From: Variovorax sp. DXTD-1
GTDB taxonomy: Bacteria > Pseudomonadota > Gammaproteobacteria > Burkholderiales > Burkholderiaceae_C
DNA length: 64,000 nt
Assembly (NCBI RefSeq): GCF_003984625.1
Contig: NZ_RWKH01000012.1
Location: 62,001-126,000 of the forward strand
Reading direction: 5' to 3'
Below the pieces are notes generated by a model. The model was not told the DNA's origin and did no database searches. It saw nothing but the letters and a program-made list of their open reading frames with translations. Each line of letters starts with the position of its first letter. Within the stretch, counting starts at the first letter, position 1. A program made the translations under genes and the position numbers. Below are positions 1-64,000 of this stretch, in pieces.

Positions 1-173
1 TTGGGTTGGCCGGTTTGCAGGGTACCGAACTGGTAAAAAGCCTTGGCAACGCCGCCGGAGGATTGCCTTTCACGCTGGTTGTTACGGGCGCGGGGACTGT
101 GGCGGCTCGTAAAATGGGCAAGCTCGAGCCCACCGATCTGGACACTTGGCGACGTGAACTCGTTCACGGTTAG
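1..173 (+). CDS. TlpA-like thiol-disulfide reductase, C-terminal fragment
   Basis: Only the last 56 codons are in the window, in phase with position 3 and ending at the TAG at 171-173. The peptide carries GGLPFTLVV, then a [11 protein letters not shown] strand and a DLDTW tail. That matches the end of TlpA/ResA-type periplasmic thioredoxin-fold proteins, where the GLPFT stretch holds the cis-proline loop facing the CxxC site. The active site and signal peptide lie outside the window, so the redox function is inferred from this short match. About 100 bp separate it from accB downstream on the same strand. Confidence 0.65.
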
Positions 174-271
174 AATCAGATACACCTCGGCATTCGCCGC
201 CAATCGCTAAAGATCAACGATTTTTAGCCAAATTACATCCTAATGACCGGCAAAGTCGGCACTGGAGCCTC

Positions 272-730
272 ATGGATCTGCGCAAACTCAAGACACTGAT
301 CGATTTGGTGTCTGAATCCAATATTTCCGAACTGGAAATCACCGAAACCGAAGGCAAGGTTCGCATCGTCAAGGGCGGCGGCGCTGCCCCGGTGCAATAT
401 GTTCAGACGGTGGCGGCGCCTGCCGCTGCTCCCGCCGCCGGTGCCCCTGTGGCCCCCGCGCTTGCAGCTGCGCCCGTAGCCGAAGCCGCGCCCGCCGGTC
501 ATGCGGTCAAGTCGCCGATGGTCGGCACCTTCTATCGTTCCTCCAGCCCTGGCGCTCCGGCGTTCGTCGAAATCGGCAGCAAGGTCAACGAGGGCGACAC
601 CGTCTGCATCATCGAAGCGATGAAGATCCTCAACGAAATCGAAGCGGACAAGTCCGGCACGATCACCCAGATCCTCGGCGAAAACGGTCAGGCAGTCGAA
701 TACGGCCAGCCGCTGTTCATCATCGAGTGA
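272..730 (+). CDS. accB: acetyl-CoA carboxylase biotin carboxyl carrier protein
   Basis: This is the carrier subunit of acetyl-CoA carboxylase; it shuttles carboxybiotin between biotin carboxylase and carboxyltransferase in the first committed step of fatty-acid synthesis. The 152-residue protein has an N-terminal helix-rich segment ([16 protein letters not shown]), an Ala/Pro-rich linker at about residues 45-77 and a C-terminal biotinyl domain. The biotin-accepting lysine is in EAMKI, about residue 118. A GGAG ribosome-binding site lies just before the ATG. accC follows with almost no gap, so the two are one operon. Length and domain order are typical for the family. Confidence 0.97.
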
Positions 731-732
731 CC

Positions 733-2082
<1,350 letters not shown>

Positions 2083-2104
2083 ACAGCGAGCACCGGACGC
2101 CACC

Positions 2105-2995
2105 ATGTTTGAACTTCGCCTGATGGCGCCGGAAGACCGGGTCGAAATGCTCAGCGATTCGCTCGACGCACTCGATGCGCTGAGCGTGTCGGTGGAAGAC
2201 GCCGATGCGCAGACCGATGCCGAACAGGCGCTGTTCGGCGAGCCCGGCATGCCGCCGCCCAAGGAGGGCTGGCAGCGCTCACGCATCATTGCGCTGTTCG
2301 CCGACGAAACCCTTGCCAAAGAGGCTGCGTCGGTGCTCGCGCTGCAAGACTTCTTCGAAGGCTGCGCGGTGCTCGGCGTGGCGCCGGTGCCCGATCAAGA
2401 CTGGGTGCGGCTCACGCAGTCGCAATTCGCGCCGGTCGAAATCACGCCCGAGTTCTGGATCGTGCCCACCTGGCATGAGCCGCCCGAACAGGCCAGGCAG
2501 TTGATCAGGCTCGACCCGGGGCTCGCCTTCGGCACCGGCACGCATCCCACCACGCGCATGTGCCTGCGCTGGATCGCGAAGCAGGGCGAAGGCGCATTCG
2601 GCAACCAGCGCGTGCTCGACTACGGCTGCGGCTCGGGCATTCTTGCCATTGGCGCGGCGAAGTTCGGTGCGCTCGATATCGACGCCGTCGACATCGACGA
2701 GGCCGCCGTTTCGTCGACCCGCCTCAATGCCGAAGCCAATGGCGTGCGCCTGAATGCCGGCCTGCCGGAAGCGGCCAAGGGCAGCTACAACACGGTGCTG
2801 GCCAACATCCTTGCGACGCCGCTCAAGGTGCTTGCGCCTTTGCTGTGCAGCCACGTGGAACCGGGCGGATCGCTGGTGCTCGCCGGCATTCTCGAGCGCC
2901 AGGCCGACGAACTGAAGCAGGCCTACGCGCCCTATGCCGCGCTCGAGGTCAGCGACAGCGAGGACGGCTGGATCCTCATGACGGCTCGCTGCTGA
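2105..2995 (+). CDS. prmA: ribosomal protein L11 methyltransferase
   Basis: This is an AdoMet-dependent methyltransferase that trimethylates ribosomal protein L11. At 296 residues it is the usual length. An N-terminal substrate-recognition half is followed by the Rossmann-type catalytic half with VLDYGCGSGILAIGAAKFGA (AdoMet motif I, about residues 170-190) and the ANILATPL motif that replaces motif IV in this family. It follows accC by 22 bp on the same strand; this accB-accC-prmA order is common in proteobacteria and suggests co-transcription. The modification is generally non-essential. Confidence 0.95.
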   Translation: MFELRLMAPEDRVEMLSDSLDALDALSVSVEDADAQTDAEQALFGEPGMPPPKEGWQRSRIIALFADETLAKEAASVLALQDFFEGCAVLGVAPVPDQDWVRLTQSQFAPVEITPEFWIVPTWHEPPEQARQLIRLDPGLAFGTGTHPTTRMCLRWIAKQGEGAFGNQRVLDYGCGSGILAIGAAKFGALDIDAVDIDEAAVSSTRLNAEANGVRLNAGLPEAAKGSYNTVLANILATPLKVLAPLLCSHVEPGGSLVLAGILERQADELKQAYAPYAALEVSDSEDGWILMTARC

Positions 2996-3068
2996 GCAGC
3001 GCGGCCGGGATTTCGCACCGCCGCGCACCGCTCGCGAGGCGGGGGCTCAACCCTACAATCGCCCGGTC

Positions 3069-4496
3069 ATGAGCCTTGTCACGCGTTGTCCCGCCTGTGC
3101 CACCACCTTCAAGGTGGTGCGCGACCAGCTTCGCATCTCCGATGGCTGGGTGCGTTGCGGCCGCTGCAGCCATGTGTTCGACGCCACGCTCGATCTGCAC
3201 GAGGCACCGGACGGCGTTCCGGGTCCGGCGGTTCCACCTCCGCCTCCAACGGAGCCTTCCGCAAAGGCCGAAGCGGAGCCCGGGCCGTCCAAGCAGCACT
3301 CTTCACCAGCCCAAGCCGCGGCGGAGCCTTCGAGTGCCGCGGAAGACGCGGACTTCTTCGACGACGAACCGGAGCATGGTGAAACGTCGGACGCTGTTGC
3401 TTCGTCGCCGCTGGAAGAAACGGACGAGCTTCTGTCGCCGGCGCCGCTTCCCGAGACCAGGCCTGCACTGACGCCTGCGCCAAGTCCCGCAGCTGCGACG
3501 CCGTCCGCGACGGCCTTCGTCCTGCCTGCGCACGGAATCATCGCCGACGAGTTGTGGTCCGACTTCGAAGCCAACGAGCCGGAATGGCGGCCACCGGCGA
3601 GCTCACTGCCGCCGTTTCCGAACATCGACCTGAATCTTGCGGCGGCGCCTTCGCCGCCGCCACCGCCGCCGCCTCCCTTGCCAGCCTTGCGCGTCAAGGC
3701 TCGCGAAATGGCGGCATCGGCCAGCGTCGAAGACGAAAAGCACGAGGCCGCGCAGGATCGCGACCAGGTGCAGATGCAAAAGGCGCTGCGCCGGGCGCGC
3801 ATCAAGTCGGCCAAGATTGCGAGCGCCAAGGCGCGCGACGAGGGCACCGCCGCAAAGGCCTCGGCGTCGATGGTGAGGCAGGCGAGCGAGCAGGATGGCG
3901 ACTCGGGTCCGCTGCCGCTTCCGGCGCCGCTTCACGAAGCGGAGGATTCGGACAGGGTTCCTTTCTCCGGTGACGAGAAGGCGGACCGTGGCACCGAGGG
4001 GTTCTGGCAGCGTGGCGCCATTCGATTTGCGCTTTGGTTCTTCGCCGTGCTGGCCGTTCTGCTGTTCGTCGCGCAGGTCTTGCATCACGAGCGCAATGGC
4101 ATCGTGGCCCGCCAGCCGAACCTGCGGCCTGCATTCGCCGCCATGTGCCGATTGACCGGCTGCGAGCTCACGGCGTTGCGCCAGATCGGCGACATCGTGA
4201 TCGAAGGCGCCGCCTTCGCACGCGAGAAGACCGGCAACAACGACTACCGGCTCAGCTTTACCTTGCGCAATGGCGCCACGGTTCCGCTGGCCATGCCGGC
4301 CATCGAGCTTTCGCTGCTCGACACCCAGGAGCGGGCAGTGGTGCGCCGCGTGCTCACGGCGGCGGACTATGGTGCGCCGACGGTGCTCGCAGCGCGCTCC
4401 GACCAGGCCGCATCGCTGCCGCTCACGTTGTCCGCAACGGAGGCGGCAACGCTGCCGCCCATTGCCGGCTACCGCGTGGAAGCGTTCTATCCTTAG
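3069..4496 (+). CDS. zinc-ribbon and DUF3426 domain membrane protein
   Basis: The 475-residue protein starts with an MJ0042-type zinc ribbon (CPACATTFKV then CGRCSHVFD, residues about 8-40). A long low-complexity Pro/Ala/Glu-rich linker with a PPPPPPP run follows, then a single transmembrane helix near residues 325-345 (FALWFFAVLAVLLFVAQVL), and a C-terminal DUF3426 domain. The layout suggests a cytoplasmic metal-binding head tethered to a periplasmic or outer-leaflet domain. No biochemical role is established. Such genes often sit next to prmA, as here. The proline-rich linker makes its sequence poorly conserved. Confidence 0.85.
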   Translation: MSLVTRCPACATTFKVVRDQLRISDGWVRCGRCSHVFDATLDLHEAPDGVPGPAVPPPPPTEPSAKAEAEPGPSKQHSSPAQAAAEPSSAAEDADFFDDEPEHGETSDAVASSPLEETDELLSPAPLPETRPALTPAPSPAAATPSATAFVLPAHGIIADELWSDFEANEPEWRPPASSLPPFPNIDLNLAAAPSPPPPPPPPLPALRVKAREMAASASVEDEKHEAAQDRDQVQMQKALRRARIKSAKIASAKARDEGTAAKASASMVRQASEQDGDSGPLPLPAPLHEAEDSDRVPFSGDEKADRGTEGFWQRGAIRFALWFFAVLAVLLFVAQVLHHERNGIVARQPNLRPAFAAMCRLTGCELTALRQIGDIVIEGAAFAREKTGNNDYRLSFTLRNGATVPLAMPAIELSLLDTQERAVVRRVLTAADYGAPTVLAARSDQAASLPLTLSATEAATLPPIAGYRVEAFYP

Positions 4497-4564
4497 GCCC
4501 TCGGTTTGGGCTCGACCCGCGCCTCGTCCATTTCATCCATTCATCCTTCAACCAACGGCTCACC

Positions 4565-5467
4565 ATGGCAGCAGTGATTTGCGGTTCCCTCGCGTTCGAC
4601 ACCATCATGACTTTCGAGGGCCGGTTTGCCGACCAGATTCTTCCGGACCAGCTGCACATCCTCAATGTGTCTTTCCTGGTGCCGGGCCTGCGGCGTGACT
4701 TTGGCGGCTGTGCCGGCAACATCGCCTACAGCCTCAACGCGCTGGGCGGCACGGCATTGCCGATGGCCACGCTCGGAAGCGACGGAGCCGACTACCTGGA
4801 GCGCCTGCGCACGCTGGGCATCAGCACCGAGTTCGTGCGCCAACTCGACGACACCTTCACCGCGCAAGCGATGATCATGAACGACGTCGACAACAACCAG
4901 ATCACCGCGTTTCATCCCGGTGCGATGCAGCAGGCGCACCTCACGAAGATTGCCGCGCGCGAAGACATTCGCGTCGGCATCATCGCGCCCGATGGCCGCG
5001 AAGCGATGCTGCAGCATGCGGAGCAATTCGCTGCCGCCGGCATTCCGTTCGTGTTCGATCCGGGCCAGGGCCTGCCGATGTTCGATGGCGAAGCGCTCAA
5101 GCACTTCATCGACCTGGCAAGCTGGGTGGTCGTCAACGACTACGAGGGCAAGATGCTTTCGCAGCGCACCGGCTGGAGCCTGGCCGAAATCTCAAAGCGT
5201 GTACGCGGGCTGGTGGTCACGCTGGCGGCCGAGGGCTGCGAAGTGTGGACCGACGGCGAGCGCGAGCACGTGCCGGGCGTGAAGCCGACCGCGGTGGTCG
5301 AACCCACCGGCTGCGGCGATGCATGGCGCGGCGCGCTGCTGTTCGGCCTTGAAAAGGAATGGCCGCTTGCGCAATGCGCGGCACTTGGCAACCGCATCGG
5401 TGCGCTCAAGATCGCGCAGCGCGGGCCTCAGAACTACCAGATCGACAAGAAGGCGCTGGGCCTCTGA
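4565..5467 (+). CDS. PfkB-family carbohydrate or nucleoside kinase
   Basis: This ribokinase/PfkB-fold kinase transfers phosphate from ATP to a sugar or nucleoside. The start ATG at 4565 gives MAAVICGSLAFDTIM, the typical N-terminal strand and substrate-binding Asp. FGGCAGNIAYSLNALGG (about residues 45-60) is the PfkB signature 1 region. PTGCGDAWRGALLFGL (about residues 250-265) is signature 2 with the catalytic Asp. Members with this NQITAFHPGAM pattern are often annotated as adenosine kinase-like, but the substrate cannot be fixed from sequence. It ends 40 bp before a strong terminator. Confidence 0.88.
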   Translation: MAAVICGSLAFDTIMTFEGRFADQILPDQLHILNVSFLVPGLRRDFGGCAGNIAYSLNALGGTALPMATLGSDGADYLERLRTLGISTEFVRQLDDTFTAQAMIMNDVDNNQITAFHPGAMQQAHLTKIAAREDIRVGIIAPDGREAMLQHAEQFAAAGIPFVFDPGQGLPMFDGEALKHFIDLASWVVVNDYEGKMLSQRTGWSLAEISKRVRGLVVTLAAEGCEVWTDGEREHVPGVKPTAVVEPTGCGDAWRGALLFGLEKEWPLAQCAALGNRIGALKIAQRGPQNYQIDKKALGL

Positions 5468-5506
5468 GCCGCCGCCTGCTCGCTCCCCCTTGTGAGCGGC
5501 GCGCAT

Positions 5507-5543
5507 AAAAAAAGCCCGACACCGTGAGGTGCCGGGCTTTTTG
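5507..5543. terminator. bidirectional rho-independent terminator
   Basis: An A-run, the stem AGCCCGACACC, a GTGA loop, the partner GGTGCCGGGCT and a T-run form a hairpin with one internal mismatch. A/T tracts on both sides let it serve the plus-strand kinase gene and the convergent histone-like gene. Confidence 0.85.
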
Positions 5544-5564
5544 CCGTCAAGGCCGCTGAGAAGC

Positions 5565-6092
5565 TCAGGGCTTGCTGGCCGTCGGAAACGGCCAGGCTGC
5601 CTGCGGGTTCAGCGTCGTTTGCGCAGCAGGAGCAGGCGCTGCGGCAGGAGCTGCCTTGGCGGCCTTCTTCGCAGCAGGCTTCTTGGCAGCAGCGGCAGGC
5701 TTGGCAGCGGGCTTTTTCGCGGCTTTCTTGGCCGCAGCCTTTTTGGCAGGAGCCTTCTTGGCGGCAGCCTTCTTCGCAGGGGCCTTCTTGGCAGCGGCCT
5801 TCTTCGCCGGAGCCTTCTTCGCCGCCGCCTTCTTGGCAGGAGCCTTCTTCGCTGCGGCCTTCTTCGCCGGAGCCTTCTTGGCAGCGGCCTTCTTTGCCGG
5901 AGCTGCCTTCTTGGCGGCTACCTTCTTCGCAGGCGCCTTCTTGGCGGCTACCTTCTTGGCTGCGACCTTCTTGGCCGGAGCCTTCTTCGCAGCTACCTTC
6001 TTGGCGGGAGCCTTCTTAGCGGCCGCGACCTTCTTTGCCGGAGCCTTCTTTGCAGCGGCTTTCTTAGCCGGCGCTTTCTTTGCAGTTGCCAT
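5565..6092 (-). CDS. histone H1-like lysine/alanine-rich DNA-binding protein
   Basis: The 175-residue protein is made almost wholly of (A/P)AKK-type repeats over residues 1-130, followed by a Pro/Ala stretch and the non-repetitive tail [17 protein letters not shown]. Such KAAPAKK-repeat proteins resemble the C-terminal tail of eukaryotic H1 and are widespread in Burkholderiales, where they are presumed to bind DNA non-specifically and compact the nucleoid. The ATG has a clear AAGGAG site about 8 bases upstream. Repeat number varies between strains in this class, and the repeats make the gene prone to assembly error. No catalytic motif is present. Confidence 0.88.
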
Positions 6093-6288
6093 TTCTATTT
6101 CTCCTTGATCAAGTTGAAAAAATCAACCTATTGAAGCACTCCGCGCACGTTGGTAGCGCAAAGCGATTCATGGCGTTGGAATCTGTGCTCCAGCACCATG
6201 AACACCTGAGCCCTCATCCATGCCGCGCTCTTCGGCGCGATCGGTGGCAAGGGCAATTCTTGAATTCATTAATTCTTATCGGAAAGAT

Positions 6289-7461
6289 TCAATCCCAGGA
6301 GAGCGCGCCACCCGACTGGTACTCGATCACGCGGGTCTCGAAGAAATTGCGCTCTTTCTTCAGGTCAATCATTTCGCTCATCCAGGGGAACGGGTTTTCC
6401 TCGTTCGGGAAGAGCGTTTCGAGGCCGATCTGCTGTGCACGCCGGTTGGCAATGTAGCGCAGGTAGCCCTTGAACATGGAGGCGTTCATGCCGAGCACAC
6501 CGCGCGGCATGGTGTCTTCGGCGTATTTGTACTCGAGCTCGACGGCCTTCATGAAGAGGGCCTTGATCTCGGCCTTGAACTCGTTGGTCCAAAGGCCGGG
6601 GTTCTCGAGCTTGAGCTGGTTGATCAGGTCGATGCCGAAATTGCAGTGCATCGACTCGTCGCGCAGGATGTACTGGTACTGCTCGGCGGCGCCGGTCATC
6701 TTGTTCTGGCGGCCCAGCGCAAGAATTTGCGTGAAGCCGACGTAGAAAAAGAGGCCTTCCATCAGGCAGGCGAACACGATGAGCGACTTGAGCAGCGTCT
6801 GGTCGGTTTCGTGCGTGCCGGTCTTGAAGTGGGGGTCGCTGATGGCGTCGATGAACGGGATCAGGAACTGGTCCTTCTCGCGGATCGACGGCACTTCGTT
6901 GTAGGCGTTGAAGATCTCGCTCTCGTCCAGGCCGAGCGACTCGACGATGTACTGGTACGCGTGCGTGTGGATCGCTTCCTCGAAAGCCTGGCGCAGCAGG
7001 AACTGGCGGCATTCGGGCGCCGTGATGTGGCGGTAGGTGCCCAGCACGATGTTGTTAGCGGCCAGCGAGTCGGCGGTCACGAAGAAGCCGAGGTTGCGCT
7101 TGACGATGCGGCGCTCGTCTTCGGTCAGGCCGTTCGGGTCTTTCCACAACGCGATGTCGCGCGTCATGTTCACTTCTTGCGGCATCCAGTGGTTGGCGCA
7201 AGTGGCGAGGTATTTTTCCCAAGCCCACTTGTACTTGAACGGCACCAGCTGGTTGACGTCGGTCTGGCCGTTGATGATGCGCTTGTCGGAAGCCTTGACG
7301 CGCTGCGCTGCGACGGGGGCCGTGGGTTGTGCAATCGACGAAGTCGGAGCGTCCACCGGTCGGCCTGCGGGCAAGCCGCTGGTCGATGCGTGGTGTTGCT
7401 GCAATCCTTGTTGCATATCCTTTGGTAAGGAGGGCTTGACTTCTTCGTCCCAGGTCAACAT
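6289..7461 (-). CDS. nrdB: ribonucleoside-diphosphate reductase class Ia, beta subunit
   Basis: This is the radical-storing subunit of class Ia ribonucleotide reductase. Diiron ligands fit the family: Asp in [14 protein letters not shown] with a Tyr four residues after the His (EAIHTHAY, the tyrosyl-radical position), Glu in EGLFFYVGF, and ESMH. I start it at the ATG at 7461 ([10 protein letters not shown], 390 residues); an in-frame TTG at 7473 adds four residues. nrdA lies upstream on the same strand across a 178-bp gap, so co-transcription from the nrdA promoter is likely. No terminator is evident in the gap. Confidence 0.96.
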
Positions 7462-7639
7462 AGAAAAATCCAATGCTCAATTATCGGAGCAACGATGTGA
7501 GTTGCAAAGTGCTCGTTCACGTCGCGCTCCATTTATGTGGTTGTTATGTTGCTCTCATGCATCGCGCGATGTCAGTCAATGCCGTGATCGAGTGAGGGTT
7601 CGCGCGTTGTGCATGGACCTCGCTCTCTTCACTGACGCG

Positions 7640-10552
7640 TCATTGGCATGCTTCGCAAGTCGGATCGTCCACGCCGCAGAACGCGATGTCGGTTGCGGGA
7701 ATCGCGTTCATCTGCGCCTTTGCTGCGGCAGCTGCTGCGTCGAGTGCGCTCATGCCCGAAGGTGCATCGCTGCCCGACGACACCGCGTTGAGACGGCCCG
7801 ACTGCACCGTGGATTTCTCCGCGTGCGTCGCGCTCTGCGTGCGCAGGTAGTAGGTGGTCTTCAGGCCGCGCAGCCATGCGAGCTTGTAGGTGTCGTCGAG
7901 CTTCTTGCCCGATGCGCCGGCCATGTAGATGTTGAGCGACTGCGCCTGGTCGATCCACTTCTGGCGGCGCGAGGCGGCTTCGACGAGCCACGTGGTTTCC
8001 ACTTCGAACGCGGTGGCGTAGAGCGCCTTCACGTCTTGCGGCACGCGGTCGATCGGACGCAGCGAACCGTCGAAGTGCTTCAGGTCCATCACCATCACGT
8101 CGTCCCATAGGCCCAGGCGCTTCAGGTCGCGCACCAGGTAGTGATTGATCACGGTGAATTCGCCCGACAGGTTCGACTTGACCGAGAGGTTGCCGAAGCA
8201 AGGCTCGATGGAAGCGTCGACGCCGATGATGTTCGAGATCGTCGCGGTCGGGGCGATGGCCACGCAGTTGGAGTTGCGCATGCCGTCGGCCTTGATCTTC
8301 TGGCGCAGCGCGTCCCAGTCGAGGGTGGCCGAGCGGTCGACCTCGACGTAGCCGCCGCGTGCTTTTTCAAGCAGGTCGAGTGTGTCGATCGGCAGGATGC
8401 CCTTGTCCCACAGCGAGCCCTTGTAGCTCGAGTACTTGCCGCGTTCCTTGGCCAGCTCGGTCGAAGCCCAGTAGGCGTGATAGCAGATGGCTTCCATCGA
8501 CTCGTCGGCAAACTGCACGGCTTCCTGCGAGGCGTAGGGAATGCGCAGTTCGTACAGCGCGTCCTGGAAGCCCATCAGGCCCAGGCCGACCGGACGGTGG
8601 CGCAGGTTCGAGTCGCGCGCCTTCTTCACGGCGTAGTAGTTGATGTCGATCACGTTGTCGAGCATGCGCATCGCGGTCGAGATCGTCTTCTTGAGCTTTT
8701 CCTGGTCGACCTTGCCGTCCTTCAGGTGCTGCAGCAGGTTCACGGAACCCAGGTTGCAGACGGCGGTTTCGGTGTCGCTGGTGTTCAGCGTGATTTCGGT
8801 GCACAGGTTCGACGAGTGAACCACGCCGGCGTGCTGCTGCGGCGAGCGCACGTTGCAGGCGTCCTTGAACGTGATCCAGGGATGGCCGGTCTCGAACAGC
8901 ATCGTGAGCATCTTGCGCCACAGGTCCGACGCCTGGATGGTGCGGGCGGGCTTGATCTCGCCGCGCGCGGCCTTTTCTTCGTAGGCGACATACGCCTTCT
9001 CGAAGTCGGCGCCGAAGAGGTCGTGCAGGTCGGGCACGTTCGACGGCGAGAACAGCGTCCAGGTGCCCTTTTCCATCACGCGGCGCATGAAGAGGTCGGG
9101 AATCCAGTTGGCCGTGTTCATGTCGTGCGTGCGGCGGCGGTCGTCGCCGGTGTTCTTGCGCAGCTCCAGGAACTCCTCGATGTCGAGGTGCCAGGTTTCA
9201 AGATACGTGCAGACCGCGCCCTTGCGCTTGCCGCCCTGGTTCACCGCCACGGCGGTGTCGTTCACCACCTTGAGGAACGGGACCACGCCCTGCGATTCGC
9301 CGTTGGTGCCCTTGATGTGGCTGCCCAGCGCGCGCACGCGGGTCCAGTCGTTGCCCAGGCCACCCGCAAACTTGGAGAGCAGCGCGTTTTCCTTGATCGA
9401 CTCGTAGATGCCGTCCAGGTCGTCGGGCACGGTCGTCAGGTAGCAGCTGGAAAGCTGCGAGCGCAGCGTGCCGGCGTTGAAGAGCGTGGGCGTGCTCGAC
9501 ATGAAGTCGAACGACGACAGCACTTCATAGAACTCGATGGCGCGGGCTTCGCGGTCGATTTCGTTCAGCGAGAGGCCCATCGCCACGCGCATGAAGAAAG
9601 CCTGCGGGAGCTCGATGCGCGACTTGCGCACGTGCAGGAAGTAGCGGTCGTACAGCGTTTGCAGGCCGAGGTAGTCGAACTGGTTGTCGCGCTCGGCCTT
9701 GAGCGCCGCGCCCAGGCGGGGCAGGTCGTACTGCAGCAGCTTTTCGTCGAGCAGTTCGTTCTCGACGCCCTTCTTGATGAACTGCGGGAAGTAGTCGGCG
9801 TAGGTCTGCGCGCGCTCGGCGGGCATGACTTCGCGGCCGATGATTTCCTTGAAGATCGTGTGCAGCAGCAGGCGGGCGGTCGCGAAGGTGTAGTCGGGGT
9901 CCTTCTCGATGAGCGTGCGGGCGGCCAGGATCGAGGCCTTGTACACCTCGTCGAGCGGCACGCCGTCATACAGGTTGCGCATCGTCTCGGCGACGATCGG
10001 CGCGGCGCTGATGCCGTCGCCCAGGCCTTCGCAAGCCGATTCGATCAGGCCCTTGAGTTCGTTCAGGTCGAGCGCCACGCGCTCGCCGCGGTCCAGTACG
10101 TGGAGCATCGGCACGGCCGGCGCTTCCTGCGTGCCTTGCTTGGAGCGCTCTTGCGTGCGGCGCTCGCGGTACAGCACATAGGCGCGCGCAATTTCGTGGT
10201 GGCCGCCGCGCATGAGGCCGAGCTCGACCTGGTCTTGCACGTCTTCGATGTGGAAGGTGCCGCCGCCCGGACGCGAGCGGACCATGGCGCGGATCACGCC
10301 TTGAGTGAGGGCGTCGACGGTTTCACGCACGCTGGCCGAAGCCGCGCCCTGGGTGCCGTGCACCGCCAGGAAGGCTTTCATCATCGCGATGGCGATCTTG
10401 TTGGGTTCGAAGGGAACCACAGCGCCGTTGCGGCGAATGATCTGGTAGTGCGCGAGGTTCTGACCGGTGGGCGAGCCAGCAGTGTCTCGTTGCTGCTGCG
10501 GCGTCGAGGGAACGGCACGCGGGGTCGATGGGGTGTTCAGGGCTGTTTGCAT
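7640..10552 (-). CDS. nrdA: ribonucleoside-diphosphate reductase class Ia, alpha subunit
   Basis: This is the catalytic subunit that reduces ribonucleoside diphosphates to deoxy forms. The 970-residue protein has an N-terminal ATP-cone (IIRRNGAVVPFEPNKIAIAM), then the barrel with the redox cysteine in LSSCYL, the thiyl cysteine in SNLCTEI and the partner in AVCNLGSVNL, and a C-terminal CGVDDPTCEACQ tail with the cysteines that re-reduce the site. The ATG at 10552 is chosen because GAGGA precedes it by 7 bases; a longer frame to 10591 lacks such a site. It is longer than E. coli NrdA (about 760) and like the larger NrdA type of many betaproteobacteria. NrdR control is expected from two upstream boxes. 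Confidence 0.96.
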   Translation of the reverse strand: MQTALNTPSTPRAVPSTPQQQRDTAGSPTGQNLAHYQIIRRNGAVVPFEPNKIAIAMMKAFLAVHGTQGAASASVRETVDALTQGVIRAMVRSRPGGGTFHIEDVQDQVELGLMRGGHHEIARAYVLYRERRTQERSKQGTQEAPAVPMLHVLDRGERVALDLNELKGLIESACEGLGDGISAAPIVAETMRNLYDGVPLDEVYKASILAARTLIEKDPDYTFATARLLLHTIFKEIIGREVMPAERAQTYADYFPQFIKKGVENELLDEKLLQYDLPRLGAALKAERDNQFDYLGLQTLYDRYFLHVRKSRIELPQAFFMRVAMGLSLNEIDREARAIEFYEVLSSFDFMSSTPTLFNAGTLRSQLSSCYLTTVPDDLDGIYESIKENALLSKFAGGLGNDWTRVRALGSHIKGTNGESQGVVPFLKVVNDTAVAVNQGGKRKGAVCTYLETWHLDIEEFLELRKNTGDDRRRTHDMNTANWIPDLFMRRVMEKGTWTLFSPSNVPDLHDLFGADFEKAYVAYEEKAARGEIKPARTIQASDLWRKMLTMLFETGHPWITFKDACNVRSPQQHAGVVHSSNLCTEITLNTSDTETAVCNLGSVNLLQHLKDGKVDQEKLKKTISTAMRMLDNVIDINYYAVKKARDSNLRHRPVGLGLMGFQDALYELRIPYASQEAVQFADESMEAICYHAYWASTELAKERGKYSSYKGSLWDKGILPIDTLDLLEKARGGYVEVDRSATLDWDALRQKIKADGMRNSNCVAIAPTATISNIIGVDASIEPCFGNLSVKSNLSGEFTVINHYLVRDLKRLGLWDDVMVMDLKHFDGSLRPIDRVPQDVKALYATAFEVETTWLVEAASRRQKWIDQAQSLNIYMAGASGKKLDDTYKLAWLRGLKTTYYLRTQSATHAEKSTVQSGRLNAVSSGSDAPSGMSALDAAAAAAKAQMNAIPATDIAFCGVDDPTCEACQ

Positions 10553-10636
10553 TCGCTTCCTCTCGGTGTGGCAATTCTTGTTGGGTGGCAATGCCTTGGC
10601 GGGGCATTGCGCCGGTGCGTGATGACCGGACGGAAG

Positions 10637-10652
10637 ACACTATATCTAGGGT
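10637..10652. promoter_or_regulatory. NrdR box, promoter-proximal
   Basis: ACACTATATCTAGGGT matches the known NrdR consensus (aCaCwAtATaTwGtGt) at 14 of 16 positions. It covers the -10 hexamer, so NrdR binding would block RNA polymerase. Confidence 0.75.
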
Positions 10653-10667
10653 GTGAAGCGTCTACAA
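10639..10667 (-). promoter_or_regulatory. sigma70-type promoter of nrdA-nrdB
   Basis: Read on the minus strand, TTGTAG (10667-10662) and TATAGT (10644-10639) are separated by exactly 17 bp. Transcription would start near 10632 and give an 80-nt leader before the nrdA ATG. The -10 element lies inside one NrdR box, and the -35 abuts the other. Confidence 0.7.
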
Positions 10668-10683
10668 CCACTAGATGTAGTGT
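10668..10683. promoter_or_regulatory. NrdR box, distal
   Basis: CCACTAGATGTAGTGT matches the NrdR consensus at 13 of 16 positions. Its start is 31 bp from the start of the proximal box, about three helical turns, the spacing typical of paired NrdR boxes. Confidence 0.75.
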
Positions 10684-10903
10684 TTTTTGAGATATTCAAC
10701 ACAGTGGCGTATTTGTTTGGGCGCGGCACTTGGCCAGCGATGCCCCATGAATACTGGCCTATGGTTACGCAACCCGCGCGGGCTATGGCTTGCAAGCGGA
10801 TTTGGGCCTGCAAGGCGCATGGTTGCTGGAGGCGCGCTCTGGATTTTAGAGATTGCTGCGGCGCAAGAACGCCGCATCGCATACCGCCGACCGATTAAAA
10901 AAA
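10684..10903. other. gene-free stretch between the nrdA promoter and ampD
   Basis: Together with the promoter and nrdA leader this is a 351-bp gap (10553-10903). Short open frames here have no ribosome-binding site and no recognisable similarity. I see no RNA gene, clear terminator or repeat. It may hold the ampD 3' end signals. Confidence 0.5.
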
Positions 10904-11539
10904 TTAGAGCGGCAGCACCTGTTCGGGAAACATCCGCGGACTCCAGCCGAGCTGGCCGCGCAGCAATTGCCAATCGAAGCCCGCGCCCGGATCCTGCTTG
11001 CGGCCCGGCGCAATGTGCTCATGGCCCGCGATGAACGCGATGGCGTAGTGCTGCGCAATCGCCGCGCAAAGGCTGGCCAGCGTTTCGTATTGGGCCTCGT
11101 CGAAGGGCTGGCCTTCGAGGCCTTCGAGCTCGATGCCGATCGAGTCGTCGTTGCAGTTTTCGCGGCCGCGCCAGGACGACACGCCGGCATGCCACGCGCG
11201 GTCGTCGCAGCTCACGAACTGCCAGAGTTCGCCGTTGCGCCGCACATAGAAGTGCGAGGAAACCTGCAGGCCGCGAATGGATTGGAAGTAAGGGTGAGCG
11301 TCCCAGTCGAGCTGGTTCGCGAAGAGCTGCTGCACCGCATCGCCGCCATATTCGCCGGGCGGCAGGCTGATGGAATGCAGCACGATCAGGTCGGTCTGCG
11401 CGCCTGCCGGTCGCGGGCCGAAATTCGGCGATTGCAGCGCCTTTGCAAAGCGGTACCAGCCGGCGTGCCAGAGGCCGTCGTCGCCGCTCGCGTTCGACGT
11501 TGCTGCTTCAGTCGTCGGCATTGCTCGCGGTACCTTCAT
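10904..11539 (-). CDS. ampD: 1,6-anhydro-N-acetylmuramyl-L-alanine amidase
   Basis: This cytoplasmic zinc amidase removes the stem peptide from anhydro-muropeptides during peptidoglycan recycling. The Amidase_2 fold is visible: LIVLHSISLP holds the first zinc His, and GHEHIAPGRKQDPG holds the second His and the Asp ligand; HFYVRRNGELWQFV and WHAG are typical core strands. The ATG at 11539 gives 211 residues and overlaps the pilR 3' end by 32 bp; a second ATG at 11521 is possible. In enterobacteria, loss of AmpD derepresses ampC through AmpR, but no ampC/ampR pair is in this window. Confidence 0.92.
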   Translation of the reverse strand: MKVPRAMPTTEAATSNASGDDGLWHAGWYRFAKALQSPNFGPRPAGAQTDLIVLHSISLPPGEYGGDAVQQLFANQLDWDAHPYFQSIRGLQVSSHFYVRRNGELWQFVSCDDRAWHAGVSSWRGRENCNDDSIGIELEGLEGQPFDEAQYETLASLCAAIAQHYAIAFIAGHEHIAPGRKQDPGAGFDWQLLRGQLGWSPRMFPEQVLPL

Positions 11540-13070
11540 CGCCGTTGGGCGTGGTGATGCCCAACCGTGCGATGCGATAGCGGATCTGGCGCAGGCTCAT
11601 GCCGAGCCGCGCGGCGGCCGCGGTGCGGTTAAAGCCGCTTTCATGCAGCGCGCGTACGAGAATTTCGCGCTCCTGCTGGTCGAGGTAGGCCTGCAGGTCG
11701 GACGGCAAGGGCGGCGGTGCGGTCTTGGGCTCCACGAAGGCTGCGGCTGCGGGCGCCGCAGCGGCGGGCGGTTCACCGTCGCCCGGCGGCGGTGAAGACG
11801 AGGGCGCCGAAGCGGCAAGCCCCGCGACGGCGGGCTGTCCACCGCCCATCAGGTCCAGGTGCAATTCGTCGCCGTCGTTGAGTGCCACGGCGCGGTGCAG
11901 CAGGTTTTCAAGTTCGCGCACATTGCCGTGCAGCGGATGCTGCGCGAGACGTTGCAGCAGGTCGGCGGAAAGATGCGGCACCGGCAGTCCGCCGTCGTGC
12001 GCAATGCGCGCGAGCAATGCGGCGCACAGGGCCGGCAGGTCTTCGCGCCGGTCGCGCAGCGCGGGCACCGCAATCTCGATCACGTTGAGCCGGTAGAACA
12101 GGTCCTGGCGGAAGCGGCCAGCGTTGACCTCGGCATGCAGGTCCTTGTGCGTGGCGCTCACGATGCGCACGTCGACCGCGTCTTCCTGCGTGGAACCGAT
12201 GGAGCGCACGCTGCGTTCCTGGATCGCGCGCAGCAGCTTGGACTGCATGGCCAGCGGCAGGTCGCCGATTTCGTCGAGGAACAGCGTGCCCCCGCGCGCG
12301 GCCTGGAAATAGCCGTCCCGGTCTTGCGACGAGCCGGTGTACGAGCCCTTGCGTGCGCCGAAGAATTCGGCCTCGAGCAGGTTCTCCGGAATGGCGCCGC
12401 AGTTGACGGCGACGAACGGCCCGTCGCTGCGCTGGCTGCAGGCATGCACGGCGCGGGCCACCAGCTCCTTGCCGGTGCCCGATTCGCCGCGCACCAGCAC
12501 GGGTGCCATGCCGCGGGCCACCTTGGCGATGCGCGACTTGACCAGGCGCATCGGCTCCGAGTTGCCCACCAGCCGTTCGAGCGCCGCAATGCCGCTGCCT
12601 GTCACGCCGGGCGTGTCGCCGGCACGTTCGCCTTGTGCCGCCGGTGCCGCTTTCATGGTCTTGGCGGGCGCGGCCTGCTGCGCCTGCACGGCGGACGCGA
12701 CCACGGCGCGGAACTGCTTCAGATCGACGGGCTTGGTCAGGTAATCGAACGCGCCGGCTTTCAGCGCCTCGACCGCGTTCTCGGCGGAACCGTAGGCCGT
12801 CATCACTACGCAGCGCTCGGTGCGCTGGTCCTTCTGGATGCGATGGATGATTTCCATGCCCTGGCCGTCGGGCAGCCGCATGTCGGTGATCACCGCATCG
12901 AATTGCCCGGCCTCCAGGTGCTCCCATGCTTCCGAAACGCTGCCCGCGGCTTCCACGCGGTAGCCCTCGCGCAGCAGCGTGAGTTCGTACAGCGTGCGCA
13001 GGTCGGGCTCGTCGTCGATGACCAGGATGTTGGCCGGGCGCTGCAGGGAAGGGGGATTGGGAGTGCTCAC
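11508..13070 (-). CDS. pilR: sigma54-dependent response regulator, PilR-like
   Basis: The 520-residue NtrC-class regulator has a receiver domain with phospho-acceptor Asp63 ([10 protein letters not shown]), a AAA+ domain with Walker A GESGTGKE and Walker [14 protein letters not shown], and a C-terminal Fis-type HTH ([26 protein letters not shown] region). The sigma54-contacting loop reads GSYTGS in place of the usual GAFTGA. It follows pilS by 4 bp, so the pair is one operon. The PilS/PilR assignment rests on the six-helix membrane kinase partner and on gene order; the target would be type IV pilin transcription. Confidence 0.88.
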
Positions 13071-13074
13071 GGCG

Positions 13075-14772
13075 CTATTGTGTCAGCCGGTTTTCGCTGG
13101 GGGCGAAGCTGACGAAGAATTCGTTGCCCTCGGGTCCGCCCGCCACAAGCGCCCGCCGCTCGTAGCCGATGGTGGCGCCGTGGCGCCGGCACAGCTCGCG
13201 GCACAGGAACAGGCCGAGTCCGCTGGAGCGGCTTTCGGAAGAGAAAAACGGCTCGAACAAATGGCGCTGCACCGCCGGCTCCAGCGGCGCACCGTCGCTC
13301 CACACCTGCAGGCTCGGCCGCCCCGAGCTTCCGCGCTGCGTGGTGGTGACGACCTGGATCGAGCCCTCGCGCTTGCCGGCGTAGCGCGCCGCGTTGTCCA
13401 GCAGGTTCACCAGCAGCCGGCGCAGGTGTTCGACGTCGAAGCGCACCTCGCTGTCGGCGGCATCGAGCGTGATCAGAACGCCCGGGCGTTGCGTCTGGCG
13501 CACCCATTCCTCGGCGAGGGCGCGCACGGCGGGGTCGAGCGCGACCTGCTCGCCGAGCGAAAGCACGCGCTGCTGGCGTGCGCGCGAAACGTCGAGCACG
13601 TCGTCCACGATGCGTGCGAGCCGCTGCGCGTTGTGCTGCACCATGCTGGTCAGCCTACGGTGCGCGGGATCGGTGAGGTCTTCGTTGAGCAGCGCGCTGG
13701 CCTGCGTGATGGCGGCCAGCGGATTGCGGATTTCATGCGCCACCGCGGCCGACATGCGGCCCATTGCCGCCAGCTTCTCGGTGCGGATGCGGGCCTCGAG
13801 TTCGCGCAGGTCTTGAAGGAACATCACGCACAGGCTGTCCACGCGCTGGTCGCTGGTGGGCGTAAGCCGCGTTCGCACCCGTACCTCGCGTGCCGCGCCG
13901 CGCGCTTGCGCCACCGGAATTTCTTCGGATTGCGGCGCCCGGCGCGCAAAGGTCTGGCGCGCCAGCGCAGCCAGTGCATGCCATGCGGGCTGCGTGTGCA
14001 GCGCAAAGGGCAGCGGGAGCTTGGCCAGGCCCTGCCCGAGGATGGCATCGGCGGCCGGATTGGCCGCGTGCACCAGGCCTTCGGCGTCGATCACCAGCAC
14101 GCCCTCGCTCAGCGTTTCGATCACCAGGTCGTTCACCTGCGCCTGCATCTGCGCGCTGCTGCGGTTGCGCTCGGCGGTTGCTTCCTCTCGCGCGAGCCGG
14201 CGCGCGAGCTCGTGCGCCAGCAGCGCCACCACGAAGAGCCCGGTGCCGGTGAGCGCCGCCTGCACGAAGCGGGTGGACGAATCGCCGGGCTGCTGGAGCC
14301 AGTGCCAGCCCGCATCCGCCAGCAGCAGCAGCGTGACGGTGGCCGTGGTGCCCAGGCCCACGGTGACGGTTCCGAGCACCGCGCTCATGAGCACCGGCAG
14401 TGCGAACAGCGGCGTGTAGTTGATATTGCCGCCTTGCAGCACCTGCAGCGCGGTGAAGGTGCCCAGATCGATGCCGATGGTCACGAACCAGAGCGCCGCA
14501 AAGCCCCGGATCGGCGGCGTGAAATGCGCGTAGCGCGCACCCAGCCAGGTGGCCACCAGGTAGCCCGCCGAAAGCGCAATGGCCAGCGGCTGCATCGTCT
14601 GACCGAGCGCAAGGGACACGCCCTGCAGCAACACGAGCACCAGTGCCACGAAACAGCGTGCCGCCATGAAGCCGCGCCACAGCCGCAGCAGCGCGGCGCT
14701 TTCGCTGCGGCCGGGTTCGAGCACGTCCCAGTCGGTGACGGCTTCGCCGCGCGACCAGAGAGACGAGCTCAT
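13075..14772 (-). CDS. pilS: sensor histidine kinase, PilS-like
   Basis: The 565-residue inner-membrane kinase has about six predicted hydrophobic segments in its first 210 residues, a PAS-like region near 225-330, a HisKA motif AVAHEIRNPLAAITQA with the phosphorylated His, and the ATP-binding LLDNAARYAG and SGLGLFLCRELCRRHG motifs. It lies directly upstream of the PilR-like regulator. In Pseudomonas, PilS senses pilin levels in the inner membrane and drives pilA through PilR. No pilin gene is in the window, so the target is inferred. Confidence 0.88.
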   Translation of the reverse strand: MSSSLWSRGEAVTDWDVLEPGRSESAALLRLWRGFMAARCFVALVLVLLQGVSLALGQTMQPLAIALSAGYLVATWLGARYAHFTPPIRGFAALWFVTIGIDLGTFTALQVLQGGNINYTPLFALPVLMSAVLGTVTVGLGTTATVTLLLLADAGWHWLQQPGDSSTRFVQAALTGTGLFVVALLAHELARRLAREEATAERNRSSAQMQAQVNDLVIETLSEGVLVIDAEGLVHAANPAADAILGQGLAKLPLPFALHTQPAWHALAALARQTFARRAPQSEEIPVAQARGAAREVRVRTRLTPTSDQRVDSLCVMFLQDLRELEARIRTEKLAAMGRMSAAVAHEIRNPLAAITQASALLNEDLTDPAHRRLTSMVQHNAQRLARIVDDVLDVSRARQQRVLSLGEQVALDPAVRALAEEWVRQTQRPGVLITLDAADSEVRFDVEHLRRLLVNLLDNAARYAGKREGSIQVVTTTQRGSSGRPSLQVWSDGAPLEPAVQRHLFEPFFSSESRSSGLGLFLCRELCRRHGATIGYERRALVAGGPEGNEFFVSFAPSENRLTQ

Positions 14773-14787
14773 GGAGGCAGCACCCGT

Positions 14788-15045
14788 TCAGCCGCGCTCG
14801 GCGGCCTCACGGTGCGCGGCGCTGCAGTAGACCACGTCGTCGGGGCCGCCGAGCGCATCGCTTGCAGGCAGGTGCAGGCCGCAATGCGCGCAGCGAAGCA
14901 TGGCCTTGGGCGCTGCAGGTGCGGCGGGCTGGCGCTGCGCGCGGGCGGCCTTTTCGCGCTGCGCGTCGCGCATTTCTTCGCGGCGGTTCTTGCGCCAGAG
15001 CCAGATCGCCACCCAGAGCACCGCGAGGACGAGCAGGTATTTCAT
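14788..15045 (-). CDS. PP0621-family small membrane protein
   Basis: The 85-residue protein has one N-terminal transmembrane helix (MKYLLVLAVLWVAIWLW), a charged Arg/Glu segment, and a C-terminal zinc-ribbon-like part with CAHCGLHLP and YCSAAH, that is CxxC plus Cys/His. It matches the PP0621 family of proteobacteria, whose function is unknown. Its ATG overlaps the upstream ccsA-like stop codon (ATGA), and pilS starts 15 bp downstream. The arrangement suggests the operon ccsA-like / this gene / pilS / pilR. Confidence 0.85.
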   Translation of the reverse strand: MKYLLVLAVLWVAIWLWRKNRREEMRDAQREKAARAQRQPAAPAAPKAMLRCAHCGLHLPASDALGGPDDVVYCSAAHREAAERG

Positions 15046-15851
15046 GCCGTGCCGCGCGCCAGCACCACTTCGAGCACAAAACGCGAACCCACATAGGCGA
15101 GCAGCAGCAAGGCGGAGCCGGCGTACAGCACGCGGCGTGCCGTGCGGCCGCGCCAGCCGAAGCGTGCGCGCCCCACCAGCAGCACGGCAAAACTCATCCA
15201 CGCCAGCACCGAGAACACTGTCTTGTGGTCCCACTTCCAGGCTCGGACGGTGGCGCCGTATAGCGTTTCGCTGAACAGCAGGCCTGCCAACAACGTGGCG
15301 GAAAGCAGAACGAACCCCGCCGTGACGAAGCGGAAGGTGAGCCGTTCGAGCGTGAGCAGCGGCACCCCGGCCTGCGGCTCTGTGGCCAGGCGGATCTGCT
15401 TTTCAGCCCGTGTGATCAACCAGGCATGCACCACCGCGGCGCCGAACAATCCATACGAGGCAATGCCCAGCGCCAGGTGCAGCGGCAGCCAGGGCGATGC
15501 CGAAACGTGCAGCGGCGTGCCGGGAAACAGAATGGCCAACACCACCGCGGCCGCGCCCAGCCACGCCAGCGCCCGCCGAACTTTCAGTTGCGGGTACATC
15601 CGGCTCTCGACCGCGTAGACGGTGAGCACCAGCCATGCCGTGACGGAGAGCGCCGGCGCAAAGCCGAAGCGCGGTTCGCTGCCGACCAGGCCGTGGGCCA
15701 GCACCGCGGCATGCAGCAGCCATGCGAGCCCCAGGGCCCATTGGGTGGCTTTTCGGCTCAGGCGGGCGCCCGCGGCGGCGGCAAATCCGTAGGCAGCCGC
15801 GGTGGCGATGCCCAGCGCCACGGCAAGTGGGGAGGGGATCGCTAAAATCAT
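15042..15851 (-). CDS. CcsA/CcmC-type cytochrome c assembly membrane protein
   Basis: The 269-residue integral membrane protein has about eight hydrophobic segments. It shows the tryptophan-rich heme-handling region (WLPLHLALGIASYGLFGAAVVHAW) and the late KTVFSVLAWMSFAVLLVGR segment typical of CcsA/YpjD-like proteins. I start it at the ATG at 15851 (MILAIPSPLAVALG); longer frames upstream encode no plausible N-terminus. It diverges from ffh with about 190 bp between the starts; this ffh/CcsA-like neighbour pair is common in proteobacteria. Whether it truly acts in cytochrome c maturation is unproven for this subfamily. Confidence 0.85.
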   Translation of the reverse strand: MILAIPSPLAVALGIATAAAYGFAAAAGARLSRKATQWALGLAWLLHAAVLAHGLVGSEPRFGFAPALSVTAWLVLTVYAVESRMYPQLKVRRALAWLGAAAVVLAILFPGTPLHVSASPWLPLHLALGIASYGLFGAAVVHAWLITRAEKQIRLATEPQAGVPLLTLERLTFRFVTAGFVLLSATLLAGLLFSETLYGATVRAWKWDHKTVFSVLAWMSFAVLLVGRARFGWRGRTARRVLYAGSALLLLAYVGSRFVLEVVLARGTA

Positions 15852-16043
15852 TGCAGGAGTGTAATAGGCTCGCCCCCAAGTCTTCGCGCACATCGTGGCG
15901 CATCGCCACCCCCGTCGGGGGCAACACCTGCGGCCCCGAAAGCCGGTCCGGCGGTGTTTCGCGAAGGGGCGCAAGCGGCCGACACCCACATCAGTCACGA
16001 CTTCCCAATGACCCGCCGCGGCGGGCAGCAAGGCATTTCTTCC

Positions 16044-17432
16044 ATGGCCACCGCCCTCTCAGAAAAGTTCTCCCGCCTCGTCAAGACGATGAGCGGCCAG
16101 GCGCGCATTACCGAAAGCAACGTGCAGGACATGCTGCGCGAAGTGCGCATGGCGCTGCTCGAGGCCGACGTGGCGCTGCCCGTGGTGCGCGACTTCGTCG
16201 CCCGCGTGAAGGAAAAGTCGCTCGGCCAGGAAGTGCTGGGCTCGCTCAAGCCGGGCCAGGCGCTGGTCGGCATCGTGAACCGCGAACTCGCCGCCACCAT
16301 GGGCGAGGGCATCTCCGACATCAACCTTGCGGCCCAGCCGCCGGCAGTCATTCTGATGGCCGGCCTGCAGGGCGCGGGCAAGACCACCACCACCGCCAAG
16401 CTCGCCAAGCACCTGATCGAAAAGCGCAAGAAAAAAGTGCTGACGGTGTCGGGCGACGTCTACCGGCCCGCGGCCATCGAACAGCTCAAGATGGTCACCA
16501 GGCAGGCCGGTGCCGAATGGTTTCCGAGCACGCCGGACCAGAAGCCGCTCGACATTGCACGCGCCGCGCTCGACCACGCCAAGCGCCACTTCTTCGATGT
16601 GCTGCTGGTCGACACGGCCGGCCGCCTGGCCATCGACGAAGTGCTGATGACCGAAATCAAGCAGCTGCACGGTGCGCTCGACCCGGTCGAAACGCTGTTC
16701 GTGGTCGATGCGATGCAGGGCCAGGACGCGATCAACACCGCCAAGGCCTTCAAGGACGCGCTGCCGCTCACCGGCATCATCCTGACCAAGACCGACGGCG
16801 ATTCGCGCGGCGGTGCAGCGCTGTCGGTGCGGCAGGTCACTGGCGTGCCGATCAAGTTCGCCGGCACGAGCGAGAAGATCGACGGCCTCGAAGTGTTTGA
16901 TGCCGAGCGCCATGCGGGCCGCATTCTCGGCATGGGCGACATCGTCGCGCTGGTCGAGCAGGTCACGGCCGGCGTCGACGTGGCGGCGGCGCAGAAGCTC
17001 GCGGCCAAGGTCAAGAGCGGCGCGGGCTTCGACCTGAACGACTTCCTCGGCCAGCTGCAGCAGATGAAGCAGATGGGCGGCCTCTCCAGCCTGATGGACA
17101 AGCTGCCGCAGCAGATGGCCGCCAAGGCCACCGAGGCCGACATGACCCGCGCCGAGCGCGACATCCGCCGCAAGGAAGGGATCATCCAGAGCATGACGCC
17201 GCTGGAACGCCGCAAGCCCGAACTGCTCAAGGCCACGCGCAAGCGCCGCATTGCGGCCGGCGCTGGCGTGCAGGTTCAGGAAGTGAACCGCCTGCTCAAC
17301 GAGTTCGAGCAGATGCAGGGCATGATGAAGAAGATGAAGGGCGGCGGCCTCATGAAGATGATGAAGAAGATGGGCGGCATGAAGGGCATGGGCGGAATGG
17401 GTGGCCCCGGTGGGCCCAAGCTGCCGTTCTAG
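16044..17432 (+). CDS. ffh: signal recognition particle protein Ffh
   Basis: This is the SRP54 homologue; it binds 4.5S RNA and signal sequences of nascent membrane proteins and docks with FtsY through paired GTPases. The 462-residue protein has the N domain, the G domain with P-loop GLQGAGKTTTTAKLA (about residues 105-120), DVYRPAAIEQL, DTAGRL and TKTDGD, and a methionine-rich M domain that ends in a Met/Lys/Gly tail (MMKKMKGGGLMKMMKKM). The start at 16044 gives MATALSEKFS; the frame is open upstream to 15954 but that part is not family-like. A terminator follows 42 bp after the stop. Confidence 0.97.
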   Translation: MATALSEKFSRLVKTMSGQARITESNVQDMLREVRMALLEADVALPVVRDFVARVKEKSLGQEVLGSLKPGQALVGIVNRELAATMGEGISDINLAAQPPAVILMAGLQGAGKTTTTAKLAKHLIEKRKKKVLTVSGDVYRPAAIEQLKMVTRQAGAEWFPSTPDQKPLDIARAALDHAKRHFFDVLLVDTAGRLAIDEVLMTEIKQLHGALDPVETLFVVDAMQGQDAINTAKAFKDALPLTGIILTKTDGDSRGGAALSVRQVTGVPIKFAGTSEKIDGLEVFDAERHAGRILGMGDIVALVEQVTAGVDVAAAQKLAAKVKSGAGFDLNDFLGQLQQMKQMGGLSSLMDKLPQQMAAKATEADMTRAERDIRRKEGIIQSMTPLERRKPELLKATRKRRIAAGAGVQVQEVNRLLNEFEQMQGMMKKMKGGGLMKMMKKMGGMKGMGGMGGPGGPKLPF

Positions 17433-17474
17433 TCATATATAGAGAGACGGCTGCTGCCCTGGCAGCCTCTCCAT

Positions 17475-17506
17475 GAAAAAAGCCGGCTCAGTGGCCGGCT
17501 TTTTTG
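17475..17506. terminator. bidirectional rho-independent terminator
   Basis: An A-run, stem AAGCCGGC, a 6-nt loop, GCCGGCTT and a T-run form a near-perfect hairpin between ffh (plus) and opgH (minus), so it can end both transcripts. Confidence 0.88.
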
Positions 17507-17538
17507 TTTGCGCTGAGCTTCGGCGCTTCAGTCGATCA

Positions 17539-19554
17539 TCAGGCCGTTGCCAGTGCCGCCGGACGCGCAAGGCGCACCGCATGCATCCAGGCGCGGCGCA
17601 GCACGGCCGGCGAACGCGATTCCTCGGGAATCAGCAGGAAGCCGCGGTCGCGCAGCGATGTGCCCAGCGCGATCTGGCTGGTCAGCACCGTGAGCGGAAT
17701 GGCCAGCAGCAGCGGCAGGCCAACCGGCATGAGCCAGATCAGCGCGCTCGGGTCGATCATTGCAACGCCCAGGGCCAGCGCACCGACCACGATGCTCATC
17801 GGAGCGAGTTGCGACACGGCAATCTTCCACGGCACGGCAGCGGCTTCACGCGGGGGCGACTTCCAGTCGAGCTTGATGCCGGTGAGGGCGACCAGCACAA
17901 ACAGCGAGTGAGCCAGCATGCGAACCGGTGCCTGCACGATGGCCAGGGCGCTTTCGAGCACCGAGCTCTTCACCAGGCCCCACAGGCCGCCGTACTGGCG
18001 TTGCTCGCCGCGCATCAGCACGGCGGCAATGCCGAGCACGCGGGGCAGGAACAACAGGCACAGGGTCCAGATCCACAGGCCGGCCAGTTCCGCCGGCAGC
18101 ACGCTCCAGCTGGAGATGAGGCTGGAGCCGCTCAGCCACAGCGCGGTGCCGAGCGTCAGGAAAGCGAGCCACAGCGGTGCCGAGACATACGCCATGGTGC
18201 CGGTCACGAACATTGCGCGGTGCACCGGGTGGATGCCGGGTTCGGCCATCAGGCGGGCGTTCTGCAGGTTGCCCTGGCACCAGCGGCGGTCGCGCTGGAG
18301 TTCGGCCAGCAGGTCCGGTGGTTGCTGCTCGTAGCTGCCGACGAGGTCGGCGCAGAGCCACACGTTGTAGCCGGCGCGGCGCATCAGCGCGGCTTCGACG
18401 AAGTCGTGCGACATGATGCCGCCCGACATGCCGCCGGTGCCCTTGATGGGAGCCAGCGCGCAGTGCTTCATGAAGGGCTCGACGCGGATGATCGCGTTGT
18501 GGCCCCAGTAGTGCGATTCGCCCAGTTGCCAGAACTGCATGCCCAGCGTGAACAGGCGGCCCGTCACGCGGGAGGCGAATTGCTGCGCGCGGGCATGCAG
18601 CGTCACGTGGCCGATGGCCTGGGTGGCGGTCTGGATGATGCCGGCGGTGGGGTTGGCTTCCATCAGCTTGACCATCGAGGTCAGGCAGTCGCCGCTCATC
18701 ACGGAGTCGGCGTCGAGCACCACCATGTAGCGGTAGTCCTTGCCCCAGCGCCGGCAGAAGTCGGCCACGTTGCCGGCCTTGCGATGCGTGCGGCGGGTGC
18801 GAAGGCGGTAATACACCTCGACCTGCGGCTGGTTCGGGCTGTCGGCCAGTGCGGCGCGAAGGTCTTCCCAGGCAGCGCGCTCGGCGGCGGCGGTTTCGGG
18901 CGAGTAGCTGTCGGACAGCACGAACACGTCGAACTGCTTCGCGTGGCCGGTGGCCGCAACCGATTCGCACGTAGCGCGCAGGCCGGCGAACACCGTGGCA
19001 ACGTCCTCGTTGCAGATCGGCATGATGATCGCGGTGCGTGCCTCGGGGTTCATCGGGTGGTGGGCCACCTGCTTGACCGACAGCGCGTGCTTGTCGCCGC
19101 GCACCGAGACGTAGAAACCCATGAGCGCCGTGACAAAGCCGGTGACGACCCAGCCCGAAAGCAGGCCGTACAGGCCGATCTGGCCGTATTCGAGCCAGAT
19201 GTTGTCGTAGTCGGGCTGCACGCCGGCAAACAGCGCGGAGGCGACCACGGTGTTCAGCACGGTGAGCAGCATGAAGGCGTTGCGGCGGCGGGCCGCGGCG
19301 CGCTGCCACGGCTGCTTGACCTGTGCGCCGGCTTCGGCGGTCTGGCTTTCCGGTTTGCCGCCGGCGCCGAGCTTGACCAGCAAGGCGGTGCCGATGCTGT
19401 TCCAGAAGCCGCGCCAGGGGCGGGGCGCCATGGAACCGCGGTTGACCGGCGGAGCGGTCACGGAATTGGGGTGGCGTTCTTCGCGCACCGGGCTGCGGTG
19501 CGAAAAGTCGGTTTCGGTCAGCACGTTCAGTTGGGAGAAGTCGTTTGGCTTCAT
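17539..19554 (-). CDS. opgH: glucans biosynthesis glucosyltransferase H
   Basis: This inner-membrane GT2 processive glycosyltransferase makes the beta-1,2-glucan backbone of osmoregulated periplasmic glucans. At 671 residues it shows multiple hydrophobic spans, an ATVFAGL region after MPICNEDV, the metal-binding DADSVM, and QRDRRWCQGN (the Q/RxxRW signature). The ATG at 19554 gives MKPNDFSQLN; an in-frame TTG at 19599 is less likely. The usual partner opgG (mdoG) is not adjacent here; an ORF of unknown function lies just upstream instead. Confidence 0.93.
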   Translation of the reverse strand: MKPNDFSQLNVLTETDFSHRSPVREERHPNSVTAPPVNRGSMAPRPWRGFWNSIGTALLVKLGAGGKPESQTAEAGAQVKQPWQRAAARRRNAFMLLTVLNTVVASALFAGVQPDYDNIWLEYGQIGLYGLLSGWVVTGFVTALMGFYVSVRGDKHALSVKQVAHHPMNPEARTAIIMPICNEDVATVFAGLRATCESVAATGHAKQFDVFVLSDSYSPETAAAERAAWEDLRAALADSPNQPQVEVYYRLRTRRTHRKAGNVADFCRRWGKDYRYMVVLDADSVMSGDCLTSMVKLMEANPTAGIIQTATQAIGHVTLHARAQQFASRVTGRLFTLGMQFWQLGESHYWGHNAIIRVEPFMKHCALAPIKGTGGMSGGIMSHDFVEAALMRRAGYNVWLCADLVGSYEQQPPDLLAELQRDRRWCQGNLQNARLMAEPGIHPVHRAMFVTGTMAYVSAPLWLAFLTLGTALWLSGSSLISSWSVLPAELAGLWIWTLCLLFLPRVLGIAAVLMRGEQRQYGGLWGLVKSSVLESALAIVQAPVRMLAHSLFVLVALTGIKLDWKSPPREAAAVPWKIAVSQLAPMSIVVGALALGVAMIDPSALIWLMPVGLPLLLAIPLTVLTSQIALGTSLRDRGFLLIPEESRSPAVLRRAWMHAVRLARPAALATA

Positions 19555-19561
19555 GTGTGAT

Positions 19562-19765
19562 TTACCAACGTTGCTTGTCGAGGGAAGGGGTGTCGCCAAT
19601 GGCAGGAAAGCGCTTGATCACGCAATCCGGTTCGGCGCCGCCTGCGCTTGCGAGCGCGGCCAGCGAATGACCGGCGGCCCGGGGCCGCACGGGGGAAAAC
19701 TGCTTTTGACGCAGGCCGTCGCGCTGCTGGCGCAGTGCGAAAGATGGGCTGTTGAGTGCTGTCAT
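19562..19765 (-). CDS. small hypothetical protein upstream of opgH
   Basis: A 67-codon frame ends 7 bp before the opgH ATG on the same strand. Codons favour G/C at the third position, as in neighbouring genes, and a weak AGG precedes the ATG. The peptide (MTALNSPSFALRQQRDGLRQ onward) has no motif, signal peptide or membrane helix that I recognise. An inverted repeat ACAGGG-TTTG-CCCCTGT lies 5 to 25 bases upstream of the ATG. It could be a leader ORF coupled to opgH, or a chance frame. Confidence 0.42.
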   Translation of the reverse strand: MTALNSPSFALRQQRDGLRQKQFSPVRPRAAGHSLAALASAGGAEPDCVIKRFPAIGDTPSLDKQRW

Positions 19766-19958
19766 GCCTGTACAGGGGCAAACCCTGTGCCAGGATGAAA
19801 AAACGCTTTCAGATCAACAACTTGGCGCGATCTGGATGCGATTTTCGGAGTTAGAGCCGGTTGGCGGGCTCCGAAACCCCTGTTTTTGTCGCCGAATCCC
19901 GACAAGCCTCGGAGGCTGAAGGAAAAGAGCCTTTCAAATCAATGACTTAGCGCCGTCG

Positions 19959-21347
19959 CTAGTCGGCGACAGGCTCGCTGCCCGGAGCGACAGGGTCGGC
20001 CTTGAAGTGGCCCGGGGTGAGTTCGTGCTTTTGCAGCAGGCGGTAGAACTCGGTGCGATTTCGGTCGGCCAGGCGGGCCGCGTCGGCCACGTTGCCGTCG
20101 GTGAGCTTGAGGAGCCCGACCAGGTAGTCGCGCTCGAAACGCTGCTTGGCCTCGGCATAGGTCTGGACCTCGACCGTCGGCACGCGCAGCGCCCGCTGCA
20201 CCAGCGCCAGCGGAATGAGCGGCGAGCTCGACAGCGCGCAAACCTGTTCCACCACGTTGTAGAGCTGCCGCACGTTGCCCGGCCAGGCGGCGGTGGCCAG
20301 TGCCTTCAGCGCCTCGGGCGCAAAGCCGGACAGGCGCTTGCCGTACTTGGTCGACAGCTTCTGCAGGAAGTGATTGGCCAGGAGTGGAATGTCCTCGCGC
20401 CGCGCCGACAGCGGCGGCAACGTGAGCGTGACCACGTTCAGGCGGTAATAAAGGTCTTCGCGGAACTGGCCCGCTTCCATGGCCGCGTCCAGATCGCGGT
20501 GGGTGGCCGAGATGATGCGCACGTCGACCTCGATCGACTGGCTGGCGCCGAGCGGCCGTACCGCGCGCTCCTGCAGCACCCGCAGCAGCTTGACCTGCAG
20601 CGCGGGCGGCATGTCACCGATTTCGTCCAGCAGCAGCGTGCCGCGGTCGGCCTGCTGGAACAGGCCCTTGTGGTTGGCATGGGCGTCGGTGAAGGCGCCC
20701 TTCATGTGGCCGAACAGTTCCGACTCGAGCAGCGCCTCGGGAATGGCGCCGCAATTGACGGCCACGAAGGGCTTGTCGGCCCGAGCGCTCGCGCGGTGAA
20801 TGGCACGCGCCAGCAGTTCCTTGCCGGCGCCGCTGTCGCCGCGCAAAAGCACCGAGGCGTCTGACTTGGCGACCATGCGCGCCTCGGCCAGCAGTTCGGA
20901 CATGCGGTTGCTGCGGCTCACGATTTCGGCGCGCCAGCTTTCGTCGCCGGCCCTGGCGGGCGTGCTGGCGGGCGCGCCCAGTGCCAGCGCCTGGGCGATC
21001 TTGTCGAGAAGCTCGCGGCCGTCGTACGGCTTGGTGAGGTAGGTGAACACGCCGCGCGCCGTGGCCTCGACCGCATCGGGAATGGTGCCGTGCGCGGTGA
21101 GCAGGATCACCGGCAGGGAAGGGTGGCGCTTTCTTATTTCATCGAACAGCTGGAGGCCGTCGCGCCCGGGCAGCCGCACGTCGCTGAGCACCAGCTGCGG
21201 GTGCTCGATCTCGAGCTGCGTGAGCGCGGTTTCCGCCGAGGTCACGGCCGTGACCTGGTAGCCGACCGAACTCAGCCGCATCGAGAGCAGCCGCAGCATG
21301 TCCGGATCGTCGTCCACCACCAGCAGGCGCGCGCCGGTCGTGCTCAT
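19959..21347 (-). CDS. glrR: sigma54-dependent response regulator, GlrR/QseF-like
   Basis: The 462-residue NtrC-class regulator has a receiver with phospho-acceptor Asp56 (LVLSDVRLPG), a AAA+ domain with GDSGAGKE and GTLLLDEIGDMP, the sigma54 loop GAFTDA, and a Fis-like C-terminal HTH (DGNVADAARLADRNRTEFYRLL region). GAFTDA is the variant also found in enterobacterial GlrR. An AGAGG site precedes the ATG at 21347. The upstream lipoprotein and kinase genes reproduce the glrK-qseG-glrR order. In E. coli GlrR drives the sRNA gene glmY; the target here is unknown. Confidence 0.88.
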   Translation of the reverse strand: MSTTGARLLVVDDDPDMLRLLSMRLSSVGYQVTAVTSAETALTQLEIEHPQLVLSDVRLPGRDGLQLFDEIRKRHPSLPVILLTAHGTIPDAVEATARGVFTYLTKPYDGRELLDKIAQALALGAPASTPARAGDESWRAEIVSRSNRMSELLAEARMVAKSDASVLLRGDSGAGKELLARAIHRASARADKPFVAVNCGAIPEALLESELFGHMKGAFTDAHANHKGLFQQADRGTLLLDEIGDMPPALQVKLLRVLQERAVRPLGASQSIEVDVRIISATHRDLDAAMEAGQFREDLYYRLNVVTLTLPPLSARREDIPLLANHFLQKLSTKYGKRLSGFAPEALKALATAAWPGNVRQLYNVVEQVCALSSSPLIPLALVQRALRVPTVEVQTYAEAKQRFERDYLVGLLKLTDGNVADAARLADRNRTEFYRLLQKHELTPGHFKADPVAPGSEPVAD

Positions 21348-21378
21348 CGAAGAACCTCTTTTTGCAGCCGCTGGATAT

Positions 21379-22035
21379 TCATGGAGTGGGCTTGGTGCCG
21401 TTGGGTGGATGCAAGGCCGGCGCCGGTGCGTTCGGGCGCGCAAAGCTGCGCTCAATGGCGCGCAGCGCCTCGATGCGGTCGTTCAGCTGGTCGATGCGGC
21501 GCTGGCTTTCGCGCAACTGCTGCACCTGCTTGTCGCGGTCGTCCTCGACGCGGCGCTGCTCCACGTAGCGCGCAGCCAGTGCGCGCGCGAGCGGCTGCAG
21601 CGGCTGCGCTTCGGGCGAGGGGTTGGCGGCCACACGCTGCATCAGGCCAAGGGCGCGCGCCAGGTCGGCCGGCACGCGCGTTTGTGCAAGCAGCAGCGCC
21701 AGCTGCATCTGTGCGCTGGGCGAATCGCCCGGATCGCCGGCGCGGGTGATCTCGGCGCTCAACTCGGCACCGCCAAGCGGACGCACTTTGTCGGCATAGG
21801 CCAGCATGGCTGCCACGGGCCCCTGGGTCATCAGCGTGAAGAGCGAGGCCGGCTGCGTGGCGGGTGCGGTGGGCTCGGCCTCCACGGGCATCACGCGCGG
21901 CACCACGGGTGGCGGCGGCAGGGCGATGGCCTCGGCCGGGGGCTCGGGCTGCGTCGCGCAGGCGGCCAGCAGCAGGACGAAAGGCACGGCCATCGCCCCG
22001 GAGAAGGTCGAACTGCGGACGAACGAAAAAGACAT
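21379..22035 (-). CDS. qseG: QseG/GlrX-like outer-membrane lipoprotein
   Basis: The ATG at 22035 gives a lipoprotein signal peptide ending in the lipobox LLAAC at about residue 26 (218 residues in all). A Pro/Ala-rich spacer, helical repeats and a C-terminal coiled-coil-like stretch (RQEDDRDKQ-like charged helix into QQLRESQRRIDQLNDRIEALRAI) follow. It sits between the kinase and regulator genes, the place held by qseG in enterobacteria, where QseG binds and stimulates the GlrK/QseE kinase from the outer membrane. Sequence similarity is low; the assignment leans on context and signal. Confidence 0.72.
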   Translation of the reverse strand: MSFSFVRSSTFSGAMAVPFVLLLAACATQPEPPAEAIALPPPPVVPRVMPVEAEPTAPATQPASLFTLMTQGPVAAMLAYADKVRPLGGAELSAEITRAGDPGDSPSAQMQLALLLAQTRVPADLARALGLMQRVAANPSPEAQPLQPLARALAARYVEQRRVEDDRDKQVQQLRESQRRIDQLNDRIEALRAIERSFARPNAPAPALHPPNGTKPTP

Positions 22036-22133
22036 GGATCGACGAAGGAAAGACAAGAGGCAGTGTTTCAGGTGGATGCCCGAAGGCTTCACGAGGGATT
22101 CGCGATGGGTTGTTCTGGAGGCTGGATCCGGGA

Positions 22134-23561
22134 TCAGGCCGTGCGCGGCAGTTCGATGCGAAAGCGCGCGCCAGGCCCGCTCGGCTGCAGGGTGATGCGG
22201 CCTCCATGGGCAGCAATGTACTCCTGCACGATGGAAAGGCCGATGCCGGTGCCCTTGACCGCATGCTCGGGCTGGCGTTCGCCCCGGTAGAACGGCTCGA
22301 AAATGCGGTCGCGGTCGCTTTCGGCAATACCCGGGCCGGCGTCATTGACATCGATGCAGGCCGAATCCGGCGTGCTCGACACGACGATATTGATGACTCC
22401 GCCGCGCGCCGAATAGCGAATGGCGTTGGACAGCAGGTTGGCAATGGCGGTGCCGAGCTTGGTGCGGTCCACCGTGACCGTGAGCGGTTCGCCCTCTGCG
22501 CGCACGCGCAGGCCGTGCGCTTGCCACTGCAGTCGCTGCGCCTCGATCTGTTCTTCAATCAGCGGCAGCAGCTCGGTGCGTTCCCGGCGCAGCTCGCGCG
22601 CCTCGAAGGCCGCGGCATTGAAGCGCAGCAGCGCCTCGATCTGGCCCTGCAGCGACACGGTGTTCTGGTTCAGGATTTGCGCCACTTCCAGCTGGGCCGG
22701 GTTGAGCGGGCCCGTCACGCCGTCTTCGAGCAGCGAGACACCTTCCCTCAGCGCGGCCAGCGGCGTTTTCAGCTCGTGCGACACATGGCGCAGGAAGCGC
22801 GCCTTGTCGGCGTCCAGTTCGGTCAGGCGCAAGCGCAGCCACTCCAGCTGCTGCGACACGCGCCGGATGTCCGCCGGACCGCGAATGTCGATCGGCTCGT
22901 CGAGCCGGTTTTGCCCGAGGCCGACGATGGCGTGCTCCAGCCGCTTGAACGGGCGCGCCAGCCAGATACCGAAAGCCAGTGCCAGCGACACCGCGAGCAC
23001 GCTGGCGGCGATCACCTCGCGCATCAGGCGGCTGCGTGCGTTCTCGATGCGCTTGGCCAGCGCGTCGTTCTGCGTTTCGATGAGGAACTGCGCCTGCTGC
23101 GCCAGGTTGGTGTTCAGCGAATCGAGTTCGCGGAACTGCATGGCCATGGTGCTTTCGCGCGAGAGCGCACTGTCGGCGCTTCCGCTCATCAGGCCTTCGA
23201 TCACGCCGAGCTGGGCGCGCCACATCTGGATTCCCGCCGGCGCAAGGCCGTTGTTCTCCAGCCGTTCGAGCACCTGGTGCGCTTCACGCGCGGCGTCGTC
23301 GAAGCGGCGGCGCAACACGGCGTCGTTCAGCACCAGCGACTGGCGCCCGGCGCGCTCCATGGCCGCGCTGCGCTCGGCCAGCGACTGGGCCGCGCCCGAG
23401 AGCCGCAGCGCGCGGGCGGCCGCATCGCGGCTCTGGCTCATGAGCGCGTCGTACTGGAACACCGAGCGCAGCACCACGCCCACCAGCAGGGCGGTGATCA
23501 GCAGGAATGCGAAAAGAAGGAGCTGCTGGAACGAGCCCCGCGTCGATGGCCGTTTCGCCAT
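22134..23561 (-). CDS. glrK: sensor histidine kinase, GlrK/QseE-like
   Basis: The 475-residue kinase has an N-terminal transmembrane helix (FQQLLLFAFLLITALLVGVVL), a helical periplasmic domain, a second helix near residue 180 (AASVLAVSLALAFGIWLA), HAMP, HisKA with RHVSHELKTPLAAL, and HATPase motifs NLLSNAIRYS and GTGIGLSIVQEYIAAHGG. The ATG shares one base with the miaB stop (TGATG), so translation is coupled to miaB. Kinase, lipoprotein and sigma54 regulator follow in order on one strand. The signal sensed is unknown; reports of adrenergic sensing in enterobacteria need not apply. Confidence 0.87.
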   Translation of the reverse strand: MAKRPSTRGSFQQLLLFAFLLITALLVGVVLRSVFQYDALMSQSRDAAARALRLSGAAQSLAERSAAMERAGRQSLVLNDAVLRRRFDDAAREAHQVLERLENNGLAPAGIQMWRAQLGVIEGLMSGSADSALSRESTMAMQFRELDSLNTNLAQQAQFLIETQNDALAKRIENARSRLMREVIAASVLAVSLALAFGIWLARPFKRLEHAIVGLGQNRLDEPIDIRGPADIRRVSQQLEWLRLRLTELDADKARFLRHVSHELKTPLAALREGVSLLEDGVTGPLNPAQLEVAQILNQNTVSLQGQIEALLRFNAAAFEARELRRERTELLPLIEEQIEAQRLQWQAHGLRVRAEGEPLTVTVDRTKLGTAIANLLSNAIRYSARGGVINIVVSSTPDSACIDVNDAGPGIAESDRDRIFEPFYRGERQPEHAVKGTGIGLSIVQEYIAAHGGRITLQPSGPGARFRIELPRTA

Positions 23562-24925
23562 CAGGCGGCGAGCGCGGCCGAAGCCGGCGCCGTCGACGTT
23601 TCGCGCGTGGTCACTTCGCCGCGCAGCGTGTAGGCGAGCGAGCGCGTGATGCGCAGGTCGGCCATCTGCCCGACGAGCCGTGCATCGCCTTCGAAGTTGA
23701 CCACGCGGTTGCACTCCGTGCGGCCCATCAGCTCGTTCGCGTCCTTGCGCGAAGCCCCTTCGACCAGCACGCGCTGCGTGGTGCCCACGAGCGCATCGCC
23801 GAAGCGGCGCACGTTGCCGTCGATCACGCGCTGCAGCGTTTGCAGGCGCGCGAGCTTCACCGCATGGGGCGTGTCGTCGTGCAGCGCCGCGGCCGGCGTG
23901 CCGGGGCGCGGGCTGAAGATGAAGCTGAAGCTGTTGTCGAACTGGCAGTCGTCGATCAGCTTCATCATCTTGGCAAAGTCTTCGTCGGTTTCGCCGGGGA
24001 AGCCGACGATGAAGTCGCTGGAGAGCGCAAGCTCGGGCCGGATGGCGCGCAGCTTGCGCACCGTGCTCTTGTATTCCATGGCGGTGTAGCCGCGCTTCAT
24101 GGCCATGAGGATGCGGTCGCTGCCGTGCTGCACGGGCAGGTGCAGGTGGCTCACCAGCTGCGGCACCTTGGCGTAGGCCTCGATCAGCCGGGGCGTGAAT
24201 TCGTTCGGGTGGCTGGTCGTGTAGCGGATGCGCTCGATGCCGGGAATTTCGGCCACGTATTCGATGAGCAGGGCGAAGTCGGCAATCTCGGCCGTATCGC
24301 CCATGCGGCCTCGGTAGGCGTTCACGTTCTGCCCGAGCAGCGTGACCTCGCGCACGCCCTGGTCGGCCAGCCCGGCAATCTCCACCAGCACGTCGTCCAG
24401 CGGTCGGTTCACTTCCTCGCCGCGGGTGTAGGGCACCACGCAGTAGCTGCAGTATTTGGAGCAGCCTTCCATGATCGACACGAACGCCGTAGCGCCCTCC
24501 ACCCGCGCGGGCGGAAGGTGGTCGAACTTCTCGATCTCGGGAAAGCTGATATCCACTTGCGGGCGGTCCAGCCGCTCGCGGTCGTTCAGCATTTCGGGCA
24601 GGCGGTGCAGCGTTTGCGGGCCGAACACGATGTCGACATAAGGAGCGCGCGCGATGATGGCATCGCCCTCCTGGCTGGCCACGCAGCCGCCCACGCCGAT
24701 CTTCACGCCCTTGGCCTTCAGGTGCTTCACGCGGCCCAGGTCGGAGAACACCTTCTCCTGGGCCTTTTCGCGCACCGAGCAGGTGTTGAACAGGATCAGG
24801 TCGGCCTCGTCCACGTTCTGGGTGGGCTCGTAGCCCTGCGCGGCGTTCAGCACATCGGCCATCTTGTCCGAGTCGTACTCGTTCATCTGGCAGCCGAAGG
24901 TTTTGATAAAGACTTTTTTGCTCAT
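23561..24925 (-). CDS. miaB: tRNA-2-methylthio-N6-isopentenyladenosine synthase
   Basis: This radical-SAM methylthiotransferase adds a methylthio group to i6A37 in tRNAs reading UNN codons. The 454-residue protein has the N-terminal UPF0004 domain with three cysteines of the auxiliary cluster (TFGCQMN, NTCSV, GGCVA), the radical-SAM CxxxCxxC motif in [16 protein letters not shown], and a C-terminal TRAM domain. The start [20 protein letters not shown] is canonical. It leads the coupled glrK cluster. Confidence 0.96.
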
Positions 24926-25016
24926 GGGGTGCTCTCTTGCCCTCCCGAGCGGGAAGGCGGAATACCGGACGCGCGCGGCGTCCGGAGGCGCGGCGGGCGA
25001 GGGCCCGCTGGCATTT

Positions 25017-25466
25017 TTATTGCGTGTTGACGGTGTCGTTCGTGGTGAACGGCCAGATGTTCAAGAGCGGCTTGTCGAGCGATTCGCGCCTGGCAACGGC
25101 TTCGTCGGGCGTCAGGATCCAGACCTCGCGCAGCAGGCCTGCTGCGTCACGCGTGTAATTGACCAAGAATTTCTGACCCGTGATGGCACTCGACATGACC
25201 AGCATGTTCTGGGCGCTGCGGATGCGTCCGCCCGGCGCCATGCGGTCAGGCTTGCCGTCGAGTTCGACGTCGACCCCGTCGATCACCATGAACTTGCCGC
25301 GCAGCGTGCCGACCGGGAACGTGCGGCCGCCTACGAGCGACTCGTTCTGGGTCTGCGGCCGGGGAATGTCGGCCTGGGCCGCCGCGTCAATGGAAAAAAG
25401 GCTTGCAGCTACTGTGCAAAGCGCTATGAAAGTGAGAGCATTCGTGGGTTTCTTGCAGCGGTTCAT
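25017..25466 (-). CDS. hypothetical secreted protein
   Basis: The 149-residue protein begins with a Sec-type signal peptide ([31 protein letters not shown], cleavage likely after AAAQ or just before). The mature part reads as a single beta-rich domain ([25 protein letters not shown] then ILTPDEA). I recognise no catalytic motif. The ATG at 25466 was chosen because it opens the signal peptide. It lies upstream of miaB on the same strand (91-bp gap with two GC-rich hairpins) and diverges from the RND adaptor gene. Function unknown; periplasmic location inferred. Confidence 0.75.
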
Positions 25467-25653
25467 GGGGTATATCCAGAGGCTGTGGAGCGGCGATTTT
25501 AGCGGCGAGGTTGATTTCGGCCTTGCGCCTGCCACAGCGGGTTGTGCACGGGCCATTGCGTTGCCGCTTTACTTATCTTTACGGTACCCGTCGACACTGT
25601 GAACTGGCCGCTGATCCAATAGCCGCTGTCAGCCCAAAGTGCACAAAAAATCC

Positions 25654-26871
25654 ATGAAGAAAAAACTCGTCTTCGCCCTTGCAGGTGTGTCTATCGTAGC
25701 CGCCGCAGGATGGTGGTGGAGCGGATCTGGCGATCGGCTTGCCGCAGGCAATGCCAAGCCCGCCGCAGGCGCCAAGGGCGCAGCACCCGCCGACGGCGCG
25801 CCGCCGGCACTGGTAACGCTCGCAACCGCCGTGCGGCAGGACGTACCTGTCACGGTCCAGGTCAACGGCAGCGTGGTGTCCCTCAACAGCGTCGATCTCC
25901 GGCCGCAGGTGACCAATACCGTGGCGGCGGTGCACGTGAAGGAAGGGCAGTTCGTCAAGGAGGGCCAGCTGCTCTTCACGCTGGACGACCGCAACGACCA
26001 GGCCAATCTGGCCCGCGCCCGCGCGCAGCAGAAGCGCGACGAGGCCACGCTGGCCGACCTGGAGCGCCAGTACAAGCGCAGCCAGGAACTGCTGGCGCAG
26101 AACTTCATCTCGAAGAGCGCCAGCGACGCCACGCTGTCGCAGCTCGAGGCGCAGCGCGCCGCAGTGGCCGCCGATCGCGCCGCGGTGCAGTCGGCGCAAG
26201 TGGCGCTGGGGTACGCCACGCTGCGAGCGCCCATTGCGGGGCGCATCGGCGCCGTCAACATCTATCCCGGCACACTGGTGCAGCCCACGCTGTCGCTGGT
26301 CACCATCACGCAGCTCGACCCCATTGCGGTGAGCTTCCCCGTGCCCGAGGCCAATCTGCAAGACCTGCTGGCCGCAGCGCGCAGCCGCGCCAAGGTCGAG
26401 GCGCTCGTGACCGGGCGCCAAGAGCCACTGAGCGGTGTGCTCAATTTCGTCGACAACACGGTCGATCCGCAGATCGGCACCGTGCGCGCGAAGGCGGTGT
26501 TCGACAACGCCGACCAGAGCCTGTGGCCCGGCCAGTTCGTGGGCACGCGCATCACGGTGCGCACGCTGGCAGGCGCCACCGTGGTGCCTGCCGCGGCGCT
26601 CATGATGCTGCCCGACGGTGCCTCGCTCTACGTGGTCGACCATGCCGGCACCGCGGCGCGCCGCAAGGTCCAGGTGCTCTATACCTTCGGCACCAAGGTG
26701 GCGGTGAGCGGCGTCGAGCCGGGTGAGCAGGTGGTCATCGAGGGCAGCCAGAACGTGCGCCCGGGTGGCAAGGTCCGCGTCGACGCAAAGGCCGCGCCGG
26801 CGGGCACGACCGGCGTCACGCCGGGCAGCGCAGCCTCATCGGACATCAAGACCCCGCGGGAACGCGCATGA
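25654..26871 (+). CDS. RND efflux periplasmic adaptor, MdtA-like
   Basis: This is the membrane-fusion subunit of a tripartite efflux pump. The 405-residue protein has an N-terminal membrane anchor (MKKKLVFALAGVSIVAAAGWWW), a biotinyl-lipoyl-like hairpin (VTNTVAAVHVKEGQFVKEGQLLFTLD), a long alpha-hairpin rich in Ala/Gln/Arg, and the beta-barrel and membrane-proximal domains (DNTVDPQIGTVRAKAVFDN, LWPGQFVGTRI). I use the ATG at 25654; an in-frame GTG lies at 25639. It overlaps the downstream permease by ATGA, so the pair is co-translated. Confidence 0.92.
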   Translation: MKKKLVFALAGVSIVAAAGWWWSGSGDRLAAGNAKPAAGAKGAAPADGAPPALVTLATAVRQDVPVTVQVNGSVVSLNSVDLRPQVTNTVAAVHVKEGQFVKEGQLLFTLDDRNDQANLARARAQQKRDEATLADLERQYKRSQELLAQNFISKSASDATLSQLEAQRAAVAADRAAVQSAQVALGYATLRAPIAGRIGAVNIYPGTLVQPTLSLVTITQLDPIAVSFPVPEANLQDLLAAARSRAKVEALVTGRQEPLSGVLNFVDNTVDPQIGTVRAKAVFDNADQSLWPGQFVGTRITVRTLAGATVVPAAALMMLPDGASLYVVDHAGTAARRKVQVLYTFGTKVAVSGVEPGEQVVIEGSQNVRPGGKVRVDAKAAPAGTTGVTPGSAASSDIKTPRERA

Positions 26872-29800
26872 ACATCTCGGAGCTGTGCATCCGCCGTCCC
26901 GCCTTGACGGTGCTGTTGTCCGCCGCGGTGGTGGTGGCGGGCATCTTTGCGTATTTCAGCATTCCGGTCGCCGCGCTGCCGAGCTACAACACGCCGGTCA
27001 TCAACGTGAATGCCCAGTTGCCGGGGGCAAGCCCGGACACCATGGCCTCGTCGGTGGCGCTGCCGCTCGAGAAGCAGTTCTCGACCATTCCGGGCCTGCA
27101 GACCATCAGCTCGGTCAACACCCAGGGTGTGAGTTCGATCACGCTCGAGTTCGTGAGCAGCCGCGACATCGATGCCGCCGCCGTCGACGTGCAGGCCGCG
27201 CTGCTGCGCGCCCAGCGCCAGCTGCCGCAAGAGCTGACGCAGCTGCCTTCGTACCGCAAGGTGAATCCGGCCGATGCGCCGGTGCTGTTCATTGCGCTCA
27301 TTTCGCCGTCGATGAACCCCTCGGAGCTCAACGACTATGCCGAGAACCTGATCTCGCCCACGCTCTCCACTATCGACGGCGTGGCGCAGGTGGCCGTGTA
27401 CGGGCGCAAGGCCTTCGCGGTGCGCATCAAGGCCAACGCCGATCTGCTGAACGCGCGCAACATCACGCTCGACGAGCTCGCCAGGGCGGTGAATTCGGCC
27501 AATGCCAACACGCCCGTCGGCACGCTCGACGGCCCGCGCCAGACGCTCACCATCCAGGCCAACCGGCAACTCACGAAGGCCGAGGACTTTGCCAAGCTGA
27601 TCATCGGCCAGCGCAACGGCGCCCCGGTGCGGCTCGACGAAGTGGCCACCATCGAAGACAGCTTCGAGTCGGTCAAGACCGCGAGCAGCTTCAACGGCCA
27701 GAGCTCCATCTCGCTGGCCGTGCAGCGGCAGCCGAATGCCAACACGGTGGAAGTCGTGGACGCGGTGCGCGCGCTCATTCCTCGCTTCAAGGCCGAGTTG
27801 CCGCAGTCGGTCGAGATCCACATGGTGAACGACCGATCGCTGTCCATCCGCGAGGCGGTGCATGACGTGCAGCTCACGCTGCTGGGCACCATCGCGCTGG
27901 TGGTCATGGTGATCTTCCTGTTCCTGCACCGGCTGGTGGCCACGCTGATTCCGGCCGTCACCATCCCCATCTCGTTGATCGGCGCGGTGGCGCTGCTCTA
28001 TGCCTTCGGCTACAGCCTGGACAACGTGTCCCTGCTCGGCATCACGCTGGCCGTGGGCCTGGTGGTGGACGACGCCATCGTGGTGCTCGAAAACATCATG
28101 CGCTATGTCGAAAAGGGCATGGAGCCCTTCGCGGCGGCGCTGCGCGGCGCGCGAGAGGTGGGCTTCACCATCATCTCCATCTCGATCTCGCTGGTGGCGG
28201 TGTTCATCCCCATCTTCTTCATGCCGGGCGTGATCGGCCTGCTGTTCCATGAGTTCGCGGTGGTGGTGGCGCTGGCCGTGCTGGTGTCGGCCGTCGTGTC
28301 GCTCACGCTGGTGCCGATGCTTGCGAGCCGGCTGCTCAAGCACACACCGCGGCCCGAAGGTGCCATCGACCACGAAGAAGAGCATCCGGAACCCGGAACC
28401 GCCATCGGCCGCGCTTTCGAGCGCGGCTACCGCTGGGTGCACGGCAGCTACATGCGAACGCTCGACTGGACGCTCGGCCATCGCACGCTGATGCTGCTGG
28501 TGGCCGGCGCCACCTTCGTCGTCACGGCCTGGCTGTTCGTTTCCATTCCGAAGGGCTTCTTCCCCGAAGAAGACATCGGGCAGATCCAGATCACCACCGA
28601 AGCTGCCGAGGACATCTCGTTCACCGCCATGAATGCGCTGCAAGAGCGCGTGGCCGCCTCACTCCAGGCTGACCCGAGCGTGGCCTACGTGAGCTCTTTC
28701 GTCGGCGTGGGCGGGCCGACCGCCACGCAGAACTCAGGCCGTCTTTTTGCTGTGCTCAAGCCGCGCAGCGAGCGCCCCAAGATGGCCAAGGTGCTCGAAT
28801 CGCTGCGCCAGCGCTTCCGCGAGATTCCAGGCATTGCGGTCTACATGCAGCCGGTGCAGAACCTGCGCCTGGGCGGGCGCCAGAGCAAGGCGCGCTTCCA
28901 GTACACGCTGCAAAGCGTGAACGCCGGCGAAATGGCGCCGTGGTCCACGCGGCTCATGGAGCGCATGCGCGCCGACCCGGTCTTCCGCGACGTGACCAGC
29001 GACTCGCAGAACCGCGGCCTGCAGGCCACGCTCGAAATCGACCGCGACAAGGCCGGCGTGCTCGGCGTTGCGGTGGGCGACCTGCGGCTGGCGCTCTACA
29101 ACGCGTATGGCGACCGGCAGATCGGCAGCATCTACGGCGCGAGCAACACCTACCAGGTGATTCTCTCGGCCGCGGACAGCGACCGGCAGTTCGAGGACGA
29201 TGTCTCGCGCCTCTCGGTGCGCAGCACCACCGGCCGGCTGGTGCCCCTCTCGGCCTTCTCGACCGTCAAGCGCACGGTGGGGCCGACCTCGGTCAACCAC
29301 CAGGGCCAGCTGCAGGCGGTGACGGTGTCGTTCAACCTCGCGCCCGACGTGCCGCTGGGCAACGCGACCGCGAAGATCGACCAGTTCAAGGAAGAGCTGA
29401 AGATGCCGCAGTCGATCATCACCACCTACGGCGGCGATGCGGCGGTGTTCCAGAGTTCGCAATCGAGCCAGGCCGTGCTGCTGGTGCTGGCCGTGCTGGT
29501 CATCTACGTGCTGCTGGGCGTGCTGTACGAAAGCTACATCCACCCGCTGACCATCCTGGCCGGGCTGCCGTCCGCGGCGGTGGGCGCGTTGATCTCGCTG
29601 AAGATATTCGGCTTCGACCTGACGCTGATCGCGACCATCGGCATCCTGCTCCTGATCGGCATCGTGAAGAAGAACGCGATCATGATGATCGACTTCGCGC
29701 TCGACGCGCAGCGCACCGAAGGAATGAAGCCGGTCGATGCCATCCGCGAAGCCTGCCGGCTGCGCTTTCGCCCGATTCTCATGACCACGCTGGCGGCGCT

Positions 29801-30032
29801 GATGGGCGCGCTGCCGCTCGCGCTGGGGCTGGGTGCCGGCGCCGAACTGCGCCAGCCGCTGGGCGTGGCCGTGGTGGGCGGGCTGATCTTCTCGCAAGTG
29901 ATCACGCTCTACATCACGCCCGCCATCTACCTGGCGCTCGACCGCTACAGCGGCACCGGGCCGATGGTCGACCTGCCGGGCGAAGCGAAGGCCGAAGCCG
30001 CCGCGGCGCACGGCACGGCATCGCACGCCTAG
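26868..30032 (+). CDS. RND efflux permease, MdtB/MuxB-like
   Basis: The 1054-residue inner-membrane proton-driven pump has 12 transmembrane helices in the AcrB layout. The proton-relay residues are seen: two Asp in GLVVDDAIVVLEN (TM4) and Lys in GIVKKNAIMMIDFA (TM10). The N-terminus MNISELCIRRPALTVLL is typical of the MdtB/MuxB multidrug subgroup rather than heavy-metal CusA. No outer-membrane factor gene follows, so the pump must use a TolC-like protein encoded elsewhere. Substrates cannot be told. Its last 4 bases overlap the convergent phosphatase gene. Confidence 0.93.
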   Translation: MNISELCIRRPALTVLLSAAVVVAGIFAYFSIPVAALPSYNTPVINVNAQLPGASPDTMASSVALPLEKQFSTIPGLQTISSVNTQGVSSITLEFVSSRDIDAAAVDVQAALLRAQRQLPQELTQLPSYRKVNPADAPVLFIALISPSMNPSELNDYAENLISPTLSTIDGVAQVAVYGRKAFAVRIKANADLLNARNITLDELARAVNSANANTPVGTLDGPRQTLTIQANRQLTKAEDFAKLIIGQRNGAPVRLDEVATIEDSFESVKTASSFNGQSSISLAVQRQPNANTVEVVDAVRALIPRFKAELPQSVEIHMVNDRSLSIREAVHDVQLTLLGTIALVVMVIFLFLHRLVATLIPAVTIPISLIGAVALLYAFGYSLDNVSLLGITLAVGLVVDDAIVVLENIMRYVEKGMEPFAAALRGAREVGFTIISISISLVAVFIPIFFMPGVIGLLFHEFAVVVALAVLVSAVVSLTLVPMLASRLLKHTPRPEGAIDHEEEHPEPGTAIGRAFERGYRWVHGSYMRTLDWTLGHRTLMLLVAGATFVVTAWLFVSIPKGFFPEEDIGQIQITTEAAEDISFTAMNALQERVAASLQADPSVAYVSSFVGVGGPTATQNSGRLFAVLKPRSERPKMAKVLESLRQRFREIPGIAVYMQPVQNLRLGGRQSKARFQYTLQSVNAGEMAPWSTRLMERMRADPVFRDVTSDSQNRGLQATLEIDRDKAGVLGVAVGDLRLALYNAYGDRQIGSIYGASNTYQVILSAADSDRQFEDDVSRLSVRSTTGRLVPLSAFSTVKRTVGPTSVNHQGQLQAVTVSFNLAPDVPLGNATAKIDQFKEELKMPQSIITTYGGDAAVFQSSQSSQAVLLVLAVLVIYVLLGVLYESYIHPLTILAGLPSAAVGALISLKIFGFDLTLIATIGILLLIGIVKKNAIMMIDFALDAQRTEGMKPVDAIREACRLRFRPILMTTLAALMGALPLALGLGAGAELRQPLGVAVVGGLIFSQVITLYITPAIYLALDRYSGTGPMVDLPGEAKAEAAAAHGTASHA

Positions 30033-30676
30033 GTGGTTGTTTCGTCCAGAACGTCGTCGTCCGCTGCCAGGTGGGCGGTGTCGCTCCAGCCGACCAGGCT
30101 GAAGCCCTCGGCCGTCCACAGCATGCGGTTGATGGCCGCATTGCCGAGCTGCCAGGTGCGCGGCGCCTGCAGCTCCTGGCGGGTGGCAGCGCGGTAGAGC
30201 ACGTCCATCACGCCGCCGTGCGCCACCAGCGTGACCAGCTGGCCGGGGTGGCGGGCGGCGAGCGTCGATGCGATGCGCGTCACGCGATCGCGGAAAACCA
30301 GCAGGCTCTCACCGCCTTCGGGCTCGAATTCAGGGTCGCGCTCGCGCCAGCGCCTGGCTTGCTCGGGGAGCGTCGCCTCGATTTCGGCAAAGCTCATGCC
30401 CTCGAAGCGGCCGAAGGCGCGTTCGCGCAGGCCGGGCTCGGGCAGCACCGTGAGGCCGTGGGGTTTTGCGATCTCCTGCGCGGTCTGCCAGGCGCGCGAG
30501 AGGTCGCTCGCGTAGATCACGCCGATGTCTTCGTCCGCCAGTGCCTGCCCCACACGCTTGGCCTGCCACAAGCCGGTGGCGTTGAGCCCGATGTCGAGCT
30601 GGCCCTGAATGCGCGTGTCGACGTTCCAGGCGGTTTCGCCATGGCGAACGGCAATCAAACGGGTAATTTCTTCCAT
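30029..30676 (-). CDS. histidine phosphatase family protein (phosphoglycerate mutase-like)
   Basis: The 215-residue protein has the RHG signature LIAVRHGETAWN (catalytic His near residue 11), the second catalytic His in LVTLVAHGGVMDVL, and Arg/Glu residues in RERAFGRFEGM. This is the branch-2-free, GpmB/CobC-like class. Such proteins range from phosphoglycerate mutases to broad phosphatases; the length and lack of the PGAM signature insertion favour a phosphatase. It converges on the RND permease with a 4-bp overlap. Confidence 0.88.
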   Translation of the reverse strand: MEEITRLIAVRHGETAWNVDTRIQGQLDIGLNATGLWQAKRVGQALADEDIGVIYASDLSRAWQTAQEIAKPHGLTVLPEPGLRERAFGRFEGMSFAEIEATLPEQARRWRERDPEFEPEGGESLLVFRDRVTRIASTLAARHPGQLVTLVAHGGVMDVLYRAATRQELQAPRTWQLGNAAINRMLWTAEGFSLVGWSDTAHLAADDDVLDETTT

Positions 30677-30698
30677 CCGGCGGGATTCTAGAAGCGCG

Positions 30699-31319
30699 TC
30701 ATTTCTTTGCCGCGCGCAGCTCGATGTTCACCCGGCGCTCGCCCTGCGGCGGATTCGGAAACCCTTGGAGCGCGGCATCGAACATCACCGGCAGGATGGC
30801 CGCGCTCGCGTTGTACGGCCCGTCGTTGCGGGCCCGCGTTTCATAGATCACCCGGTTCGAGCCGATGTCGCGCAGCACGATGCTCACTTCGCGCTCATAC
30901 CAGGGGTTGGCTGCGGGCGGCATGAAGGCCGGGCCGCCGTACCAGCCGCCGCCATACCAGCGGCGGGCGTAGCCGTGGTAACCATAGCCGCCATAACCCC
31001 AAGGGCCGTCGAAGAGCCATGGGTCCGCCCACGGCGAGAGGCCGGCCGTCACGCGCGCGCCGATCTGCGCGCTGTAGGTCGGGCGGGCATCGTCGCGGCG
31101 CAGGCCCACCTTTTCGAGCGCCGCGGCCGCCATCGCTTCCAGAGATTCCTGCCGGGCGGCGTCGGCCTGCTGCGACGGCAGGCGTTCGAAGCGGTAGGTG
31201 GCGCCGGATGGCACTGCGGCGAGCGAAGAAAAGCTCTTCACGTCGCTGTCCACCACCCAGGAGGTGGCGCAGCCGCTCAGTGTTGCTGCCAAAAAGAGAG
31301 CGAAAAATGCACGTTTCAT
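30699..31319 (-). CDS. DUF4136 lipoprotein
   Basis: The 206-residue protein has a lipoprotein signal peptide MKRAFFALFLAATLSGC with Cys17 as lipidation site, then a DUF4136 domain (TSWVVDSDVKSFSSLAAVPSGATYRFERLPS at its start). A Gly/Tyr/Trp-rich loop at about residues 105-140 (GPWGYGGYGYHGYARRWYGG) is unusual and may be surface-exposed. It is predicted to sit in the outer membrane; function unknown. It lies between a phosphatase gene and ttcA, all on the minus strand. Confidence 0.85.
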   Translation of the reverse strand: MKRAFFALFLAATLSGCATSWVVDSDVKSFSSLAAVPSGATYRFERLPSQQADAARQESLEAMAAAALEKVGLRRDDARPTYSAQIGARVTAGLSPWADPWLFDGPWGYGGYGYHGYARRWYGGGWYGGPAFMPPAANPWYEREVSIVLRDIGSNRVIYETRARNDGPYNASAAILPVMFDAALQGFPNPPQGERRVNIELRAAKK

Positions 31320-31365
31320 GAGGGTCTCCGGGCTCCGCGGCCCCCAATTCCCCTGGGTTGCCGCT

Positions 31366-32295
31366 TCAGCCCTGAAGAATGCGCAGGGCTGCGGGTGCCT
31401 GGGAGAGCAGGTCGAAAGAGGGCGCGTCGAAGGCCTTGTCGCCGTCTTCGTCGGCCACGCCCGTCGCCTTCAGACCCTTGAAGTCATGCCGCGTTCCGTC
31501 CAGCAGATGCGAAGGCACCACGTTCTGCAGCGCGGTGAACATGTTTTCCACGCGGCCGGGGTGCTTCTTGTCCCATTCGCGCAGCATTTCGCCGACCTGC
31601 TTGCGCTGCAGGTTTTCCTGGCTGCCGCACAGGGTGCACGGAATGATCGGAAATTCGCGGTGCTGCGCCCAGCGCACCAGGTCTTTCTCGGCCACGTAGG
31701 CAAGGGGGCGAATGACGATGTGCTTGCCGTCGTCGCTCACCAGCTTGGGAGGCATGCTCTTCAACTTGCCCGCGAAGAACATGTTGAGGAAGAAGGTCTG
31801 CAGCATGTCGTCGCGGTGGTGCCCCAATGCCACCTTCGTGGCACCGAGTTCGTCCGCCACGCGGTACAGGATGCCGCGGCGCAGGCGGCTGCACAGGCCG
31901 CAGGTCGTCTTGCCCTCCGGAATCACGCGCTTGACGATGCTGTAGGTGTCTTGGTTCTCGATGTGAAAGGCCACGCCAAGCTCGCTCAGGTACTTGGGCA
32001 GCACTTCTTCCGGAAAGCCGGGCTGCTTCTGGTCGAGGTTCACCGCCACGATGTCGAAGTGAATCGGCGCCCGCGCCTTCAGCTTGAGCAGGATGTCCAG
32101 CATGGCGTAGCTGTCCTTCCCGCCCGAGACGCACACCATGACCTTGTCGCCCTCTTCGATCATGTTGTAGTCGACGATGGCGCGGCCCACCTCGCGGCAC
32201 AGGCGCTTTTCGAGCTTGTGCGTCTCGCGCTCGATCTTCAGGGAATTGGTGGCGGCGCCGGCGACGGGCGCCTCGTCGATCCAGACGGCGTTCAT
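31366..32295 (-). CDS. ttcA: tRNA 2-thiocytidine(32) synthetase
   Basis: This ATP-dependent enzyme thiolates C32 of certain tRNAs through an iron-sulfur cluster. The 309-residue protein shows the PP-loop [10 protein letters not shown] (about residues 60-70) and the two CxxC motifs that hold the cluster: [11 protein letters not shown] and [18 protein letters not shown] is a further TtcA-type motif. folB follows upstream on the same strand with a 52-bp gap. Confidence 0.94.
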
Positions 32296-32347
32296 TGGTG
32301 GACTACTTCAGGCAAATGAGGGGGAAGACCCCCGATTTTGCCTTGGA

Positions 32348-32722
32348 TCACCATTCCCCGGCTTCGATGCGGATAGCCACCTCGCAGTCGTCGAAGATTT
32401 CGAGCTTGGCGATCTTCACCCGCACGCCGCGCACGCCGGGCAGCTGCAGCAGCCGCTGCGCGAGCTTGCCGATCAGGCTTTCGAGCAGGTTCACATGCTC
32501 GGCGGTGCACTCGTCGATGATGATGCGGCGCACCTTGCGGTAGTCCAGCACGTGAAAGATGTCGTCGTCCTGCGGCAGCAGCGGCTGTGGTCCCAGGTTC
32601 AGTTCGGCATCGACCAGGATCGGCTGGGGCGCCCGCTTTTCCTGCTCGAGGATGCCCAGGTTGGCGTCGAAGCGCAGCCCCTGGAGGGTGAGTGTCTGGT
32701 GGCCGTGCGGTATGGAAGACAT
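32348..32722 (-). CDS. folB: dihydroneopterin aldolase
   Basis: This folate-pathway enzyme cleaves dihydroneopterin to 6-hydroxymethyl-dihydropterin and glycolaldehyde. The 124-residue protein has the short FolB fold: LQGLRFDANLGILEQEKRAPQPILVDAELN at the start, DYRKV, and LLESLIGKLAQRLL with the catalytic-region Glu. It sits with a pteridine-reductase-like SDR, 12 bp upstream, which supports a pterin/folate role for both. Confidence 0.92.
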   Translation of the reverse strand: MSSIPHGHQTLTLQGLRFDANLGILEQEKRAPQPILVDAELNLGPQPLLPQDDDIFHVLDYRKVRRIIIDECTAEHVNLLESLIGKLAQRLLQLPGVRGVRVKIAKLEIFDDCEVAIRIEAGEW

Positions 32723-32734
32723 GGTGTTGGGTGC

Positions 32735-33511
32735 TCACATGAGCGAGAAATCGCGCTCGAATCTCATCAGGTGCTGGCCGCCGTCCACCAGCAGCGTGGT
32801 GCCGGTGATCGAGTTGTTCTCCAGCGCAAATTTCACCGTGGCCACCACGTCGGCCGGCGTGGAAGAGCGGCCCAGCGGCGACAGCTTGTGCAGCTGCGCA
32901 AACTTTTCGTCGTCCAGCATGTGGCTCGAAAGCGTGAGGCCCGGCGCAACGCCGACCACCCGCACGCGCGGGGCCAAAGCCAGCGCCAGCATGGGCGTGG
33001 CGGCTTCCAGCGCGGCTTTCGAGAGCGTGTAGCTGAGAAAGTCGGGGTTCGGGTTCCAGAGCTTCTGGTCGAGCAGATGCACCACCGCACCTTGCGCATC
33101 GCGCAGCGCCACGTGGTCGCGCAGCGCCTGCGCCAGCAGGATGGCCGCCCCTGTGTTGCTGCGCGCATGGCGCTCCATGAGCGCATAGCTGAAGCTGGCG
33201 GCATCGTCGTGCTCGAAGAGCGCCGCACTGTGGACCACCGCATCGACCCCGCCGAAGTGCGCCGCCACCCGCGGCAGCAAGGCACGGGTGGCGCCTTCGT
33301 CGAGCAGGTCGGCCTCGAAGGCGGCCGATTTGCCCGAGAGCCCCGCGCATTCGGCGGACGTTTGCTCGGCCTCGATGCGAGAGCTGCGGTAGTGCACCGC
33401 CACCTGCCATCCCCCCGCGGCCAGCGCCAGTGCAATCTCGCGCCCCAGCCGGCGGCCCGCACCCGTGACGAGAACGGTGCGGGGGCCTGCGGAAAGCGGT
33501 GCTGTGCTCAT
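32735..33511 (-). CDS. short-chain dehydrogenase, pteridine-reductase-like
   Basis: The 258-residue SDR has the NADP-binding TGAGRRLGREIALALA (the RRLG form is typical of pteridine reductase/FolM-like SDRs), the Asn/Ala region VHSAALFEHD, and the catalytic Tyr and Lys in SYTLSKAALE. The ATG at 33511 is used. Position directly next to folB suggests reduction of dihydropterin or dihydrofolate, but this is inference. The divergent methyltransferase gene starts 26 bp away, so both promoters must lie within or beside the coding starts. Confidence 0.87.
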   Translation of the reverse strand: MSTAPLSAGPRTVLVTGAGRRLGREIALALAAGGWQVAVHYRSSRIEAEQTSAECAGLSGKSAAFEADLLDEGATRALLPRVAAHFGGVDAVVHSAALFEHDDAASFSYALMERHARSNTGAAILLAQALRDHVALRDAQGAVVHLLDQKLWNPNPDFLSYTLSKAALEAATPMLALALAPRVRVVGVAPGLTLSSHMLDDEKFAQLHKLSPLGRSSTPADVVATVKFALENNSITGTTLLVDGGQHLMRFERDFSLM

Positions 33512-33537
33512 GCGGACGGAGAAGGGAGAATCGGGGG

Positions 33538-34650
33538 GTGACGACAAAGACGACGAACAGTTTACCCATCGCCCTCGATGCCCTGATCGCCCGCGCCGTG
33601 GAACGCGCCGGCGGCTGGATCGGGTTCGACCGCTTCATGGCGCTGGCCCTGTATGCGCCGGGGTTGGGCTACTACGCCAACACCTCGGCCAAGTTCGGCC
33701 ACATGCCGTCTTCGGGCAGCGACTTCGTGACCGCGCCCGAACTCACGCCCATGTTCGGCCAGGCGCTTGCCGCGCAGGTGGCCGAGGCGCTGCATAAGAC
33801 TGGCACCGACACGGTCTGGGAGTTCGGTGCCGGCTCCGGCGCCCTGGCCGTGCAACTGCTGCACGCGCTCGACGAAATGGGCCGTACCGACGTGCGCTAC
33901 CGCATCGTCGATCTTTCGGGCACCCTGCGCGAGCGGCAGCAGCAGGCCCTGGTGCGTTATGAAGGCCGTGTCGAGTGGCTTGGCGAACTGCCCGAGTCGA
34001 TGCAGGGCGTGGTGATCGGCAACGAGGTGCTCGATGCGATGCCTGTGCAACTGCTGGCGCGCGTCGGCAGTCAGTGGTTCGAGCGCGGCATCGTGCGCAA
34101 TGCAGGGGGCGACGGCTGGACCTGGGCCGACCACGAGACCGACCTGAGGCCGCCGTTCGAAGTGCCGGGCGAGCACGACTATTTGACCGAAATCCATCCG
34201 CAGGCCGAGGCCTTTGTGGCCACCTTGGCGGACCGCCTGACGAAGGGCGCGGCCTTCTTCATCGACTATGGTTTTCCGGAGCGCGAGTACTACCACCCGC
34301 AGCGCCACATGGGAACGGTGATGTGCCACCGGGCCCACCAGGCCGATGGCGATCCGCTGTCCGATGTGGGCTACAAGGACATCACGGCGCATGTCAACTT
34401 CACCGGCATTGCGCTCGCGGGGCAGGAGGCGGGGCTCGAGGTGCTGGGCTACACCAGCCAAGCGCGGTTTCTGCTGAACTGCGGGTTGCTGGAGAAGATG
34501 GAGCAGGGCTCTACTGCGGAGAGGGGAATGGCGGCTCGGCTCGTTCATGAGCATGAGATGGGGGAGCTGTTCAAGGTGGTGGGGTTTGCTGTGGGGGATG
34601 CTTGGGAGGCGATGGGGTTTTTGGAGGGGGATCGGAGTCATACGCTTTGA
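33538..34650 (+). CDS. MidA/NDUFAF7-family SAM-dependent methyltransferase
   Basis: The 370-residue protein fits the family of mitochondrial NDUFAF7, which dimethylates an arginine of a complex I subunit. Visible motifs are YYANTSAKFG then GSDFVTAPELTPMFG, AdoMet site EFGAGSGALAVQLL, IVDLSGTLRERQ, FFIDYGFPEREYYHP, and CHRAHQADGDPL. I start it at the GTG at 33538 because GGGAG lies 8-9 bases upstream. The last 100 bases become unusually G/T-rich and run straight into a palindromic repeat. Whether the bacterial protein acts on complex I is unknown. Confidence 0.88.
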   Translation: MTTKTTNSLPIALDALIARAVERAGGWIGFDRFMALALYAPGLGYYANTSAKFGHMPSSGSDFVTAPELTPMFGQALAAQVAEALHKTGTDTVWEFGAGSGALAVQLLHALDEMGRTDVRYRIVDLSGTLRERQQQALVRYEGRVEWLGELPESMQGVVIGNEVLDAMPVQLLARVGSQWFERGIVRNAGGDGWTWADHETDLRPPFEVPGEHDYLTEIHPQAEAFVATLADRLTKGAAFFIDYGFPEREYYHPQRHMGTVMCHRAHQADGDPLSDVGYKDITAHVNFTGIALAGQEAGLEVLGYTSQARFLLNCGLLEKMEQGSTAERGMAARLVHEHEMGELFKVVGFAVGDAWEAMGFLEGDRSHTL

Positions 34651-34662
34651 CTCTTTGGCTTG

Positions 34663-35243
34663 TTTGTTTCCCGAGGCCGGGTCTCGCCCCGGCGGGCGAC
34701 TCACTTTCTTTGCTTCGCCAAAGAAAGTAAGCAAAGAAAGGCGACCCCTACTGTCTGCGTCCCTCCGCTGCGCTACGGGCAACCTGCGGTGCTCGATTCC
34801 GGCGGGGGTCCGCAGAACTCGCTTCGCTCAAACAGCTGCGGCCCTGATCCCGCCTCCATCTGCGCTCCTCGGCGCATACAGAAGGGGTGGGAGCGGGCAG
34901 CCGTCGCTTCGCTCGGCCCCAACACGAACAGCCAACAGCCAATACCAACCCCCGCGGGCGCTGCGCGCCTGCGGGGCTTTGTGGCCGAGCGAAGCAAAGG
35001 CCCGTTCGGTTTCCAAGCCCCTCTGTATGCGCCGAGGAGCGCAGGGTTTCGCGGATCAGGGCTCGCAGCTGTTTGAGCGAAGCGAGTTCTGCGAGACCCC
35101 GCGAAACCCGAGCACCGCAGGTTGCCCGCAGCGAAGCGAAGGGTCGCAGACAGTGGGGTCGCCTTTCTTTTGCCTACGTTTCTTTGGCGAAGCAAAGAAA
35201 AGTAGGTCGCCCGCCGGGGCGAGACCCGGCCTCGGGAAACAAA
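34663..35243. repeat. 581-bp imperfect palindrome (two inverted arms, no gene)
   Basis: The outermost 38 bases of each arm (34663-34700 and 35206-35243) are exact reverse complements, and matching blocks continue inward to a centre near 34953. Examples are AACTCGCTTCGCTCAAACAG and its partner near 35070-35090, and CTCCTCGGCGCATACAGA with its partner near 35024-35041. Each arm also holds its own hairpin; in the left arm CTTTCTTTG-N6-CAAAGAAAG spans 34704-34727. Open frames run through it on both strands but only because the arms mirror each other. There is no transposase. Similar elements are common in Comamonadaceae genomes, as I recall. The 661-bp gap 34651-35311 holds nothing else I can name. 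Confidence 0.9.
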
Positions 35244-35311
35244 AAAAGCCTACATAAGCTATCAACAAAGATTTCGTTGAGAAACCACCGCTGAAAACCT
35301 ACATTGGCGGA

Positions 35312-36196
35312 ATGACCGCTTCCCCCAAGACCGAAGCTCCTCCGCAGCACTTCGAAGTCCGCCCCTTCTCCGCCCCCGTAGGCGCAGAAATCCTCGGCCT
35401 CGACATCTCCAAGCCCATCAACGCCGAAGATTTCGCGCACATCCACCGCGCCCATCTGGACCACCACGTCCTGGTCTTCCGCGACCAACGGATTACGCCG
35501 CAAGAGCACATCGATTTCAGCCGCCGTTTCGGCCCGCTCGAGATCCACGTGCTGCATCAGTTCCACCTCAAGAACCATCCCGAGATCCTGATCGTCTCCA
35601 ACATCAAGGAAAACGGCGAACCCATCGGCCTCGGAGACGCAGGCGTCTATTGGCACTCGGACATCTCGTACAAGCCCCAGCCGAGCCTCGGCTCGCTGCT
35701 GCATGCCCAAGAGCTGCCGAGCGAAGGCGGCGACACGCTCTTCGCCGATCAGCATCTCGCATGGGAAGCTCTAAGTCCGCAACTGCAGCAGCGCATCCTG
35801 CCGCTCAAGGCCGAGCACAGCTATCTCGCCAAGTACGAAGAGCTGCGCGCCAGGAACCCGTGGCGGCCCAAGCTTTCGCAGGCGCAGATCGACCAGGTCG
35901 CGCCCGCCGTGCAACCGGTGGTGCGCACGCACCCCGAAACGGGCCGCAAGGCGCTTTTCGTCAGCGAGCATTTCACGACGCGCATCGTCGGCCTGCCGCA
36001 GGCAGAAAGCGATGCACTGCTGGCCGAGCTGTTCGCGCACAGCGTGAAGCCCGAGTTCGTGTATCGCCACGCATGGGCGCCGCACGACCTGGTGTTCTGG
36101 GACAACCGCTCGCTGATGCACCTGGCCGCCGGCACGCCCGACCACCTGCGCCGCCGCCTGAACCGCACCACCGTCGTCGGCGACACGCCTTTTTGA
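35312..36196 (+). CDS. TauD/TfdA-family Fe(II)/2-oxoglutarate dioxygenase
   Basis: The 294-residue protein is a cytoplasmic alpha-ketoglutarate-dependent oxygenase. Metal ligands are the HxD pair in YWHSD (about residues 114-116) and the distal His in SLMHLA; 2-oxoglutarate would be held by Arg in RRRLNRTT. GRDQRITPQEH-like FRDQRITPQEHIDFSRRFG is the typical N-terminal part. Family substrates include taurine, sulfonates, 2,4-D and other acids; this one cannot be assigned. It begins 69 bp after the palindrome and has no transporter next to it. Confidence 0.87.
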   Translation: MTASPKTEAPPQHFEVRPFSAPVGAEILGLDISKPINAEDFAHIHRAHLDHHVLVFRDQRITPQEHIDFSRRFGPLEIHVLHQFHLKNHPEILIVSNIKENGEPIGLGDAGVYWHSDISYKPQPSLGSLLHAQELPSEGGDTLFADQHLAWEALSPQLQQRILPLKAEHSYLAKYEELRARNPWRPKLSQAQIDQVAPAVQPVVRTHPETGRKALFVSEHFTTRIVGLPQAESDALLAELFAHSVKPEFVYRHAWAPHDLVFWDNRSLMHLAAGTPDHLRRRLNRTTVVGDTPF

Positions 36197-36209
36197 CGGC
36201 GTTCCCAGC

Positions 36210-36605
36210 TCAGGCGGCGCCGGGTTTGCGGGAACCCCGGCGCAGCGTGCGCAACTCGGCGTTGAGGAATTCCTTGGCGTCCCTCATCGCGCCATTCGGC
36301 ATCTTGACCTGGTAGGGCTTGCCCGTCATTTCCGAGCGGGAAGCGCAGCGGTCGATGAAGTCTTCCGCGGTGACGATCTCGTCTTTGAAGTGATCGAACT
36401 TGGCCTGCATGTGCTTGGCGGCTTCGGCGGCGTCGTGTTCCTTGCCGTTGCGCATGAAGGTCATCGTCGTCATCCCGGAGACGCGCAGGATCAGCGTGTC
36501 GATGAGCTTTTGCTCCGACGCGGAAGGGGTGGCATGGGCCAGTACGGCCAGGGTGCCGAGCAGAAGTGCGAGCAGCGTGGTGCGCAGAAATCGAAATGAA
36601 GCCAT
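36210..36605 (-). CDS. DUF5329 secreted protein
   Basis: The ATG at 36605 gives a 131-residue protein with a signal peptide (MASFRFLRTTLLALLLGTLAVLAHA). The mature part SASEQKLIDTLILRVSGM, MRNGKEHDAAEAAKHMQAKFDHFKDEI and DFIDRCASRSEMTGKPYQVK fits DUF5329, a small periplasmic family without known function. A DxxxxRCASRSEMTG pattern with one Cys is conserved in it, from memory. It lies convergent with the dioxygenase and divergent from the hisN-like gene. Confidence 0.78.
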   Translation of the reverse strand: MASFRFLRTTLLALLLGTLAVLAHATPSASEQKLIDTLILRVSGMTTMTFMRNGKEHDAAEAAKHMQAKFDHFKDEIVTAEDFIDRCASRSEMTGKPYQVKMPNGAMRDAKEFLNAELRTLRRGSRKPGAA

Positions 36606-36714
36606 TCGGGCAGGAGCGGTCAAGTTGCGGGCCATGCTAGAGCGCCGGCCCCCGGCGTGTCAAACCGGCCCCGGCTCGGGTCTAATCGCAGTTTTTGGCA
36701 CGCGTCACTTCTCC

Positions 36715-37491
36715 ATGAGCTCCCCGACCCCCGAACTTCTGTCGATTGCCAATGCGCTGGCCGATGCGGCCGCCGCGCAATCGATGCACTATTTCCGCAC
36801 GCCGCTCGACATCATCACGAAGGCCGACGAAAGCCCGGTGACGCTGGCGGACCGCGCCGCCGAAACGGCCATGCGCGAGATTCTTGCCCTCCGTGTCCCG
36901 GCGGACGGCATCTTCGGCGAGGAGCATGGCCTCGAGCGGCTCGACGCCGAGTGCGTCTGGGTGCTCGACCCGATCGACGGCACGCGCAGCTTCATTACGG
37001 GCTCGCCGCTCTGGGGCACCCTGATCGGCGTGCTGCAAGGCGCCCGCGTGGTGCTCGGCATGGTCGACATGCCGGTGCTGAAAGAGCGCTGGGTCGGCCA
37101 GGCCGGCAAGGGCGCCACGCGCGACGGCCAGCTGGTGCACGTAAGCAGCTGTACCGAGGTGGCCAAGGCGCGCATCGTCACCACCTCGCCCGACATCTTT
37201 GCGCCGGCCGACTGGCAGGCTTTCGATCGCCTGAGCCGGCAGTGCGCGATGCGGCGCTTCGGCGGCGACTGCTACGGCTATGCCCAGCTGGCGGGCGGCA
37301 CCATCGACCTGGTGGTGGAAACCGGGCTGCAGCCCTACGACTACCTGGGTCCCGCGGGCGTGATAGAGGCGGCGGGCGGCGTCATCACCGACTGGCAGGG
37401 GCGGCCGCTGGGGCTGGAGTCCGACGGCAGGGTGATTGCGGCCGCAACGCCCGAACTTCACCGACAAGCCATGGCCGTTCTTGCGGCCTAG
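36715..37491 (+). CDS. hisN: inositol-monophosphatase-family phosphatase, HisN-like
   Basis: The 258-residue Mg-dependent phosphatase shows GEEHG and WVLDPIDGTRSFITG (metal-binding Asp/Ile/Asp/Gly motif) and the C-terminal YDYLGPAGVIEAAGGVITDW motif. These are the IMPase family signatures. The GTRSF form and length favour the HisN subgroup (histidinol-phosphatase, histidine synthesis) over SuhB-type inositol phosphatase, but the split is not certain. It starts 110 bp from the divergent DUF5329 gene, and DUF2905 follows 9 bp downstream. Confidence 0.83.
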   Translation: MSSPTPELLSIANALADAAAAQSMHYFRTPLDIITKADESPVTLADRAAETAMREILALRVPADGIFGEEHGLERLDAECVWVLDPIDGTRSFITGSPLWGTLIGVLQGARVVLGMVDMPVLKERWVGQAGKGATRDGQLVHVSSCTEVAKARIVTTSPDIFAPADWQAFDRLSRQCAMRRFGGDCYGYAQLAGGTIDLVVETGLQPYDYLGPAGVIEAAGGVITDWQGRPLGLESDGRVIAAATPELHRQAMAVLAA

Positions 37492-37500
37492 ACTGTTCCC

Positions 37501-37695
37501 ATGTTCCGCTGGCTGATCGTCGTCGTCCTTGCACTGGTGCTCATGAGCGGCCTCACGGCCTGGCTGCGCCGGTTCGGCTTCGGGCGATTGCCTGGCGACT
37601 TCGAGTTCCGCGCCTTCGGCCGCGAGTGGCAATTGCCCATCTCCAGCACCCTGGTGCTCAGCATGATCGCGGCGCTGGTGGCGCGCTTCATCTAG
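37501..37695 (+). CDS. DUF2905 small membrane protein
   Basis: The 64-residue protein has two hydrophobic helices, MFRWLIVVVLALVLMSGLTAWL and ISSTLVLSMIAALVARFI, joined by RRFGFGRLPGDFEF, which is the conserved DUF2905 core. It sits in the inner membrane; function is unknown. It is 9 bp from the hisN-like stop and 46 bp before the ROK gene on the same strand, so all three may be one transcript. Confidence 0.85.
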   Translation: MFRWLIVVVLALVLMSGLTAWLRRFGFGRLPGDFEFRAFGREWQLPISSTLVLSMIAALVARFI

Positions 37696-37741
37696 CGCCA
37701 TCGATGAACCAGAAGCCGAAAAGAAAGAGAAGAACCACGCG

Positions 37742-38668
37742 ATGAGAGCCTGTGTTGACATCGGCGGCACCAAGGTGGCCGTGAGCCTTTCCGCATCGAG
37801 CGATGCGCCGCTGGTCGGCCGCCGCAGCGAACCGACGGCCAAGACCGGCGACAACGACGCCGTGGCCGTGCAGATCATGCGGATGATCGAGGAGGCCTGC
37901 ACCGAGCAGGGGATCGATATCGCCACGATCGACCGCGTGGGCGTCTCGTCGACTGGCCCCTTCGAGCTGCGGGACGGCATGGTGGAACTGGCCACGCCCA
38001 ATATCTGCGGCGGCATTGCCGGCCCGGCGCGCGGGCTGCCCAACAACTGGATGACGGCCATCATCGAAGCCCCGCTGGCGCGGCGTTTCGGCAGCGTGCG
38101 GGTCGAGAACGACGCCGTGGCCGCGCTGGAGGCCGAGCGCCAGTGGGGTGCGCTGCAAGGGATGGACAACTGCGCCTACGTCACCTGGAGCACCGGCGTG
38201 GGCGTGGGCCTGTGCGTCGATGGCCGCGCGCTGCGCGGCAAGAACGGCAACGCGGGCCATGCGGGCCACAGCTTCGTTGCAGACGATGCCAGCGGCGCGC
38301 TCTGCGGCTGCGGCAATCTTGGCGACGTGGAGGCGCTGGTGGCGGGCAACTCCATTGCTCGCCGTTTCGGGCAGCCCGCGCCCGACTTGTTCGCCGCCGC
38401 TTCGGCGGGTGAGCCGCATGCCATAAGCATCGTCGATGCGCTGTGCCGCGTCACCGGACGCATGCTCTACAACCTGGTGGCGACGCTCGATCTCCAGCGT
38501 ATCAGCCTGGGCGGCAGCGTGTTCTGGCACCACCGCGATTTTCTGCTGCCGCGGCTGCAGGCACAGGTCGACGGCAAGCTGCTGCCGCTCACGCGCGGCG
38601 TGACGCTGGTGCCCGCGGGGCTCGGCGAAAAGGTCGGCGACTACGCCGCCCTGGCGCTGCTCGACTGA
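37742..38668 (+). CDS. ROK-family sugar kinase or regulator-like protein
   Basis: The 308-residue protein has the phosphate-binding DIGGTK at residues about 6-11, GVSSTGP, ENDAVAALEAE (catalytic-base region), GHAGH and CGCGNLGDVEAL. There is no N-terminal HTH, so it is a kinase rather than a NagC-type repressor. In the zinc motif the usual third cysteine (GC) is Asp (GD), leaving one His and two Cys; zinc binding may be altered. Likely substrates are glucose, fructose or an amino sugar, unknown here. Confidence 0.85.
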   Translation: MRACVDIGGTKVAVSLSASSDAPLVGRRSEPTAKTGDNDAVAVQIMRMIEEACTEQGIDIATIDRVGVSSTGPFELRDGMVELATPNICGGIAGPARGLPNNWMTAIIEAPLARRFGSVRVENDAVAALEAERQWGALQGMDNCAYVTWSTGVGVGLCVDGRALRGKNGNAGHAGHSFVADDASGALCGCGNLGDVEALVAGNSIARRFGQPAPDLFAAASAGEPHAISIVDALCRVTGRMLYNLVATLDLQRISLGGSVFWHHRDFLLPRLQAQVDGKLLPLTRGVTLVPAGLGEKVGDYAALALLD

Positions 38669-38717
38669 GAAGGTGCGAATGAACCTGCTGCGCACCCCGA
38701 TCTCGCACCTGCGGTCC

Positions 38718-40244
38718 TCACCGTACGCGAGTACGGTTCCGCTCCTCGACGCAAGCTCGGGGCGCTCGCGACGGTTCCTTCACACCTTCTGACGCCGGCG
38801 CACTGCGGCTCATCAGCGTCTCGACGATCTGACCCAGGCGGCGCAGGCCCGAGTCGACCGCCTCGCCATACGGCCAGCCGCAGTTGATGCGCAGGTAGTG
38901 ATCGAAGCGCGACGAGTTCGAGAACAGCGTGCCGGGCGCCACCACGATCCGCTCGGCCAGCGCCGCGTCGAAAACCCGCGACGATGAAAGGCGCTCCGGC
39001 AGCTCGACCCACAGCTGCAGCCCGCCCGGCGGCAGGTTGATGCGGGTGCCCGCCGGAAAGTAGCCGGCAATCGCATCGGCGGTCTGCTCGCGCTGCGTCT
39101 TCAGGCAGGCGCGCAGGTGGCGCAAATGGCGGTCGTAGGCGCCGGTGCCCATGAACAGGCCCGCCGCGCTTTGCGAAAGCCCCTCGTTGTTGCGCGTTTG
39201 CGCGAACTTGAGCATCTCCACCCGCGCCTGCCAGCGGCCGGCCGTGATCCAGCCCAGCCGCAGGCCGGGCGCCAGGATCTTGTGCAGCGAGGCGCAATAG
39301 ATCACGTTGCCGCTGGTGTCCCAGGACTTGAGCGCGCGCGGCGGCATTGGCGCGTCGACGAGCTCGCTGTAGGTGTCGTCCTCGATCAGCGGAATGGCGT
39401 GCCGCTCGCACAGCTGCGCGAGCCGTGCCTTGTGGGCATCGGGCATGACGCTGCCCAGCGGGTTCTGCAGGTGCGGTACCACCACCACGGCCTTGATGTT
39501 GTCGTAGGCGCCGATCGCGAGTTCCAGCGCCTCGATCGAGATGCCCGTTTGCGGGCTGGTCGGGATTTCCAGCGCGCGCATGCCCAGGCTCTCGAGCACC
39601 TGCAGCAAGCCGTAGAAGGTGGGTGACTCCACCGCCACCGTGTCGCCCGGCTGCGCCACGGCGCGCAACGCGAGGTTCAGCGCCTCGATGCAGCCATTGG
39701 TCACCAGGATGTCTTCCGGAGAAATCGTCATGCCCACCCGCACGCTGCGCTGCGCGAGCACTTCGCGGAACTGGCGGTGGCCCTTCAGTTGCGCCGCCAC
39801 CGTCAGCAGCTCGGGTTGTTGGCGCAGCACGCGCGTCATCGCGTTGCGCAAGGCCTCGGCCGGGTACAGCTGCGGTGCGCCGCGCGCAATCGAGAGATTG
39901 AGCTTTTCCGGAATCTGCCGGCGGCGGGCCACGAAGTCCGACACTTTGGCGTGAATGCCCACGTACTGAGCCGGATCGGGCGGCACGCCGGCCGCGGGCT
40001 CTTCCATGGGGGCAATGGCCAGCCGCTTGGGGCGCCGCACGAAGTAGCCCGAGCGGTCGCGCGCCTCGACCCAGCCGTCGCTCTCCATGGTGCGGCACAG
40101 CTGCAGCGCGGTCGACAGGCTGATGTCGTGCAGGCGCATGAGGCTGCGCAGCGAAGGCAGCTTGTCGCCCTGCTTGAGAGAACCCGTGTGGATCGCGTCC
40201 ACATAGCGTGCTGCAAGCTGGCGGTAGAGCGGTAGCGAATCCAT
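38718..40244 (-). CDS. MocR-type GntR/aminotransferase transcriptional regulator
   Basis: The 508-residue protein joins an N-terminal GntR winged helix (LPLYRQLAARYVDAIHTGSLKQGDKLPSLRSL) to a class I aminotransferase-fold domain. The PLP-binding Lys is in YCASLHKILAPGLRLGW. Such MocR proteins sense PLP-linked ligands and usually regulate a neighbouring gene. Its start at 40244 is 175 bp from the divergent small DUF2917-like gene, the obvious candidate target. The stop codon abuts a perfect ACCGTAC-GCGA-GTACGGT hairpin (38720-38737), so the Arg-rich C-terminal end may be poorly conserved. Confidence 0.9.
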   Translation of the reverse strand: MDSLPLYRQLAARYVDAIHTGSLKQGDKLPSLRSLMRLHDISLSTALQLCRTMESDGWVEARDRSGYFVRRPKRLAIAPMEEPAAGVPPDPAQYVGIHAKVSDFVARRRQIPEKLNLSIARGAPQLYPAEALRNAMTRVLRQQPELLTVAAQLKGHRQFREVLAQRSVRVGMTISPEDILVTNGCIEALNLALRAVAQPGDTVAVESPTFYGLLQVLESLGMRALEIPTSPQTGISIEALELAIGAYDNIKAVVVVPHLQNPLGSVMPDAHKARLAQLCERHAIPLIEDDTYSELVDAPMPPRALKSWDTSGNVIYCASLHKILAPGLRLGWITAGRWQARVEMLKFAQTRNNEGLSQSAAGLFMGTGAYDRHLRHLRACLKTQREQTADAIAGYFPAGTRINLPPGGLQLWVELPERLSSSRVFDAALAERIVVAPGTLFSNSSRFDHYLRINCGWPYGEAVDSGLRRLGQIVETLMSRSAPASEGVKEPSRAPRACVEERNRTRVR

Positions 40245-40418
40245 GGCGTCGATGCTCTTCCTGTCGCGCGTCCGAAAACAGATGCAGATGCGCAGAAAAA
40301 CCACCATAACAGATGCCTGATGGCAGGCGCTGTTCCGGTGCGAATCGCCTTGGCGTGTGCCTGTTTTCCGGGCGCCCGAATTCCTACGATGACCGCACCA
40401 ACTCCAGAAGGTACGCCC

Positions 40419-40766
40419 ATGTCTCCCCTCACGCTCGATAGATTGCCCGATACCCTCGTGCTGCACCCTGGGCAGGCCTTGCGTGCCTCGCTCGACCCCG
40501 CCACCTGGATCGAAATGCTGGAAGGCTGCGCGCAGCTGGTGTCGCCGCCGTCATGGTTCGGCGACACGGTGTTCACCGCCAAGACCGTGCTGAACGAAGG
40601 CGACGTGCATCGCCTGGAGCGCGGCGGCTGGATCGAACTCTCGGCGCTCACGCCGGTGCGGCTGCGCGTGCATGCGCCGCGGCAGGCGGCGGTTGCGCCG
40701 GCTTCCCGGCAGCCTACGGAAACGCGGCCGGTGATGCGGCTGGTGCGGCTCCTGACCGGAACCTAG
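40419..40766 (+). CDS. DUF2917-like small protein
   Basis: The ATG at 40419 is preferred because AGAAGG lies about 8 bases upstream; it gives 115 residues. The core LVLHPGQALRASLDPATWIEMLEGCAQLVSPP then TVLNEGDVHRLERGGWIELSAL aligns with the DUF2917 protein at 52335, with the shared PGxA, QG/EG and L-PG/EG-x-x-x patterns. It is a short, beta-rich domain with no signal peptide or membrane helix. It diverges from the MocR gene and is convergent with otsA after 12 bp. Role unknown; probably controlled by the MocR protein. Confidence 0.75.
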   Translation: MSPLTLDRLPDTLVLHPGQALRASLDPATWIEMLEGCAQLVSPPSWFGDTVFTAKTVLNEGDVHRLERGGWIELSALTPVRLRVHAPRQAAVAPASRQPTETRPVMRLVRLLTGT

Positions 40767-40778
40767 CCGCCCGGCTTC

Positions 40779-42164
40779 CTACCGCTGGCTCGCGGCTTCG
40801 CGCAGCGCATCGAGAAAGCTGCGCCGCCACCAGTGAATGTCTTGCTCGCGGATGCGCGACAGCAGCTTCTGGTGCCGCTCGCGCCGCTCCTCGAGCGGCA
40901 TCTGGAGCGCCTGCTGCACGGTTTCGGCGGTGCCGTGCGTGTCGTAGGGGTTCACCAGCAGCGCTTCCTTCAGCTGCTCGGCTGCGCCGGCAAAGCGCGA
41001 GAGCACCAGCACGCCGGGGTCGGCCGGGTCCTGCGCCGCAATGTATTCCTTGGCCACCAGGTTCATGCCGTCGCGCAGCGGTGTGACCAGCCCCACCGCG
41101 GCCGCACGGCACAGCCCTGGCACGCGCTTGCGGGCCACCATGCGGTGGATGTAGCGCACCGGCATCCAGTCGAGCTCGCCGTAGTCGCCGTTGATGGCGC
41201 CGCACAGCGATTCGAGCTCGCGCCGGATGTCGCCATAGGCATCGACCGTTTCGCGCGTGGGCGACGCGATCTGGATCAGCGTGGCGCTGCGGCGGTTCTC
41301 GGGGTAGTTGGCAAGCAGCTCGCGGAAGGCGCGCACCCGCTGCGGAATGCCCTTGGAGTAGTCGAGCCGGTCGATGCCCAAGAGCAGCCGCCGCTGCGAG
41401 TACTCGCGCTTCATGGTCTCGAACATGTCGCGCGATTCCTTGGCATGCGTGAGCGCCGCGAACTCGTCGACGTCGATGCCGATGGGGAAGGCGCTGCAGC
41501 GCACCGTCTGGCCGTAGGCGCGGTACATGTCGTCGCCCAGGTATTCGCCATGCGCCTCGTTGCGCACGTAGTGCTCGAAGTGCTGCACGTCCTGCTGCGC
41601 CTGGAAGCCGATCAGGTCATAGGAGAACAGCGAGCGCATGAGCCACTCGTGCTGCGGAACGGCCGCGATGATGATCTGCGGCGGCAGCGGAATGTGCAGG
41701 AAGAAGCCGATGCGCTGCGTGCAGCCCATGGCGCGCAGCTCGGCCGCGAGCGGGATCAGGTGGTAGTCGTGGATCCAGATGATGTCGTCTGGCTTGAGCA
41801 TCGGCATCAGCTTGCGCGCGAACAGCTGGTTCACGCGCCGGTAGCCGCCGATGAAGCCGGCTTCGAAGTGGGCCAGGTCGAGCCGGTTGTGGAACACCGG
41901 CCACAGCACGTCGTTGCTGTAGCCCAGGTAGAAGCTGTCGTGGTCCTCGCGGCTCAGGTCGATGGTGGCGAGAGTGACCTTGCCGGCGTGCTGCATGTGC
42001 AGCTCGCCTTCGCCCGTGGGACCGTCCTCGACGATCTGGCCGCTCCAGCCGAACCACAGGCCGCCGCTTTGCTGCAGGCTTTCGCCGAGCGCAACGGCGA
42101 GGCCGCCCGCCGCGGGCTTGCGCGGATCCGCCACGCGGTTGGATACAACAACGAGGCGACTCAT
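40779..42164 (-). CDS. otsA: trehalose-6-phosphate synthase
   Basis: This GT20 glycosyltransferase makes trehalose-6-phosphate from UDP-glucose and glucose-6-phosphate. The 461-residue protein begins [14 protein letters not shown], then [36 protein letters not shown], and [13 protein letters not shown], the standard OtsA signatures. The ATG at 42164 overlaps the upstream GH15 stop (ATGA). It is the last gene of the otsB-GH15-otsA operon on the minus strand. Confidence 0.95.
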
Positions 42165-44083
42165 ATGCAGGAGTCCCAAGGTGCCGACAGCCGCACGGCC
42201 GCGTTGATGATGCCGACCATCGAATAGGTCTGCGGAAAGTTGCCCCACATCTCGCCCGTGACCGGGTGCGTGTCTTCCGAGAGCAGGCCCAGCGGATTGC
42301 GCGCCGCCAGCATGGTCTCGAAGATTTGCCGCGCTTCGGCCTTGCGGCCGATCTTGGCCAGCGCGTCGATGCGCCAGAAGGTGCAGATGTTGAAGGCAGT
42401 CTCGGGCTTGCCGAAATCGTCGGCCGCTTCGTAGCGGCGCATGTAAGGGCCGTCGCAAAGCGACTTTTCCATGGCGTCGACAGTGGAAATGAAGCGCGGG
42501 TCGCGCGCGTCGATCAACCCCACCTCGACCATCAGCAGAATGCTGGCGTCCAGTTCGTGGCCGCCGAAGCTTTCGGCAAAGGCCTGGCGCTCCTCGCACC
42601 ACGACTTGGCCAGGATTTCTTCCTTCATGCGCGCGGCGTGGCCGTGCCAGTACGCGGCGCGCTCGGGCAGCTCCAGCGCGCGCGCGATCTTGGCAAGCCG
42701 GTCGCAGGCGGCCCAGCTCATCAGTGCCGAGCTGGTGTGCACGCGGGCGCGGGTGCGCAGCTCCCACATGCCCGCATCGGGCGTGCCATAGACGCGAATC
42801 GCCTGTTCGCCGACCGCTTCGAGGTGCGGAAACTCGGCCACGCCCGCGCGGGCGAGCAGGCGGTGGTCATGAAAGGCCTGCGCCGCGCCGAGCACGATGT
42901 TGCCGTAGACGTCGTGCTGGAAGTGCTCCTGCGCCTGGTTGCCCACGCGCACCGGCCCCATGCCGCGGTAGCCCGCGAGGTTCTCGACCATCGACTCGGG
43001 CAACTCGCGCTCCAGTCCGATGCCGTACAGCGGCTGGATGTGCTCGCCGTGCGAGCCGATCACCACGTTGCCCAGCCAGCGCAAGTAGTCTTCCATGGTG
43101 CCGACTTCGCTCAGCGAGTTGAGGGCGCGCACCACGAAGAAGGCATCGCGCAGCCAGCAGTAGCGGTAGTCCCAGTTGCGCTGGCTGCCCGGCGCTTCGG
43201 GAATGCTCGTGGTCATGGCCGCGACGATGGCGCCCGTGTCTTCGTACAGAGAGAGCTTGAGCGTGATGGCCGCGCGGATCACCGCATCCTGGTATTCGAA
43301 CGGAATCGCAAGCCGCTTGCTCCAGGTGCGCCAGTAGGCGATGGTTTCCTGCTCGAAGCTGCGCGCGGTGTCGGCAATGCCGTCGAGCAGGGTTTCGTCG
43401 ACGCCGAACATGAAGTTGTATTCGCGCGAAATGACGAAAGGCTGGCGCGAAAGAATGTGCGAAATCGACGCGTCGGTGTTGAGCCGCAGCGTGATGTCCG
43501 GGCCCACATAGCGGATGTGGTTGCTGCCGCGCGTCACTTCCAGCGGCGCCGAAGCACCCCACTGAAAGCGCGGATCGAGCGCGACGCGGATCCGCGGCGC
43601 GCCGGCAATCGGCCGCACACGGCGCACCATCATCAGCGGACGAAAATAGCGCGAGCGGCTGTAGAAGCGCGGCGCAAAGTCGGTGATCTCGATGCCCTGG
43701 CCGGCGCTGTCGAACAGCTGCGTGCGCAGCACCGCGGTATTGGGCTCGTACCACTGCTTGCTGGAAGCGAAGTCTTCGATTTCGATGGCCCAGGCGCCGG
43801 CTTCCTCGCCGGGATGCAGCAGGGCGTTGAACACCGGGTCGCCGTCGAAGCGCGGCAGGCAGCACCACACGGCGCGTCCGCGTGCATCGATGAGCGCGCT
43901 GTAGGCGCAATTTCCAATCAGGCCGACGTCGAGCGAGGGCTCCGCCGGCGGCCCGAAGCCGCGGGGAACCGCCAAAACCGCGGCGCGCGGGTCGACCGGC
44001 GCCCGGTCGGCGGGCCCGGCGGCGCCGGAAAGGGATATGCCCGCGCGATCCTCGGGTGCTTTCGACAGTTGCAGCTCGCTCAT
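42161..44083 (-). CDS. GH15-family glycoside hydrolase (glucoamylase/trehalase-like)
   Basis: The 640-residue protein has an N-terminal beta domain (LIGNCAYSALIDARGRAVWCCLPRFDGDPVF) and an (alpha/alpha)6 catalytic barrel with RNWDYRYCWLRDAF (a general-acid region) and LLSEDTHPVTGEMWGNFPQTYSM (the second catalytic Glu region), as in GH15 glucoamylases and bacterial trehalases. There is no signal peptide, so it works in the cytoplasm. Its position between otsB and otsA, with 4-bp overlaps on both sides, suggests it acts on trehalose or a related glucoside; this is inference. Confidence 0.9.
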   Translation of the reverse strand: MSELQLSKAPEDRAGISLSGAAGPADRAPVDPRAAVLAVPRGFGPPAEPSLDVGLIGNCAYSALIDARGRAVWCCLPRFDGDPVFNALLHPGEEAGAWAIEIEDFASSKQWYEPNTAVLRTQLFDSAGQGIEITDFAPRFYSRSRYFRPLMMVRRVRPIAGAPRIRVALDPRFQWGASAPLEVTRGSNHIRYVGPDITLRLNTDASISHILSRQPFVISREYNFMFGVDETLLDGIADTARSFEQETIAYWRTWSKRLAIPFEYQDAVIRAAITLKLSLYEDTGAIVAAMTTSIPEAPGSQRNWDYRYCWLRDAFFVVRALNSLSEVGTMEDYLRWLGNVVIGSHGEHIQPLYGIGLERELPESMVENLAGYRGMGPVRVGNQAQEHFQHDVYGNIVLGAAQAFHDHRLLARAGVAEFPHLEAVGEQAIRVYGTPDAGMWELRTRARVHTSSALMSWAACDRLAKIARALELPERAAYWHGHAARMKEEILAKSWCEERQAFAESFGGHELDASILLMVEVGLIDARDPRFISTVDAMEKSLCDGPYMRRYEAADDFGKPETAFNICTFWRIDALAKIGRKAEARQIFETMLAARNPLGLLSEDTHPVTGEMWGNFPQTYSMVGIINAAVRLSAPWDSCI

Positions 44084-44862
44084 TCAGGATTCCTCGGGGA
44101 CTCGTTTTTCTTGCGTTCCGGCGCGGCGAGCTGGTCGCGCATCTCGACCAGCCATTCGTAGACCGCGCGGGGCGATTCGAGCCGGTGCAGCGCCAGGCTC
44201 GGGCCCGAGCCCACCTTGATGCCGATGCCGCCGCGCGGCTGCACCACCGCGAAGCCGCTCTCGTCGGTGGTGTCGTCACCGGCAAAGACCGGCCTGCGTC
44301 CCGCGAACGGGGCCTCGTTCATGAAGGCCTCGATGGCAATGCCCTTGTTGATGCCTGTGGGCTTGACCTCGAACACGAACTTGCCGTGCATCAGTTCGAG
44401 CTGGGGCCGGCCTGTGATGGCGCGCGACATGGCGTCGCGGCACACGGCCTCCAGCTGCGGCGCGAGCCGGTAGTGCAGGGCGATAGCCGCATGCTTGCGT
44501 TCGACCAGCAGGCCTTCATGCACGCGCGCCAGCTCGTTGGCGATGTCCAGAATGGGCACGAGGTCGGGCGCGTGCTGTTCCTGCATGTGGCCCTGCGAGT
44601 CGCGGCGCTGCACGCCGTGTTCGCCGGCGGCCGGCAGCCGCAGCGGCGCGAGGAAGCGGTCGATGACGTCGATCTGGCGGCCCGACACCACGGCGAGGGC
44701 GCCGCCGAGCTGGTCGCGCAGGTCTTCGAGCAGTGCCACCAGGGCGGAAGGAATCTCGATCGCCTCGGGGGTGGGTGCGAGCGCGACCAGCGTGCCGTCG
44801 AAGTCGAGAAAGAGGGCGGTATCTCGGCCCAACGGAGGTGGCAACTGGGAGGACATTGGCAT
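44080..44862 (-). CDS. otsB: trehalose-6-phosphatase
   Basis: This HAD-fold enzyme dephosphorylates trehalose-6-phosphate to trehalose. The 260-residue protein has the nucleophile motif ALFLDFDGTLVAL near residue 20, VVSGR, KGIAIEAFM with the motif III Lys, and FAGDDTTDESGF with motif IV acids. Two ATGs (44862 and 44856) are two codons apart; neither has a good ribosome-binding site. Its stop overlaps the GH15 start. A 24-bp inverted repeat lies 15 bp upstream and may control the operon. Confidence 0.94.
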   Translation of the reverse strand: MPMSSQLPPPLGRDTALFLDFDGTLVALAPTPEAIEIPSALVALLEDLRDQLGGALAVVSGRQIDVIDRFLAPLRLPAAGEHGVQRRDSQGHMQEQHAPDLVPILDIANELARVHEGLLVERKHAAIALHYRLAPQLEAVCRDAMSRAITGRPQLELMHGKFVFEVKPTGINKGIAIEAFMNEAPFAGRRPVFAGDDTTDESGFAVVQPRGGIGIKVGSGPSLALHRLESPRAVYEWLVEMRDQLAAPERKKNESPRNPE

Positions 44863-44876
44863 CGGCGAAAACCATA

Positions 44877-44900
44877 ACACGGGCATTTCATTTCCCGTGT
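44877..44900. promoter_or_regulatory. inverted repeat upstream of the trehalose operon
   Basis: ACACGGG-N10-CCCGTGT (7-bp perfect arms, AT-rich spacer) lies 15 bp upstream of the otsB start. It could be an operator or a leader hairpin. No regulator gene is adjacent, so the binding protein is unknown. Confidence 0.45.
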
Positions 44901-44977
44901 CGGCCAAAGTCGGACGTATGCCCGCGGCGGCACCGCACCGGGGACGGCCGCCGGCGTGCCGAGGCAGGGCTTCAGCT

Positions 44978-46246
44978 TCAGCCCAGCAATGCCGCCACGG
45001 CCGCCACAGCCTCGACGCGCGCGCGATGGATCGCCTCGCCGATTTGCGGCCCCGTGGCGCCTGACTGCTGCGCCGTGCGCGCCACCGCGTCGGTTGCCAC
45101 GCCGGCCGCCGCGGAGAGCACCGCGAGCAGCCGGTCGCGCTGGGGATAGGGCCGGTCTTCGAATCCGAGCCGGCCGCGCGAGTCGCACTCGCAAGCCAGC
45201 AGCACGTCGCCGAAACGCGCGGGCTTGCGGAATGCATCGCAACGCTCCAGCAGGCGCACCAGCCCCGCCGCCTCGAGTTCGCCGCTGCCATGGATGTTGC
45301 CGTGCTCACGCGCCACCACTTCGGCGAGCTCGCGAATGTCGACCGGCACGCGCCAGCGGTCGCACACCGCGTGCAGCAGTTCGGCGCTGCGCTTCTCGTG
45401 ACCCGTGTGGCGCGGCAGCAGCCCGGGCTCGGTCGTGCCCTTGCCGAGGTCGTGCATCAGGCAGGCAAAACGCACCGGCAGCGGCGCCTTGAGCCTGGCG
45501 CTGGTGTCGACGACCATCATCAGGTGCGCGCCGGTGTCGACCTCGGGGTGATGCTCCGCGGACTGCGGCACGCCCCAGAGCCTGTCGACTTCGGGCAGCA
45601 GCACGGCCAGCGCGCCGCAGGCCCGCAGCACGTCGAACATGCGCGAGGGGCGCGTTTCCATCAGGCCGCGGGCCAATTCCTGCCAGACGCGTTCGGCCAC
45701 CAGCGCATCGGTTTCGCCGGCCTCGACCATTTCGCGCATCAGGGCCATGGTTTCGGGCGCGACCGAAAAGTCGTCGAAGCGTGCCGCGAAGCGCGCCACC
45801 CGCAGGATGCGCACCGGGTCTTCGCGGAAGGCATCGGTCACATGGCGCAGCACTCGCTGTTCCAGGTCGCGCCGGCCGTGGAAGGGGTCGGCCAGCTTGT
45901 CTGGATCGGGCTCGAAGCTTCCGTCGGGCTGCACCCACTCGGCGGGCATTGCGATGGCGTTGACCGTGAGGTCGCGCCGCGCCAGGTCTTGCTCCAGCGT
46001 GACGTCTGGCGACGCATGCACGGTAAAGCCGCGGTAGCCGGGCGCGCTCTTGCGCTCGGTGCGGGCCAGCGCGTACTCCTCGCGGGTCTGCGGGTGCAGG
46101 AACACCGGAAAGTCGCGCCCCACGGGCAGGTAGCCGCGCGACGTCATTTCTTCGGGTGTGGCGCCCACCACCAGCCAGTCATGGTCGGACACCGGCCGCC
46201 CGAGCAGCCGGTCACGCAGCGCGCCGCCGACGAGATACGTTTTCAT
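44978..46246 (-). CDS. cca: multifunctional CCA tRNA nucleotidyltransferase
   Basis: It adds or repairs the 3'-CCA of tRNAs without a template. The 422-residue protein begins MKTYLVGGALRDRLLG (GGxxRD), then DHDWLVVGA with the catalytic acids, RRDLTVNAIA, and EDPVRILRVARFAARF. The C-terminal half holds an HD phosphohydrolase domain (CLMHDLGKGTTEP), so it is the multifunctional gammaproteobacterial/betaproteobacterial type with phosphatase and 2',3'-cyclic phosphodiesterase activity. The start at 46246 is used; an upstream in-frame ATG at 46270 has no better signal. Confidence 0.95.
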   Translation of the reverse strand: MKTYLVGGALRDRLLGRPVSDHDWLVVGATPEEMTSRGYLPVGRDFPVFLHPQTREEYALARTERKSAPGYRGFTVHASPDVTLEQDLARRDLTVNAIAMPAEWVQPDGSFEPDPDKLADPFHGRRDLEQRVLRHVTDAFREDPVRILRVARFAARFDDFSVAPETMALMREMVEAGETDALVAERVWQELARGLMETRPSRMFDVLRACGALAVLLPEVDRLWGVPQSAEHHPEVDTGAHLMMVVDTSARLKAPLPVRFACLMHDLGKGTTEPGLLPRHTGHEKRSAELLHAVCDRWRVPVDIRELAEVVAREHGNIHGSGELEAAGLVRLLERCDAFRKPARFGDVLLACECDSRGRLGFEDRPYPQRDRLLAVLSAAAGVATDAVARTAQQSGATGPQIGEAIHRARVEAVAAVAALLG

Positions 46247-46283
46247 GCGCTCCAGTGTAGGGATATCCATACTCCAAGAAATA

Positions 46284-46295
46284 GAACGACCGTTC
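46284..46295. promoter_or_regulatory. TetR-type operator candidate before ompW
   Basis: GAACG-AC-CGTTC is a 12-bp palindrome typical of TetR-family operators. It ends directly before GATAAT (46296-46301), a likely -10 element for ompW. No TetR gene is in the window. Confidence 0.45.
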
Positions 46296-46406
46296 GATAA
46301 TTTTCTGGCAAATCAAAGGAACGTTCGCCGATTTGTCCGAAAGGCAGCCGCTGTTCCAGCAGCTGCCGCGTGCCACGAACATTAAAACCAAAGGAGCAAT
46401 CACAGC

Positions 46407-47132
46407 ATGAAGAAAACAATGTTTGCGCTTGCGGCAGTGAGCGCAATGGCGTCCGGGGGCGCTTGGGCGCAGAACGCCGGGGACTGGGTCATCGGCGCGG
46501 GCTGGCTTCGAATGTCGCCGCAGGATTCGAGCAAGCCGCTCACGTTCACGGCGCCGGTGCACAGCGTCGTACCCGGTTCGGGCGCGTCGGTGAGCGACGC
46601 CGACACGCTCGGCTTGAGCGCTGTTTATTTTGTCGACAGCCACTGGGCCGTGGAGGGGGTGCTGGGCATTCCGCCAAAGTTCAAGCTCGACGGCGAAGGC
46701 ACGCTGGCCCGCATCGGTGAACTGGGCGAAGCGCGGCAATGGAGCCCGACGATCCTGGGCAAGTACTACTTCAACGAAGGCAGCAGTGCCTTCCGTCCGT
46801 TCGTGGGCCTGGGCGCCACCTACGTCTGGTACAGCGACGTCAAGCTCACGCCGGGCCTGCAGGGCGCCTTGGGCAGCCAGGTGCGCCAGCCGCCGCTTTC
46901 CACCTCGACCACCGCCAAACTCGACAGTTCGTTCGCGCCCGTGCTCAATGCCGGCGTGGCCTACCAGTTCGACAAGAACTGGGGCGTGTCGTTCTCGGTG
47001 TCCTACATTCCGCTGAAAACCAAGGCCAAGCTCACCACCACGTCGATCACCGGCCTGCCGGTGGCCACCAGCGAAGCCAGGCTCAAGCTCAATCCGATCG
47101 TGACGTACCTCGCGGTGACCTATCGCTTCTGA
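46407..47132 (+). CDS. ompW: OmpW-family outer-membrane protein
   Basis: The 241-residue protein has a signal peptide MKKTMFALAAVSAMASGGAWAQ, then a small eight-strand beta-barrel pattern ending in the C-terminal aromatic signature YLAVTYRF. AGDWVIGAGWLRMSPQ near the start and FRPFVGLGATYVWY in the middle fit OmpW. These barrels form hydrophobic channels for small apolar compounds. The OmpW family also covers AlkL-type proteins. A TetR-like palindrome overlaps the likely promoter. Confidence 0.92.
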   Translation: MKKTMFALAAVSAMASGGAWAQNAGDWVIGAGWLRMSPQDSSKPLTFTAPVHSVVPGSGASVSDADTLGLSAVYFVDSHWAVEGVLGIPPKFKLDGEGTLARIGELGEARQWSPTILGKYYFNEGSSAFRPFVGLGATYVWYSDVKLTPGLQGALGSQVRQPPLSTSTTAKLDSSFAPVLNAGVAYQFDKNWGVSFSVSYIPLKTKAKLTTTSITGLPVATSEARLKLNPIVTYLAVTYRF

Positions 47133-47150
47133 GCCTCGGCCTCGAAGAGT

Positions 47151-47834
47151 TCAGCGCGCCTTGCGGTACGGCTCTTCGAACTGCAGGAAGTCCTTCTCGG
47201 CCAAGGCGTCGTCGATCCACGCCTTGACGCCGGGCAGGGCGTGCACACGCTCGATGTACGCCGTGATGGCCGGCGGCACCGGCAGCCCGTAGGTCTTGAT
47301 GCGCGTGCCCACGGGTGCGAAGTAGGCGTCGGCATTGCTGAACTCGCCGAACAGCATCGGGCCGCCATGGGCACTGAGCAGGTCGGTCCACATCTGCACG
47401 ATGCGGTCGACCTCGCCCTGCAGGCCGGGGTTGTCCTTCAGCAGCTGTGCGCCGACGTCGGCCAGCGACGCCTCGATGTTCATGACGCAGAGGCTGCGAA
47501 GGTTTCCGAAGCCCGAGTGCATCTCGGCGCAGATGCTGCGCGCGCGGGCCCGGTCGGCCGTGGCGCGGGGCCACAGCTGCTTCTCGGGAAATGTCTCGGC
47601 CAGGTATTCGGCAATGGCGAGCGTGTCCCACACCACCAGGTCGCCGTCGACCAGCACCGGCACCTTGGCAACGGGATTCAGCGAGCCGATGGTTTTCTTG
47701 AACTGCGAATTGGCCTCGAACGAATCGAAGCGCACCTTCACTTCCTCGAACGGAATGCCGGCCTGCTTCATGAGCACCCAGGGCCGCATGGACCAGGACG
47801 AGTAGTTCTTGTTGCCGATGTAGAGCTTGCGCAT
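47151..47834 (-). CDS. glutathione S-transferase family protein
   Basis: The 227-residue protein starts MRKLYIGNKNYSSWSMRPWVLMKQAG, a thioredoxin-fold with the SSW motif as potential catalytic Ser. The N-terminal domain has NPVAKVPVLVDGD with the cis-Pro and DTLAIAEYLAE; the C-terminal domain is all-helical. Substrate unknown. The start at 47834 is chosen since the 42 bases upstream code for no domain sequence. It is convergent with ompW after 18 bp. Confidence 0.88.
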   Translation of the reverse strand: MRKLYIGNKNYSSWSMRPWVLMKQAGIPFEEVKVRFDSFEANSQFKKTIGSLNPVAKVPVLVDGDLVVWDTLAIAEYLAETFPEKQLWPRATADRARARSICAEMHSGFGNLRSLCVMNIEASLADVGAQLLKDNPGLQGEVDRIVQMWTDLLSAHGGPMLFGEFSNADAYFAPVGTRIKTYGLPVPPAITAYIERVHALPGVKAWIDDALAEKDFLQFEEPYRKAR

Positions 47835-47955
47835 CGCGTTGTGATCCTGCGGTTCAGATGAGAAGAAGGCCTTCAATGCTAGCCGGGCCGCACGTACGGA
47901 TTGATGCCGAAGCGCGCGCGAATTGATGCATGCGGCGCGCAGAGGCTATCGTTTA

Positions 47956-48519
47956 TCAGCGTGGCGGCGGGTCTTCAGGAGAGGCGATCACGCGGGACGC
48001 CTCGCCGTTCTTACCTTCGTCGTGCGGCGGACCGACCAGCCGCTCGATCAGGTTCACAAGGCGCGGCACCAGCGAAAGCACGGCCAGCGCCAGCAGCGCG
48101 CTCAATACCGCAGTCACCTCGCGGCCAAGCCCGCAGGCCATGCCGATGGCGGCCGTCATCCACAGCCCGGCGGCGGTGGTGAGGCCCTGCACCTGGTGCT
48201 CGTCCTTGCCCTGCTTGAGGATGGTGCCGGCGCAAAGAAAACCCACGCCCGCCACCAGGCCCTGGATCACCCGGCTCATGTCAGCCGGAACAATGCCGGT
48301 CTGCTGCGGAATGAGCACGAACAGCGCCGAGCCGATGGCCACCAGCATATGAGTGCGCACGCCGGCCGCCTTGCCCTGCTGCTCGCGCTCGAAGCCGAGC
48401 ATGAAGCCGATGACCGCCGCAAGCATCAGGCGAACCACGATGCGCGTGAGCTGGGCGACGTCGCCCACGTCCGAGAACTCGGCCGCAACGGTGTCGAGTA
48501 CCTGGTCGCCCCAGCTCAT
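47956..48519 (-). CDS. MgtC/SapB-family membrane protein
   Basis: The 187-residue protein has four to five hydrophobic segments and the family core LAAVIGFMLGFEREQQGKAAGVRTHMLVAIGSALFVL and GLVAGVGFLCAGTILKQ, including the ERE/RTH and GVGFLGAG-like motifs of MgtC. In pathogens MgtC inhibits the F1Fo ATPase under low magnesium; many environmental homologues have unknown roles. It is the last gene after the transglycosylase gene on the minus strand, beginning 1 bp from its stop. Confidence 0.87.
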   Translation of the reverse strand: MSWGDQVLDTVAAEFSDVGDVAQLTRIVVRLMLAAVIGFMLGFEREQQGKAAGVRTHMLVAIGSALFVLIPQQTGIVPADMSRVIQGLVAGVGFLCAGTILKQGKDEHQVQGLTTAAGLWMTAAIGMACGLGREVTAVLSALLALAVLSLVPRLVNLIERLVGPPHDEGKNGEASRVIASPEDPPPR

Positions 48520-48520
48520 G

Positions 48521-50524
48521 TCAGGGGAGGTCCTTGTTGGGTTCGGGTTCGGCCGCGTCGCGCGGGCCCACCCGGCCCAGGCGCTCTTTCAGCGACTGCG
48601 GCTTGCCGGTGATGATGGCGGCATAGTTGGTGGTGTTGGCCAGCACTTTCTTCACGTAGTCGCGCGTCTCGTTGAAGGGCACGTTCTCGGCCCAGATCGC
48701 GGCTTCCATCACCGGGCCGTTGCGCCAGTTGCGCGGCCGGCCGGGGCCGGCGTTGTAGGCCGCGGCGGCCAGCGCCATGGAGCCGTCGAAGTCGTCGAGC
48801 GCCAGCTTCAGGTAGTTGGTGCCGATGGTGATGTTGGTCTCGCGGTCGTTGATCTGCCCCGGCGTGAAGTCGTTCATGCCGATCTTGCGGGCGGTCCAGC
48901 GGGCCGTGGCGGGCATGACCTGCATGAGGCCCGAGGCACCCACGCCAGAGCGGGCGTCCATGATGAAGCGGCTTTCCTGGCGGATCAGCCCGTACACGTA
49001 GGCCGGGTCCAGCCCGATGTCCTGGCTCTTGCGCAGCACGGTGTCGTGGAACGGCATGGGGAAGCGCTGCTCCGCGTCGATCACGCCCTTGGTGCGCTCG
49101 CTGGTGTTGATGCAGCGGTCCCACACCTCGCGCTGGCAGGCGAAGTCGGCCGCGGCCAGCAGCGCGCGGTCGTCCATGCCGCCCTTGTCGTGCAGGTTCG
49201 TGGCGTAGTTCCATTCGCGCGTGCCTTCGGGGCGCAAGCCGATCGCGATGGCGTAGAGGCCGCGGTTGAGCCCGATGTTGCCGCGCGCGGCGGCTTTTTC
49301 CTCGGGCGTGAGCGGCGCGGGCCGGGTCGGCGTCACGATGCGCTGGCCGAGTTCTTCGAGCGCCAGCATTTCGTAGAAGCCGCGTGTGCCGGCAATGCTC
49401 TGGTAGAGCTCGCGTGCCTGGGCGCGGCGCTCGTCGCCGCCGGCGGCGCTGAGCGCGCGCGCCTTCCAGTAGACCCAGGCGGGGTCGAGCTGGGCGGTTT
49501 CACTCATGGCGTTGATGGCAGGCGCCACCTCTTTCCACTGGCCGTTGCGCAGCGCGGCGCGCACGCGCCAGCCGAGCATGTCGTCGGATAGGTCGCCGTT
49601 CTTGGTGACGTTGGCGAAGTAGCTGCCGGCCATGGGCGAAAGCTTGCCCGCCGCCTGGCGGCCGATGGTGCCCCAGAGCCAGTTGCGCTCTTCGGCGGAA
49701 AGCATCGGGCCCCACTTGCTGTCGAGCTGCGTGGCGGCCTGCTCCGGGTCGGCCATGGCAATCTTGATGAGCGCCAGAACCACCAGCTCCTTGCGCGACT
49801 TGGCGGCCACGAAGGCGCGGCCGGCCAGGAACTTGGCCGCGCTGGCGTTGAGCTCTTCGAACAGCGGCAGCGCATCCGGGGCGGCAATGGTCACGGCGCC
49901 GCGCGCGGCCTGCGGGCGGTTGGCCTCCATGGCCAGCCGGGCCTTCTTCCAGACGTCGTTGGTCGAGATCAATCGGGCAGCGGCCATGCGGTCGGCGGCG
50001 GTAAGGCAGCCGTCGTCGGCCTCCTTCTGAGCGAACCAGTTGCGGCGCACCTCGTCGGCCTGGGCCTGGGTGGCGGTGCCGGAGCGCAGCGTCTCGACCA
50101 GCACCGCATAGCAGCGCACCTGCGCGTCGTCGCCCATGCGGAAGCCGGCAATGGCAGCGGAAAAACCGTCCCAGTCGCGGCGCTGGCCCAGCAGCAGCAG
50201 CCAGTCGTTGCGCAGGCGGTCTTCCTGGTAGGTGCCCGGGTAGCGGGCGAAGAAGTCTTGCACCTCGTTCGGCGAGGCTTCCTGCAGGCGTGCCTTGAGC
50301 TCCCAGTAGGCGGCCCAGGGTTCGAGCGCATGGCCGCGCGCCTGGGGCAGCAGGGCGGCAAGGCGGCCCTTGTCCCCGCGCTGGAAAGCCTGTTTCATTT
50401 GAATCAGCACGTCGTCATTGCTGTTGTTTTGCGCGACCGCGTGCTGCTGTGAAAGCAGTGCAGCAGCTGCTACAACAGCGGAAAAAACGAGTGCGGACGC
50501 TGCGCGGCGCGGGCGGTGGCGCAT
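48521..50524 (-). CDS. slt: soluble lytic murein transglycosylase, Slt70-like
   Basis: This periplasmic enzyme cleaves peptidoglycan between MurNAc and GlcNAc, leaving anhydro-muropeptides, the substrate of the AmpD encoded at 10.9 kb. The 667-residue protein has an N-terminal signal peptide (MRHRPRRAASALVFSAVVAAAALLS), a long superhelical U-domain, and a C-terminal SLT domain with the catalytic Glu in LIRQESRFIMDARS and GASGLMQVMPATA. An ATG at 50551 is an alternative start. It diverges from the cyclo-ligase gene with a 36-bp gap. Confidence 0.93.
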   Translation of the reverse strand: MRHRPRRAASALVFSAVVAAAALLSQQHAVAQNNSNDDVLIQMKQAFQRGDKGRLAALLPQARGHALEPWAAYWELKARLQEASPNEVQDFFARYPGTYQEDRLRNDWLLLLGQRRDWDGFSAAIAGFRMGDDAQVRCYAVLVETLRSGTATQAQADEVRRNWFAQKEADDGCLTAADRMAAARLISTNDVWKKARLAMEANRPQAARGAVTIAAPDALPLFEELNASAAKFLAGRAFVAAKSRKELVVLALIKIAMADPEQAATQLDSKWGPMLSAEERNWLWGTIGRQAAGKLSPMAGSYFANVTKNGDLSDDMLGWRVRAALRNGQWKEVAPAINAMSETAQLDPAWVYWKARALSAAGGDERRAQARELYQSIAGTRGFYEMLALEELGQRIVTPTRPAPLTPEEKAAARGNIGLNRGLYAIAIGLRPEGTREWNYATNLHDKGGMDDRALLAAADFACQREVWDRCINTSERTKGVIDAEQRFPMPFHDTVLRKSQDIGLDPAYVYGLIRQESRFIMDARSGVGASGLMQVMPATARWTARKIGMNDFTPGQINDRETNITIGTNYLKLALDDFDGSMALAAAAYNAGPGRPRNWRNGPVMEAAIWAENVPFNETRDYVKKVLANTTNYAAIITGKPQSLKERLGRVGPRDAAEPEPNKDLP

Positions 50525-50560
50525 GGATGCCAAAATGCTTGGGAACTGCATCGGGGGATT

Positions 50561-51178
50561 ATGGACAAGTCAAAGGATGCCGACACCTCGGCGACCGTGA
50601 GTTTTCTCAAGGATCAGCTGCGAAAAGCGCTGATCGAGCAGCGCCTGGCCATGCCCGACCGCCTGGCCAGGGCCGACCTTCTGCAGCGGGTCATGCGGAT
50701 CTGGCTGGTCGGGCGGCCCGACACGGTGATTGGCGCCTACTGGTCCATCAAGGGCGAATTCGATCCGCTGCCCGCATTGCACCGCTGGAAGGAAGACGGC
50801 GAGCTCATCGACGAGCCGCAGCGCCGCCGCATCGGGCTTCCGGTGATGAACAAGGTGCACAAGACGCTGACCTTTCATGCCTGGTACCCGGGCTGCCAGA
50901 TGGAGGAAGACGCCTACGGCATTCCCAAGCCCAAGGACACCGAGCTCATCGTGCCCACGCTGCTGTTCGTGCCCTGCGTGGGTTACAGCGCGGGCGGCTA
51001 CCGCCTGGGCTACGGCGGCGGCTTTTACGACCGCACGCTGGCCGCGCTGGAGCCGCGCCCGTTCACGGTGGGGCTGGGCTTTACCAACGGCTTTCTCGAC
51101 GAATACGAGCCCGAGGCGCACGACCTGCCGCTCGATGCCATCCTCAACGACAACGGCGTTGTCTGGCCAACCAGCTGA
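50561..51178 (+). CDS. 5-formyltetrahydrofolate cyclo-ligase
   Basis: This ATP-dependent enzyme converts 5-formyl-THF to methenyl-THF. The 205-residue protein has the family core LIVPTLLFVPCVGYSAGGYRLGYGGGFYDRTLA with the GYGGGFYDR phosphate/substrate loop, and an N-terminal helix with RKALIEQRLA. GGGGGA precedes the ATG at 50561. A 6S RNA gene often sits near this gene in gammaproteobacteria, but the 36-bp upstream gap cannot hold one. Confidence 0.9.
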   Translation: MDKSKDADTSATVSFLKDQLRKALIEQRLAMPDRLARADLLQRVMRIWLVGRPDTVIGAYWSIKGEFDPLPALHRWKEDGELIDEPQRRRIGLPVMNKVHKTLTFHAWYPGCQMEEDAYGIPKPKDTELIVPTLLFVPCVGYSAGGYRLGYGGGFYDRTLAALEPRPFTVGLGFTNGFLDEYEPEAHDLPLDAILNDNGVVWPTS

Positions 51179-51184
51179 GCCGGC

Positions 51185-52168
51185 TCAGTCGATGTTGTCC
51201 ACGGTGTCCGGGTCGGGCACCTCGCCGATGGTCTCGCGCGTGGTGATGGCCTGGGCCTGGAGCCAGTCCCAGAAAGCCCTGATTTCCGGCCGCAGCGCAT
51301 TGCGCGGCCCGGCAATGAGCCAGTAGCCCATCGGCGAATCCATGCGGTGCTGCGGCAGCACCTCCACCAGGTCGCCGTTGGCCAGGCTTTCGGCAATGAG
51401 CGAGCTGCGCGCCAGCGTCACGCCCTGGCCGGTGAGCGCGGCCTGCACCATCTGGTAGGCATAGTTGAAATAGAGCCAGCGCTTGGGTTGCGCCCTTTCC
51501 AGGCCGTTCACCTCGAACCAGCGCCGCCAGGTCAGCCATTCGAGGTGCGTGCGGTGCGCGTCGCCGGCCTCGATCAGCGTGAAGCCCGCAATGTCGGCGG
51601 GCGTCTTGATGGGCGGGCTGCTCTTCAGCAGCCAGGGGCTCGCCACCGGCGTCAAGGTTTCGCCAAAGAGGCGCACCGCCGTGGCCGGCATGGCCTCGCG
51701 AGGACCGTAGCGCAGGGCAATGTCCACGTCGGCCACTTCGAGGTCCACTGCCACGTCGCTGGCGTCGATGCGGATGTCGATTTCGGGGTTGTCGCGCTGA
51801 AAGGCCTCTAGCCGCGGAATGAGCCACATCGATGCAAAAGACGCAAATGTGGTGAGCGAGACGCTCTTGCGGCCCGCGCTCTGGCGAATCTGGCGCACGG
51901 CCGTATCGATGCGCGGCAGCGATTGCTGCACCGCCAGCAGCAGTTGCGCGCCCGCGCTCGTGAGCTCCACCGCCCGCGTATGGCGCAGGAACAGCGGCAC
52001 GCCCACTTCTTCCTCGAGCGACTGGATCTGGCGGCTGACCGCCGACTGGGTGAGCGCCATTTCTTCGGCGGCGGCGCGAAAGTTCAGGTGCCGCGCCACG
52101 GCTTCGAAGGCGCGCAGGTGTCCGGCCGAAATCGGGCGGGAGCGCAAGTGGGTTTGTGAATGCTGCAT
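51185..52168 (-). CDS. LysR-family transcriptional regulator, GcvA-like
   Basis: The 327-residue regulator has the LysR winged helix HLRAFEAVARHLNFRAAAEEMALTQSAVSRQIQSLEEEVGVPLFLRHTRAVELT and a substrate-binding domain whose MWLIPRLEAFQRDNPEIDIRIDASD pattern is GcvA-like. Two ATGs (52189 and 52168) fit the start; neither has a strong ribosome-binding site. It diverges from a DUF2917 gene 166 bp away, the likely regulated target. Confidence 0.9.
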   Translation of the reverse strand: MQHSQTHLRSRPISAGHLRAFEAVARHLNFRAAAEEMALTQSAVSRQIQSLEEEVGVPLFLRHTRAVELTSAGAQLLLAVQQSLPRIDTAVRQIRQSAGRKSVSLTTFASFASMWLIPRLEAFQRDNPEIDIRIDASDVAVDLEVADVDIALRYGPREAMPATAVRLFGETLTPVASPWLLKSSPPIKTPADIAGFTLIEAGDAHRTHLEWLTWRRWFEVNGLERAQPKRWLYFNYAYQMVQAALTGQGVTLARSSLIAESLANGDLVEVLPQHRMDSPMGYWLIAGPRNALRPEIRAFWDWLQAQAITTRETIGEVPDPDTVDNID

Positions 52169-52334
52169 GAAAGAGGGCGTGGACGGCATCGATCGATTGA
52201 TGCGAATTCGGAATCAGTAGGCTACTTCGTTTTCATTGGACTGCCAACAGGCCCCGAACGATCATTCATTCCCGAACTGCGCCATTGCCTCCTTCTGTGT
52301 CATCGCACTTCGGCAACGCCCAAGGAGTTTCATC

Positions 52335-52655
52335 ATGTCTACCGCCGTCTGCACCAACGAATCGCTCGCTTCCCTGTCGTCTGCCCGTACCGCTTCCGCC
52401 GTTCCCCCGGCTGTGCGCCGCGGTGCCTGGCAAATTGCCCCCGGCGAGGCAATGAGCCTCAAGGCGCGGTCGGCCAGCGTGCTGCGCGTGAAGCAGGGCC
52501 GGGTGTGGATCACGCCGGACGCCACCTCGGCCACGGCCAGCGAAGACCTGGTGCTGGCCCCCGGCGAGTCGCTCAACGTGGCCGCCGGCCAGCGTATCGT
52601 CATGGAAGCGTGGGATGGCTACGGTGCCACCTACTCGTGGGATCCTGCGGCCTGA
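52335..52655 (+). CDS. DUF2917 domain protein
   Basis: The 106-residue protein has an AAGGAG site 8 bases before its ATG. The DUF2917 core IAPGEAMSLKARSASVLRVKQGRVWITPDA then LVLAPGESLNVAAGQRIVMEAW is cupin-like and beta-rich, with no signal peptide. It resembles the protein at 40419. It diverges from the LysR gene. A hairpin terminator follows 21 bp after its stop. Function unknown. Confidence 0.85.
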   Translation: MSTAVCTNESLASLSSARTASAVPPAVRRGAWQIAPGEAMSLKARSASVLRVKQGRVWITPDATSATASEDLVLAPGESLNVAAGQRIVMEAWDGYGATYSWDPAA

Positions 52656-52676
52656 ACGGTCGACTCCCCACGGCGG

Positions 52677-52700
52677 AAAGGCGGCTTCGGCCGCCTTTTT
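52677..52700. terminator. UUCG-loop rho-independent terminator
   Basis: AAAGGCGGC-TTCG-GCCGCCTTT followed by T's is a perfect stem with a stable TTCG loop. The A-run on the other side makes it usable for the convergent BLUF gene as well. Confidence 0.9.
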
Positions 52701-52705
52701 CGTTT

Positions 52706-53110
52706 TCAGCCGTTGATGTCGAAGCTGGAGCGCAGCGCCAGGAAGTGCTTCAGGGCTGCTTCGCCTTCCAGCGCATGCACGCCGGCCATGAGGTGGGGCC
52801 CTTCGCTTTCGGCCAGGCCCATGCCGAAGCCCGAGTAGCGGCGGGCGGCCAGGGCGCCCTCGTAGACCACCCGCACGTCGGTGTGCCGTGAATCCTGGTC
52901 GATGCGCTGCATCAGCGTCTTCACGGCTTCGGGCGGGCCTTCAAGGTGCTGGCAGAAGCGCATGCCGTCAAAGACCAGGAGACCGGTGATCTGGTGTTGC
53001 GCATTGCGTGCACGAGCCTGGGTCACTATGGCGCCGACCGTGGCGGGTGGCAGGTCTTGCGTGAGCACGCTGCAATAAAAAATCTCGAAAAGCGACGTTT
53101 CTTCTGTCAT
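52706..53110 (-). CDS. BLUF-domain blue-light photoreceptor
   Basis: The 134-residue protein is a single BLUF domain that binds FAD and senses blue light. The key residues keep exact AppA spacing: Tyr12 in IFYCS, Asn36 in RARNAQHQITG and Gln54 in FCQHLEG. The position of AppA Trp104 holds Phe95 (YSGFGM). No output domain is attached, so it must signal through a partner protein. It is divergent, by 90 bp, from a Crp/Fnr regulator. The ATG at 53110 gives MTEETSLFEIFYCS. Confidence 0.9.
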   Translation of the reverse strand: MTEETSLFEIFYCSVLTQDLPPATVGAIVTQARARNAQHQITGLLVFDGMRFCQHLEGPPEAVKTLMQRIDQDSRHTDVRVVYEGALAARRYSGFGMGLAESEGPHLMAGVHALEGEAALKHFLALRSSFDING

Positions 53111-53200
53111 GCGAGCGGGTGCGAAAAACGTGCGAAGTGTATGAAGCCCCGGCATACGCCGAAATGTAAAAAGACACAGGTAAAAGGCCTATAGTGGCGC

Positions 53201-53971
53201 GTGAAATTCGAGGACCATTCACCCCCTGCCTTGCCGCCGCAGGGGGCCAACCCCTGTGACGACTGTGCCTTGCGCAAGCTCGAGGCCTTCTTGCCGGCAT
53301 CAGCGGATGAGCTCAAGACCATCGAGTCCTTTCGGGTCGGCGCCCGACGCGTTCCAGCCGGCGGCGCCATCGTCGAAGAGCACCGGCCAAGCGCCCAGCT
53401 GTTCACCCTTTATTCGGGTTGGGCGTTTCGCTACAAGACACTGAGCGATGGGCGGCGCCAGATCCTGAGTTTTCTTCTGCCCGGCGATTTCATCGGCCTG
53501 CAGGACGAGTTTGCCGAAGGCCAGACGCATGGTGTGGAAGCCGTGACCGACACCACGCTTTGCGCCTTTTCGCGCGACCGGCTCTGGGAACTGTTCCATG
53601 CCCAGCCCAAGCTGGGCTACGACATCACCTGGCTGGCCGCGCGCGAGGAAAAGATCGTGGACGACAACCTGGTGACCGCCGGCCGCCGCAATGCGAGCGA
53701 ACGGGTCGCCATGCTCCTGATGCACCTGTACCGCCGCGCCGAGCGTGTGGGCATGGTGCGCGATGGCTGGGTGGAGTTTCCGTTCAACCAGCAACACCTG
53801 GCCGATGCGCTCGGGCTCTCGCTGGTGCACACCAACAAGACGCTGCGCAAGCTGCAGGGGCTGGGGCTCTACAAGCTCGATGCGGGCTGGCTGCGCATTC
53901 TCGAGCCGCATGCGCTCGAAACGCTGGGCGACTATTTCGAACGCCCGATGCGGCCCACGCCCCTGATCTGA
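53201..53971 (+). CDS. Crp/Fnr-family transcriptional regulator
   Basis: The 256-residue protein has a cyclic-nucleotide-binding-like beta roll and a C-terminal winged helix (FPFNQQHLADALGLSLVHTNKTLRKLQGLGL). The N-terminus has C19-x2-C22 and an internal C121, matching three of the four FNR cluster ligands, but the third N-terminal Cys is Glu28. A full 4Fe-4S site as in E. coli Fnr is therefore doubtful. A TATAGT -10-like hexamer ends 5 bases before the GTG start, so the message may be leaderless or the start lies downstream. It diverges from the BLUF gene. Confidence 0.87.
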   Translation: MKFEDHSPPALPPQGANPCDDCALRKLEAFLPASADELKTIESFRVGARRVPAGGAIVEEHRPSAQLFTLYSGWAFRYKTLSDGRRQILSFLLPGDFIGLQDEFAEGQTHGVEAVTDTTLCAFSRDRLWELFHAQPKLGYDITWLAAREEKIVDDNLVTAGRRNASERVAMLLMHLYRRAERVGMVRDGWVEFPFNQQHLADALGLSLVHTNKTLRKLQGLGLYKLDAGWLRILEPHALETLGDYFERPMRPTPLI

Positions 53972-53998
53972 CCGCGCGGCGCGTTGCGCCCGGGCAGT

Positions 53999-54886
53999 TC
54001 AGCGCGCGGCCACCAGTTGCCGAAGATCGTCCTGGTAGGCCTGCAGCCGCCGAACGGCATGCTCGCGCTGGCTTGCGCTGGTGGCGTTGTGAAGGGCCGC
54101 CAGGTTGCGGCAGCCTTCCTGCAGCAGTGCCTGCTGGTGATCGCGCCAGGGCCCCGGTCGCGGATCGGCAATGCGCATCACGTAGGCATGAATGGCCGCG
54201 CGCGCTTCGCCGGGCGGCGGCTTGGTGGCGTTGAAGCCGCGCAGCAGCGCCAGCGCCTCCTGCTGCCGCTGGCGGCGCTCGGCACCGGCCAGCCGCGGAT
54301 CGAACACCGACTGCGCCACTTGCTGCCGCACCAGTTCGCGCTGCTCGGGCGTCAGCCGGCCGTAGAAATCTTCGAGGCGATCGAGAAACTTCTCGTAGCG
54401 CTTCTCCTGCACTTCCGCGGGGCTGCGGTCGAGCCATTCCTTGCGGTATTCGGCGTTGTTCTTTGCGTACTTGCGCTCGAGCTGCTGCAATTGCGCCTCG
54501 GTCAGGCTCAGTGCCAGTTCGGTGCCGGCGGGTTCCGCGCGCTCTGTTACCGCCAGCAGGCGTTCGCGGATCTGGTCCGCCATGCGGCAGGCCTGGGCCG
54601 CGGTCACGTCGCGCGGGGCCAGGGCCTGCGCTTCCTGCAGCACGCCGAGCACCCGGGGCAACTCGTTCTGACGGTGCCAGCTCAGCAGTTGCGCGAGCTC
54701 ATCGCGCACCTTGGGCGTTTGCGAACCGTCGAAATCAAGGTACGCGTCGAGCCACCAGTAACTCAGCTCGGGCAGGTTGTTGTAGGCCAGCTTGATCGTG
54801 CTGCACGCGCCGAGCGCGGCGGCCACCAGCAGCACGCCGATAATTCGCGCCAAATTGGCGCAACGCATTCGGGTAGAAAGAAGCAT
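53999..54886 (-). CDS. DUF6279 lipoprotein
   Basis: The 295-residue protein has a lipoprotein signal peptide ending in LGAC (Cys about 28). The mature part STIKLAYNNLPELSYWWLDAYLDFD then WHRQNELP is the DUF6279 pattern. The rest is helical, rich in Arg, Glu and Leu, perhaps a coiled coil. Function unknown; outer-membrane location inferred. Its start codon overlaps the glmU start codon on the other strand within CATG at 54884-54887. An alternative ATG lies at 54868. Confidence 0.82.
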   Translation of the reverse strand: MLLSTRMRCANLARIIGVLLVAAALGACSTIKLAYNNLPELSYWWLDAYLDFDGSQTPKVRDELAQLLSWHRQNELPRVLGVLQEAQALAPRDVTAAQACRMADQIRERLLAVTERAEPAGTELALSLTEAQLQQLERKYAKNNAEYRKEWLDRSPAEVQEKRYEKFLDRLEDFYGRLTPEQRELVRQQVAQSVFDPRLAGAERRQRQQEALALLRGFNATKPPPGEARAAIHAYVMRIADPRPGPWRDHQQALLQEGCRNLAALHNATSASQREHAVRRLQAYQDDLRQLVAAR

Positions 54887-56315
54887 GAATCAGATTCCGC
54901 AAGACAACCAGGGACCGGTCGACGTGGTCATCATGGCGGCCGGCAAAGGCACGCGCATGAAGAGCAGGCTGCCCAAAGTGTTGCATCGTTTGGCCGGGCG
55001 TGCACTGCTCGCGCATGTGACCGGCACCGCGGCGCGCATCGGCGCCCGCCACGTGGTGGTGGTGACCGGCCACGGCGCGGCCGAGGTCGAGGCGGCGATG
55101 TCTTCCGGCAACGGCGTCGGCGCCGCCCTGCAGTTTGCCCGGCAGGAGCCGCAGCTTGGCACCGGCCACGCGGTGCAGCAGGCGGTTCCGCTCCTGCCTG
55201 AAGACGGCACGGTGCTGGTGCTCTCGGGCGACGTGCCGCTGATCGGCGAGGAAACGCTGCGCGCGCTCATAGCCGCGAGCGCCGGCCAGCGGCTCGCGCT
55301 GATGACCATCGAGTTCGACGATCCGACGGGTTACGGGCGCATCGTCCGCACGGAAGGTCGGGAGGGTGAAGTCACGGCCATCGTCGAGCACAAGGACGCC
55401 ACCGAGGCGCAACGCGAAATCTGCGAAATCTACAGCGGCATGATGGCCGTGCCCGCGGCCCTGCTCAAGGGCTGGCTGGCCCGGCTGGACAACCGCAACG
55501 CCCAGGGCGAGTACTACCTCACCGACATCGTCAAGCTGGCCGCCGCCGACGGCGTGCCGGTGGTGGCGCATGTCACGGCCGACGCGCTCCAGGTGGCCGG
55601 CATCAACAGCCCCGCGCAACTGGCGGCACTCGAGCGCGCCTGGCAACTGCGGCAGGCCGAGGCGTTGATGGCGCAGGGCGTGCGGCTTGCCGACCCGGCG
55701 CGGTTCGACCTGCGCGGCACGCTGGCCTGCGAGGCCGACGTCGAGATCGACGTCAACTGCGTGTTCGAAGGCGCGGTGTTCCTGGGCGAGGGTGTGCGCA
55801 TCGGCGCCAATTGCGTGATTGCAAATGCGCGCATCGAGGCGGGCGCGGTGATCCACCCCTTCACCCACATCGAAGGCGAGAAGGCCGGCGTAACCGTCGG
55901 CGAAAGATCCCTCATCGGCCCGTTCGCACGGCTGCGGCCCGGTGCGCAACTGGGTGCCGAAGTGCACATCGGCAACTTCGTCGAGGTCAAGAACTCGACC
56001 CTGGCCGAGGGTGCCAAGGCCAACCACCTGGCCTATCTTGGCGACGCCACGGTGGGCCAGCGCGTCAACTACGGCGCGGGCAGCATCACCGCCAACTACG
56101 ACGGCGCCAACAAGCACCGCACCGTCATCGAGGACGACGTGCACGTGGGCAGCAACTGCGTGCTGGTGGCCCCGGTCACCATTGGCGCGGGCGGCACCAT
56201 CGGGGGCGGGTCGACCGTGAACAAATCGACCGAGCCGGGCGCGCTCACCGTGGCGCGAAGCAAGCCGGTGAGCTTCCCCAACTGGAAGCGCCCGCAGAAG
56301 AAACCCAAGGCCTGA
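54885..56315 (+). CDS. glmU: bifunctional N-acetylglucosamine-1-phosphate uridyltransferase / glucosamine-1-phosphate acetyltransferase
   Basis: It makes UDP-GlcNAc for peptidoglycan and lipopolysaccharide. The 476-residue protein has the N-terminal pyrophosphorylase domain (VDVVIMAAGKGTRMKSRLPKVLH, QLGTGHAV, GDVPL) and a C-terminal left-handed beta-helix of hexapeptide repeats with the acetyltransferase His in HPFTHIEG, NYDGANKH, and GGSTVNK. The ATG at 54885 has only a weak purine-rich leader. The genes glmU, an Lrp-like regulator and glmS follow one another, covering most of UDP-GlcNAc synthesis from fructose-6-phosphate (glmM is not here). Confidence 0.96.
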   Translation: MNQIPQDNQGPVDVVIMAAGKGTRMKSRLPKVLHRLAGRALLAHVTGTAARIGARHVVVVTGHGAAEVEAAMSSGNGVGAALQFARQEPQLGTGHAVQQAVPLLPEDGTVLVLSGDVPLIGEETLRALIAASAGQRLALMTIEFDDPTGYGRIVRTEGREGEVTAIVEHKDATEAQREICEIYSGMMAVPAALLKGWLARLDNRNAQGEYYLTDIVKLAAADGVPVVAHVTADALQVAGINSPAQLAALERAWQLRQAEALMAQGVRLADPARFDLRGTLACEADVEIDVNCVFEGAVFLGEGVRIGANCVIANARIEAGAVIHPFTHIEGEKAGVTVGERSLIGPFARLRPGAQLGAEVHIGNFVEVKNSTLAEGAKANHLAYLGDATVGQRVNYGAGSITANYDGANKHRTVIEDDVHVGSNCVLVAPVTIGAGGTIGGGSTVNKSTEPGALTVARSKPVSFPNWKRPQKKPKA

Positions 56316-56328
56316 AGAGGCGGGCCGA

Positions 56329-56811
56329 TTAGCCCAGCGGCAGCCGGGGCTCGAACTTCGCGCGCTTCAGGCTGAAGAAGGCCTTGACGTTGCGCACGTT
56401 GGCGTCGGCGTTGAAAAGCCGCTGCGCGAGCGCGCCGTAGCCGGGCATGTCGCGGGCGGCCACCACCAGCACGAAGTCCGGGCCCGGCGAAACGCGCCAG
56501 CATTGCTGCACGGCGTCGTCGGCGATCACGCGCGCCTCGAAGGCGTCGAGTGCTGCCGCGTCTTGCCTGTCGAGCGAAATTTCAACCACCGCCTGCAGGC
56601 CGTGGCCCAGCACCGTGGCCAGGCGGTCCGGCGAAAGCAATGCGACTTGCCGCTCGATGAGCCCTTCCTGCCGCAGGCGCTGCACACGGCGCAGGCACGT
56701 CGGCGGCGAAATGCCGACATCCTCGGCCAGCCGCTGGTTGGTCTGCGAGGCGTCGCGCTGCAGCGCGTCGAGCAGGCGCAGATCTATTGCATCGAGCGAG
56801 ATTGATTCCAT
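56329..56811 (-). CDS. Lrp/AsnC-family transcriptional regulator
   Basis: The 160-residue protein has the AsnC winged helix (LDAIDLRLLDALQRDASQTNQRLAEDVGISPPTCLRRVQRLRQEGLIERQ) and a RAM ligand-binding domain. The ATG at 56811 is used. It reads away from glmS across a 138-bp AT-rich gap full of TATGGA/TCCATA repeats, typical of an autoregulated Lrp-type promoter, and it may also act on glmS. Its ligand is unknown, probably an amino acid. Confidence 0.9.
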   Translation of the reverse strand: MESISLDAIDLRLLDALQRDASQTNQRLAEDVGISPPTCLRRVQRLRQEGLIERQVALLSPDRLATVLGHGLQAVVEISLDRQDAAALDAFEARVIADDAVQQCWRVSPGPDFVLVVAARDMPGYGALAQRLFNADANVRNVKAFFSLKRAKFEPRLPLG

Positions 56812-56870
56812 ATACGCAGAAATTATGGAATAAAAATCCATATCCTTCGAATGATGAAATAAATCATCAT
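56805..56870. promoter_or_regulatory. cluster of inverted repeats between lrp-like and glmS genes
   Basis: ATTCCATA-N11-TATGGAAT (56805-56831, perfect 8-bp arms) overlaps TATGGA-N7-TCCATA (56824-56842). A third palindrome, ATGATGA-N6-TCATCAT, is at 56851-56870. The first covers the regulator's own start codon. AT-rich, tandem palindromes fit cooperative Lrp/AsnC binding. Confidence 0.6.
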
Positions 56871-56949
56871 AAATGGCGGAATTTTGAGCGCATATTTTTC
56901 TGCCTCGTCTCTACCATCAAACCTCCTCTTCATTCAAAGGCAGCTCACC

Positions 56950-58830
56950 ATGTGCGGCATCGTCGGCGCAGCGTCCCATCGCAACATCGTTCCGGTCCTG
57001 GTCCAGGGGCTTCAAAGGCTCGAATACCGAGGTTACGACTCCTGTGGCGTGGCGGTTCATGCGGGCGGCCTTACGCGTGCGCGCACCACATCGCGCGTGG
57101 CGGACCTCGTCACGCAAGTGCGCGAAGACCATGTCGAAGGCCTGACCGGCATTGCCCACACGCGCTGGGCCACGCACGGCGCCCCGGCCGTGCACAACGC
57201 GCACCCGCACTTCAGCCATGGCCCCGGCGCCGACGCGCAAGGCGCGCGCCCCGGCCGCATCGCACTGGTTCACAACGGCATCATCGAAAACCACGAAGCA
57301 CTGCGTGCGACGCTCGAGGCCAAGGGCTACGTCTTCGAGAGCCAGACCGACACCGAGGTGATCGCCCACCTGGTCGACAGCCTGTACGACGGCGACCTGT
57401 TCGAAGCGGTGAAGGCCGCGGTGCTGCAACTGCACGGCGCCTATGCCATTGCAGTGATCTGCCGCGACGAACCGCAGCGCGTGGTCGGCGCGCGCGCGGG
57501 CTCGCCGCTCATTCTTGGCGTAGGCAAGGAAGGCGGCGAAAACTTTCTTGCAAGCGATGCCATGGCCCTGGCCGGCGTCACCGACCAGATCGTCTATCTC
57601 GAAGAAGGCGACGTGGTCGATGTGCAGCCCGGCAAATACTGGATCGTCGACCGCAGCCACAAGCCCGTGCAGCGGCAGGTGCGCACCGTGCAGGCGCACA
57701 GCGGCGCGGCCGAGCTCGGCCCCTACCGCCACTACATGCAAAAGGAAATCTTCGAGCAGCCGCGCGCCATTGGCGACACGCTCGAAGGCGTGGCCGGCAT
57801 CGTGCCGGAGCTGTTCGACGGCATCGGGCAGGACGGTGCCACCGGCGCCAGCGCGCACCGCGTGTTCAAGGACATCGACAAGATCCTCATTCTTGCGTGC
57901 GGCACCAGCTACTACAGCGGCTGCACCGCCAAGTACTGGCTCGAGGGCATCGCCAAGATCTCGACGCAGGTCGAGATCGCGAGCGAGTACCGCTACCGCG
58001 ACTCGGTGCCCGACCCCAAGACGCTCGTCGTCACCATCAGCCAGTCGGGCGAAACTGCCGACACGCTGGCGGCGCTCAAGCATGCGCGATCGCTCGGGAT
58101 GGAGCAGACCCTCACCATCTGCAACGTGGCCACCAGTGCCATGGTGCGCGAATGCAAGCTTGCCTACATCACGCGTGCCGGCGTCGAAATTGGCGTGGCC
58201 TCGACCAAGGCCTTCACCACGCAGCTGGCCGGCCTGTTCCTGCTGACCCTTGCCATTGCGCAGAGCAAGGGGCGCCTCACCGAAGCCGACGAGGCGCGCT
58301 ACCTGAAGGAAATGCGCCACCTGCCCGTGGCACTGCAATCGGTGCTCGCGCTCGAGCCGCAGATCATCGGCTGGGCCGAAGACTTCGCACGCAAGGACAA
58401 CGCGCTCTTCTTGGGTCGCGGGCTGCACTACCCGATTGCACTCGAAGGCGCGCTCAAGCTCAAGGAAGTGACCTACATCCACGCCGAGGCCTATGCCGCC
58501 GGCGAACTCAAGCACGGTCCGCTCGCGCTCGTGACGAGCGAGATGCCGGTCGTCGCGGTCGCGCCGAACGACGCGCTGCTCGAAAAGCTCAAGAGCAACC
58601 TGCAGGAAGTGCGCGCGCGCGGCGGCGTGCTCTATGTGCTGGCCGACGGAGACACCAAGATCAAGGGCAGCGAAGGCCTGCACGTGATCCGCATGCCCGA
58701 GCACTACGGCGCGCTGTCGCCGCTGCTGCATGTGGTGCCGCTGCAGCTGCTGGCGTACCACACGGCGTGTGCGCGAGGGACCGATGTGGACAAGCCGCGC
58801 AATCTTGCGAAGAGCGTGACAGTGGAGTGA
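56950..58830 (+). CDS. glmS: glutamine--fructose-6-phosphate aminotransferase
   Basis: It makes glucosamine-6-phosphate from fructose-6-phosphate and glutamine, the first step of the amino-sugar pathway. The 626-residue protein starts [12 protein letters not shown] with the catalytic Cys2 of the glutaminase domain, followed by RWATHGAP and HNGIIENH. Two SIS isomerase domains hold [18 protein letters not shown] and [10 protein letters not shown]-like [11 protein letters not shown], and the end is KSVTVE, as in all GlmS. No glmS ribozyme motif is visible upstream, as expected for a proteobacterium. An alternative Met lies upstream but MCGIVG is invariant. Confidence 0.97.
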
Positions 58831-58864
58831 GGCGGGGCTGCGGCGCTTGGTCGTTGTTCCTTGC

Positions 58865-58919
58865 CATTAATGTCGGAGATAGAGCAACAGAGTCTGAGAC
58901 GGTGCATTAAAGTCTGAGA
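58865..58919. repeat. three direct repeats with a 20-bp period
   Basis: CATTAATGTCGGAGA (58865), CAACAGAGTCTGAGA (58885) and CATTAAAGTCTGAGA (58905) repeat at exact 20-bp steps with a shared GTCtGAGA core. Units 1 and 3 match at 13 of 15 bases. Tandem sites like this occur at transposon ends (for example IS21-type) or as iterons; no transposase or rep gene is near. Confidence 0.65.
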
Positions 58920-58938
58920 GAACAATCGGAGGCGGCTA

Positions 58939-58994
58939 TCGGCCAGAACCGGTCATTCATCGCTCCGGCAGAATTCGGCCGGTAGCAGTCATTT
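58939..58994. repeat. two copies of a TCGGCC-type 20-nt intergenic motif
   Basis: TCGGCCAGAACCGGTCATTC (58939-58958) and TCGGCCGGTAGCAGTCATTT (58975-58994) share most positions. A third related copy, TCGGCCAGAACCCGACTTTC, lies at 61973-61992 between the NmrA-like and P-loop genes. They resemble small dispersed repeats of accessory DNA; function unknown. Confidence 0.5.
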
Positions 58995-59015
58995 GCAGGA
59001 CCACACCAACGCATC

Positions 59016-59315
59016 ATGAAATGGCCATTTGATCAGCCCCGCAACTGCGCAACGGTCTACTCGAAAAGTGTTTTGGATCGTAGTAAGCCGATCCTGGTCG
59101 TTTCACATGACGAGGATGACCACGCATGGCAGTTCCTGGACGGAATCAGCGAGGAGTTGGAAGACCTTGCGATAGCCGGCCTAGGCCACGTCCTGGAAAT
59201 CGACCCTGCAATAGTGCAGCTCGCAGACCTTGCTCCCGGATTCCGGGCCACTCGCGCGGGCTCTGAAGAGCAATGGATTATCGAACGGGTGCCGCCTGAC
59301 GAGGACGAGGAGTGA
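59016..59315 (+). CDS. uncharacterised small acidic protein
   Basis: The 99-residue protein begins MKWPFDQPRNCATVYSKSVLDRSKPILVVSHDEDDHAWQFLDG and ends in DEDEE. I recognise the NCAT-HDEDDHxWQFLDG pattern as a widespread small family of unknown function, from memory; I cannot name a Pfam entry. It has no signal peptide or membrane helix. Such proteins often occur alone in accessory regions and may be immunity-like, but nothing here shows that. Coding is on the plus strand between repeats and the EF-Tu-like gene. Confidence 0.65.
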   Translation: MKWPFDQPRNCATVYSKSVLDRSKPILVVSHDEDDHAWQFLDGISEELEDLAIAGLGHVLEIDPAIVQLADLAPGFRATRAGSEEQWIIERVPPDEDEE

Positions 59316-59429
59316 AGTCTCCTCTCCCTCGGACAGCTAACGCCCTCGCTAGGACGGCGGCCACCGCCCAACCTGACGCTCACAATTCCGCCCCACTTCG
59401 CCCATCAGCATTCATCCATCAATCCACAT

Positions 59430-59735
59430 ATGTCCGGTGCGAAGGTAGTAGTTCAGTTCATTGCTGCAGACGTTGGTGGTCGGACAATGCCCGCATGCCT
59501 GACGCAGAAGTACCGACCTCACTTTCGCGTCGGGAGCGGGGAGTACTTGGGCGTCGTCTTTTCCGGCGATGAATCGAGCGAGCCGATTCAGCCTGGGATT
59601 TGTATGAATGCGGACGTACGGTTCGTCTACGCGCCCAATGTCGACTACGGGGACCTGGTCGTCGGAGCACAATTTCAGATCCTTGAAGGTGCACGGATTG
59701 TCGGAATCGGCGTGATCAGTGAACTGGTCACATGA
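59430..59735 (+). CDS. stand-alone protein resembling EF-Tu domain III
   Basis: The 101-residue protein reads GGRTMPACLTQKYRPHFRV, then PGICMNADVRFVYAPNVDYGDLVVGAQFQILEGARIVGIGVISELV. This follows the EF-Tu C-terminal beta barrel (GGRHTPFFxNYRPQFY ... PGDxxxxxVELIxPxAMxxGxRFAIREGGRTVGAGVV). There is no GTPase domain. It is not a fragment of a broken tuf gene, since its ends are clean and no other EF-Tu sequence is near. Function unknown. A weak start context leaves the ATG at 59430 tentative. Confidence 0.62.
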   Translation: MSGAKVVVQFIAADVGGRTMPACLTQKYRPHFRVGSGEYLGVVFSGDESSEPIQPGICMNADVRFVYAPNVDYGDLVVGAQFQILEGARIVGIGVISELVT

Positions 59736-59973
59736 AAGTCCCGTCGCGGCCATGAGGGTTCGTTCGCGATCCGTCCGAAAGCGGACGCTTCCGCTGCGCA
59801 CGGCAAGCCGCATCATCTCTCGCCACCGCGCTTGCTCATTGAACCGTAGGGCTGCGCTGGATGCTCCTAGCTGTCAGCCGAATCGCTAGCCACTGCAACC
59901 GCCCCGACAACGATAGCAACAACACAGAGAGTTCGATCCCGAGCGTCGCGATTGAAGATGGCGATAGCATGTA

Positions 59974-59992
59974 TGTCGTTTCTTAAATGACA
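59974..59992. promoter_or_regulatory. 19-bp palindrome upstream of the LysR gene
   Basis: TGTCGTTTCTTAAATGACA lies 12 bp before the LysR ATG at 60004. It shares TGTC-TT--T-AAATGACA with the site before the NmrA-like gene. A likely LysR-type autoregulatory operator. Confidence 0.6.
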
Positions 59993-60003
59993 AATTGGCA
60001 TGT

Positions 60004-60912
60004 ATGGCAGGCTTTGACGATCGGGTGACAAACGGGATCAGCGTGCTGTCCGCGATCGTCGACAGCGGCACGTTTGCGGCGGCTGGCGACATACTGAACA
60101 TGTCGCAATCTGGCGTCAGCCGGTCGATTGCGCGGCTTGAGGCGCGGCTGGGTATTCGGCTGCTCGAACGCACCACGCGATCTGTCAGCCTCACCGACGA
60201 GGGCAGGCGCTTCTACGAGCAGGTGATGCCCCTTTTGGCCGGCCTGGAAGAGGCTGCGGCCTCCGCCGCCCAAGGCGCGGCCGCCGTTCGCGGGCGCCTG
60301 AGGGTCAATCTTGATCCGTATTTCTCTCGGCTGATCCTGGGGCCAAGGCTGGGCGCATTCCTCGAGAGCTACCCGCAGTTGCGCCTCGAACTGATCACAA
60401 CGGATCGCCTGGGCGACCTTGTGGCCGATGGTTTCGATCTGGCCGTGCGCTTCGGAAATCCTCGCCCGTCGACACTGGTTGCACGCAAGCTGCTGGACAC
60501 CCGGATGGTGACCATCGCAGCGCCCGCCTACCTCAAGCGCTACGGCCATCCCAAAGACCCACGCGAACTCGAGAAGGGCCATCACGTCTGCATTCAGTTC
60601 CGTGATCCGGAGTCCGGGCGCCCCTATCCATGGGAGTTTCACAAACGTCGCAAGAAGCTGGTGCTCGAAACCAGCGGCTCGTTGACGGTCAATGATGCCG
60701 GAACGCTGTACAGCGTATGCCTCGCCGGTCACGGGATGGCCCAAGTCATGGACTTGGGCGTCGGGCCGATGATTGCCGATGGACGATTGGTCGAGGTGTT
60801 TCCAGACTGGCCCGATGAGCGGTTTCCGTTGTATGCGCTGCACCCGTCACGCCATCATGTGCCCGCGAAGACGCGCGCGTTTCTGGACTTCATCGTCGCG
60901 CTGCTGCATTAG
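60004..60912 (+). CDS. LysR-family transcriptional regulator
   Basis: The 302-residue regulator has the HTH GISVLSAIVDSGTFAAAGDILNMSQSGVSRSIARLEARLGIRLLERTTRSVSLTDEG and a LysR substrate-binding domain. I use the ATG at 60004; a TTG at 59995 is also open. The gene is followed, 123 bp later on the same strand, by the NmrA-like gene, whose upstream region repeats the palindrome found before this gene. This supports direct regulation of that gene. Confidence 0.9.
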   Translation: MAGFDDRVTNGISVLSAIVDSGTFAAAGDILNMSQSGVSRSIARLEARLGIRLLERTTRSVSLTDEGRRFYEQVMPLLAGLEEAAASAAQGAAAVRGRLRVNLDPYFSRLILGPRLGAFLESYPQLRLELITTDRLGDLVADGFDLAVRFGNPRPSTLVARKLLDTRMVTIAAPAYLKRYGHPKDPRELEKGHHVCIQFRDPESGRPYPWEFHKRRKKLVLETSGSLTVNDAGTLYSVCLAGHGMAQVMDLGVGPMIADGRLVEVFPDWPDERFPLYALHPSRHHVPAKTRAFLDFIVALLH

Positions 60913-60936
60913 CCTCCAGCTTCAATGATGATCTTG

Positions 60937-60955
60937 TGTCATTAATGAAATGACA
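60937..60955. promoter_or_regulatory. 19-bp palindrome upstream of the NmrA-like gene
   Basis: TGTCATTAATGAAATGACA has near-perfect dyad symmetry and matches the site at 59974. A TGTCATT half-site follows at 60960-60966. It lies 81 bp before the NmrA-like ATG, a usual distance for LysR activation. Confidence 0.6.
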
Positions 60956-61035
60956 CCCATGTCATTGAAGTAACAAGCTCGTTCTCCGAGACTTCTTGCA
61001 CCGCGGCTCAGTGCCGCCTTCCCAAGGAGTCTCGA

Positions 61036-61896
61036 ATGTTCGCCATTACAGGAATTACAGGTCAGGTCGGGGGTACCGTCGCAAGGGCACTCATCGACAA
61101 TGGACAGCGGGTACGAGCAGTCGTGCGCAATGCTGAAAAGGGCGCGGCATGGGCGCGCAAAGGATGTGAGGTCGCAGTCGCGGACCTGTACGATGCCGCC
61201 GCACTGAAGAAGGCCTTCGCCGGCGTGCAAGGAGTTTTCTTCCTGCTGCCGCCGGTGTTCGATCCGTCGCCCGACTTTAACGAAGCGCGTCGTGTGATCG
61301 CCGCCGTCCGTGAGGCGCTCGAAGTCGCGCGGCCCTCCAAGGTTGTCTCCCTGTCGACGATAGGCGCTCAAGCGCTGCAGCCAAACCTGCTGCAGCAGCA
61401 CCAGTTGCAGGAGAAAAGCCTGGGAACCTTGCCGCTGCCTATCACCTTCTTGCGCGCCGCCTGGTTCATGGAGAACGCGACATGGGATGTCGCACCGGCC
61501 CGCACGACCGGCGTGATCCCGAGCTTTCTCTACCCGTTGGACAAGCCGGTGCCGATGGTCGCCACCGAGGACATCGGGCGCGTGGCGGCCGAGTTGCTCC
61601 AGGAAACCTGGCAAGGCAGGCGCGTCGTCGAATTGGAAAGCGCGCGCTTGTCACCCAATGACATCGCCGCGGCCTTTGGGCGCGTGCTCGAACGCGAGGT
61701 GCGGATGGAAGCGGTGCCGCGCGCCACCTGGGAGGCGCTGTTCAAGTCGCAGGGGATGAAGAACCCGGTGCCACGCGCCCAGATGCTGGATGGCTTCAAC
61801 GAAGGGTGGATCGACTTCGAGGGTGACGCATCCAGCACGCGCAAAGGCACCGTGTCCCTGGATACGGTTCTGCAAACCCTGATCGCGCGCGCCTGA
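61036..61896 (+). CDS. NmrA-like NAD(P)-binding protein
   Basis: The 286-residue protein has an N-terminal Rossmann fold with FAITGITGQVGGTVARALIDNGQRVRAVVRN, the extended-SDR/NmrA form (GxxGxxG). It lacks the catalytic YxxxK pair, as many NmrA-like redox sensors do; oxidoreductase activity towards quinones is also known in this group. AGGAG lies 10 bases before the ATG at 61036 (CCCAAGGAGTCTCGAATG). Likely activated by the LysR protein encoded upstream. Confidence 0.87.
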   Translation: MFAITGITGQVGGTVARALIDNGQRVRAVVRNAEKGAAWARKGCEVAVADLYDAAALKKAFAGVQGVFFLLPPVFDPSPDFNEARRVIAAVREALEVARPSKVVSLSTIGAQALQPNLLQQHQLQEKSLGTLPLPITFLRAAWFMENATWDVAPARTTGVIPSFLYPLDKPVPMVATEDIGRVAAELLQETWQGRRVVELESARLSPNDIAAAFGRVLEREVRMEAVPRATWEALFKSQGMKNPVPRAQMLDGFNEGWIDFEGDASSTRKGTVSLDTVLQTLIARA

Positions 61897-62025
61897 CAGG
61901 AGTCATGACCGCTTTCGAGAAGATCGGACGACGGCTCAGGGCCCGAAGCCCCAAGGCCGCGACCGGCTACAGTCGGCCAGAACCCGACTTTCGAGTGGCC
62001 GGCTTTCTAACCATTTTTCAGCAGC

Positions 62026-62574
62026 ATGAAACTTGTTTTTGTCCATGGCCCCGTCGCTTCTGGAAAGCTAACCATTGCGAAGGAACTCGGGCGCATAACC
62101 GGCTACGCCGTCTTCCACAACCACTTGGTGGTTGATGCCGTGGCAGCGGTGTTCCCTTTCGGAACCGAGCAGTTTGTGAGGCTGCGCGAAAAAATGTGGC
62201 TCGACATAATGCGCGAGGCGGCAATGGCTAAGCGGTCTCTCATCTTCACGTTTGCGCCAGAGCCGACGGTCGTCGAAGGCTTCGACGGGCGGGTGGTGGA
62301 GCGCGTGAGGGCCGCCGGTGGCAGTACCCATTTTGTGCAACTGACCGTTCCTGCAGCCGTACAAGAGAAACGTCTTACGGCGCCGAGCCGGGCTGCTTTT
62401 GGAAAGCTTCAGTCGGTGGACCTTCTGCGTGAATTGCGCACCCAGTTTGAAGCGTCCGAGCGGGCGATGCCGAAAGGGGAAGTAGTCATTGATACCTCCG
62501 CTCTCGGCCCTGCAGAGGCCGCACGCAAGATTGCCGAAACATTGGGTCTGCCACTCCTGCCAACTCCTCACTAA
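62026..62574 (+). CDS. P-loop nucleotide kinase-like protein
   Basis: The 182-residue protein starts MKLVFVHGPVASGKLTIAKELG. This is a Walker A motif in which the usual Ser/Thr after Lys is Leu, followed by Thr. The fold suits small nucleoside/shikimate-kinase-like or resistance-type phosphotransferases; HNHLVVDAVAAVFPFG and the charged tail give no clear substrate. No signal peptide. One copy of the TCGGCC motif lies just upstream (61973-61992). It may be a functional kinase or a diverged one. Confidence 0.65.
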   Translation: MKLVFVHGPVASGKLTIAKELGRITGYAVFHNHLVVDAVAAVFPFGTEQFVRLREKMWLDIMREAAMAKRSLIFTFAPEPTVVEGFDGRVVERVRAAGGSTHFVQLTVPAAVQEKRLTAPSRAAFGKLQSVDLLRELRTQFEASERAMPKGEVVIDTSALGPAEAARKIAETLGLPLLPTPH

Positions 62575-62730
62575 CCGCGGCCATTTGAGACAATGAGGCG
62601 TCGGCTCCGCGGGAGGTCACACCGAGCGTCCGCTCCCGGGCGGGCTGAAGGTCAGCAGTGGGCCCCAAGCAGACGTACAACGGCGCTCACCTGTTGCGCG
62701 CGTGCCAATCGCCAACGCAACGCTCCCACA

Positions 62731-62988
62731 TCACTCGCGCTCCCCCGCCTCCGCGCCAGGCTCCGTCTTGACCAATCCGCGGATGTTGAGCGCTGCAAGG
62801 CAGGCTTGCAAGGCGATGAGCGCCGTAGCCGAGGTGTGAACGCCCCAGACGGTCCAGAGCACGTTGCTCAGAAGGAATACCCAGAAACCAAGGTTGCGGC
62901 GGCGTTTGTCGAGCGAGGCGACCAGCCACGCTGCAGCGACTGAAGCCACGAATGCCGGCCATTGCACCAGATCAAGCGCTTCGCTCAT
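62731..62988 (-). CDS. small membrane protein of unknown function
   Basis: The 85-residue protein has three hydrophobic stretches (WPAFVASVAAAWLVAS, LGFWVFLLSNVLWTVWGVH, ALIALQACLAALNIRG) and an acidic tail EAGERE. The RRRNLGFWVFLLSNVLW segment recalls small membrane proteins of unknown role. No adjacent gene suggests function. The start MSEALDLVQW is at 62988. Confidence 0.6.
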   Translation of the reverse strand: MSEALDLVQWPAFVASVAAAWLVASLDKRRRNLGFWVFLLSNVLWTVWGVHTSATALIALQACLAALNIRGLVKTEPGAEAGERE

Positions 62989-63178
62989 GGCAAACAGGGT
63001 GGCGTCGGCTGCTTTTCCGATTCGTCAGGCGATATAGAACTCCGATGTAGGCGGCGCCCGCGGCAGCTGTGCAGCCTCGCTGACGGATGGGCCGCACGCT
63101 CCACACACGCGCCGAGGGTTCTTGAAGATTTCGCCGCAAGCCAAGGCTGTCAATTTCCACGAAGGCCAGGTGTGATGG

Positions 63179-64000
63179 CTACTCTCCGTCCAACCGGTCC
63201 CGCCGCATGGCACGCCACAGCGCGAGGTCGTAGCCGATCTTCAGCAGCCCGCAGGCGATGAGCGGTAGCGAGATCCATCCCGCTGCAAACAGCGCGCCGC
63301 TGATCGTCGGGCTGATGGCCGCGGCAAGGCTGCGCGGCACGGCCGTGAAGCTCGCCGCGGCGCTGCGCTCCGCCGGTGTGACCACCGCCATCACATACGC
63401 CGTTCGCGTGGGCACGTCCATCGACGACAGCGCACTGCGAACCATCAAGAGGCCGAGCGCGATCGGCAAGCTGGGCGCCAGCGCCGCAAGTACCAGGCAG
63501 ACGTTGGCCGGCAAGTGCGTGAAGACCATGGTGTTGAGCAGGCCGATGCGTCGGGCGACCACCGGGGCGGCAAGCTGCGATGCCGCGCCGAGCAAACCGG
63601 TCCAGAAGAAGAACACGCCCGCCTGGGTCAGCGAGAGGCCGAACCGCTCCAGCAGCCACAGCGACATCAGCGCGTTGATGGCGAGTCCACCGGCAAACGA
63701 ATCGACGCTGAAGAGCGCCGCCAGCCGCATCACCACGCGCCGCGACGGCCCGAGCGGCGCCGGCGGCACAGGCGCGCCGTTCGGGCTGCTGCCGGTGCCG
63801 ACGTGCGCGGGCAGCTTCCGGTAAAGCCAGAACACGGCCAACCCGATCACCGCGTAGACCACGAACATTCCGCGCAGTGCTTCAGGCCGCGTGAACCCGC
63901 TGTGCCGAACCAGCCAGTCGGGCACTGCCGCGGCCAATGCACCCAATGCCGCACACAACGCACCCAGCAGGCTGTAGCGCGCGAACAGGGCCGTGCGGGC
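63179..64000 (-). CDS. MFS transporter, C-terminal part (truncated by window edge)
   Basis: The open frame runs off the right end of the window with ARTALFARYSLLGAL in frame before the first visible TTG, so the gene starts beyond 64000. The visible part holds about seven to eight hydrophobic helices, a cytoplasmic loop with GPSRRVVMRL, and ends in RRDRLDGE. The family is the major facilitator superfamily; helix RTAYVMAVVTPAERSAAASF and its loops suggest a drug- or sugar-type exporter, but the substrate is unknown. It is on the minus strand, separated from the small membrane gene by 190 bp. Confidence 0.83.
   Translation of the reverse strand, partial: ARTALFARYSLLGALCAALGALAAAVPDWLVRHSGFTRPEALRGMFVVYAVIGLAVFWLYRKLPAHVGTGSSPNGAPVPPAPLGPSRRVVMRLAALFSVDSFAGGLAINALMSLWLLERFGLSLTQAGVFFFWTGLLGAASQLAAPVVARRIGLLNTMVFTHLPANVCLVLAALAPSLPIALGLLMVRSALSSMDVPTRTAYVMAVVTPAERSAAASFTAVPRSLAAAISPTISGALFAAGWISLPLIACGLLKIGYDLALWRAMRRDRLDGE

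Follow-up and report, generated by a model that had tools for sequence, protein, structure and literature searches.

A scattered family of bacterial intergenic repeats, apparently new to the literature, with two distinct, inverted, self-folding ends

The window, by which we mean the whole 64,000-nucleotide stretch of Variovorax DNA that was analyzed, carries between two genes one copy of a scattered bacterial repeat family that is apparently new to the literature; no published description of the repeat was found in a search that had little reach into subscription journals. Each copy has two ends of ~250 nt that are homologous yet distinct and lie in inverted orientation around a variable center. 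With moderate confidence, we take this to be a REPIN/MITE-like element that is non-autonomous, has ends that fold as single strands, and is only rarely mobilized, by an enzyme encoded elsewhere. We consider it non-autonomous because gain is rare, copies decay, the ends are paired and inverted, and the element has no gene of its own.

Results

Structure of the palindrome in the window

The element measures ~590 bp, has GGCTT...AAGCC as its outermost bases, and is palindromic far above chance (Table 1). A preliminary description had reported an imperfect palindrome at 34663-35243 with perfect 38-bp ends and a 24-bp hairpin inside each arm. Direct reading of the two ends bore this out, and the inner hairpin is present in both arms. 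When 606 nt were folded as RNA, the result was -504 kcal/mol compared with -258 +/- 7.8 kcal/mol for 20 dinucleotide shuffles (z -31.6). Each arm is a distinct end that folds on itself, the two do not make a simple palindrome, and it is because the ends are distinct that the arms are only ~81% complementary over the 117-nt stretch covering stem B. The element had also been thought to replace a normal intergenic region, which proved incorrect, as the same site without the element in G011 still has a short spacer. Four overlapping ORFs cross the palindrome, with 0 Pfam and 0 NCBIfam matches, and a coding function for them was rejected; ORF calls within palindromes of this kind are likely to be spurious.

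Table 1. Features of the element and its neighbors, in positions of the window.
Feature	Position	Strand	Remark
Whole element	34657..35250 (approximate)	.	1 of 4 full copies in genome
Left end module, type 2 arm	34662..34918	- (outward reading)	alignment of 81 arms
Right end module, type 1 arm	34983..35244	+ (outward reading)	arm alignment
Left 38-bp perfect outer end, holds overlapping tip hairpins	34663..34700	.	direct reading
Right 38-bp perfect outer end	35206..35243	.	direct reading
Core hairpin D, left end (CTTACTTTCTTTG-GCGAAG-CAAAGAAAGTGAG)	34700..34731	-	
Core hairpin D, right end (GCCTACGTTTCTTTG-GCGAAG-CAAAGAAAAGTAGGT)	35172..35207	+	
Two overlapping tip hairpins, pseudoknot or alternative folds	35207..35230	+	
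Tip hairpin A	TCGC 35207-35210 / GCGA 35219-35222	+	
Tip hairpin B	GCCGGG 35213-35218 / CCCGGC 35225-35230	+	
Stem B, left (type 2) end	34795..34860	-	
Stem B, right (type 1) end, GCGAAGC loop	35044..35109	+	
Short GC-rich hairpin at apex (variable center)	34950..34976	.	
Inverted arms	34660-34707/35199-35246		48 nt, 94%
Inverted arms	34705-34726/35179-35200		22 nt, 100%
Inverted arms	34724-34840/35064-35180		117 nt, 81%
Inverted arms	34860-34892/35012-35044		33 nt, 91%
Inverted arms	34900-34922/34979-35001		23 nt, 87%
Upstream gene, Methyltransf_28 family	33499..34650	+	stop codon ~6 bases before element
Downstream gene, TauD/TfdA-family dioxygenase	35312..36196	+	~60 bp past element

Copies and host range

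This Variovorax genome (5.25 Mb, 92 contigs) has four full copies (C4, C23, C22 and C18) and further fragments on C26 and C31. The preliminary description had named a single copy, or arms that match by chance, as findings that would speak against its reading, and neither was found. Matches were present in 26 of 41 genomes (its own and 40 relatives), mostly of the same genus, with up to dozens in one relative. The end core occurs in at least 116 stretches of named genome contigs; among the matches listed are Comamonadaceae, Oxalobacteraceae (Herbaspirillum, Undibacterium, Collimonas), Neisseria, Silvimonas and Jeongeupia, as well as Aggregatibacter, Pasteurella, a Cardiobacteriaceae MAG and Methylomagnum. 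A looser core pattern matched 37 of 200 whole genomes sampled in the order (reversed-pattern control, 4 of 200) and 8 of 184 sampled in the class (control, 1 of 184), where three of the order positives (G106, G131, G203) and two of the class positives (G288, G382) are chance matches as judged by eye. A weaker single-core match lies on a megaplasmid of Ilyobacter (Fusobacteriota). The element matched none of 50,697 phage records, and a phage origin was rejected on that count.

Several related arrangements were seen alongside the full copies. Stem B modules occur alone, lacking hairpin D and the tips, at 1500-1780 of L009 (C26 of G000), so the hairpin modules disperse separately too. A second hairpin, CCCTCTCCC...GGGAGAGGG with TGGGGTGAGGG, is found in the centers and flanks of several copies (the center of L071 in G014; L280 and L281 in G184) and looks widespread. 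In Paraburkholderia, core hairpins give dozens of matches per megaplasmid, and on the P. caribensis megaplasmid they flank a putative transposase gene on both sides (L082, 450-2700).

Two types of end with conserved hairpins

Read outward, each end is built of stem B, a small hairpin C, the conserved GGTCGCCTTTCTTTG, core hairpin D, a tip of two overlapping hairpins, and an A-rich sequence. Pairs in which a reversed end faces a second end make up 71 of the 122 ends or end pairs among the matches listed (at least 116 stretches) and span 129-780 bp; no partner was recognized for 51 of the 122 ends in this mixed genome set, again among the matches listed. The stem of the type 1 arm is GCGTTTCGCGG/CCGCGAAACGC, and type 2 arms have stems such as GATGGAGGCGGG, GACGTAGGAGGG or GGGGAAAGCGGG with their partners. 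Both arms could be parsed in 39 elements, and 35 of these join a type 1 arm to a type 2 arm, 33 as assigned by script and two (L246, L251) by eye. The exceptions are L239 and L254, which have two type 1 arms, and L261 and L262, which combine type 1 with a close variant. G184 belongs to another genus of the family; its pairs C2:66532/67088 and C2:164934/165683 each join two different core versions.

In hairpin D the inner part is kept and the outer pairs vary on both sides (CTTAC/GTGAG, CCTAC/GTAGG, GGTAC/GTACC, ATTCC/GGAAT). We compared pairing in the hairpins with shuffled controls, which overstate significance because related sequences share ancestry and serve here as a guide and not as a probability: the four outer pairs tested in hairpin D were formed at 79% in 37 distinct stems versus 56% (maximum 65%) when the 3′ strands were shuffled 1000 times; stem B, found in 80 of 81 Variovorax arms in 20 distinct versions, was 89% paired versus 67% shuffled (maximum 75%); and the tip hairpins together reached 10 pairs or more in 83 of 124 distinct tails, against 144 of 2480 shuffled ones. 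The covarying hairpins extend across genera. An RNAalifold consensus fold over the full arms had a covariation term of 83, which we did not use as a test; alignment A1 had shifted the stem, and pair counts were taken instead by script with the stem anchored. For the tip, a pseudoknot and mutually exclusive hairpins are equally likely, the pseudoknot being uncertain because the third loop often has just 1-3 nt to span a stem of 4-5 bp.

Strand preference, loops and placement behind genes

The outward-reading strand seems to be the functional one, and to be single-stranded, because G.T pairing exceeds A.C pairing there. In hairpin D, G.T outnumbers A.C by 16 to 5 in distinct stems and by 71 to 5 over all 126 ends. 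Counting the whole extended stem gave 264 versus 17, which is inflated since extension rewards G.T, and the anchored count is preferred. The loops of 131 hairpins next to the core include 39 GNA triloops, two GNRA and one UNCG. Many are C-GNA-G/GCGAAGC loops, with GCGAAGC carried by both hairpin D and stem B. In the accessible text of PMC4686876, GCGAAGC and GNA loops with two or more G-C pairs are described as extraordinarily stable DNA mini-hairpins. Judged by loop type alone, the balance leans toward ends that would act as DNA rather than RNA. What speaks against this is that a CC-GNA-GG loop, read on the complementary strand, gives UNCG, a stable tetraloop of RNA.

Gene context was determined for 41 copies from nine Variovorax genomes, orthologues included, using genes derived from ORFs by script and not from annotation. 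The flanking genes are tandem at 27 copies, convergent at 10 and divergent at 4, and copies lie mostly 2-40 bp past a stop codon. The loci on mixed genome contigs were left out of these numbers because they are too noisy, with ORFs entering the mask and 45 of 122 unplaceable.

The main rival to our proposal is an RNA role at transcript 3′ ends. Each end would be a structured RNA module that serves as a 3′-end boundary, an insulator, an RNase III site or a small RNA, and spread would be secondary. The position just past stop codons with few divergent pairs, the strand-biased G.T pairing, the covarying and overlapping tip hairpins, and the strong predicted fold all agree with such a role. However, Rfam gave no meaningful match, as no curated family was matched and only sub-threshold matches to eukaryotic miRNA and snoRNA were returned; GNRA and UNCG loops are nearly absent on the strand indicated by G.T pairing; and occupancy of the window site varies across the genus, as described below. 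The sequence after the tip is A-rich and not T-rich, so the ends are no intrinsic terminators, a candidate that was rejected by reading because A-rich sequence follows the hairpin on both strands and the polarity of the A/T tracts is wrong. We consider the RNA-level role possible, but rather unlikely.

Gain, loss and rearrangement of copies

The preliminary description had asked whether the insertion site is empty in close strains, and it is so in G011, G020, G013, G003 and G002. The element lies at this site in G000, G010, G014 and G016, stands inverted in G004 and is represented by one arm in G009; G017, whose contig ends there, probably has it too. G019 and G021 show no element-sized gap, and in G007 the gap is filled by another gene. 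A search of 8 kb (L285) for the right arm in G009 found only the one arm. At the G004 site, a small lipoprotein-like gene with a borderline BamE match and a decayed dioxygenase gene fragment adjoin the element (L081, 1979-2353 and 2527-2732).

Other sites differ between genomes in the same way. The C22 site is empty in G004, where 23 nt separate convergent stop codons; the L236 site is empty in G000 and G004, and the L242 site in G004. The L237 copy in G011 was most likely gained, because in G000, G004 and G020 its site is a gap of only 4 nt from TGA to ATG. Copies also decay by internal deletion, and the L235 site in G000 holds a tip-only remnant. C18 is present in G004, G011 and G020. Several copies are orthologous across species, with flanks ~85% identical, so movement must be rare.

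The suggestion that the palindrome is a recombination hotspot gained support from breakpoints and flips at copies. In G020 the flanks of L242 adjoin two different copies, which marks a rearrangement with breakpoints at the element. Relative to the flanking sequence, C23 is inverted in G011 and G020, and in G004 half of it is deleted. Several contigs of G018 and G017 end at copies. The G011 orthologue of C23 is 88% identical to it, whereas non-orthologous copies are 91-92% identical, which suggests that exchange between copies may have taken place.

These last observations would also suit a neutral by-product, in which template switching and gene conversion match the stems without selection and ordinary duplication spreads the copies: the C23 identities, the flips and the half-deletions are all to be expected. 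Symmetric repair, however, does not explain why G.T exceeds A.C on one strand, and neither the two maintained end types nor a core conserved across families is accounted for. We therefore regard this explanation as improbable.

Centers, borders and the question of a transposase

The description of the element as MITE-like stood in part. The family is multi-copy, with terminal inverted repeats, no gene of its own and empty sites; a target duplication and a cognate transposase were not seen. Comparison of occupied and empty sites at the window site, C22, L237, L236 and L242, where the borders have diverged, yielded no recognizable target-site duplication, and reading of Variovorax copies revealed no transposase gene inside them. 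An autonomous parent was sought in pairs with long centers, for which L275, L276 and L278 were examined for genes and L277, L279 and L282 for repeats; no transposase was recognized in the centers of L275, L276 and L278. A classic MITE, derived from a DDE transposon and having long terminal inverted repeats and target duplications, is thus very unlikely: its long inverted ends, copy number and empty sites are matched here, and some long-center forms enclose genes (L275, L278), but the borders and centers just described speak against it, and covarying internal hairpins are unneeded for MITE tips.

Long-center forms are either true gene-carrying units or genes lying between two copies. The center of L275 holds a FemAB-like/GNAT gene together with an arginase match below threshold. 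In L278 (G062, 523-1625), inverted arms of 258 nt (86%) surround a ~600-bp center with a 165-aa signal-peptide-like ORF that has no Pfam match, and this is possibly a gene-carrying form. L276 (G078) has two secreted-type ORFs between inverted end cores (935-1678 and 1682-2047, minus strand), the larger of which, with a Pfam match to Pertussis_S1 (E 3e-16), would be an AB5-toxin-type ADP-ribosyltransferase.

The element and Y1/RAYT genes

Y1 (PF01797), the one family of ssDNA transposases covered by the tests, has a single gene in each of the 16 Variovorax genomes searched; of 25 Y1 loci, not one has the element closer than 1.5 kb. Y1 was found in 22 of 37 core-positive genomes versus 122 of 200 genomes overall, so there is no association, and G184 and G078 have 17 core matches with no Y1 gene. 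In the portion of PMC2817692 available, two inverted REPs are said to flank RAYT genes in every case. Mobilization by RAYT/Y1 was rejected as a general route on the 25 loci and the lack of co-occurrence in 200 genomes. That the single-copy Variovorax Y1 transposase moves the element as a REPIN is accordingly most improbable, even with one such gene per genome and inverted paired hairpin ends like those given for REPINs in the accessible part of PMC3116915, since no conserved GTAG/CGTC tag accompanies the ends either.

The Variovorax Y1_Tnp proteins at L202-L226 are ~240 aa long, and in several of these loci a shared TCCCCAATTTAATTCTGAC...ATCTGACCCCTATTAAA stretch follows Y1_Tnp. In several of the loci read, what we take to be the start of gltB apparently follows it as well. 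The arrangement of Y1_Tnp and TCCCCAATTTAATTCTGAC...ATCTGACCCCTATTAAA is a REP-like setting unrelated to the palindrome.

Discussion

We return to the non-autonomous REPIN/MITE-like element. Because the ends covary and show a strand preference, we suggest that a protein may recognize the folded single strand of the ends. In our reading, an enzyme encoded elsewhere would recognize them when they form hairpins of single-stranded DNA, as at replication forks, and the element would settle in tolerated spots behind genes. After insertion, a very stable stem-loop in the upstream transcript would probably be a boundary or an RNase III substrate, and exchange between copies and between arms could homogenize the family. 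A broader proposal, which we regard as unlikely, is that these elements are a so far unrecognized class of mobile DNA across Beta- and Gammaproteobacteria. Every copy would have two different ends of several hairpins with conserved structure, a single end of each type; an enzyme unrelated to Y1/RAYT transposases would recognize these as folded single strands, and genes would sometimes be carried between them.

If our reading is right, a large intergenic repeat family of common soil and host-associated bacteria had gone undescribed. With these ends, the search for the enzyme behind the movement would have a substrate that can be tested directly, and the element would account for assembly breaks (the contig ends of G018 and G017) and genome rearrangements at copies (G020 versus G011).

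Comparison with known systems

A REP-type structure had also been considered. It holds insofar as this is a repeated extragenic element, and fails on the unit length, the tag and the RAYT link. The available text of PMC3733652 defines the REP/BIME unit as a palindrome of 20-40 bp, whereas the unit here is ~250 nt of several hairpins. The GTAG/CGTC tag of REPs is not kept; the sequence beside inner hairpin D varies (GTGA, GTAA, GTAG, GGAA, GAAG and others) among 55 stem variants. As in REPINs, two inverted units are joined into one hairpin unit, here by the paired ends, but a cognate RAYT flanked by the same repeat is not found. Going by the passages of PMC3116915 at hand, REPINs or REP doublets and BIMEs share with our family an inverted pair of extragenic palindromes, a variable spacer, an intergenic position, a non-autonomous nature and the choice between folding as one long hairpin and folding into local ones. 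They differ in that copies per genome are few here and there is no Y1/RAYT association.

MITEs and enterobacterial RU/ERIC-type repeats are likewise short and multi-copy, with inverted ends and no genes, as far as the accessible sections of PMC2759123 go. Our family differs in its much longer structured ends, its occurrence in Beta- and some Gammaproteobacteria, and the absence of a recognizable target duplication.

Palindrome-associated elements derived from IS200/IS605 have ends that are recognizable as single-stranded DNA hairpins and lie in the same orientation. The ends described here may be recognized in a similar way, but they are inverted, and no Y1 link was found. Eukaryotic fold-back elements have long, inverted, modular arms around a variable center and rearrange frequently. 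These features recur in our family, which in contrast is bacterial and small and has covarying local hairpins. Among all of these, the family works most like a REPIN or a MITE.
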